Shown here in pieces: positions 1 through 27,572 of a stretch of DNA of 27,572 nucleotides. Where the stretch lies: IMG/VR virus record IMGVR_UViG_3300033149_003702, positions 1-27,572 of that record; one strand, written 5' to 3'. The notes beneath the pieces are model-generated. The model was not told the origin of the DNA and did not search any database. It saw only the letters and a program-made list of their open reading frames with translations. Position 1 is the first letter of the stretch, and the number at the start of each line of letters is the position of its first letter. Source of the stretch: a virus. The position numbers were made by a program, and so were the translations under genes.

Positions 1-21
1 ATAACTGTAGGGTGTTGGAAA
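1..21. repeat. Terminal direct repeat (left copy)
   Basis: These 21 bases, beginning ATAACTGTAGGGTG, are identical to the last 21 bases of the window. Together with the uninterrupted reading frame across the join this indicates a circular molecule cut at an arbitrary point, giving about 27,551 bp. A genuine short terminal repeat on a linear genome is less likely because the repeat lies inside a gene. Confidence 0.93.
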
Positions 22-240
22 CCAATAACAGAAACAAATAGAAGTATAGCAATAATGGTTGCTGGAAGAGATTTAGAAGAAATTATAGATACAGCAAGAC
101 ACGAGATATGCCACGAGATAGATTTTAGATTAATGGATTATAATACAACCGAATGGAATAATAAAGATAAAAAATCAAAGGAAGAATTTGCTAAGAATTG
201 TAATCCAGAAGTATATTTAAATATTACTAAAAGGAGGTAA
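1..240 (+). CDS. C-terminal part of membrane-anchored HExxH protein (continues from 27444)
   Basis: This is the 3' part of a 115-aa gene whose first 43 codons lie at 27444-27572. After removal of the shared 21 bases the frame is continuous. The segment carries HEICH (residues 70-74 of the joined protein), the HExxH zinc-binding and catalytic signature of metallopeptidases, on a helix beginning DLEEIIDTA; an acidic downstream helix (KEEFAKNC) could supply the third ligand. One N-terminal membrane helix anchors it. An internal ATG at 55 is not the true start. It ends at an AAGGAGGT motif (232-239) that serves the next gene. A peptidase role is inferred from the motif alone; substrate and membrane side are unknown. 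Confidence 0.85.
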   Translation: MTVGCWKPITETNRSIAIMVAGRDLEEIIDTARHEICHEIDFRLMDYNTTEWNNKDKKSKEEFAKNCNPEVYLNITKRR

Positions 241-245
241 AAAAA

Positions 246-305
246 ATGTCAGACGAAGAACAAACACAAGAACAAGAAGAAAAAAAAGAAGAATCAGAAA
301 AGTAA
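246..305 (+). CDS. Acidic 19-aa peptide
   Basis: A very short frame starting MSDEEQTQEQ and made almost entirely of Glu, Gln, Lys, Asp and Ser. It is kept because a strong Shine-Dalgarno (AAGGAGGT, 232-239) lies 6 nt before the ATG and its first codons (ATGTCAGACGA) and RBS resemble those of the gene at 6651. It is the last plus-strand gene before a T-rich tract (320-335) and converges on minus-strand genes. No function is recognisable; it could be a relic of a duplicated 5' end. Confidence 0.45.
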   Translation: MSDEEQTQEQEEKKEESEK

Positions 306-310
306 AGATT

Positions 311-382
311 CTAACTTAACTTTTTATTTTCTGCTTTATTCAAGTCTTCTAAAGTTATTTCAACTTTTACTTTATTTGCCAT
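311..382 (-). CDS. 23-aa peptide coupled to upstream gene
   Basis: The frame starts MANKVKVEITLEDL on the minus strand and ends after 23 codons. Its ATG overlaps the stop of the upstream 73-aa gene as TAATG, the usual translational coupling on this element. The amphipathic, charged sequence looks like real protein rather than noise but is too short to place in a family. Confidence 0.4.
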   Translation of the reverse strand: MANKVKVEITLEDLNKAENKKLS

Positions 383-603
383 TATATTTTTTTTCCTCTT
401 TTATCTGACCTATTGGCCCTGTTCTCATAATAAATATTCCCAGTCTTAGAAATCCTTTTTCCTGGAAGTAAAGCTTTCCTTTTAGAATCAACAGATTTAC
501 TAGTCCTACCTATTTGTTTTCCAGTCTTTAGATGTCTCCTTTGATTTTTAAATCCAATAGCACTAAACTCTTTATTCAATTCACTCTGTATAAAATTAAC
601 CAT
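382..603 (-). CDS. Small basic protein, leaderless, class-1 promoter
   Basis: A 73-aa Lys/Arg-rich protein ending in a basic stretch that contains PGKRISKTGNIYYENRANRS, a conserved-looking segment I associate only with uncharacterised archaeal viral ORFs. I start it at ATG 603 rather than the in-frame TTG at 621, because the class-1 TATA element at 625-639 leaves exactly 21 nt to the ATG, the spacing seen at other leaderless genes here. The bases before the ATG (ATACATGTAAATAATATG) are identical to those before the gene at 16127. Nucleic-acid binding is possible from charge only. Confidence 0.7.
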   Translation of the reverse strand: MVNFIQSELNKEFSAIGFKNQRRHLKTGKQIGRTSKSVDSKRKALLPGKRISKTGNIYYENRANRSDKRGKKI

Positions 604-624
604 ATTATTTACATGTATCAATAC

Positions 625-639
625 TTTTTAAATATCGTT
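625..639 (-). promoter_or_regulatory. Class-1 promoter (variant AACGATATTTAAAAA)
   Basis: Reading on the minus strand this is AACGATATTTAAAAA, two bases off the consensus ATCGATATTTAWAAA found five times elsewhere. The TATA element ends 21 nt before ATG 603, so transcription is expected to begin at or next to the start codon. Confidence 0.75.
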
Positions 640-684
640 TATTAAGGTGCGACACTCTCGTTTATTAAAATCAACCCTTATTCT

Positions 685-735
685 TTAATCTTTAAGTAAG
701 GTCTGTATCATTAATTTTAAATATTTTTGTTTCAT
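685..735 (-). CDS. Possible 16-aa peptide
   Basis: A short frame (MKQKYLKLMIQTLLKD) whose ATG overlaps the stop of the preceding 27-aa frame as ATGA. The overlap is the only support; it may be non-functional. Confidence 0.2.
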   Translation of the reverse strand: MKQKYLKLMIQTLLKD

Positions 736-815
736 TTTAAAAAATCCTCGTTATAGTTTTTTAATTCATCTTTTAAAATTTCTTTCTTATTACAACAAAC
801 ATATTTATTTATCAT
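732..815 (-). CDS. Possible 27-aa peptide
   Basis: The frame starts MINKYVCCNKKEIL, with a vicinal Cys pair, and lies 19 nt downstream of the 99-aa membrane-protein gene on the same strand. No clear Shine-Dalgarno is present. It could be a real small gene, a leader, or chance; the rest of 622-731 shows nothing else convincing. Confidence 0.3.
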   Translation of the reverse strand: MINKYVCCNKKEILKDELKNYNEDFLK

Positions 816-834
816 TTTAGAAATATTAAGGGGA

Positions 835-1134
835 TTAAGCCCCAAACTTAACCCCTCTTTTTTTAACTGCCCAGATAAACAGATTTAATTTATTTCTCGC
901 TTTTCTTTTGTAGTTCTCTAAATCCATTAATCCAATACCAAAAAAATAAAAACTTAATGGATAAAATATTAACCCTAAACCATTAGGGATTATCGCAACA
1001 CCCAAACAAACACAACCCAATCCAACCCTTAACCAATTCTTTTTTATGATTGGTTTAAAACCTTTTCTTATTGATTGGTTATATTTGTTTATTTGGTTAT
1101 TATATTGTTTGTATGTTATTGTTTTGTTTTCCAT
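835..1134 (-). CDS. Two-helix membrane protein, class-2 promoter
   Basis: A 99-aa protein with a polar, Asn/Lys/Gln-rich N-terminus, then a hydrophobic hairpin at about residues 35-70 (GLGCVCLGVAIIPNGLGL followed by IFYPLSFYFFGIGL) and a basic C-terminal tail. Both termini probably face the cytoplasm. The class-2 type TATA (TTTATAAA) lies 21 nt before the ATG, and the initiator region strongly resembles that of the gene at 21685, suggesting co-regulation with it and with 19219. The function is unknown. Confidence 0.75.
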   Translation of the reverse strand: MENKTITYKQYNNQINKYNQSIRKGFKPIIKKNWLRVGLGCVCLGVAIIPNGLGLIFYPLSFYFFGIGLMDLENYKRKARNKLNLFIWAVKKRGVKFGA

Positions 1135-1155
1135 ATTAATTAATAGAATATATAC

Positions 1156-1180
1156 TTTATAAATGTTTCTATTATAGGTT
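1156..1180 (-). promoter_or_regulatory. Class-2 promoter (partial copy)
   Basis: On the minus strand the sequence ends AGAAACATTTATAAA and continues GTATATATTCTATTAAT before the ATG at 1134. It matches the 27-bp promoter repeat at 19171 and 21637 at 19 of 25 aligned positions, with the same 21-nt gap to the ATG. Confidence 0.65.
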
Positions 1181-1236
1181 CTGTAAAGTCTTAGGTTGGT
1201 GGAAACCCTTAAAAGTATGAAAATCCTGTTTTTCTT

Positions 1237-1428
1237 ATGGCTTTAATTAGTAATGCAAAAGGTAGGAAAGAAGATGAAACTGCATCTGGTTATGAAAGAC
1301 TTTTTGGTAATAGGCAATTAGGTATGTTAATAAGCAAAGTTCAGTCTGCAACAATTAGTATGGGAACGGAATTAGAAAAATTTTTAGCAAGTAGATTAAA
1401 GAAAATTAAGTTTTGCGAAAGAATTTAA
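1237..1428 (+). CDS. 63-aa protein of unknown function
   Basis: The frame starts MALISNAKGRKEDETASGYE and contains LGMLISKVQSATISMGTELE. A weak TATA-like CTTAAAAG (1208-1215) sits 21 nt before the ATG, compatible with a leaderless transcript. The middle has the look of an N-terminal segment of a larger enzyme, and I considered a truncated type II restriction endonuclease, but nothing catalytic is present and the downstream 560 bp carry no continuing frame. It stands alone between divergent and convergent minus-strand genes. Confidence 0.5.
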   Translation: MALISNAKGRKEDETASGYERLFGNRQLGMLISKVQSATISMGTELEKFLASRLKKIKFCERI

Positions 1429-1572
1429 TATACACAAGAACACAAATTAAAAAGGGGGGTTCAAAAACTAAACAATCCTGCACATAAAAATTCAATAGTT
1501 AAAGACGTCCCTTTTTAAAATCCTAATGTATCTCAAAAAATATCAAAAAATTTAGTCAAAAATTCACTTAAA

Positions 1573-1601
1573 TATAACACTATTATAACACCTTATAACA
1601 C
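1573..1601. repeat. Three iteron-like TATAACAC repeats
   Basis: TATAACAC occurs at 1573-1580, 1584-1591 and 1594-1601. The 11- and 10-bp spacing places the copies on one face of the helix, as expected for a protein-binding array such as iterons. Confidence 0.6.
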
Positions 1602-1626
1602 TTCTTTTGAGGGTGTTTTAATTGAG

Positions 1627-1710
1627 ATGCCTTGATGGAAATTAGTAGGCGGGCATAATGCCTTGATTATAACAACAAATGAACACAAATTCATATGAGT
1701 GCCTTGGGAA
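1627..1710. repeat. ATGCCTTGAT direct repeats
   Basis: ATGCCTTGAT occurs exactly at 1627-1636 and 1658-1667, with a shorter GTGCCTTGG match beginning at 1699. Spacing is 31 and about 41 bp. They lie just downstream of the TATAACAC array in the same gene-free region. Confidence 0.45.
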
Positions 1711-1995
1711 ATAGGAGAAGAGATGCTTTTTGCATGCAGTTTTGAGGTTTGAAATTCAATTTTTGTGAAACCCCTTGATTTCCTGTGTAAAATGATGGTT
1801 TGGGCCCTAATTTGTTGGCAAATGCCTAGAAAAGTCCTAAAAAAACTCTCTTACCTTTCAAAAAACCTGGCATAAGTAGTTAAAACTTATATATATATTA
1901 TTTTTAGACACGCGACAGACGATTTTACCCCTAAAACCCTCAAAAAGCCCTCTAAATGCCTTCAAGGAGCCCAAAAATGCGAAATTTCAATCCTT

Positions 1996-2919
1996 TTACC
2001 TTGATTTCTTCTCTCTTTTGGCAATTTCAGAGGGTTCTGGGTAGTTTTTTGGCTTTTTCTCCTCCTTATCCCCATAAGAACCACAAATTTTAGCAATTTG
2101 TTGAAAAGAAATGTCCATATCATAATCAATAAGCAAGTTTTCAAGCTCACGGTATGTTAATTTAGTTTGTTTCCTTAAAATATATAATATTAAGTTCCTT
2201 TGTTCCCTAAATCTTACTTGCGCGGATGTCATCGGGTTCTTTTGGGTTTCTTCTAATGCTTTTCCTTTCTTATTTCTATATTCTTTCTCGGTTTCATCAT
2301 CCCCAAGAACAAATTTTCCATAAAATCTTCCTCTAAACCTAGTTCGAACACCTTTATGCCCATAAGAATAATCTTTTTTTCCTGTTAGATAGAGTCTTTT
2401 TTTTAATTGAGTATTATAAACCCTAAAATACCCACGATTACCAGAGGCTTCGTAAATATGAATCAATGCCCTGGCCCTAAATAGTGCAACATATTTATCA
2501 AGTAAGAAAAAAGTGGGTAATACTATTATAACACATAGATTTTTTTGCCTCATCTGCATCATTAAGCTAACTAAAGTTCTATTAACACTAGATAATGCTG
2601 CTCTTGAACTTAATCCAGTAAATGCTTCATCAAATACTACTACTTGTCCCTTTTTTGCCTTAAAAATGGCTTGTCTAAAACTCTCTCCATCAAAAACAAC
2701 CCTACTTAAATCAAGTGAGGGGTCAATATATTTACCTACCTGAAAAGCAAAGGTTGATTTTCCACTTCCTTCCTTTCCATCAAGAGCAAGAACAAAATCT
2801 TTATCCTTTTTTGCCAACATTGGAATTATTTTTTCATCTAAATTCTTTTTAAGTCTTGGTTCAATATAATATTCAGAAATATACCCTGTTTTTGGATTTT
2901 TTATCTTTGCGATTACCAT
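1996..2919 (-). CDS. P-loop ATPase (DNA-packaging/Zot-like) with C-terminal helix-turn-helix
   Basis: A 307-aa ATPase. Walker A is GKEGSGKST (about residues 48-56) and Walker B is VVVFDE (93-98), followed by a sensor-like strand (LCVIIVLPTF) and an aromatic, Arg-rich segment. The last ~80 residues (from about 229) look like a winged helix (RNLILYILRKQTKLTYRELE). Virus-encoded ATPases of this general class translocate genomes or drive assembly; the lack of helicase motifs and pairing with a small helical protein fit packaging or morphogenesis. The start ATG overlaps the upstream stop as TAATG, so it is translated after the 139-aa gene from the 3359-3373 promoter. Exact subfamily (FtsK/HerA versus Zot) cannot be settled by eye. 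Confidence 0.85.
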   Translation of the reverse strand: MVIAKIKNPKTGYISEYYIEPRLKKNLDEKIIPMLAKKDKDFVLALDGKEGSGKSTFAFQVGKYIDPSLDLSRVVFDGESFRQAIFKAKKGQVVVFDEAFTGLSSRAALSSVNRTLVSLMMQMRQKNLCVIIVLPTFFLLDKYVALFRARALIHIYEASGNRGYFRVYNTQLKKRLYLTGKKDYSYGHKGVRTRFRGRFYGKFVLGDDETEKEYRNKKGKALEETQKNPMTSAQVRFREQRNLILYILRKQTKLTYRELENLLIDYDMDISFQQIAKICGSYGDKEEKKPKNYPEPSEIAKREKKSR

Positions 2920-3338
2920 TAGTCAATATCATAATTATCATCTGATTGATAAGCAGTCCCTTTTCCTTGTGAATTCTGCAATCTTCGTAAAAATAGTGAT
3001 TTTTGTTTTAATAAAATGTATTGTTGAGCTTTGATTACGTTTTCTTCAGCAGCTAATTGTTGAAATCCCACTTTTTTATGATTCAATCCACCAGTCTTAT
3101 ATAGTTTTTCATCTATGGCAGCAAAATCTTTATCTTCTTTCTCACCTTCCTTAACATCACCACCCAATAAAACCCAAATTGAATCAAGTTTTCTATTCCA
3201 AGTAACCAAATCTCCTTTAGCCATAGAAGAATAACAATCTCTCCATAAATTTTCGAGGGTAATATTAATAATTCCAGCAGCATTTATACGAGAAATCTTT
3301 TCTTCATCTGGTTCTGTATTATAATCTTTATAAGCCAT
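2919..3338 (-). CDS. Helical soluble partner of the ATPase
   Basis: A 139-aa acidic, mostly helical protein without membrane segments, starting MAYKDYNTEPDEEKI. It is first in a two-gene operon with the ATPase, whose start overlaps its stop. The class-1 promoter lies 20 nt before the ATG, so its mRNA is probably leaderless. No known family is recognised; by position it may be an adaptor or regulatory subunit for the ATPase. Confidence 0.75.
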   Translation of the reverse strand: MAYKDYNTEPDEEKISRINAAGIINITLENLWRDCYSSMAKGDLVTWNRKLDSIWVLLGGDVKEGEKEDKDFAAIDEKLYKTGGLNHKKVGFQQLAAEENVIKAQQYILLKQKSLFLRRLQNSQGKGTAYQSDDNYDID

Positions 3339-3358
3339 ATATTTATATGATTTTTTTG

Positions 3359-3373
3359 TTTATAAATATCGAT
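3359..3373 (-). promoter_or_regulatory. Class-1 promoter for the ATPase operon
   Basis: On the minus strand this reads ATCGATATTTATAAA, an exact match to the class-1 consensus, 20 nt before ATG 3338. It is arranged back to back with the plus-strand class-1 promoter at 3414-3428. Confidence 0.85.
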
Positions 3374-3413
3374 TATCATATATTAACATTTGAAATTAGT
3401 AGTGAAAACTATA

Positions 3414-3428
3414 ATCGATATTTAAAAA
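3414..3428 (+). promoter_or_regulatory. Class-1 promoter for the capsid/fibre operon
   Basis: ATCGATATTTAAAAA is an exact class-1 match. Transcription should begin near 3447, giving a leader of roughly 45 nt before ATG 3494, unlike the leaderless transcripts from most other class-1 copies. Confidence 0.85.
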
Positions 3429-3473
3429 GGTAGTTCAATTAATTAAATCATCATATTTCACCATGTGAATTTT

Positions 3474-3493
3474 AAGGAGGGTCGAAAAATAGA
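3474..3493 (+). promoter_or_regulatory. Shared long-spaced RBS leader
   Basis: AAGGAGGGTCGAAAAATAGA precedes ATG 3494. The leader of the pilin-like gene at 16832 is nearly the same (AAGGAGGGTTGAAAAA, then ATAG). Both place a near-perfect Shine-Dalgarno 12-13 nt from the ATG, longer than at other genes here. Confidence 0.6.
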
Positions 3494-3712
3494 ATGCTAG
3501 GAAATATTATTGGCGGGTTTATTGTTATTTTAGTAGGAACTGCTCTTTTACCAACTGTTGCTCAGCAAGTTGGGACAGCTCAAGCTGACGGAAACGTTAC
3601 AGGTGCTGCTGATACTTTAGTTGGATTAACTACATTATTCTTTGCTCTTGCGGTTGCAACAAGTTCAATAGGAATTGCTGCTCAAGGACTTAGAAATAGT
3701 GGATTAATCTAA
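3494..3712 (+). CDS. Major capsid protein candidate, spindle-virus VP1-like
   Basis: A 72-aa protein with two hydrophobic helices (about 5-22 and 43-63) joined by a polar turn (DGNVTGAADT). The layout GGFIVILVGTALLPTVAQQV, then VTG, then a second helix, resembles as I recall it the SSV1 VP1 coat protein (GLFIFILIGIVLLPVIVSQV, then VTG, then LVPLFYILVL). Such proteins form the lipid-embedded shell of spindle-shaped archaeal viruses. It is first in its operon behind a strong AAGGAGGG (3474-3481) unusually far (12 nt) from the ATG; the same leader occurs before 16832. A pilin-like minor protein is the alternative. Confidence 0.75.
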   Translation: MLGNIIGGFIVILVGTALLPTVAQQVGTAQADGNVTGAADTLVGLTTLFFALAVATSSIGIAAQGLRNSGLI

Positions 3713-3723
3713 GGAGTTGTCAA

Positions 3724-5460
3724 GTGAAATTTAATTTTTTAAGAGGAGGAAAAACAATTTATTTAGTTTTTACTTTTCTTCTCTTTTCTTTTTCTTTTTT
3801 TTTAATCACTGCTTTAGATGTAGCAGATGATACAAATGAAGTTACTGGAGTAAATATTCAAGTTCCAGAAGAAACACAAAATTTTTCTTTATTAATGGTT
3901 AATGCAAGTGAATGGTGGATCACAACTGAAGGAAATTTAGATAATGTTGCAGACATTGACCATAATGATTTAAATAATTTAGAATGGAGCAATGCAGGAC
4001 ATACTATTGATACTGATTTGGATTTAGGAGGAAATAATATATTTAATGTAAATCAAATTAATGCCTCTTTTTTTAATTGGACTGCTACAAGTTTAGATAA
4101 TTGGATAAATTTAACTTTTACAGGTTCACATCTAACAACAAAATTTAATGAAACAAAGTTTGACCCTACATATCATAATCCAACACAATCAAATGTAATT
4201 ACAGGAACAATAGATGGGGGAACATTAGCAGATGTTCAACATCCTGATGCTAAATATGATGGAGTTACTTTTAATTTTTCAGAAGAAGTTGGGGGCTTGG
4301 ATTTAAGAATAAATTTTACAGGATTAGATGTTGATACTTTCAAAAGAGGAATTATGAGATATAAAACAAGTAATTTAAAAGGGGATTTTCCTTTGGTTCA
4401 AATGTGGAGTTATGGAGATAATGAGTGGGAAGATTATCCACATTTAATAGAGAGTGATACTTTTGCCATAATGACCCAGCCAGTTTTTGATGGTGCAGAC
4501 CATATTCAAGATGGTGTTGCTCAAATGAGAATTTATAAACCTGCATCAGGAAATACCAATAATCATTATTATGTTGATTGGATTGCTATTGTTAGTGGGG
4601 TTGGTTTGCCCATCGGAGAAGAAGTAGACCCTGTTTTTAATTCTTGGTTGCTAAATCCTGTTTTTGAAAATAATGTTAATGGGAGTGGATATAATATGAC
4701 TATTGATTATTTAAACACAACTTATGATTCTGGGATTGGAAAGGATTTATTTGTTGGTAGAGATTTTTATTGTGTTGATGATAGTGTTGTTCAAGGTGAT
4801 TCTGATGTTTATGGAGATATAGTAGCAAACGCAGATAGAACAACACAGCAAGGTTTACTTTTAAAAGGGAGTGGTTCAACCGCATCTCAAAGAGGGGGGT
4901 TTATTTCTTTATACAGGAATGATGGTGAAGGTGCTGACACTTATGTTGCTGATATTTTTGCTAATAGTGTTGGTATGATTGTTTTTGCTAACAGGAATCA
5001 AAATACTGGTAATGATTTGGGAACTTCTTGCTGGTTTGCAACAGCAACGGGGCAGTTTAGTTGTGCAGGTGGAGATTTTGATGTTAATGCTGATGGAGAT
5101 ATTACAGATGTTTCAGATATTACAAGTGATGGAGATATTGAAACAACAGGCGGGAGATTTGCATCAAATACTAAAACAATAACAGCAAGTTCAGATACAA
5201 TAAGTGTCGCAGATGTAAATATTGTTTTCATAAATCCTGCTGGTGCTGTTGTGGTTGGAGCATTTATAGGAGGGATTGCAGGGCAGGTTCTTCATGTTGT
5301 AGCAGTTAATAATGACCAAAATATAGCTTTAGAACATAATGAAGGAACAGGAAATCAAAATATCTTTTTGAATTCAGGAGCAGATGAAACATTAAGTTCT
5401 TCTTTTGGAGGATGGACTTTGGTTTGTGATGGGAGCAACTGGTATGAGGTAGATAATTAA
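3724..5460 (+). CDS. Secreted fibre-like/receptor-binding protein
   Basis: A 578-aa protein beginning at GTG 3724, 6 nt after an AAGGAG motif. Residues 11-29 form a signal peptide or anchor (YLVFTFLLFSFSFFLITAL); the rest is extracellular-type, rich in Asn, Thr, Gly and Asp with many N-x-S/T sites. Repetitive strands such as DVNADGDITDVSDITSDGDI suggest beta-solenoid or fibre structure. The end (GQVLHVVAVNNDQNIALEHN, later GGWTLVCDGSNWYEV) is the kind of C-terminus seen on phage tail-fibre and spike proteins. Following the capsid gene directly, it probably mediates host attachment. Codons here favour T endings, unlike the A-ending style of 6.8-16 kb. Confidence 0.75.
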   Translation: MKFNFLRGGKTIYLVFTFLLFSFSFFLITALDVADDTNEVTGVNIQVPEETQNFSLLMVNASEWWITTEGNLDNVADIDHNDLNNLEWSNAGHTIDTDLDLGGNNIFNVNQINASFFNWTATSLDNWINLTFTGSHLTTKFNETKFDPTYHNPTQSNVITGTIDGGTLADVQHPDAKYDGVTFNFSEEVGGLDLRINFTGLDVDTFKRGIMRYKTSNLKGDFPLVQMWSYGDNEWEDYPHLIESDTFAIMTQPVFDGADHIQDGVAQMRIYKPASGNTNNHYYVDWIAIVSGVGLPIGEEVDPVFNSWLLNPVFENNVNGSGYNMTIDYLNTTYDSGIGKDLFVGRDFYCVDDSVVQGDSDVYGDIVANADRTTQQGLLLKGSGSTASQRGGFISLYRNDGEGADTYVADIFANSVGMIVFANRNQNTGNDLGTSCWFATATGQFSCAGGDFDVNADGDITDVSDITSDGDIETTGGRFASNTKTITASSDTISVADVNIVFINPAGAVVVGAFIGGIAGQVLHVVAVNNDQNIALEHNEGTGNQNIFLNSGADETLSSSFGGWTLVCDGSNWYEVDN

Positions 5461-5461
5461 A

Positions 5462-5779
5462 ATGAAAAAAATATATTTAATTTTGTTGGGAATTTTATTA
5501 GTTGGAACTGTGATTGCAGTTGGAAGTTTAGTTAATAGAATTATTGTAGTGCCTGATAAACCTGTTGGGCTTAATGGAGTGGTTACTTTTGAATTTAATG
5601 AAACTCAGTATGGTTGCTATTTTGTGGAATATGATAATATGATTCAGTTGGATGATATTCAAAGATGTGCGAGAAAATTGACTATTCCTAAAGGTAGTGA
5701 GATAAGTAATATTTGTGATTGGAATAATAATTGTTTAAAACCAGATGAAAATCATATTGGACAGAATTTAAATAAATAA
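5462..5779 (+). CDS. Small secreted or membrane-anchored Cys-containing protein
   Basis: A 105-aa protein with an N-terminal hydrophobic segment (residues 4-22) followed by a short ectodomain with five Cys residues (YGCYF, QRCARK, NICDWNNNCL), suggesting disulphides outside the cell. It starts one base after the fibre gene's stop, so it is likely co-translated. The context suggests an accessory spike or envelope component; no family is recognised. Confidence 0.7.
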   Translation: MKKIYLILLGILLVGTVIAVGSLVNRIIVVPDKPVGLNGVVTFEFNETQYGCYFVEYDNMIQLDDIQRCARKLTIPKGSEISNICDWNNNCLKPDENHIGQNLNK

Positions 5780-5837
5780 CATTTAGATTATTTAAACAAA
5801 ATTAAGGATGATTGGAAAACTTTAACTGCCGATTAAA

Positions 5838-6452
5838 ATGAAAAAGAGATTAACACTAGGAATATTAATTTTTTTAATTGGAATTTTACCATTAGTTTTT
5901 GCTCCAACAGACACAAATATAGTTGACGATGTATTCAGGATAAATGAGATAATTGACTATAAAAAACCCTGTCTAAATAATGGAACATATTGTTCAAGTA
6001 GTTCTGTTTGTAATTATACAATTTTTAATCCAGATAATTCATTACTTATAGATAATCAAAGAGCAACAAATAATGGCGCATATCATAATCTAACCTTTAC
6101 TACTACAGAAATAGGAATTCATCAAGTTGATATGGTTTGTAATGATGGAAATTTGAATGGAGCAGAAACAATGTATTTTGAGATTACTGGAAGCGGTTTT
6201 CACAATATTCTTTGGTTTTACATTTTAATTTTAGGTGTTTCTTTCGTAACAATAATTTGGGGATTTAATATTTCTGACCCAACAACAGTTCTTCTAGGAA
6301 GTTTTGGATTATATTTTGTAGGAATATGGACTTTATTATTTGGAATAGCAGATATAAGGGGAATGACAACAACCTGGCCTTTTTCTTTGATAATCTTAAT
6401 GTTGGCAGGATATATTTCTGCAAGAACTTCTCATGAATTAATAGTAGGATAA
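5838..6452 (+). CDS. Envelope-type protein with signal peptide and C-terminal membrane helices
   Basis: A 204-aa protein. An N-terminal signal (LGILIFLIGILPLVFAP), a roughly 100-aa Cys-containing ectodomain (NGTYCSSSSVCNYTIF), and about three C-terminal membrane helices (from residue 127, WFYILILGVSFVTIIWGF onward). The ectodomain with threonine-rich strands (HNLTFTTTEIGIHQVDMVC) looks Ig-like. The 58-nt gap before it has TTTAAAC (5791) but no clear promoter. It is the last gene of the 3414 transcription unit. Confidence 0.7.
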   Translation: MKKRLTLGILIFLIGILPLVFAPTDTNIVDDVFRINEIIDYKKPCLNNGTYCSSSSVCNYTIFNPDNSLLIDNQRATNNGAYHNLTFTTTEIGIHQVDMVCNDGNLNGAETMYFEITGSGFHNILWFYILILGVSFVTIIWGFNISDPTTVLLGSFGLYFVGIWTLLFGIADIRGMTTTWPFSLIILMLAGYISARTSHELIVG

Positions 6453-6467
6453 TGTTAATATATGATA

Positions 6468-6482
6468 ATCGATATTTATAAA
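6468..6482 (+). promoter_or_regulatory. Class-1 promoter
   Basis: ATCGATATTTATAAA, an exact class-1 match, lies 16 nt after the previous stop codon and begins the transcription unit for the 6.5-8.7 kb block. Confidence 0.82.
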
Positions 6483-6523
6483 GGGATGATAATATATGAT
6501 AATGTTAAGGGTGTGGAAAATGA

Positions 6524-6673
6524 ATGGAATTAGCAAAATGTTTACAGAGAAAAGATGGAATAAAATATTTAATAATAAGAAAAAATTCAGACATAAAAAA
6601 AGGCGATAATTTAATGATAATTAAAGTAAATGAAGAGGAGGTGGAAAAAAATGTCAGACGAGAAAGAAGTTAA
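6524..6673 (+). CDS. 49-aa small protein, overlapping next gene
   Basis: The frame begins MELAKCLQRKDGIKYLIIRK and contains DIKKGDNLMIIKV, an alternating pattern typical of a small beta-barrel. It has a weak Shine-Dalgarno (AAGGGTG, 6507-6513), and its last 23 bases overlap the next gene. A competing frame at 6502-6609 (35 aa, extremely Lys/Arg-rich) has its ATG 19 nt from the TATA and could be the leaderless product instead; I prefer this one on composition. Confidence 0.5.
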   Translation: MELAKCLQRKDGIKYLIIRKNSDIKKGDNLMIIKVNEEEVEKNVRRERS

Positions 6674-6830
6674 AGAAGAGGATAATGTAGTTGTTGTAAA
6701 AGAATTACCAGTCCAAAAGGTTGCAAAAGGAATTACTGAAGATGGCAAAAAAGTCAATATGCTTACAGTAGAAGATGCAATGACAGAAATGTATAACGAT
6801 ATTAAAGCAATAAAAAAGGCGGTGGCTTAA
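6651..6830 (+). CDS. Small acidic soluble protein
   Basis: A 59-aa protein starting MSDEKEVKEEDNVVVVKELP and ending in an amphipathic helix (MTEMYNDIKAIKKAVA). The start at 6651 is preferred over in-frame ATG 6630 because GAGGAGGTG (6634-6642) is correctly spaced before it, and the RBS plus first codons match the 19-aa gene at 246. Cytoplasmic, function unknown. Confidence 0.7.
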   Translation: MSDEKEVKEEDNVVVVKELPVQKVAKGITEDGKKVNMLTVEDAMTEMYNDIKAIKKAVA

Positions 6831-6831
6831 A

Positions 6832-7173
6832 TTGATTGGTTTAATTTTTAAATTAGGGTCAGAGATAGTAGAGATAAGAGTAGAAAAAAATAATATATTA
6901 TTTAGAAACAATCAAACAAATGGAATGTTTACTACTATTGATGGATTACAATTAAATAAACAAGGAGTAATTAAAGAACATCCAGATTTAAAAGATAATG
7001 ATAACTGGCAAAATATAGCAAGAGAAAGATTCAAAGAAAAGATAAAAAAAATAGATACTGAAATGGAAAGAGCAGATTATATTATTGAAGATTTAAAAAA
7101 GTTTGGATATAAACCAATAGCAAGACAAAGAAAAGGATTCAGAGTTGAAAAATTTAAAAATGGTGGATTATAA
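6832..7173 (+). CDS. 113-aa soluble protein, TTG start
   Basis: The N-terminal half has beta-like alternation (LIFKLGSEIVEIRVEKNNIL) and the C-terminal half is a charged helix pair ending in a basic segment (KPIARQRKGFRVEKF). The only upstream start is TTG 6832, one base after the previous stop and preceded by a GGCGGTGG Shine-Dalgarno-like run. Its stop overlaps the next start as TAATG. No family is recognised; its place among virion-region genes suggests an assembly or structural role. Confidence 0.7.
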   Translation: MIGLIFKLGSEIVEIRVEKNNILFRNNQTNGMFTTIDGLQLNKQGVIKEHPDLKDNDNWQNIARERFKEKIKKIDTEMERADYIIEDLKKFGYKPIARQRKGFRVEKFKNGGL

Positions 7174-7319
7174 TGTGGCAAGAAAACTTCCTAAATTATA
7201 TAATTGTAATAATCGTCTTGGTATCTTTATTTATAATAATCTATTGCAAAATAAAGGGACAAACACTTTTAGATGTAATAAGAGATTTGAGGGAGGCAAT
7301 GTCACCAGAATATGAGTAA
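7173..7319 (+). CDS. 48-aa single-span membrane protein
   Basis: A short protein with one hydrophobic helix (residues 9-24, YIIVIIVLVSLFIIIY) followed by a charged tail (TLLDVIRDLREAMSPE). It starts at TAATG overlapping the previous stop and its own stop overlaps the next ATG by 8 nt. These tight couplings make it a convincing gene. Probably a minor membrane or virion component. Confidence 0.65.
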   Translation: MWQENFLNYIIVIIVLVSLFIIIYCKIKGQTLLDVIRDLREAMSPEYE

Positions 7320-7506
7320 AACAAAAACAATAATCTTAGCAATACTAGGGGGAATAGACACAGTAGTTTATATGTTCACCCCAATAATTTTAGCAGCAAT
7401 ATGGGTTACAATAGTAGGGCTAAACAGCTGGATGACTTATTTTTTTTATGCATTAGGATTATTAGCCACATTATTTAGAGCAATTAAAATAGGATTTATG
7501 AATTAA
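7312..7506 (+). CDS. Two-span small membrane protein
   Basis: A 64-aa protein with two hydrophobic helices (about 6-36 and 42-60) around a turn (VGLNSWMTY). The topology is like a capsid or envelope protein of lipid-containing archaeal viruses. It overlaps the previous gene and precedes the next by 1 nt. I recognise the layout from archaeal viral contigs but know no characterised homologue. Confidence 0.7.
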   Translation: MSKTKTIILAILGGIDTVVYMFTPIILAAIWVTIVGLNSWMTYFFYALGLLATLFRAIKIGFMN

Positions 7507-7507
7507 A

Positions 7508-7978
7508 ATGCCAGAACAACCACAACCCCAACAACAAGAATTGAGTGATGAACAAGCATTAATGAAAATAGCCCAAGCCATGAAAGATAATGCACCAACC
7601 CCAGAAGATAAACATAATGTCCATAAATTTTTATTTGATGTAGTAATAACAAAAGATTCAACAAAGATAGGAGACTTACAAGTAGATAAGGAAATAAATG
7701 AATTAGGGATACCAGAACATACAGTAAGAGGAAGCAAATCAATGAAATTAATTGCAGATAAAATAATGGATAATGATTTTTTTAAAGAATATTACGACCA
7801 AGAAGCAGAAGATGTCCTGGCTACAAGTCTAAGTAGAGAAGGGTTTTTGATAAAACAAGCAACTGTTCAAACAAAACAAATAGCAGATGTTACTCGTAGA
7901 AGAAAAGTAAATAAAGGATGGTTTAAGCAAAAAGAAGAATCAAGTGGGGGAGATACCACAACTTCTGGAGGAAATTAA
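7508..7978 (+). CDS. 156-aa soluble virion-region protein
   Basis: An acidic Gln/Pro-rich N-terminus (MPEQPQPQQQELSDEQALMK), a helical middle, and a basic C-terminal motif (LSREGFLIKQATVQ, then DVTRRRKVNKGWF) before a Gly/Ser/Thr tail. No membrane span is present. The next gene's AAGGAGGT lies just beyond its stop. Its conserved neighbours suggest a structural or scaffolding protein; this is inference. Confidence 0.7.
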   Translation: MPEQPQPQQQELSDEQALMKIAQAMKDNAPTPEDKHNVHKFLFDVVITKDSTKIGDLQVDKEINELGIPEHTVRGSKSMKLIADKIMDNDFFKEYYDQEAEDVLATSLSREGFLIKQATVQTKQIADVTRRRKVNKGWFKQKEESSGGDTTTSGGN

Positions 7979-7996
7979 AAACTGAAAGGAGGTAGA

Positions 7997-8503
7997 ATGG
8001 GAGATTTAAAAGAAGAATTAAAAGAAATAAAAGATTTAATCCAAGATGATAAAGAAAGAAAAAGACATAGAAAATTTAGATTACCAATAGGAGCAAGAGT
8101 TGGAAAAAATAAAGCAAGTAAAGGTTATGTCGGAATTTGGAAGATAAACGAGAATGGATTTATAACTGCAAGCAAGCAGCCAATACAAGAACAAACAACA
8201 ATGGTTGATGGAGTTCCAAGACTTGCTACGCCAGAATATGTATTGAAATTCAAAAAAGGATTTAGAACCTATCCCTTAATTATTCAGCCAAGCTGGAGTG
8301 TTGAACCATTTAGCCCAATAAAAAACTATGAACAATCAATGTTGAATGGAAGCAATACTAAAGGTTATAAATTACTTATGAATCGAATGAAAACAGAGAT
8401 TGTAAGTGCAAAAAAACAAGTCGGAGGAATAATCAAATGGATAATAGGATTAGGTCTTGTAGGAATTATATTATACGCAATATTTACGAGTGGAGGGGGT
8501 TAA
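7997..8503 (+). CDS. C-tail-anchored protein
   Basis: A 168-aa protein with a charged N-terminal helix (MGDLKEELKEIKDLIQDDKE), a soluble beta-rich domain (GYVGIWKINENGFITASKQP), and one C-terminal membrane helix (about residues 143-164, GGIIKWIIGLGLVGIILYAI) ending in Gly. The topology is cytoplasmic domain plus tail anchor. A strong AAAGGAGGT lies 4 nt before the ATG. Possibly links an internal virion component to the membrane; no family is recognised. Confidence 0.75.
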   Translation: MGDLKEELKEIKDLIQDDKERKRHRKFRLPIGARVGKNKASKGYVGIWKINENGFITASKQPIQEQTTMVDGVPRLATPEYVLKFKKGFRTYPLIIQPSWSVEPFSPIKNYEQSMLNGSNTKGYKLLMNRMKTEIVSAKKQVGGIIKWIIGLGLVGIILYAIFTSGGG

Positions 8504-8701
8504 ATGGCTTTCTCTAAAATAGATTATAATTCTGCCGATGAAATCTTTGAAGTAAAAATAATAGATAAAACTGGAGCAACATTAGAGAGATGGAAATTTC
8601 AAAAAAAAGATTTCCCAAAATTCGCAAATATAATAAGTAAAAAATATGGAATAGATTTAAAGATAAAAACTCCATCAGATTTAGATTGGACTAAGTATTA
8701 A
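8504..8701 (+). CDS. 65-aa soluble protein
   Basis: Starts immediately after the previous stop with GGAGGGGG upstream in the preceding codons. The sequence (MAFSKIDYNSADEIFEVKII, then TGATLERWKFQKKDFPKF) predicts a compact alpha/beta fold without membrane spans. It is last in the 6468 transcription unit. The function is unknown. Confidence 0.7.
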   Translation: MAFSKIDYNSADEIFEVKIIDKTGATLERWKFQKKDFPKFANIISKKYGIDLKIKTPSDLDWTKY

Positions 8702-8709
8702 AAAAAGTA

Positions 8710-8724
8710 ATCGATATTTATAAA
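8710..8724 (+). promoter_or_regulatory. Class-1 promoter
   Basis: ATCGATATTTATAAA, an exact match, with 21 nt to the ATG at 8746. It begins the transcription unit of the 1044-aa protein and probably the adhesin module. Confidence 0.87.
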
Positions 8725-8745
8725 CTAATTACACGTAGTTTTCTT

Positions 8746-8904
8746 ATGAAATTGGGAGATTTAGTTAGTGTATCTAGAAACAAAACAAATAAACAAGTTA
8801 ATTTAAATATTAAAAAAAGAAAATTAAAAAGGTTAGATATTTCTGAAGAAGATTTAATGAACATGGATTTATTATCACCAAAAGTAAATTTAAAGGATTT
8901 TTAA
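8746..8904 (+). CDS. 52-aa operon-leading small protein, paralogue of 16127
   Basis: The protein MKLGDLVSVSRNKTNKQVNL and onward aligns end to end with the 48-aa product at 16127 (shared MKL.DLVSV, NK, Q.NL.IKK, then KL..D..EE). Both are the first gene after a class-1 promoter with a 21-nt gap, so both are leaderless. The next gene begins directly after its stop. The hydrophilic, basic sequence fits a small regulatory or virion-linked peptide. Duplicated promoter-plus-gene cassettes are good evidence that it is real despite its size. Confidence 0.75.
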   Translation: MKLGDLVSVSRNKTNKQVNLNIKKRKLKRLDISEEDLMNMDLLSPKVNLKDF

Positions 8905-11900
8905 ATGGCACAACTAACACAACAAGAATTAAGAACATTAACAAGAGAACAAAGAATGCAATTATTAGCTCAACGCGAAACTCAAGAAAGAATAGAAAAA
9001 CAAAAACAAGAAGTTAAAAGATTAGAAAAACAAAGACAACAACAAATAGAAAGACAACAAAAAGCAGTTCAAGAAGCAGAACAACAAGCTTTTGTAAGAA
9101 GTAGAGCATTAGAAATAATTAATTTAATTGCACAGGGAAAAGGGCCAGCAAGAAGTAGTTTACCAGGGGCGGTTAGAGCAGAAGTGGCAAGATTAGAAAA
9201 AGACCCAAAAGTAAGAAAACAAATAAGAAGAATCCAACAAAAGATTTCTGATATTAAAAAACAATTAGCAGAAGCAGGAGTAACAGGAATTGAAACAATA
9301 GAAGATATTGAAAGATTTAGTTCATTTCAAAAGGGAGCAATTTCAAAAGATATTGATATAAAACTAAAAGAAATAGAACAGCAAAAATTAGAAGCAATAG
9401 AGCAGGCAAAAACCCCACCATTACCAGAGGTATTCCGACAACCAATAAGCCCATTTGAAATCCAGATGGGAAGAACATTTCAAGGAGTTCCTTTAATTTC
9501 TACACCAGAGGGAATTAGACCAGCATTTGCAGTAACAGATATCCCCAAAAAAGAAACCCCTGGAGTTCAATTTTTACAAGATATAGGAATATCAGAAGCC
9601 AAACCACTAGGGGCACCAATAATAAAAACAACAAGGGTTGTAGAAGAAGCAGTAAGGGGGGTTCAACAATTCTTTAGAAAAGATATAGAAAGAAAACCAA
9701 CCCCAGATACAACATTTATATCAAAAGAAGAAAGGAAAGAATTAGAATTAGAACCAGAAGAAAAAGCAATAACATTACCACCAGGAAAATTAGAAAGAAT
9801 AAAACAAATAATCAGCGAATTAAAATTAAAAGGAAGAATAACTTTTGGAAACGTTTTTATAAGTGAAGATGATTTAAGACCTTTAACTAAAAGAGAAATA
9901 GCAGCAGCAATAAGCACAGGATTATTAATAAAAGCACCAAGAGCAATAGGAACTTTAACTGAGATGGTTGTAGAAAAAGTAGCACCTGGATTTAAACAAG
10001 CACAGATAGGCGAAGTTCCATCAATAGATGTTCCTCAAAGAGTTACAATAGGAGCACCACCAGTAACATTAGAAGGAAGACCAATAATAGTAACCCCCGA
10101 AACAATCGGAAAGACAGTTGGATTTGGAGCAGAAATTGGAACATTTATTATTACCCCCCCACCAATAAAAATACTCGGGGGAGGCGCTATTCTAACAGGA
10201 CCAAGCACAGTTGTAACCCCAGAAGAAAGATTAGCCGGAGGAATAATAACAGCAGTAGGAATATCTCAGGGAATAAGATTTTTAAGAGCACCAATAACAG
10301 AGAGAGTTCCATTAAGACCTTTAAAAACACCCGTAACAAGAATAAATGTTAGAACTGTCCAAATAGGAAAAAAATCATATAGAGTTCTTAGACTTGAACA
10401 AGCAGGAGAATTAACACCTCCAATTAGAGTTACAACAACAAATAGATTTAAAAAATTATTTAACTTAAAACCAATAGATACAAGAACAGTAAAGGCAAGG
10501 AGATTTCTAGTTAAATCTCAAGGGCAATTTTTAGAAGACAAACCTTTTATAGTTACAGAAGTAAAAGAGGGAAGCAAAGTTGGAACATGGTTTGAAATAA
10601 GCGGAGAAAGCGTGCCAACGAGTTTAAAACAATGGAATAAATTAAGTAATGTAGAGAAATTTCAATGGCAAAGATATGCAGAGAGTATAGCAAAGAAACC
10701 AATATCAATAGAGAATGTCCCAAAATTTTTAGGTAAGAATAAACAAAGAATTATAAGCCAATTAGAACAACAAAAATTAGGAAGTTTTAATGTTAGAACA
10801 GGAGAATTAACAGTTGAAGATATAGCAAAAATAAAATTAGGAAAAGGGAGGATAGATATAAAGACCCTTGATGCAACTGGAAAAACAACAACAAGAAGCC
10901 AATCAGTATCAGAAGTAAAAAAGATTTTAGAGACTGATAAAGTAAAAGTTATAAGATTAGATACAGTATCAAAAGACGTCACCAAACCTTTCCCAAGAGC
11001 AACAGGAAGAACTCCAGAATCAATAACTTTTGTTATAGAAAGTAAAGAACCAATAGTTATAGGACAACCAGGAGGAGTAAGATTTATTCAACCAGCAGAT
11101 ATAACTAAAACACCATTAAAAGATACTTTCCAGAAACAAATGCAACAACAAATACAATTGCCACCAGTTCCTCCACCACCAAAACCAAGCCCATTACCAC
11201 CAACAACAATATTAGAACCAACAACTCCAGTAGTTATTCCAGGAGCAGTTCCATTTGTTACAACGCCAAGTGCATTTAAAGGGCCAGAATTAGTCCCATT
11301 AGAAGATGACACATTTGTAACACCAATAGGAGATTTAGGAACAATTACAACAACACCACCAGTAACTATAGATACAACTATGTTAAAAGGAAAAACAGAA
11401 TTAAAGTTAGGAACAAGAATAAAACAAATAGGAAGTTTGGAAATAAAAACAAAATTAAAAGAACAAACCTTATTAAAAACTACTCCTGGATTAAAAAGCG
11501 AAACCCAATTAAAAGAATTACAAGGTATTAGAACAGAATTAAAAGAATTACAAACTTTAAAACAAACACAAAGATTAAAATTACAACAAAAGATAGCACA
11601 AAGATTACAACCAACTCCAAAAAAACCAACACCTCCAACCCCACCATTAGTTCCACCACCAATAAAATTACCAGGTTTAGCAAGAGCAATAGAAAAAGTA
11701 AAAAAGATGAAGAAAGGAGAATTCGAAGTATTTGTAAGAAAGTTTGAAAAAGATGTAAGTATAGGAAAATTTGAAACACAACCAGAAGCAAAACAAGCTT
11801 TAGTAAAAAGATTAAAAACAACAATAAGAGCAAGTGGATTTGTAGAAAGAAAAGGAAAGAAAATTAGTCCAGCACAATTAGGATTTTTTGGATTTGAATT

Positions 11901-12039
11901 TAGAGCAAGTAAAACTGACCCATTTAGAGTGGTTCAGAAGAAAGAAAAAAGACTTAGTGGTTTTGGAGAAGTTCAGGAAATTCAATTTTTTAAGAAACAG
12001 AAAAGGAGAAAGAAAGGTAAATCAATATTTGGATTATAA
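8905..12039 (+). CDS. Large coiled-coil and proline-rich virion protein candidate
   Basis: 1044 aa, the largest product here. Residues 1-130 are Gln/Lys/Glu-rich coiled coil, followed by further helical sequence to about 185. Residues ~320-470 include hydrophobic Gly/Pro/Ile-rich stretches (REIAAAISTGLLIKAP; GTFIITPPPIKILGGGAILT) that could contact membrane. Proline-rich linkers lie near 750-770 and 900-925, and the C-terminal ~110 residues form a basic domain (QLGFFGFEFRASKTDPFRVV). No enzymatic motif is seen. Length, modularity and position between capsid and adhesin genes suggest a tape-, scaffold- or inner-layer structural protein. Codons end strongly in A. Confidence 0.7.
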   Translation: MAQLTQQELRTLTREQRMQLLAQRETQERIEKQKQEVKRLEKQRQQQIERQQKAVQEAEQQAFVRSRALEIINLIAQGKGPARSSLPGAVRAEVARLEKDPKVRKQIRRIQQKISDIKKQLAEAGVTGIETIEDIERFSSFQKGAISKDIDIKLKEIEQQKLEAIEQAKTPPLPEVFRQPISPFEIQMGRTFQGVPLISTPEGIRPAFAVTDIPKKETPGVQFLQDIGISEAKPLGAPIIKTTRVVEEAVRGVQQFFRKDIERKPTPDTTFISKEERKELELEPEEKAITLPPGKLERIKQIISELKLKGRITFGNVFISEDDLRPLTKREIAAAISTGLLIKAPRAIGTLTEMVVEKVAPGFKQAQIGEVPSIDVPQRVTIGAPPVTLEGRPIIVTPETIGKTVGFGAEIGTFIITPPPIKILGGGAILTGPSTVVTPEERLAGGIITAVGISQGIRFLRAPITERVPLRPLKTPVTRINVRTVQIGKKSYRVLRLEQAGELTPPIRVTTTNRFKKLFNLKPIDTRTVKARRFLVKSQGQFLEDKPFIVTEVKEGSKVGTWFEISGESVPTSLKQWNKLSNVEKFQWQRYAESIAKKPISIENVPKFLGKNKQRIISQLEQQKLGSFNVRTGELTVEDIAKIKLGKGRIDIKTLDATGKTTTRSQSVSEVKKILETDKVKVIRLDTVSKDVTKPFPRATGRTPESITFVIESKEPIVIGQPGGVRFIQPADITKTPLKDTFQKQMQQQIQLPPVPPPPKPSPLPPTTILEPTTPVVIPGAVPFVTTPSAFKGPELVPLEDDTFVTPIGDLGTITTTPPVTIDTTMLKGKTELKLGTRIKQIGSLEIKTKLKEQTLLKTTPGLKSETQLKELQGIRTELKELQTLKQTQRLKLQQKIAQRLQPTPKKPTPPTPPLVPPPIKLPGLARAIEKVKKMKKGEFEVFVRKFEKDVSIGKFETQPEAKQALVKRLKTTIRASGFVERKGKKISPAQLGFFGFEFRASKTDPFRVVQKKEKRLSGFGEVQEIQFFKKQKRRKKGKSIFGL

Positions 12040-12040
12040 A

Positions 12041-12082
12041 ATGAATAAACCAATCTACTTATTTATATTTGTAGCGACATAA
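12041..12082 (+). CDS. 13-aa hydrophobic peptide, coupling ORF
   Basis: MNKPIYLFIFVAT starts one base after the 1044-aa gene and its stop overlaps the next ATG as TAATG. It may simply keep ribosomes moving to the downstream start, or encode a tiny membrane peptide. Support is positional only. Confidence 0.3.
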   Translation: MNKPIYLFIFVAT

Positions 12083-12360
12083 TGAAATCAAAAAAAGCAA
12101 ACGTAACTTTATATGGAATAATGTTAGCATTAACAATAATAGTTTTAGCTCTAGCCCTGGCTCCTTCTGTTAGATATTTTACAAATAATGCAAGAAATGC
12201 TACAAGTGGCGATACAATAGGAATGGATTGTAATAATGCAAGTATTTCTGATTTTACTAAAGCAGCATGTATCGCCGCGGATATTAATTTATTTTATTTC
12301 ATAGGAGGACTTATACTGTTGGCGGGAGCAATAATTACCGCGCGTATAATTTTCAATTAA
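12082..12360 (+). CDS. Two-helix pilin/capsid-like membrane protein
   Basis: A 92-aa protein with a short basic start (MKSKKANVTL), hydrophobic helix at ~11-29, a polar ectodomain with two Cys (MDCNNASISDFTKAACIAAD), and a second helix at ~70-91. It shares architecture with the next gene's product: lysine-rich start, helix, Cys pair, helix. The start resembles an archaeal prepilin leader though lacking the KGQ junction. It likely sits in the viral membrane as a minor coat or adhesin-associated protein. Confidence 0.7.
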   Translation: MKSKKANVTLYGIMLALTIIVLALALAPSVRYFTNNARNATSGDTIGMDCNNASISDFTKAACIAADINLFYFIGGLILLAGAIITARIIFN

Positions 12361-12371
12361 GAGTGATAAAG

Positions 12372-12644
12372 ATGGATAGAAAAATATTAAAAAATAAAAA
12401 AGGACAATCTTTAGGACTTGGAATTATGACAGCTATAGTTTTCTTAATTATCGGACTAATGACAATTAACTTTGTAAAAGATGAAGTCACAAGGGCAAGA
12501 ACAGATTTAAGTTGTTCAGATGTAGATAATATAAGTGATGGAACAAAATTACTCTGCCTTGTAGTTGATTCAACAGTTCCTTATTGGATAGTAATAATAT
12601 TTAGTATAACAATCGGATTTATTACAATGAGGTTAAAAATATGA
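12372..12644 (+). CDS. Prepilin-like two-helix membrane protein
   Basis: A 90-aa protein from ATG 12372; a GTG at 12363 is possible. The start KNKKGQSLGLGIMTAIVFLI has the KKGQ junction of archaeal class III signal peptides, cleaved before Gln by prepilin peptidase, then a hydrophobic helix, a Cys-containing ectodomain (LSCSDVDNISDGTKLLCLVV) and a second helix. It is paralogous in layout to the preceding protein, with which it may form disulphide-linked pairs. Its end overlaps the adhesin gene by 4 nt. Processing by host peptidase is inference. Confidence 0.72.
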   Translation: MDRKILKNKKGQSLGLGIMTAIVFLIIGLMTINFVKDEVTRARTDLSCSDVDNISDGTKLLCLVVDSTVPYWIVIIFSITIGFITMRLKI

Positions 12645-15376
12645 AATACAGAGATAGAAAAATAGACATGGTTACAATAATGTTTGGGGTAATGGCTCTG
12701 TTCTTAATGATAATGTTATCTGTTCCAGTTTCAGCAGCCAATTTTGATAATGTAAAATCCTTTGATAAAGATGTAGGAAATTATGGAAAAGTTACAATAA
12801 AAGATTGGTTTGGATTACTAAAATTAGCAGAATTAGAATTAAAAGAAAATACAGACATATGTCTTATTGAATGTTCAGCAGAAAAAGAAATAATACTGCA
12901 CCAAAAAGGAAGTCTTATAGATGAAATTAAATTTGAAACAATAAATTATGATGGAACAAGAACACAAGAACCAATAGAAGAATATACTTTTTATATTAAA
13001 AAAAATAATAAATGGATAAAATATAATTTAGGAGACGAAGTAAATCCAGGAACATACCAAATTAGATTAGAAGGTAAAAAATCAATGTTCAAATCAGTTG
13101 ACTGGATAATAACCTCTCAAGGCAAGGAAATTCGAGAATGGGCAATTTGGGATACAAACGCACCAGTAGCTTATTTTTCTCTTGATGAAACAAGTGGAAA
13201 GAATATATCAAATAAAATTAATGCAACATTTAATGGAAGTTTAAGCACAGAATTTGAAGATGTAAATTGGATACCAGGAAAGATAGGCAATGGATTATTA
13301 TTTAATGAATCAGGAAGCCATACAAATTTTACTAATATAACTAGTTGGGGAATTCATGAAACAAATCAAACCTCTATTTCATTTTGGATTAATTTTACAG
13401 CACATACTATAAGTAATACAGGGGTATTCTCAATAGGCGGACAAGGAATAGAATTAAGAAATGTAGCAGACCAATTTAGTTTCGGTTGGGCAGATTTAGG
13501 AATCCAAAGTATATCAACTGCAAATAATATTATTGTTCCTAATAGGTGGTATCATATTGTTATTACACAAAATTCAAGTTGGATTAATGAAACAAATAGT
13601 AGACTTTATATTAATGGAACATTACAAGATTGGGGTGGAAATGTCAATGAGTTCTTCTGGGATTTAACAAAAAATGATGGAAAATTCAGCTTAGGATTTA
13701 ATTACTTTAATAATATACCAATAAATGGAAGTATAGATGAATTTGGGGTTTGGAACTCTACATTATCTCAGGCAGAAGTAAATGAATTGTATAATGCGGG
13801 GGCGGGTTTAGGTTGGGGAGAAACACAATCATTATTAATAACTTTAGATTCACCAGCAACAGGAATAAATGTAACAGGAACCCAAAACTTTACAGGATTT
13901 TTTAACACAACAGAGGGGCATACCTTAGTGAATACAACATTAAATGTTTGGTATAGTAATTCAACATTATTTAGCACTACAACAGAATCAATAAACGGGA
14001 CAAATAATCAAACAACAATCCAGGTAGATAATATAAATACTCCTAAGGATAATTATCTTTGGAATTATAAAGCATGTTCTGAAAACTCAACAGGATTCTT
14101 ATGCCGTTCTGCAAGTAGCAATAGAACTTTCCAAACACCCTCATTTATTTTTGGCCAATGTAATTCAACTAACACCATAGCTTATGTTAATTTTACATTT
14201 GAAGATGAAAGCGACCAATCAGTAATATTTAATGGAACAATTCCAAGTTCAACTTTCGTATGGTGGTTTGAAGAAGTAAATAATAATGAAACATTCATTT
14301 TCTCAAATTCTGTTGGAAACCAAAGTTATGCTTTTTGTTTTTCTCCTGGTGTAGTAAATATATCAGTAGATTATAGAATACAATACGAAGATCAAGAAGG
14401 AGATTATCAACAAAGAATATTAAAACCCCAAGTAACAACCTTCTCCAATAGAACTACAAATATAACTTTGCCTTTGTTAGCTACTGTTGATGGGCAATTT
14501 GTAACCTTTCAAGTTGTAAATCTTGCAGAACAAGTAATCTCTGGGGTAAATGTAAATGTAAGCAGAGACATTAGTGGAGTAGATACTTTAATAGCAACAG
14601 GAACAACAAACGACGCGGGGAGTATAACCTTTTTCTTAGACCCGGACATAGAACATAGATTAGGGTTTAGTGCAACAGGATATGATGATTTAATAACCAC
14701 CCTATTTCCAACACAAACAAGTTATACTATAACTTTGGGGACAGGAACAATAGTAATTCAGGAATTTGATACAACAAAAGGAATAAGTTATACCATAAAC
14801 CCCATAAATTCAACTTTATTCAATAATACTGCGTATGATTTTGATTTTATATTGACTTCAAGTTTCTGGGAAGTAAGTGATTTTGGATTTAATTTAGTTA
14901 ATGCAACAGGAACATTAGCAGAAGTAAGTGTAAGTGCAAATGGTGGAACAGCAACAACTAATTTTGATGTGGGGAATAATACTCAAATAATTATGAATTA
15001 TTTTTGGGTTATTGATGGGAATTATACAAATGCTTCAATAAGTTGGTATGTTTTATCTTCAGCAGGAACAGATTGGAGTATAAAAACCTTTTTTGATGAT
15101 TTTAATATTTACCTTACTTCAGGAATATTTGGATTAGATGAATTTGGAAGGGCAATAATTGTCTTTTTAATTATATTCATATTTGTAGGAGTAATGTCCT
15201 TTAAATTTGGAATAACAAGCCCCGTAGGAATAACAAGTGTGATATTTGGATTAGTAGCATTTTTTGATATAGGAATGGGGATAGTCCCAAACCCTGTAAA
15301 TGCGATTCCTAATTTTGCTACAATATTCGTAGCAATCGTGTTAACTGGAGTATTATTTAAGGAGGTATTTAGATGA
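12641..15376 (+). CDS. LamG-domain adhesin with C-terminal membrane anchor
   Basis: A 911-aa surface protein. Residues 11-33 are a signal peptide (LMIMLSVPVSAANF junction). A conserved-looking N-terminal domain (35-165) precedes a concanavalin-like LamG domain at ~175-392, ending with the typical GSIDEFGVWNSTLSQAEVNE segment. One or two Ig-like domains follow (400-500), then threonine/asparagine-rich beta domains, and about three membrane helices from residue ~830 (FLIIFIFVGVMSF onward). Many N-x-S/T sites are present. LamG domains bind carbohydrates, so this is a probable receptor-binding spike. It overlaps both neighbours by 4 nt (ATGA), tying it to the membrane proteins around it. Confidence 0.85.
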   Translation: MKYRDRKIDMVTIMFGVMALFLMIMLSVPVSAANFDNVKSFDKDVGNYGKVTIKDWFGLLKLAELELKENTDICLIECSAEKEIILHQKGSLIDEIKFETINYDGTRTQEPIEEYTFYIKKNNKWIKYNLGDEVNPGTYQIRLEGKKSMFKSVDWIITSQGKEIREWAIWDTNAPVAYFSLDETSGKNISNKINATFNGSLSTEFEDVNWIPGKIGNGLLFNESGSHTNFTNITSWGIHETNQTSISFWINFTAHTISNTGVFSIGGQGIELRNVADQFSFGWADLGIQSISTANNIIVPNRWYHIVITQNSSWINETNSRLYINGTLQDWGGNVNEFFWDLTKNDGKFSLGFNYFNNIPINGSIDEFGVWNSTLSQAEVNELYNAGAGLGWGETQSLLITLDSPATGINVTGTQNFTGFFNTTEGHTLVNTTLNVWYSNSTLFSTTTESINGTNNQTTIQVDNINTPKDNYLWNYKACSENSTGFLCRSASSNRTFQTPSFIFGQCNSTNTIAYVNFTFEDESDQSVIFNGTIPSSTFVWWFEEVNNNETFIFSNSVGNQSYAFCFSPGVVNISVDYRIQYEDQEGDYQQRILKPQVTTFSNRTTNITLPLLATVDGQFVTFQVVNLAEQVISGVNVNVSRDISGVDTLIATGTTNDAGSITFFLDPDIEHRLGFSATGYDDLITTLFPTQTSYTITLGTGTIVIQEFDTTKGISYTINPINSTLFNNTAYDFDFILTSSFWEVSDFGFNLVNATGTLAEVSVSANGGTATTNFDVGNNTQIIMNYFWVIDGNYTNASISWYVLSSAGTDWSIKTFFDDFNIYLTSGIFGLDEFGRAIIVFLIIFIFVGVMSFKFGITSPVGITSVIFGLVAFFDIGMGIVPNPVNAIPNFATIFVAIVLTGVLFKEVFR

Positions 15377-15819
15377 AAACTTGGAATTATATAATGATTA
15401 GTATCGGATTAATTATTGTAATGGAATTAGCAGGGTTTGTTACTGACCCAGTAGTTTTAGGTTTAATTGGATATACAAGAGTGGGGGAAACTTTAACTTT
15501 TAATCCAAGTATCTCAACCTTTTTTAACACAATTTTTTCAAATATAGCAAGTTTGGGTATAGGAATATTAGCTGGATTAGTGGGTGCAGGAATAGCAATA
15601 GGAACATTTGCAAAAGGAAGATTAGAAAATTTTATTATATTACCATTGATTACAACAACCTTAGTATTATTTGTTGGAACATTTACATCAATAATTAAAG
15701 CAGGACTAAGTGGCGGTTCAATTCCAAACTGGATAGGAGTTCTTTCCATATTCATTTTGGGCGGGCATATTTTAGGGTTTGGATTATCACTTGTAGAATT
15801 TTTTAGGGGGACAGACTAA
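15373..15819 (+). CDS. Polytopic membrane protein of the adhesin module
   Basis: A 148-aa protein with about four hydrophobic segments (roughly 5-30, 55-82, 87-110, 118-143) including glycine-rich helices (GIGILAGLVGAGIAIGTFAK). An AAGGAGGT in the adhesin's 3' end precedes its ATG, and its stop overlaps the next start as TAATG. It probably forms a membrane complex with the adhesin's C-terminal helices. No transporter motif is recognised. Confidence 0.75.
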   Translation: MKTWNYIMISIGLIIVMELAGFVTDPVVLGLIGYTRVGETLTFNPSISTFFNTIFSNIASLGIGILAGLVGAGIAIGTFAKGRLENFIILPLITTTLVLFVGTFTSIIKAGLSGGSIPNWIGVLSIFILGGHILGFGLSLVEFFRGTD

Positions 15820-16091
15820 TGGCAACATGCACAGGATTTATTGAACCATTGAATTTAGAATGTTGGTTAGTAAATGTTTTTAGTGGAACTCTTGATATTT
15901 TTATATTCATATCTTTAATTGTTATTGCTACATTAGGAGCAAGATTTAAAATGCTTAATTCAACTTTACTTATAATATTTGGATTATATGCAATAATAAT
16001 GGCTCAATTTATGACTGGAATTTATTTCCTTGTTGTATTACTTGGAGGATTAATTAGCGCATGGGCTATAACAAAGATGGTTAAGACATGA
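15819..16091 (+). CDS. Small polytopic membrane protein of the adhesin module
   Basis: A 90-aa protein with a short Cys-containing N-terminus (MATCTGFIEPLNLECWLVNV) and three hydrophobic segments. The start overlaps the previous stop (TAATG). Its stop codon directly adjoins the next class-1 promoter, so it ends the transcription unit. The function is unknown beyond membrane localisation. Confidence 0.72.
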   Translation: MATCTGFIEPLNLECWLVNVFSGTLDIFIFISLIVIATLGARFKMLNSTLLIIFGLYAIIMAQFMTGIYFLVVLLGGLISAWAITKMVKT

Positions 16092-16105
16092 TCGATATTT
16101 AAAAA
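16091..16105 (+). promoter_or_regulatory. Class-1 promoter
   Basis: ATCGATATTTAAAAA, an exact match starting on the last base of the previous stop codon, with 21 nt to ATG 16127. The spacer ends ATACATGTAAATAAT, identical to the minus-strand spacer before ATG 603. Confidence 0.87.
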
Positions 16106-16126
16106 CTAACTATACATGTAAATAAT

Positions 16127-16273
16127 ATGAAATTAAAAGATTTAGTAAGTGTAACGAAAAATAAAAGAAATAATCAAACAAATTTAACTATAAAGAAAAC
16201 TAAACTTAAAGATATAGATATGACCGAAGAACAAATATTAGGTATAGAAATAAATAAACATTTTCTAAAATAA
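16127..16273 (+). CDS. 48-aa operon-leading small protein, paralogue of 8746
   Basis: MKLKDLVSVTKNKRNNQTNL and onward aligns with the 52-aa product at 8746 along its length, including the downstream KLKDIDMTEEQ segment. Like its paralogue it lies 21 nt after a class-1 TATA, predicting a leaderless mRNA, and its stop is followed one base later by the next ATG. It is a hydrophilic basic protein of unknown function, duplicated together with its promoter. Confidence 0.75.
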   Translation: MKLKDLVSVTKNKRNNQTNLTIKKTKLKDIDMTEEQILGIEINKHFLK

Positions 16274-16274
16274 A

Positions 16275-16604
16275 ATGTCAATAATGGATGTATTAAAAAA
16301 GATGGGAGAAAGAAAAGCTTTAACAAAAACTAAATTCAAGGAGGCCCAAGAAAATAGAAGAATAGAACACATGTTAGATGAAAGAGAAAAATCTGCAAAT
16401 CAAAGAGAATTAGAAAGACATTTTAAAGAACAACAAGAAAAACAAATCAAAGAACAACTAGATGTTATAAGAAAAAAGAGAACCCAGGATATGTTTAAAG
16501 GAGAAAACTTGTTTAAAGATGGAACATCGATACTTAAAAATGAAAGACCTATCTTAAAAGAGAAGAATATATTTAGTATTAAAGGGAATATGTTTATGAA
16601 ATAA
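16275..16604 (+). CDS. Charged helical protein
   Basis: A 109-aa Lys/Glu/Gln-rich protein, largely one long helix or coiled coil (residues ~15-75, for example HFKEQQEKQIKEQLDVIRKK), with a basic tail. No membrane segment. It sits in a tight operon with 1-nt gaps on both sides. Possibly an internal virion or nucleoprotein component, from charge and context only. Confidence 0.7.
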   Translation: MSIMDVLKKMGERKALTKTKFKEAQENRRIEHMLDEREKSANQRELERHFKEQQEKQIKEQLDVIRKKRTQDMFKGENLFKDGTSILKNERPILKEKNIFSIKGNMFMK

Positions 16605-16605
16605 A

Positions 16606-16812
16606 ATGGTAAAAAAGAAAAAGATAAAATTAACACTAGAGCAGAAAACAAAAAAAATATTAGAAAAGATAGGTAAAAAGAAAATAGTAAGCAAAACAAT
16701 AGTAAAACCGGCAAAACAAATTGCTGTAGTAATAAAAAAACCAATAAAAACAGGAGCATTTTTCAAAAAAGAATTTGAGGAAGCAAAGAAAAGTTTGTTT
16801 TTTGATGTTTAA
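16606..16812 (+). CDS. Very basic small protein
   Basis: A 68-aa protein with about one third Lys (MVKKKKIKLTLEQKTKKILE) and a C-terminal segment GAFFKKEFEEAKKSLFFDV. Its composition resembles nucleic-acid condensing virion proteins, but no fold is recognisable. The end overlaps the AAGGAGGG leader of the pilin-like gene 16832. Confidence 0.65.
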   Translation: MVKKKKIKLTLEQKTKKILEKIGKKKIVSKTIVKPAKQIAVVIKKPIKTGAFFKKEFEEAKKSLFFDV

Positions 16813-16831
16813 GGAGGGTTGAAAAAAATAG

Positions 16832-17335
16832 ATGAAAAATAAAGGACAAGTAAACATTAGTAATTTATTACTAATTTTCATTGGGGCAATAGTAGCGCTT
16901 AGTCTAATTGGAGCAATCGCTTTAAATACAGGAATTTCAACAACAACTTATGTTCATAATGATACTCTAGATGGAACTTCAACAACTATGCCAGCTAATG
17001 GGGAAAGTGCGGATTTAACAGGCCAGGACTTGTTAAGCACACCAGTAGTAGTTAATGGGACTGGCTCGCTTGAAGTAGCAGCAGGAAATTATACTATTGG
17101 AGAAAGAGTTTCACCTACTACAGGAGTAAAGACAGTTTATATTCAGACTGATAGTGCAGAATATGCAAACCAACCTGTAAATATATCTTATACATACGGG
17201 CCAGAAGGTTATGCAACTAATAGTGGAGCAAGAAGTGTAATCAGTTTAATAGTAATATTTGCTGCATTGGGTATAGCTATAATTGCATTAGTCCCAACTC
17301 TTAGAAGTGGAGTAATCGAAATGATGAATAGATAA
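16832..17335 (+). CDS. Prepilin-like structural protein
   Basis: A 167-aa protein. The start MKNKGQVNISNLLLIFIGAI has the KGQ junction of archaeal class III signal peptides followed by a hydrophobic helix, a Thr/Asn/Gly-rich beta ectodomain (residues ~35-135), and a second C-terminal helix (SLIVIFAALGIAIIALVPTL) with an LRSG end reminiscent of the capsid candidate's LRNSG. It shares the unusual long-spaced RBS leader with the capsid gene. I read it as a pilin-like or envelope virion protein expressed at a high level. Confidence 0.72.
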   Translation: MKNKGQVNISNLLLIFIGAIVALSLIGAIALNTGISTTTYVHNDTLDGTSTTMPANGESADLTGQDLLSTPVVVNGTGSLEVAAGNYTIGERVSPTTGVKTVYIQTDSAEYANQPVNISYTYGPEGYATNSGARSVISLIVIFAALGIAIIALVPTLRSGVIEMMNR

Positions 17336-17336
17336 A

Positions 17337-17513
17337 ATGCCACTCACTCGTAACTTTAAGAAATTACTTGGAAGTGTAGAGAGAACTTACTTGGGGGACG
17401 AAGTTCCTAAGCAGTTTAGGAGTAGATACGGAAAAATCTATAATAAAAAAGATCTTGAACCCCTTGCAAGAGCAATAGCTAAGTCAAGAGGAATAAAAAT
17501 AGATATTAAATAA
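17337..17513 (+). CDS. 58-aa basic small protein
   Basis: MPLTRNFKKLLGSVERTYLG and onward, ending with a helix PLARAIAKSRGIKID. The ATG lies one base after the previous stop. The basic helix-rich sequence could bind nucleic acid; there are no membrane segments. The sequence looks genuinely coding and fits the operon spacing. The function is unknown. Confidence 0.65.
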   Translation: MPLTRNFKKLLGSVERTYLGDEVPKQFRSRYGKIYNKKDLEPLARAIAKSRGIKIDIK

Positions 17514-17516
17514 AAA

Positions 17517-17626
17517 ATGCCAGAAAGAATAGCAAGAATAATCCCAATGGTTCAAGCATGTTAAGGTTGGGTGCTAAGAATATTGTTGGATTGGGATTAA
17601 TACAAGCAGAATCCCAAATTATATAA
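17517..17626 (+). pseudogene. Two overlapping short frames, possibly one frameshifted gene
   Basis: A 15-codon frame (17517-17564, MPERIARIIPMVQAC) overlaps a 22-codon frame (17558-17626, MLRLGAKNIVGLGLIQAESQ) in a different phase. Read through a single frameshift the two would make one ~36-aa hydrophobic protein. It could be a broken gene, a sequencing indel, or two coupled peptides. The end of the second frame overlaps a TATA box (17619-17626) for the downstream RNA element. Confidence 0.35.
17619..17626 (+). promoter_or_regulatory. TATA box for possible small RNA
   Basis: TTATATAA followed by ATAGGGG. About 26 nt downstream of its centre (near 17648) an RNA would begin just before the structured element at 17657-17710, while the next gene's own promoter is much further on. 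Confidence 0.4.
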
Positions 17627-17656
17627 ATAGGGGAATTAGGGGATAAAAAGAATTAA

Positions 17657-17710
17657 AGATAGTTGGGCAGGTTGTCCTTTGTTATCAAGATGTCGGGCCC
17701 GCCACTATCT
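17657..17710 (+). ncRNA. Structured RNA candidate closed by a 7-bp stem
   Basis: AGATAGT (17657-17663) pairs with ACTATCT (17704-17710). Inside, GGGC can pair with GCCC next to the closing stem, or GGGCA with TGTCC as a local hairpin, and GGGCCC is self-complementary. The segment is strikingly GC-rich for this genome and lies in a 329-bp gap without a substantial gene. It is not a normal tRNA: no T-arm is formed. Candidates are a small RNA, a leader of the 17843 gene, or a hairpin in an origin. The rest of the gap to 17842 shows only a TATTTAAA tract (17743-17750) and the 17843 promoter. Confidence 0.45.
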
Positions 17711-17810
17711 CGTAGTAACTAATATATTTAGGTATCACTCCTATTTAAATGTATGTTTTTGTTGTCATTACATGGTGAAAAACGGATGTCTCATTATTTA
17801 GTAGTTGGAT

Positions 17811-17820
17811 AAATATTTAA
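17811..17820 (+). promoter_or_regulatory. Promoter of the winged-helix gene
   Basis: AAATATTTAA, with the TATA centre about 26 nt before ATG 17843, predicts a leaderless transcript. The upstream bases do not match class 1 or class 2, so this gene may be controlled separately. Confidence 0.6.
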
Positions 17821-17842
17821 ATCAGAAAGTTTTCTATGTGTT

Positions 17843-18811
17843 ATGGTTACGAAAAGGGTTGAAAACAAAGAGTATGAAATTTTAAAATACCTAACCCAGT
17901 ATCTAACTATAACTGAAATAGCCAAACAAAGAAAATGCAGCAGAACAGCGATTTACAAAGGGATTTACAAACTTATAGATAAAGGATTAATTAGAAAGAT
18001 AGGCAAAGCTTATGAGGTTACAGGTGGGGGGTTACACTACCTCAATGGGTTCTCACTAGGAAAAATTAGATTGCATAATCTTGCATTTAAAATAGCCATT
18101 TTTAATAAACCTAAGGGGTGGGATACCCAAAGAAACAAAATCGTTGACTGTAGAGCTTACAGCAAGGCCGTAGGGCTAAATAACAATCAATATGAGCTTC
18201 ATTCTTTTAGTAATATTAAGGTAAAAACAACAAACAATTCTATAATATTTTATATGCCAACATTTTATGGAAAAAACACAGATGAATGCTTTAAGCAAGC
18301 TCTAGAAAAATTCTGGAGTATAATACCTAAAATAGAAAATCTTTTTAAAATAACTCTAATAAAAGAAAGAAAATGTAATATAGAAATAATAAGCCAACAC
18401 TATTCAAAACTTCAGGATACAATAGCAAAAATATATAGAGTAGAGGATAATAAGTTATATGTAAAAGATGATGAAGGAAATGTTCGCATAATCGCAGATT
18501 TCTCTTTTAGAGTTGATGAGTTAGAAGCGATTTATAACAAGACAGCAAAAGAAGATATGGATGTAATGCAAGGTTTTATTAAAGATTTATTAAAGAATCC
18601 AGCAACAATGACGCAAATGATGACCGCAGTAAACCAAGTTACAGCAAACCAAATGATGTTCGCAGAAAACATGACATCTCACATAGGGGCTATTAAAACT
18701 CTTTCAAAGGAAATCAAGGGATTAGGGAAATCTATTTCTAAAGTAATGAAAGAAAACCAAGATTTAAGATTAAAATTAAAACACCAAAAAACATTATTTG
18801 AATATGGCTAA
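17843..18811 (+). CDS. Winged-helix DNA-binding protein; regulator or replication initiator candidate
   Basis: A 322-aa protein. Residues 10-65 form a helix-turn-helix with wing (LTQYLTITEIAKQRKCSRTAIYKGIYKLIDKGLI). A middle alpha/beta domain (~70-235) of unknown fold follows, then a Met/Gln-rich stretch (MTQMMTAVNQVTANQMMFAE) and a C-terminal coiled coil (KEIKGLGKSISKVMKENQDL) suited to oligomerisation. It is first after a separate promoter and a structured intergenic region, the usual place for an early regulator or plasmid-type initiator. No Walker, HUH or primase motif is visible, so initiator activity is only inferred. Confidence 0.7.
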   Translation: MVTKRVENKEYEILKYLTQYLTITEIAKQRKCSRTAIYKGIYKLIDKGLIRKIGKAYEVTGGGLHYLNGFSLGKIRLHNLAFKIAIFNKPKGWDTQRNKIVDCRAYSKAVGLNNNQYELHSFSNIKVKTTNNSIIFYMPTFYGKNTDECFKQALEKFWSIIPKIENLFKITLIKERKCNIEIISQHYSKLQDTIAKIYRVEDNKLYVKDDEGNVRIIADFSFRVDELEAIYNKTAKEDMDVMQGFIKDLLKNPATMTQMMTAVNQVTANQMMFAENMTSHIGAIKTLSKEIKGLGKSISKVMKENQDLRLKLKHQKTLFEYG

Positions 18812-19010
18812 AATACAATGTCGTAGATGTAACGAGCATTTTGAAAATTATAGAGAATTATTATATCACGTCTGTCCAGTAGGAAAATTTCCAGTATGGA
18901 ATACAAATAGGATTGGTAGAAACTCAGCAGAATCAAAATTAAAGGGGGATTATCCTTTATGGTTAAATAAAGAAAATAAAAAGAAATTAAAAAATAACAA
19001 ACGAAAATAA
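18804..19010 (+). CDS. Zinc-finger small protein
   Basis: A 68-aa protein with a single finger C-x2-C-x11-H-x3-C-like motif (QCRRCNEHFENYRELLYHVC) and a basic tail. The ATG at 18804 overlaps the previous stop by 8 nt; the in-frame TTG at 18798 is less likely. It is probably a DNA- or RNA-binding cofactor co-expressed with the winged-helix protein. Confidence 0.7.
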   Translation: MAKIQCRRCNEHFENYRELLYHVCPVGKFPVWNTNRIGRNSAESKLKGDYPLWLNKENKKKLKNNKRK

Positions 19011-19129
19011 TTTAAAAGAAGAAGAATTAACTATCTTATCGTAAATGATAAGTAAATATTTATTCTACTCAATCTTTAAAAACTATTTCTGATTACTTTA
19101 ATTAACTAAATCCTCCTAAAAAAACCTTT

Positions 19130-19148
19130 CGGGTTAGGGTGAAACCCG
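19130..19148 (+). terminator. Hairpin after the winged-helix operon
   Basis: CGGGTT (19130-19135) pairs with AACCCG (19143-19148) around AGGGTGA. It sits in a 208-bp gap between two transcription units. Only a loose pyrimidine stretch follows (TTACTTCTTAAC), so a terminator role is tentative; an RNA leader or other structured site is also possible. Confidence 0.4.
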
Positions 19149-19170
19149 ATTACTTCTTAACTATATAATT

Positions 19171-19197
19171 ACAATCAATAAACAAAACATTTATAAA
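19171..19197 (+). promoter_or_regulatory. Class-2 promoter (27-bp repeat, copy 1)
   Basis: The 27 bases start ACAATCAATAAAC and end ACATTTATAAA, and recur without mismatch at 21637-21663. In both cases the end of the repeat is 21 nt from the ATG of a single-span membrane protein gene. Confidence 0.85.
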
Positions 19198-19218
19198 TTC
19201 CTTATCATATATTAACAT

Positions 19219-19467
19219 ATGGCAATAAATGGTTGGAAAGTGATTGGAGTTTTTCTTATTATAGTTTTTTTTATGTTATCTATTTATACAGTCGCTAAAA
19301 TGTCTTATTCTGTTGGATATGAAGATGGAAAAAATGGAATAATTAAATTAACTCAAATAGCAAGAGGCACAAAAAAACCAATAATAAATTTAGAAAAAAA
19401 TGCAAATCCAGAAACAACCAAACAAATTGTTTATTTTATCTTGAATAAATATTGGCCAAAGGATTAG
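19219..19467 (+). CDS. Single-span membrane protein, GY(E/N)xGxN family
   Basis: An 82-aa protein with a membrane helix (residues 8-25, IGVFLIIVFFMLSIYTVA) followed by SYSVGYEDGKNGIIKLTQ, a pattern repeated in the protein at 21685 (ESYIEGYNQGRNDIIFLN). Both genes share the same 27-bp promoter. It is leaderless by spacing. I take the two as paralogues of a small membrane family common on archaeal mobile elements, function unknown. Confidence 0.75.
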   Translation: MAINGWKVIGVFLIIVFFMLSIYTVAKMSYSVGYEDGKNGIIKLTQIARGTKKPIINLEKNANPETTKQIVYFILNKYWPKD

Positions 19468-19473
19468 GAAAAA

Positions 19474-19641
19474 ATGAAAGAGGGGGATTTAATTAAGACA
19501 AAAACCAAACTAATTCTTTTAAATGTATTTCAGGATATAGAAAAAGCAATTGAAGAAACAAAATCTGACGTCCCCATTCCAATAGCAGAATCGAGATTTC
19601 TTAAAAGATATTATGAAATAAAAAGGAGGTATTTAAAATGA
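19474..19641 (+). CDS. 55-aa soluble protein
   Basis: The frame starts MKEGDLIKTKTKLILLNVFQ, with a proline-containing middle (DVPIPIAESRFLKRYYEIK) and basic end. Its stop overlaps the next ATG as ATGA and the next gene's AAGGAGGT lies inside its last codons. No family is recognised. Confidence 0.6.
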   Translation: MKEGDLIKTKTKLILLNVFQDIEKAIEETKSDVPIPIAESRFLKRYYEIKRRYLK

Positions 19642-19859
19642 ATGGCTGGAAAGCTGCAACAATAATTTTATTAATAATCTCAATCTTACAAATGATTTTA
19701 ATAGTTTGGGCCTGGAATTATGGAACAGAAATAATAGAGAAGAAAAATGAATGTGCATATAATATTTGTAAAGATTATGAAAGTTATTATTTAGATGTTG
19801 ATGATGTATGTTCTTGTTATGATGATGGAGAAATAGTTTATGAGGAATATGTAAGATGA
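19638..19859 (+). CDS. Single-span membrane protein with Cys-rich tail
   Basis: A 73-aa protein: N-terminal helix (residues 6-26, ATIILLIISILQMILIVWAW) and an acidic ectodomain with four Cys (NECAYNICKDYESYY, DVCSCYDDGE). The NGWK start resembles that of 19219. A strong AAGGAGGT (19624-19631) precedes it. The Cys pattern suggests disulphides outside the cell. The function is unknown. Confidence 0.7.
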   Translation: MNGWKAATIILLIISILQMILIVWAWNYGTEIIEKKNECAYNICKDYESYYLDVDDVCSCYDDGEIVYEEYVR

Positions 19860-20317
19860 TGAATATAACCAAACAAGAGCAAGGTGCGTTAGTATCTCAA
19901 AAAGTAATCGAAGGAAAAACTTACGAACAAGCTTATGAAGATGTAAACAAAGATATAAATTTCTTAAAAAACTTCAATAGAATAAAAAAAGAGAAAATAA
20001 AAATAATAAGAAAAAAAGAAAAAGACATAGAAAATTTAGATAAAACATTCAAAAAAGAATTTAAAAAATTAAAAGAACCAGAAAGAAAACTCCCACAAAA
20101 AACAAAAGGAAACTTTGCAACAACTTACCACCTTAGCAGAATTTTAACTTACCTAAAAGAAATAGATGATTTTGTGACAAACAAAGAATTATGTCAGGCC
20201 TGTTTAACTTCCCCGGATTATATCAAGAACGGTTTAATATTTTTACAAAGATTTAATATGGTTGAGAAAAAAAGAAATAGGAAGGGATTTGAGGTTTTTG
20301 GGAGAAAATACAAATGA
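19856..20317 (+). CDS. Coiled-coil plus winged-helix protein
   Basis: A 153-aa basic protein. The N-terminal half begins with a small helical motif (SQKVIEGKTYEQAYEDVNKD) and a Lys-rich coiled coil. The C-terminal half (from ~residue 90) looks like a winged helix (LSRILTYLKEIDDFVTNKEL, then PDYIKNGLIFLQRFNMVEKK). The ATG overlaps the previous stop. Likely a DNA-binding regulator of the small-gene operon. Confidence 0.7.
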   Translation: MMNITKQEQGALVSQKVIEGKTYEQAYEDVNKDINFLKNFNRIKKEKIKIIRKKEKDIENLDKTFKKEFKKLKEPERKLPQKTKGNFATTYHLSRILTYLKEIDDFVTNKELCQACLTSPDYIKNGLIFLQRFNMVEKKRNRKGFEVFGRKYK

Positions 20318-20412
20318 AAACAGATTGGAAAAATTGTTATAAGGTAAGATTAAGAAAATTATCAGATAATTTAGAAACATTAGGAAAAGAAATAAAAGAT
20401 TTAATACTATGA
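20314..20412 (+). CDS. 32-aa peptide
   Basis: A short basic helical frame (MKTDWKNCYKVRLRKLSDNL) linked to both neighbours by ATGA overlaps, which is the main reason to accept it. No function can be assigned. Confidence 0.45.
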   Translation: MKTDWKNCYKVRLRKLSDNLETLGKEIKDLIL

Positions 20413-20552
20413 AAAGAACAAAAATGGAAAACCAAATAAGAAAAGCAAGAGAAAAGTTAAGAGATTTGCATAAGAAATACCAAAAAGAGTTTTTTGATAT
20501 AAATAAAAAGATAGATACATATTTAGAAACTATTGAAAATGCAAACCAATGA
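20409..20552 (+). CDS. 47-aa coiled-coil protein
   Basis: A highly charged helical protein (MKRTKMENQIRKAREKLRDL) with a heptad-like pattern through its length and ATGA overlaps at both ends. Possibly a dimerising accessory peptide; no family is recognised. Confidence 0.55.
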   Translation: MKRTKMENQIRKAREKLRDLHKKYQKEFFDINKKIDTYLETIENANQ

Positions 20553-20854
20553 AGATGAAATTTTGGAGAGATAAGAAAGGAAACTGGATAGATTATAAAG
20601 AATTTAATAAAAGATTCAAAGAAGGTGTGGCTGGCATTTCACCATTACAAATTACATCCCAACAATTAATGGGAATGAGAATAGTTTTACTTGGTTTACT
20701 TTGTGGTATAACTGTTTCTCTTTTTAATTTTAAAAATCTATGGTGGTTATTCATAATCTTATTTGGAAGTCTTTATGTTAACATAACTCAATATATTGGA
20801 ACTTGGCAAAAGAAAAAAGCCTTAGAAGATATAGAAAAACAATTTAAGGAGTAA
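20549..20854 (+). CDS. Two-span membrane protein
   Basis: A 101-aa protein with a charged N-terminus, the segment SPLQITSQQLMGMRIVLLGL, and two helices (about 42-61 and 66-83, KNLWWLFIILFGSLYVNI), then a basic helix. I recognise this layout from uncharacterised archaeal virus and provirus ORFs. It is coupled upstream by ATGA and one base from the next gene. Probable membrane or virion component. Confidence 0.7.
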   Translation: MKMKFWRDKKGNWIDYKEFNKRFKEGVAGISPLQITSQQLMGMRIVLLGLLCGITVSLFNFKNLWWLFIILFGSLYVNITQYIGTWQKKKALEDIEKQFKE

Positions 20855-20855
20855 A

Positions 20856-21056
20856 ATGAATAAAAAAGGGCAACTAGATTTAGGATTATTAGAAGAAGAA
20901 GGATTTTGGATACTTGGAGGAATGGCTGTTGCTGCAACAATAGTAGGATACATCATGAGCAAGAGAATGGAGTGGGTAGCATTACCTTTATGGCAGTTGA
21001 TTGTGATAATAGTTGTAGAAATAATTGCTGCAGCTATCTTTACTTTAAAAGGTTAG
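20856..21056 (+). CDS. Prepilin-like two-span membrane protein
   Basis: A 66-aa protein starting MNKKGQLDLGLLEEEGFWIL, with the KKGQ prepilin-type junction and a Glu near +5 as in archaeal class III signals, followed by two helices (~19-33 and 43-63, LWQLIVIIVVEIIAAAIFTL). It could be a pilin-like virion protein or a protein that mimics host pilins. The unusual EEE after the junction makes cleavage uncertain. Confidence 0.68.
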   Translation: MNKKGQLDLGLLEEEGFWILGGMAVAATIVGYIMSKRMEWVALPLWQLIVIIVVEIIAAAIFTLKG

Positions 21057-21068
21057 AAGGAGGTAAAA

Positions 21069-21350
21069 ATGAAAAAATTAAAAGAAACATTAATAGATGG
21101 AGAGTTAGTTTACTTAAAAAAAGATATTTTAGGTTGGCATGTAACTCATCCAGTAAAGATAGATGGAAAAATAAACTGGAAAAATCTTATAGCAGGGGGA
21201 AGTTGGCTAAAATTTATTTTTATGATAATCTTTGTAATCTTGGCTTTAGGAGCAATTTTGGAAGTAAGCAATATAATAAAAATCGCAAACGAATGTATGC
21301 TATCAAATCAATTAATTCCAATAAATCCATTCGCAAATATATCTATATAA
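21069..21350 (+). CDS. Single-span membrane protein with conserved GW.V.HP segment
   Basis: A 93-aa protein. The N-terminal cytoplasmic part contains KKDILGWHVTHPVKIDGKIN, then a helix (residues ~47-68, WLKFIFMIIFVILALGAIL) and a short ectodomain with one Cys. An AAGGAGGT precedes the ATG. The GW.V.HP.K.DG.INW.N pattern is one I associate with recurrent but unnamed archaeal virus proteins. The stop overlaps the next start (TAATG). Confidence 0.7.
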   Translation: MKKLKETLIDGELVYLKKDILGWHVTHPVKIDGKINWKNLIAGGSWLKFIFMIIFVILALGAILEVSNIIKIANECMLSNQLIPINPFANISI

Positions 21351-21634
21351 TGGAAGAAAAAAAAGAATTAAATATAGGATTACTTTACATATCCTTACAT
21401 AATTTATTAAGAAGAAGAGTAGGAATAAATAAATATATTTCTCGCAAAGACTTTTATACTATTTTAGGAAAGCATTTTCTCATACCAAAAAATATAAGAA
21501 TCGTTGTCATAAAAGAGATGGAGCAAAGAGGTTTAGTAAAACAAAAAAATAAAGAAAATATAAAAATATTAGATTGCGATTTAGATATAAACAAAGATAT
21601 AAATTTCTGGTATCAAAAGATGGGAATTTTCTAA
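21350..21634 (+). CDS. Winged-helix-like small protein
   Basis: A 94-aa soluble protein from ATG 21350 (TAATG overlap with the previous stop). The segment YISRKDFYTILGKHFLIPKN followed by IRIVVIKEMEQRGLVKQKNK reads as helix-turn-helix plus wing. The open frame continues upstream to 20906 but that part is the out-of-frame shadow of two other genes. Probably a transcriptional regulator acting on the nearby promoters; this is inferred from fold. Confidence 0.7.
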   Translation: MEEKKELNIGLLYISLHNLLRRRVGINKYISRKDFYTILGKHFLIPKNIRIVVIKEMEQRGLVKQKNKENIKILDCDLDINKDINFWYQKMGIF

Positions 21635-21636
21635 TG

Positions 21637-21663
21637 ACAATCAATAAACAAAACATTTATAAA
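21637..21663 (+). promoter_or_regulatory. Class-2 promoter (27-bp repeat, copy 2)
   Basis: Perfect copy of 19171-19197, starting 3 bases after the winged-helix gene's stop and 21 nt before ATG 21685. The bases after it (GTATACATTATTAAAT) resemble those after the minus-strand partial copy at 1156. Confidence 0.85.
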
Positions 21664-21684
21664 GTATACATTATTAAATAAAAC

Positions 21685-21960
21685 ATGGAAAAAGAGATTA
21701 ATTATTTTAAGATTGGATTTTTTATTTTATTAATTGTAATAATAATCTTATCTATCTTTTTTATTAGCAAATTTTATATTTCAGAATCATATATAGAGGG
21801 ATATAATCAAGGAAGAAATGATATTATCTTTCTGAATTCAAATGGAAGATTTTTATTGTATAATACAAGGTTAAATACAATCACAAATACAACCCAAGAA
21901 TTCACTATAGGAAATATTTGTTCATATTTAAACAGGGGGATTGATACCAAAAAAGTTTAA
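21685..21960 (+). CDS. Single-span membrane protein, paralogue of 19219
   Basis: A 91-aa protein with a long hydrophobic helix (residues 9-29, KIGFFILLIVIIILSIFFI) and the motif ESYIEGYNQGRNDIIFLNSN, matching SYSVGYEDGKNGII of the 19219 product. The Thr/Asn-rich tail ends with one Cys. Leaderless from the class-2 promoter. The function is unknown; a receptor- or exclusion-type membrane protein is possible. Confidence 0.75.
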   Translation: MEKEINYFKIGFFILLIVIIILSIFFISKFYISESYIEGYNQGRNDIIFLNSNGRFLLYNTRLNTITNTTQEFTIGNICSYLNRGIDTKKV

Positions 21961-22000
21961 GGATAAAAATAGATATTTAAAATGATAATGATAAAATGAC

Positions 22001-22031
22001 ATACCCCCACACCCTAAAAGGATTGGGTATC
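22001..22031 (+). repeat. CCCACACCCTAAA hairpin element, copy 1
   Basis: CCCACACCCTAAAAGG is followed by GGGTATC, with ATACCC (22001-22006) and GGGTAT (22025-22030) as an inverted repeat. A similar element lies at 25429-25453. It sits about 25-30 nt downstream of a GATATTTAAAA TATA-like tract (21972-21982), so it may form the 5' end of the mRNA for 22046. A 17-codon frame (21996-22049) covers it. Confidence 0.4.
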
Positions 22032-22045
22032 CTTGCCACATTTAT

Positions 22046-22330
22046 ATGATAATAGCAACAAAAAATCCCTATGAAGAAAAAAGGAAAAAAATATCCAAGA
22101 TTAAATTATTATGGGATATTAAGTTGCCCAAAAGATATTATTTATTTTGTGGCGAGGAAGTTCAATTAAGACAAAAATCTTGGCTTGGTATTGAATGTGT
22201 AGCAGATATAAATTTAATAAAGGACATAATTATTGTTAATTTTAAGTATAATGAAGACTACCAAAAATTGAAAAAATATTTTGAAGACTCAAAAACCAAA
22301 TTTAAATTATTAGGAGAGAATTATTATTAA
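22046..22330 (+). CDS. 94-aa soluble protein of unknown function
   Basis: A basic alpha/beta-type sequence (KRKKISKIKLLWDIKLPKRY, later ECVADINLIKDIIIVNFKYN) with two Cys and no membrane segment. The start overlaps a small upstream frame as ATGA. It begins the accessory region. No family is recognised. Confidence 0.6.
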   Translation: MIIATKNPYEEKRKKISKIKLLWDIKLPKRYYLFCGEEVQLRQKSWLGIECVADINLIKDIIIVNFKYNEDYQKLKKYFEDSKTKFKLLGENYY

Positions 22331-22331
22331 G

Positions 22332-22487
22332 ATGGAAATTGATTTATTTGCAGAAGATTTAGCAAAAGAAAAACTAACTGATGAATTTATGGGAACGGGT
22401 TTTGAAGATGCTTTGAAAAAAGCAGAAGAAAAAGACGAACAATTGCTTGTTGGAAAGTTTTTAGATATTGATTGGGAAAAACATTAA
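22332..22487 (+). CDS. Acidic 51-aa protein
   Basis: MEIDLFAEDLAKEKLTDEFM and onward, strongly acidic and helical, ending IDWEKH. It starts one base after the previous stop. Acidic proteins of this size sometimes act as inhibitors or DNA mimics, but nothing here shows that directly. Confidence 0.55.
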   Translation: MEIDLFAEDLAKEKLTDEFMGTGFEDALKKAEEKDEQLLVGKFLDIDWEKH

Positions 22488-22498
22488 ATTATATTAAG

Positions 22499-22636
22499 CC
22501 CTCTATTGAGGGTAATATGGCAGAGGGGCTCAGCCTAAGAGGTAGTCGGTGCAATTCCGGCCTCTGCCGATTGGGTGAAATGGGATATGTATACTAAGCC
22601 CAACCTTCGGTATATTGACACCCCGGAAAGACGGGG
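22499..22636 (+). ncRNA. Chain of hairpins upstream of 22648: structured leader RNA
   Basis: Within 138 GC-rich bases four structures can be read. A hairpin CCCTC-TATT-GAGGG (22499-22512); the tRNA-like element 22519-22569; a possible H-type pseudoknot with TTGGG (22571-22575) pairing CCCAA (22599-22603) and TATAC (22590-22594) pairing GTATA (22610-22614); and a hairpin CCCCG-GAAAGA-CGGGG (22621-22636). The block ends 11 nt before ATG 22648. The run has no credible frame. It could be a stand-alone RNA, a riboswitch-like leader, or both. Confidence 0.65.
22519..22569 (+). ncRNA. tRNA-like element lacking a full anticodon arm
   Basis: A 7-bp acceptor-like stem (GGCAGAG 22519-22525 with CTCTGCC 22562-22568) is followed by a discriminator-like G. 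Directly inside its 3' strand is a T-arm: GTCGG, 7-nt loop TGCAATT, CCGGC. The remaining 19 nt resemble a tRNA D-arm start (GCTCAGCC...GAGGTA) and can alternatively form a 3-bp stem with a 7-nt loop. There is no room for both D and anticodon arms, and loop position 55 is G rather than T. It is either a minimal tRNA-like RNA or a deleted tRNA. Confidence 0.55.
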
Positions 22637-22647
22637 ATAATGATAAA

Positions 22648-22809
22648 ATGAAAACAAAAATACAAATAATGAAAGAGTTATCAGAAGCATTTGAGGATTT
22701 TAAAAATAAGGAAACAAAGATGCATGACTTATATGAATTATCTTATTATTGTTATATGGAAGGTCGAAAAGATAAAATATCAGAAGATAAATTAAAACAA
22801 AAGAATTGA
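22648..22809 (+). CDS. 53-aa protein behind the structured leader
   Basis: MKTKIQIMKELSEAFEDFKN and onward, a charged helical protein containing a Tyr/Cys-rich patch (LYELSYYCYMEGRKD). ATG 22648 is preferred to an in-frame TTG at 22615, which lies inside the hairpin block. No Shine-Dalgarno is visible, so the upstream RNA structure may control ribosome access. The function is unknown. Confidence 0.6.
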   Translation: MKTKIQIMKELSEAFEDFKNKETKMHDLYELSYYCYMEGRKDKISEDKLKQKN

Positions 22810-22834
22810 TTAATAAATACACAGGAGGAAAAAG

Positions 22835-22990
22835 ATGAAATGTAAAAATTGTAAACAAAAAGAAGCTACCTTAGTTTTCAAAGATGTGCAAACTTGTAGA
22901 GAATGCCTTTATGATTATTGGGATGAAAATCTTAAGGAAAGTGCGTTTGAAGATTTTATAGATATGGAAACTAAAGGATTTGCTAAATAG
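22835..22990 (+). CDS. Zinc-ribbon protein
   Basis: A 51-aa protein with two Cys knuckles (CKNCKQKEA and QTCRECLYDYW) forming a four-Cys zinc ribbon, then an acidic helical tail. A clear AGGAGGA lies 5-6 nt before the ATG. Such ribbons bind nucleic acid or proteins; the acidic tail favours a protein-interaction role. It lies in a run of zinc-binding proteins. Confidence 0.7.
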   Translation: MKCKNCKQKEATLVFKDVQTCRECLYDYWDENLKESAFEDFIDMETKGFAK

Positions 22991-23008
22991 AGTTAGAGAT
23001 TGATTAGA

Positions 23009-23302
23009 ATGATAAAAGAAAAGAAATTTGATAATCAGCAGGAAAAAAAGGAGAAGGACTTACCTTTGGGAACTTCTCTGGGGACACGAAGCAGTAGCAG
23101 GGGAAGAACATTACAAAGGAATATGCCTGTTAAAGTGGATAACCACCCTGCTGATACTTTTAAATTTGATGAAGATGATTACTTTGCCTTATGGGAAAGA
23201 TTCAAAATAAAAGCCACTAATAGAGAACATCAAAATCTAAAGGAACTTGGAATGTTATTTGAGATTTGGGTTAAAATTAAATTTGGGAGATTGTTAGAAT
23301 GA
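23009..23302 (+). CDS. 97-aa protein of unknown function
   Basis: The N-terminus is basic and polar (KKEKDLPLGTSLGTRSSSRG), then a helical domain (DEDDYFALWERFKIKATNRE). ATG 23009 is chosen over TTG 23000. Its stop overlaps the next start as ATGA. The Gly/Ser/Arg-rich first third may be disordered. No family is recognised. Confidence 0.6.
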   Translation: MIKEKKFDNQQEKKEKDLPLGTSLGTRSSSRGRTLQRNMPVKVDNHPADTFKFDEDDYFALWERFKIKATNREHQNLKELGMLFEIWVKIKFGRLLE

Positions 23303-23601
23303 GACAAAAGAAATTAACTGAATGTAAAGAATGTGGTTTTCCTTTGGAATGGGGAAGGAAACCAGTTTTCTTAAAAGATGATATATTTAGTTTAATGAAT
23401 ATAGAAGAAAACACTTGTAAGACTTGTGGACATCAAAAAGATGGTTATACAATATCAAAGATTCAAGATTTATTAAGGAGATGTAGGGAGGCTGGAATAA
23501 AACAACATAAGAAAAATGTTTTGGAGGTTATTGATGAGTTAACTATTGAAGAAGGATATTATGTGCCTATTAAAGAACTTAAAAAGAGGATTGAGGGATG
23601 A
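23299..23601 (+). CDS. Zinc-ribbon protein with repeated C-terminal module
   Basis: A 100-aa protein: four-Cys ribbon (ECKECGFPLEWGRK with ENTCKTCGHQKDG) at residues ~9-46, then a helical module with KKNVLEVIDELTIEE and ending IKELKKRIEG. The ending and the DNA encoding it recur in the genes at 24434 and 24646, showing local duplication. Its stop overlaps the uL22 gene start, coupling the two. Confidence 0.7.
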   Translation: MRQKKLTECKECGFPLEWGRKPVFLKDDIFSLMNIEENTCKTCGHQKDGYTISKIQDLLRRCREAGIKQHKKNVLEVIDELTIEEGYYVPIKELKKRIEG

Positions 23602-23603
23602 TG
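23573..23603 (+). repeat. 31-bp repeat shared with 24621 and 24821
   Basis: AAGAACTTAAAAAGAGG and onward to GGGATGATG, covering one gene's last codons (ELKKRIEG) and the next gene's start. It is identical over 31 bases to 24621-24651 and 24821-24851. Confidence 0.85.
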
Positions 23604-24047
23604 TTAAGAAAAGCAAAGGAGAGCATGGCAGAAAAAGATAAAATGAAAACTGAAGCAAAAGTTGAAGGAAAGAGTTTGCATTTTTCATTAAAGCATGGTG
23701 TTGCTATTTGTGATTTTATTAGAGGTAAAAAGATTGAAAAAGCAATTGCTGATTTAGAAGAAGTTTTGAAATTTAAGAAACCGATTCCAATGAAAGGAGA
23801 AATACCTCATAGAAAAGGAATTATGTCTGGAAGATTTCCTGTTAAGGCAGTTGGAGAAGTTATTAAATTACTTAGAAGTTTAGGAGCAAATGCGATTGTT
23901 AATGAATTAGAATTAGAAAAATATGTTATATTTTGTAAAACAAATGTTGCATCAAGGCCTTATAAAAGATTTGGGCAAGGGCGAATGAAGAGATGTCATA
24001 TGACAATTAAATTAATAGAGCCAAAGAAAAAGGCTAAGAAGAAATAA
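23598..24047 (+). CDS. rpl22: Ribosomal protein uL22 (L22P), DPANN-like
   Basis: 149 aa, about the usual archaeal length. It carries the L22 core: LHFSLKHGVAICDFIRGKKI (helix 1), EKAIADLEEVL, the archaeal insert PMKGEIPHRKGIMSGRFPVK, helix VGEVIKLLRSLGANA, and the hairpin ASRPYKRFGQGRMKRCHMTI that in ribosomes lines the exit tunnel, then a basic tail. The PMKGEIPHRKG and NVASRPY.RFG segments are typical of DPANN L22 as I recall it. It starts at ATG 23598 coupled to the zinc-ribbon gene; ATG 23625 with AAAGGAG is an alternative. No other ribosomal gene is present. It may replace host uL22 in ribosomes or be a captured remnant. Confidence 0.9.
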   Translation: MMLRKAKESMAEKDKMKTEAKVEGKSLHFSLKHGVAICDFIRGKKIEKAIADLEEVLKFKKPIPMKGEIPHRKGIMSGRFPVKAVGEVIKLLRSLGANAIVNELELEKYVIFCKTNVASRPYKRFGQGRMKRCHMTIKLIEPKKKAKKK

Positions 24048-24064
24048 AATGGAGGTAAAACAAA

Positions 24065-24196
24065 ATGCCAAATAAAGATAAATCAGGTCCAAGAAGTGGA
24101 AGCCAAGGTCCAAGAGATGGAAGAGGACAAGGTAAAGGGAGAGCTGGTGGAAAAGGAACTGGAAAGAAAACTGGTGGAAGAAAAGGGAGTTGTTAA
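24065..24196 (+). CDS. Glycine-rich 43-aa protein
   Basis: MPNKDKSGPRSGSQGPRDGR and onward ending GTGKKTGGRKGSC: low-complexity Gly/Lys/Arg with a single terminal Cys. A TGGAGGT lies about 8 nt before the ATG. It resembles short G-P-R-D-G-R-G-rich hypothetical proteins I associate with archaeal MAGs. The basic disordered sequence would suit RNA or ribosome binding beside uL22, but this is inference. Its stop lies within a terminator hairpin. Confidence 0.7.
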   Translation: MPNKDKSGPRSGSQGPRDGRGQGKGRAGGKGTGKKTGGRKGSC

Positions 24197-24215
24197 ACTC
24201 CTTTTTATCTTTTTT
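24186..24215 (+). terminator. Hairpin with T-tract overlapping a stop codon
   Basis: GGAGTT (24186-24191) pairs with AACTCC (24196-24201) around GTTA, followed by TTTTTATC and six or more T. This is the clearest intrinsic-type terminator in the window. It includes the TAA of the glycine-rich gene and closes the uL22 unit. Confidence 0.7.
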
Positions 24216-24227
24216 GAAGAAATTAAA

Positions 24228-24422
24228 ATGGAAGAAAAAGAAATAATAAAAATAATTGATGAATGGGTAAAAGAAATTACTGCAGAAGATAGCGTGTTAC
24301 ATGAAACTAATTGCACTCATGTAAGGGAAGAATTTGTAGAAGAATATTTTAAAAAAGATGTTGAGAAACTAAAGAAGAAGTTTACACAAACTAAATGCCG
24401 AAGAAGTATTGAGGTTGCTTAA
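24228..24422 (+). CDS. Acidic helical 64-aa protein
   Basis: MEEKEIIKIIDEWVKEITAE and onward, with Cys and His residues (HETNCTHVREEF; TKCRRSIEVA) and helical character. The frame extends upstream to 24096 only as a shadow of the glycine-rich gene; ATG 24228 lies after the terminator T-tract. No obvious promoter is visible. The function is unknown. Confidence 0.55.
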   Translation: MEEKEIIKIIDEWVKEITAEDSVLHETNCTHVREEFVEEYFKKDVEKLKKKFTQTKCRRSIEVA

Positions 24423-24433
24423 AGAAGTAAAAC

Positions 24434-24649
24434 ATGAAAACAATTAAAGAATTAGAAGCTGAAATGCCAAACCCTGTAACATTCACAAAGATACAAGCAC
24501 TAAAAGATGTTTTGGAGGTTGTTGATGAAAGGATTAAGTATTTGTGTGAAATGATAGATTGTGATGAAGGCAAATTTAATTTAGATTGGAATGCAATACA
24601 AGAAAGAATTGATGAATTAGAAGAACTTAAAAAGAGGATTGAGGGATGA
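24434..24649 (+). CDS. Duplicated small protein, copy A
   Basis: 71 aa: MKTIKELEAEMPNPVTFTKI, then LKDVLEVVDERIKYLCEMID and the ending ELEELKKRIEG. The KTIKEL start, VLEVVDE core and ELKKRIEG end are shared with the next gene, and core and end with the zinc-ribbon protein at 23299. The family is local and helical; the function is unknown. Its stop overlaps the next ATG. Confidence 0.65.
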   Translation: MKTIKELEAEMPNPVTFTKIQALKDVLEVVDERIKYLCEMIDCDEGKFNLDWNAIQERIDELEELKKRIEG

Positions 24650-24668
24650 TGACATTTAAAACAATTAA
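24619..24668 (+). repeat. 50-bp direct repeat, copy 1
   Basis: Fifty bases beginning AGAAGAACTTAAAAAGAGG are identical to 24819-24868, exactly 200 bp away. The repeat spans the end of one gene and the start (MMTFKTIK) of the next, as expected from tandem duplication. Confidence 0.9.
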
Positions 24669-24849
24669 GGAATTAAATTTAAGTATTGAAGAGAGAAGAA
24701 CAAGAAGACCTTTAACTAAAGAAGAATGTGGATTAAAGGGTTACAGACAAGCCCTAAAACATCTTTTGGAGTTGGTTGATGAGAATACTAATTTTATTGG
24801 TGGTTGGAAAATAACCCCAGAAGAACTTAAAAAGAGGATTGAGGGATGA
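24646..24849 (+). CDS. Duplicated small protein, copy B
   Basis: 67 aa: MMTFKTIKELNLSIEERRTR, then ALKHLLELVDENTNFIGGW and the ending PEELKKRIEG. Paralogue of the preceding gene with a different middle. After its end a third copy starts again (24846, MMTFKTIKDEK) but stops after 14 codons at 24890, showing an unfinished or decayed duplication. Confidence 0.65.
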   Translation: MMTFKTIKELNLSIEERRTRRPLTKEECGLKGYRQALKHLLELVDENTNFIGGWKITPEELKKRIEG

Positions 24850-24868
24850 TGACATTTAAAACAATTAA
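24819..24868 (+). repeat. 50-bp direct repeat, copy 2
   Basis: Identical to 24619-24668. Downstream of this copy the duplicated reading frame runs only 14 codons. Confidence 0.9.
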
Positions 24869-24870
24869 AG

Positions 24871-25059
24871 ATGAAAAAACAGAAAGCTAAATTAATAATT
24901 CCTGTTGAGATTTATTTTACAGAAAGTGAAGAATTATCTTTAAAGGAATCATTAAAGAATTTGAATAAAGACCAAATTTTAAGAGACTTTGCTATTCAAA
25001 ATATTGTTGAAGTTTTTGAAAAGGCAAATAAAAGAAAGGATATAAATTGGAGAGAATAA
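24871..25059 (+). CDS. 62-aa protein, possibly truncated by a nonsense codon
   Basis: MKKQKAKLIIPVEIYFTESE and onward, a strand-then-helices layout ending KANKRKDINWRE. After the TAA the same frame stays open for another 29 codons (HEEDVLSELTNIKIPIFSKK and onward) to a TGA at 25147-25149 that overlaps the next gene's ATG in the manner usual here. The gene was probably about 92 codons long before a stop mutation, unless the stop is read through. Confidence 0.55.
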   Translation: MKKQKAKLIIPVEIYFTESEELSLKESLKNLNKDQILRDFAIQNIVEVFEKANKRKDINWRE

Positions 25060-25149
25060 CATGAGGAAGATGTATTATCAGAATTAACAAATATTAAAAT
25101 ACCTATTTTCTCAAAGAAAATTAATCCCCCTCCAAAGTTAATATGGTGA
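25060..25149 (+). pseudogene. In-frame continuation of the 24871 gene after a stop
   Basis: No start codon is available, yet the sequence has coding character and its end overlaps the next ATG. It is read as the detached C-terminus of the gene at 24871. Confidence 0.4.
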
Positions 25150-25457
25150 AGAAATTAAAAATACAAATGAATGGAAGGAGTGACCAGTTTCAAACTCCAC
25201 CAGAAGCATTTGAGATTTTAAACCTTAAAGGAGTAGAACTTGTAGGAACACTAACATTAGTAGATAAACCTGCAAGAGAAAGGATAAAAACAATGGAGAT
25301 GAATCAAGAGAAAATGAATAAAAGAACAAAAGGGCATACTATAGATATTAGAGATAATAGAAAATTGGGTCAAAATAATGCAGAAGAAATTAAGAAATTA
25401 AAAAAACAATTGGAGGATATGAAAAACTCCCACACCCTAAAGGGCAGGGTATCTTAA
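25143..25457 (+). CDS. Chimeric-looking 104-aa protein
   Basis: The first ~30 residues (NGRSDQFQTPPEAFEILNLK) resemble the N-terminal lead-in of some phage-type DNA methyltransferases (D.FQTPPEA), but no methyltransferase motif (D/NPPY or FxGxG) follows. The rest is charged coiled coil (NAEEIKKLKKQLEDMKN). The C-terminus is encoded by the second CCCACACCC hairpin element, which may have changed the end of the gene. Function unknown; possibly a remnant. Confidence 0.5.
   Translation: MVKKLKIQMNGRSDQFQTPPEAFEILNLKGVELVGTLTLVDKPARERIKTMEMNQEKMNKRTKGHTIDIRDNRKLGQNNAEEIKKLKKQLEDMKNSHTLKGRVS
25429..25453 (+). repeat. CCCACACCCTAAA hairpin element, copy 2
   Basis: CCCACACCCTAAAGGG is followed by CAGGGTATC. 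ACCCT and AGGGT can pair around a short loop. It matches the element at 22006-22031 at most positions (a one-base gap and a few changes in the loop). Confidence 0.4.
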
Positions 25458-25488
25458 AGAAAATGGAACAATTAATGTTATTTGAAAA

Positions 25489-26001
25489 ATGATAATTGAT
25501 GATTATAAAAACCAAGTAGATTTTTTAATAAATGCAAAAAAGAAATTCTTAAAAGAAGTTGGAACTGAAAAAGGTTTAAAAGCAGAAAAGAAAAGAACAA
25601 AAGAATTTGTAGATAGTTTTAATAAAGAAGCAAAAAAACAAAATTCTAAATGGTATGCTGAAACAGATGAATGTGAAACAGAAATTAGTGGGAAATTTAT
25701 TTTAACTTATTTATGTAAAAAGATAATTTCTGGGTGGTGGATATTTAAAGAGGTTAAGATTATAAAATTACATATTTGTGTTTATGAAAATCATACCAGT
25801 TTTGTTGAAAATGATTATGTTGTATCAGATTTAGGAGTTAAAGCGAATGATAAGGTTTTTAGATTTCTTCCTGAAATAAAACCAATTTTAGATAAAATTC
25901 CACAAGCATTTTTTATATTGCCCAAAGGAGAAATCCATAATCTTGGAAAAAGAATTAATAATATAAATAAACGAATTGAAAAGATAGAGGCAAAAATATG
26001 A
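25489..26001 (+). CDS. 170-aa soluble protein of unknown function
   Basis: A mixed alpha/beta protein with a charged helical N-terminus, a central strand-rich part (GKFILTYLCKKIISGWWIF, then KLHICVYENHTSFVENDYVV) and a C-terminal helical tail (RINNINKRIEKIEAKI). Hydrophobic patches are too short to be membrane spans. Its stop overlaps the next start as ATGA. No family is recognised. Confidence 0.65.
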   Translation: MIIDDYKNQVDFLINAKKKFLKEVGTEKGLKAEKKRTKEFVDSFNKEAKKQNSKWYAETDECETEISGKFILTYLCKKIISGWWIFKEVKIIKLHICVYENHTSFVENDYVVSDLGVKANDKVFRFLPEIKPILDKIPQAFFILPKGEIHNLGKRINNINKRIEKIEAKI

Positions 26002-26144
26002 AGTGTCAATCTCAAACATCTAAATATTGTGAGAAAAATGTTCCAAAGAAAAAGATTAAATACATAGGTGGGCTTCTTGTTTGTGGTAATTGTTATTGGA
26101 AAATTAAACAAATTAAAAGGGGGAGAAATACAAAGAAGAATTAA
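25998..26144 (+). CDS. Small four-Cys zinc-binding protein
   Basis: A 48-aa protein with C-x8-C spacing (MKCQSQTSKYCEKN) and a second knuckle (LLVCGNCYWKI), then a Lys/Arg tail. Resembles a zinc ribbon fused to a basic nucleic-acid-binding end. Linked to the previous gene by ATGA, and 12 nt before the recombinase gene. Confidence 0.65.
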   Translation: MKCQSQTSKYCEKNVPKKKIKYIGGLLVCGNCYWKIKQIKRGRNTKKN

Positions 26145-26156
26145 AAAGATTATAAA

Positions 26157-26663
26157 ATGAAAAAGAAAATAGCAATATATTGTAGAGTAAGCACAGAAGA
26201 CCAAGATGTAGATAAACAAGAACATATTTGTAAAAGATATTGTGAAGCACACGAAGAATTTGAAATATATAAAATATACAAAGACGTTATTTCAGGAACA
26301 AAAGAATCAAGACCAGAGTTTAATAAACTCCTGGAGGATATGAGAAATCATTTGTTTGATGCAATAATGGTTACAAAGTTAGATAGGATTGGAAGAAGTT
26401 TAAAACATCTCTTAAGTTTATTTGATGAATTTAGTAATAAAGGAATACATTTTATAGCAACAACCCAAAACATCGATACAAGTTCAGCAGCAGGAAAACT
26501 ACAATTACAAATCTTAGGAGCATTTGCAGAATTTGAAAGAAATATGATTAGTGAAAGAACTAAAGAAGGCCTTAGAAGAGCAGTAGGGGTTGGTAAGCGT
26601 GGAAAAGATAAAATTCCAAGAAAAAGAAGGGGGGTGCTTAAAAATAAGGTTTCCTACAAGTAA
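26157..26663 (+). CDS. Short serine recombinase (resolvase/invertase family)
   Basis: A 168-aa enzyme with the full catalytic domain: YCRVSTEDQ with R10 and nucleophile S12, R52 in SGTKESRPEF, and KLDRIGRS giving D76, R77 and R80, followed by the long helix (LQILGAFAEFERNMISERTK). The C-terminus ends in a short basic tail (GKRGKDKIPRKRRG) rather than the usual helix-turn-helix. It could resolve multimers of the circular genome, invert DNA or drive integration; no crossover site is obvious. It is preceded by zinc-binding genes in a tight cluster. Confidence 0.9.
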   Translation: MKKKIAIYCRVSTEDQDVDKQEHICKRYCEAHEEFEIYKIYKDVISGTKESRPEFNKLLEDMRNHLFDAIMVTKLDRIGRSLKHLLSLFDEFSNKGIHFIATTQNIDTSSAAGKLQLQILGAFAEFERNMISERTKEGLRRAVGVGKRGKDKIPRKRRGVLKNKVSYK

Positions 26664-26695
26664 AATGGAAGAAACTAATAACGGGCGTTTTTAAA

Positions 26696-26938
26696 ATGAA
26701 AACAAAAGTTAAATCAACAAATGGTAAACATAGTAATTTTAATGTGAAAACATTTTATTATTTTATGAAAACAATGTCATTTATAATAATCTTATTAGGT
26801 TTTTTTGCAACCTTTCAAGATATGAGCTTAAATAATATTACTGTGATTAATCTTTTTGTCCTTTTTATAATGGCAATTATCTTTGCGATTGTAAGCTGGA
26901 TCTTAGATATTATGAAAGAGAATTACGAAATAAAATGA
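26696..26938 (+). CDS. Two-span membrane protein
   Basis: An 80-aa protein with a basic N-terminus and two helices (about 28-42, FIIILLGFFATF; 50-70, VINLFVLFIMAIIFAIVSWI). The gap before it contains AACGGGCGTTTTT, a weak hairpin with T-tract. Its stop overlaps the next ATG as ATGA. The function is unknown. Confidence 0.65.
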   Translation: MKTKVKSTNGKHSNFNVKTFYYFMKTMSFIIILLGFFATFQDMSLNNITVINLFVLFIMAIIFAIVSWILDIMKENYEIK

Positions 26939-27387
26939 AATGTCTATCTTGCAAAAAGAAACTTCCAAAAGGAAGAAGAAAATATTGCGGAAGTAAATGT
27001 CAGCAAAAAAGTCACTATGAAAAGAAAAAAGATTATTATAAACAGAACTCAATAAAATGGAGAAACAAGAATCCAGAAAAACATAGAAAGATAATGTTAA
27101 AGGCAAATAGAAAATTTAGAACAGAAAAAAGAGAAAGATTTAATAAACTAATGAGGGATGAATATTATAAACATAAACCAAAATGGATTTCTCGGCGATT
27201 TGTTTATGATATTATAAACACATATAAAAATAAACCAAACATAGATAAGTTTTGTGAGAAATGTAAAAAGGAAAATAATTTAAGTTTAAAATTTGAAGTT
27301 TATCCAAAAACATCTAAAGATATTAGGCAAGCAATTAAAGATAAGAAAATATATTATTTATGTAAGGAGTGTAGATATGGAAAATAA
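26935..27387 (+). CDS. Zinc-finger protein with degenerate HNH-like C-terminus
   Basis: A 150-aa basic protein. The N-terminal zinc module (MKCLSCKKKLPKGRRKYCGS, KCQQK) is followed by a Lys/Arg-rich helical region. The C-terminal part (CEKCKKENNLSLKFEVYP, then KDKKIYYLCKECRYGK) has the spacing and flanks of an HNH endonuclease, CxxC...CxxC, but the expected His-His is replaced by Lys-Phe. It therefore probably binds DNA or RNA without cutting, or is a decaying homing-type nuclease. Confidence 0.65.
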   Translation: MKCLSCKKKLPKGRRKYCGSKCQQKSHYEKKKDYYKQNSIKWRNKNPEKHRKIMLKANRKFRTEKRERFNKLMRDEYYKHKPKWISRRFVYDIINTYKNKPNIDKFCEKCKKENNLSLKFEVYPKTSKDIRQAIKDKKIYYLCKECRYGK

Positions 27388-27427
27388 ATGTTTAATCTGT
27401 AACAAAAAAGGATATGGGAAATTGTAA
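27377..27427 (+). CDS. Possible 16-aa Cys-knuckle peptide
   Basis: MENKCLICNKKGYGKL overlaps the end of the previous gene by 11 nt and contains one CxxC. It may be a remnant of a zinc finger or a coupling frame; support is weak. Confidence 0.25.
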   Translation: MENKCLICNKKGYGKL

Positions 27428-27443
27428 ATAGGAGATATAGAAA

Positions 27444-27572
27444 ATGAATAAAATATTAAGTGTATTCTTGGGAATAATTTGGATAGTTGGAATTTCAGCA
27501 ACAATGTTTTTTTTAGGGGTTTTATATGAATCTAAATATGGAGAAGATTTAATAACTGTAGGGTGTTGGAAA
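27444..27572 (+). CDS. N-terminal part of membrane-anchored HExxH protein (continues at 22)
   Basis: The first 43 codons of the 115-aa gene. MNKILSVFLGIIWIVGISAT and onward gives a membrane helix at residues 4-27, then YESKYGEDLITVGCWK, the last seven codons being the shared 21-bp repeat. An AGGAG lies about 9 nt before the ATG. The rest of the protein, with the HEICH motif, continues at base 22 of the window. Confidence 0.85.
   Translation, partial: MNKILSVFLGIIWIVGISATMFFLGVLYESKYGEDLITVGCWK
27552..27572. repeat. Terminal direct repeat (right copy)
   Basis: Identical to bases 1-21. It marks the assembly overlap of a circular molecule and lies in frame within the HExxH gene. Confidence 0.93.

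Follow-up and report, generated by a model that had tools for sequence, protein, structure and literature searches.

The window, that is, the whole stretch of 27,572 bases analysed here, contains an open reading frame with an intact reading frame that encodes a ribosomal protein of the uL22 family (Table 1). The gene stands alone in a variable region, without ribosomal-operon neighbours, between a block of conserved virus genes on one side and a conserved serine resolvase domain on the other; the genes of the intervening stretch have no homologues in related viruses. The stop codon of the gene immediately upstream overlaps the first ATG of uL22 by 4 bases, and a small ORF rich in Gly, Lys and Arg lies directly downstream. 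The uL22 gene is part of a virus genome, and not cellular contamination.

Three exact copies of a 29-base repeat are found in the same region, each of which spans the end of a gene (encoding ELKKRIEG) and an ATGATG, with copy 1 taking in the first ATG of uL22 itself. We suggest that these repeats could have helped the uL22-bearing segment in or out of the genome. The recurrence of the ELKKRIEG tail at all three copies looks as if gene ends had been duplicated, or served as ‘cassette’ borders.

Table 1. Positions of the uL22 gene and of other features in the 27,572-base window
Feature	Position	Strand	Remarks
DnaA-like/AAA ATPase	1996..2919	-	Conserved within this group of viruses
Major capsid protein, VP1 type of spindle-shaped viruses	3494..3712	+	Matches 7xdi, spindle-virus records, phrog_11172
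Large putative surface protein	12641..15376	+	Laminin_G_3 domain; conserved in relatives
Conserved virus gene block, left of uL22 region	20549..21634	+	Homologues in G003, G004, G005
Upstream gene	23299..23601	+	100 residues; Cys pairs (zinc-ribbon-like, weak); ELKKRIEG tail
Exact 29-base repeat, copy 1	23575..23603	+	End of upstream gene and uL22 start (ATGATG)
uL22 gene	23598..24047	+	149 residues from first ATG; profile, sequence and fold matches
Possible alternative uL22 start	ATG 23625	+	MAEKDK; AAGGAG at 23616-23621; 140 residues
uL22 residues 112-134, tunnel hairpin	23931..23999	+	Predicted strands at residues 110-117 and 132-140
Gly/Lys/Arg-rich ORF directly downstream of uL22	24066..24197	+	43 residues; GGAGGT before it; no Pfam match
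Exact 29-base repeat, copy 2	24623..24651	+	About 1.05 kb, with uL22, lies between copies 1 and 2
Exact 29-base repeat, copy 3	24823..24851	+	Exact copy
Serine resolvase catalytic domain, right of uL22 region	26157..26663	+	168 residues; PF00239, 4.4e-46; 70% identity in G005
Junction ORF	27444..27572, continuing at 1-240	+	115 residues; spans circle junction

A preliminary description of this DNA had read the ORF as an intact, full-length uL22 of archaeal type. Its identity is borne out by profile, sequence and structure comparisons alike: the protein matches the Pfam family PF00237 (Ribosomal_L22) above the cut-off (E 1.7e-8, 35 bits against 28), solved archaeal uL22 chains in phmmer (E 1.6e-10), and the archaeal NCBIfam models NF003260 (E 1.1e-21) and TIGR01038 (E 4.5e-18), albeit with 77 and 66 bits, respectively, where the equivalog cut-offs stand at 137 and 79.85. 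Both of these cut-offs are also missed by all five bona fide chromosomal uL22s tested from the nearest host clade; the shortfall is therefore a trait of the clade rather than of the viral copy, and is compatible with membership. An AlphaFold model (mean pLDDT 65, from an input alignment of two sequences) places the helices in their expected order and predicts the two strands of the β-hairpin, with low confidence for the loop between them; Foldseek matches this model to large-subunit uL22 chains in the PDB (E about 4e-6 over about 140 columns), and VIA-align returns a Z-score of about 12 against uL22 chains. The predicted fold is thus that of uL22, hairpin included. The gene is also intact, as proposed, whilst ‘full-length’ holds for the core, the hairpin and the basic tail, but not for the N-terminal extension that most hosts of the clade possess. 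Translation may in fact begin at the second in-frame ATG, which aligns with the start of the short host uL22 of L010 (MAEEKTKIEKKKTAIVNGKDL).

The virus and its relatives

The genome is circular and probably complete, since the ends of the record share a 21-base direct terminal repeat (27552-27572) and an ORF reads through the junction when they are joined. The product of this junction ORF is metalloprotease-like, with a hydrophobic N-terminal segment and an HEICHE motif, and has no Pfam match. The capsid protein is related to VP1 of SSV19 (PDB 7xdi, E 8e-5), has matches in 58 records from Sulfolobus and related spindle viruses, and matches phrog_11172, a family of virion structural proteins; the ATPase matches phrog_5484 (3.4e-7) and the DnaA-like protein of Haloferax LSV-48N (3e-9), and is 59-67% identical to its counterparts in four IMG/VR relatives. 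Most of the genome, on both sides of uL22, has its gene order in common with IMG/VR relatives. A VP1-type capsid, a DnaA-like/AAA ATPase and a circular genome within the size range are as expected of a spindle-shaped (Fuselloviridae-like) virus, and we take the record to be a spindle-type archaeal virus. The terminal repeat, the junction ORF and the virus genes together bear out the small, circular, virus-like replicon first described. Whilst the Sulfolobus spindle-shaped viruses and LSV-48N share the capsid protein and the ATPase, they differ in host group, and no uL22 was present in the phage records searched.

Some further features of the group may be recorded here. The recombinase varies in type, being a serine resolvase of catalytic domain only in this genome and a tyrosine integrase in the relative L004. 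A 141-base direct repeat (73% identity) occurs at 8710-8850 and 16091-16231, 7.4 kb apart, and the small ORFs overlapping its two copies resemble one and the same protein of a relative. Many membrane proteins are encoded by the virus.

It had been asked of the gene whether related contigs keep it; seven relative virus records of 24-42 kb, some of which may be incomplete, do not, including two with a capsid protein 96% identical to that of the window. As a consequence of this absence, uL22 cannot be called a stable trait of the virus group, and lacks the retention across related viruses that is seen for some known viral ribosomal proteins, though not required of them. Scans of IMG/VR with the viral uL22 alone, or with an 11-sequence alignment, returned no other viral uL22; these used short conserved peptides, and could overlook copies that are distant or variant. 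Neither was a viral or plasmid uL22 found among INPHARED phages, PLSDB plasmids or BFVD structures. A weak match in a DPANN-binned virus contig (L063:4728-4913) proved fortuitous, the ORF concerned being antitoxin-like, and genomes that seemed to have another, weakly matching uL22 contain a single gene, either whole or broken up by frame errors. With no earlier report in the limited collection of literature searched, uL22 on a spindle-shaped virus appears to be new.

Origin of the gene and its likely host

A genome scan gave one close relative of the viral uL22, L002, which is the nearest and sits within a run of ribosomal-protein genes; wider searches found a uL22 match in 53 of 55 genomes related to that of L002, and in 196 of 200 genomes of the order to which G008 belongs. 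The nearest relatives are chromosomal uL22s of a single group of small-genome archaea, with 53-67% identity over the whole match, rising to as much as 70% over a 124-column core, and no closer host copy was present among the 200 genomes of the order searched. From the lack of a close sampled donor it follows that the gene is either old in viruses or derived from an unsampled host. In a tree of the core, the viral protein is nested among about 20 genomes of the clade, with low bootstrap support for its exact place; AU tests reject neither a placement with L010 and L026 (p 0.20) nor one with the L002 group (p 0.28). The residues KRCH and FGQGR are common to the virus, L010 and L026 and, along with a short N-terminus, give a hint, but only that, of descent from the L010/L026 line.

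On these comparisons, the gene is one taken from a host-like archaeal genome, and the donor or host lies, as initially suggested, amongst small-genome archaea of DPANN type, a label that rests on genome sizes of 0.3-1.7 Mb, on ribosomal genes of archaeal type and on the preliminary description's own suggestion, and not on a named match. That description had gone further in holding that the fit to DPANN uL22 names the likely host; the fit narrows the host to some 20 related genomes, but not to a species. Among 180 genomes from the archaeal order to which the nearest uL22s belong, four contain the ATPase of the virus group, and in one of the four a capsid gene lies on the same contigs, although these could stem from viruses binned along with the archaeon instead of from proviruses; this supports the host assignment without proving it. 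As a separate observation, the archaeal genome bin G075 contains two different spindle-virus-like contigs (L060 and L061), each with capsid and ATPase genes, and the DnaA-like ATPase of the latter (L061:14353-16521, G075:C4) carries an in-frame insert at Walker A with Hint and LAGLIDADG domains, that is, an intein.

The viral protein bears the marks of constraint. It keeps 23 of the 24 residues that are invariant in 18 hosts of the clade, Y80F being the only change, and its differences from L002 at the three codon positions (0.23/0.16/0.41) are least at second positions, following the pattern of host-host pairs. Its GC and GC3 resemble those of the virus and of most host uL22s. The end branch of the viral protein measures 0.28 against a median of 0.27, although part of this length may be unsampled-host history. 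Overall, the viral uL22 looks like a working ribosomal protein, and one suited to incorporation into 50S subunits of the host.

Precedents and possible roles

Virus-borne ribosomal proteins are already known, with bS21, bL12, bL9, bL31, bL33 and others encoded by bacteriophages (Mizuno et al. 2019, PMC6375957). Like these, the uL22 described here is a single host-derived gene in a variable genomic context, with a phylogeny that points to the host; however, most of the phage proteins are small or peripheral, and their carriers are tailed phages of bacteria, whereas uL22 is an early-assembly, tunnel-wall protein and is found here in a 27.6 kb archaeal virus of spindle type. Neither ‘L22’ nor ‘tunnel’ occurs in the main text of that paper, and L22 goes unmentioned for a 2026 jumbo cyanophage that has the largest set of ribosomal proteins (PMC13157829). 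Closer in kind is L21e, also a large-subunit protein, which is encoded by haloarchaeal tailed viruses (Hafunaviridae) and was called the first example in archaeal viruses (Liu et al. 2021, PMC8651126); this is nevertheless a different protein, in tailed viruses of haloarchaeal hosts, and was found in four viruses as against the one genome here. What is new and notable in the present case is the protein, the type of virus and the host group: with virus-encoded ribosomal proteins so far mostly small or peripheral, and from tailed viruses, a viral copy of this universal, tunnel-lining protein would carry the phenomenon into the structural core of the ribosome, to archaeal viruses without tails, and to hosts for which few viruses have been described. 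That the gene is intact suggests a virus that adds a part of its own to the protein-making machine of its host, and provides a testable case of a virus supplying a load-bearing part of the host ribosome.

Synthesising the above, we consider it rather probable that uL22 is a functional accessory gene, captured from a host-like archaeon and retained by a spindle-shaped virus of DPANN-type archaea. In this model, the gene of a host-like archaeon would have been acquired by the virus and the protein made during infection, such that it could be built into newly assembled host 50S subunits, either replacing the host copy or alongside it; for some phage-encoded ribosomal proteins, entry into host ribosomes has been reported in work cited by Liu et al. 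(PMC8651126). The benefit might then lie in the supply of, or a shift in, an early-assembly protein, which would maintain the making of ribosomes, or one sub-population of them, in the service of the virus. Should the real host have a uL22 with a long charged N-terminal extension, incorporation of the viral version would also generate 50S subunits without one.

An alternative, which we regard as unlikely, is that uL22 is a mere ‘passenger’: a host gene captured recently and not yet lost, with no role for the virus. Its occurrence in this genome only, among the relatives searched, is what would be expected of such a gene, as is its position in a variable region beside exact repeats that could mediate gain and loss. 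Against it, however, stand sampled donors that are at most 70% identical over the core, an intact frame and the retention of host-invariant residues, and a useless 450 bases would be expected to be lost from a small genome under packaging limits.

A functional accessory gene might also do more than maintain supply, and here the N-terminus is of interest, its length being the clearest difference of the viral protein from the hosts of its clade. Whilst similar in sequence, hairpin length and basic tail to the chromosomal uL22s of small-genome DPANN-type archaea (L002, L010 and others), the viral gene is short and stands alone, in contrast to L002 among its ribosomal genes and to hosts that mostly have a long charged extension: 34-106 residues, rich in Lys and Glu, precede the core in 16 of 18 clade hosts, as compared to 23 in the virus, or 14 from the second start. 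The other two hosts, L010 and L026, are equally short before the core. On the solvent side of the 50S subunit, the globular domain of uL22 is close to the tunnel exit, a docking site for targeting factors. It is conceivable, though in our view quite improbable, that ‘specialised’ ribosomes are produced, in which an extension-less tunnel-wall protein in new 50S subunits would alter docking at the exit in favour of viral membrane proteins; if true, it would be the first known case of a virus exchanging a ribosomal tunnel protein. The more general proposal, that ribosomes lacking the charged extension of the host would present a different exit surface to targeting factors, draws on the same contrast in length, but we judge it very unlikely to be the function of the gene, as L010 and L026, which share KRCH and FGQGR with the virus, are also extension-less, such that the true donor may itself be short, and both of the placements tried survive the AU tests.

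A change within the tunnel itself had been put forward in the preliminary description; in the form weighed here, the viral protein would alter the constriction, to the advantage of viral membrane proteins or as a means of evading a host defence that targets the tunnel. In its favour, uL22 lines the exit tunnel in ribosomes, and the virus does encode numerous membrane proteins. Nevertheless, the proposed check for a cluster of substitutions at the hairpin speaks against it: none of residues 112-134 falls outside the repertoire of 40 host uL22s, and the core residues absent from all 40 hosts (positions 23, 29, 34, 88 and 135) belong to the N-terminal part, to the globular domain or, for 135, to the point directly beyond the loop of the hairpin. 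The viral hairpin is about eight residues shorter than that of Pyrococcus, as estimated from structural alignments, but this is common to the whole host clade. With no new hairpin residues and a clade-wide hairpin length, nothing indicates that the virus remodels the tunnel wall, and we hold this explanation to be very unlikely indeed.

Ribosomal proteins often moonlight, and a small basic protein such as this might serve the virus as an RNA- or DNA-binding factor, for example in regulation or in packaging of the virion. We find an extra-ribosomal role of this kind hard to credit, as the whole ribosomal fold is conserved, including a hairpin that moonlighting would not need, and no adjoining gene indicates such a function. 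Finally, whilst the contig is metagenomic, and a chimera of a host ribosomal operon and a virus had been raised as a finding that would overturn the initial reading, an assembly artefact can practically be dismissed, given a circular genome with an ORF across its junction, virus genes with homologues on both sides of uL22, the overlap of uL22 with its upstream gene, the missing operon neighbours, and a first uL22 ATG that falls within a repeat of the surrounding genes.
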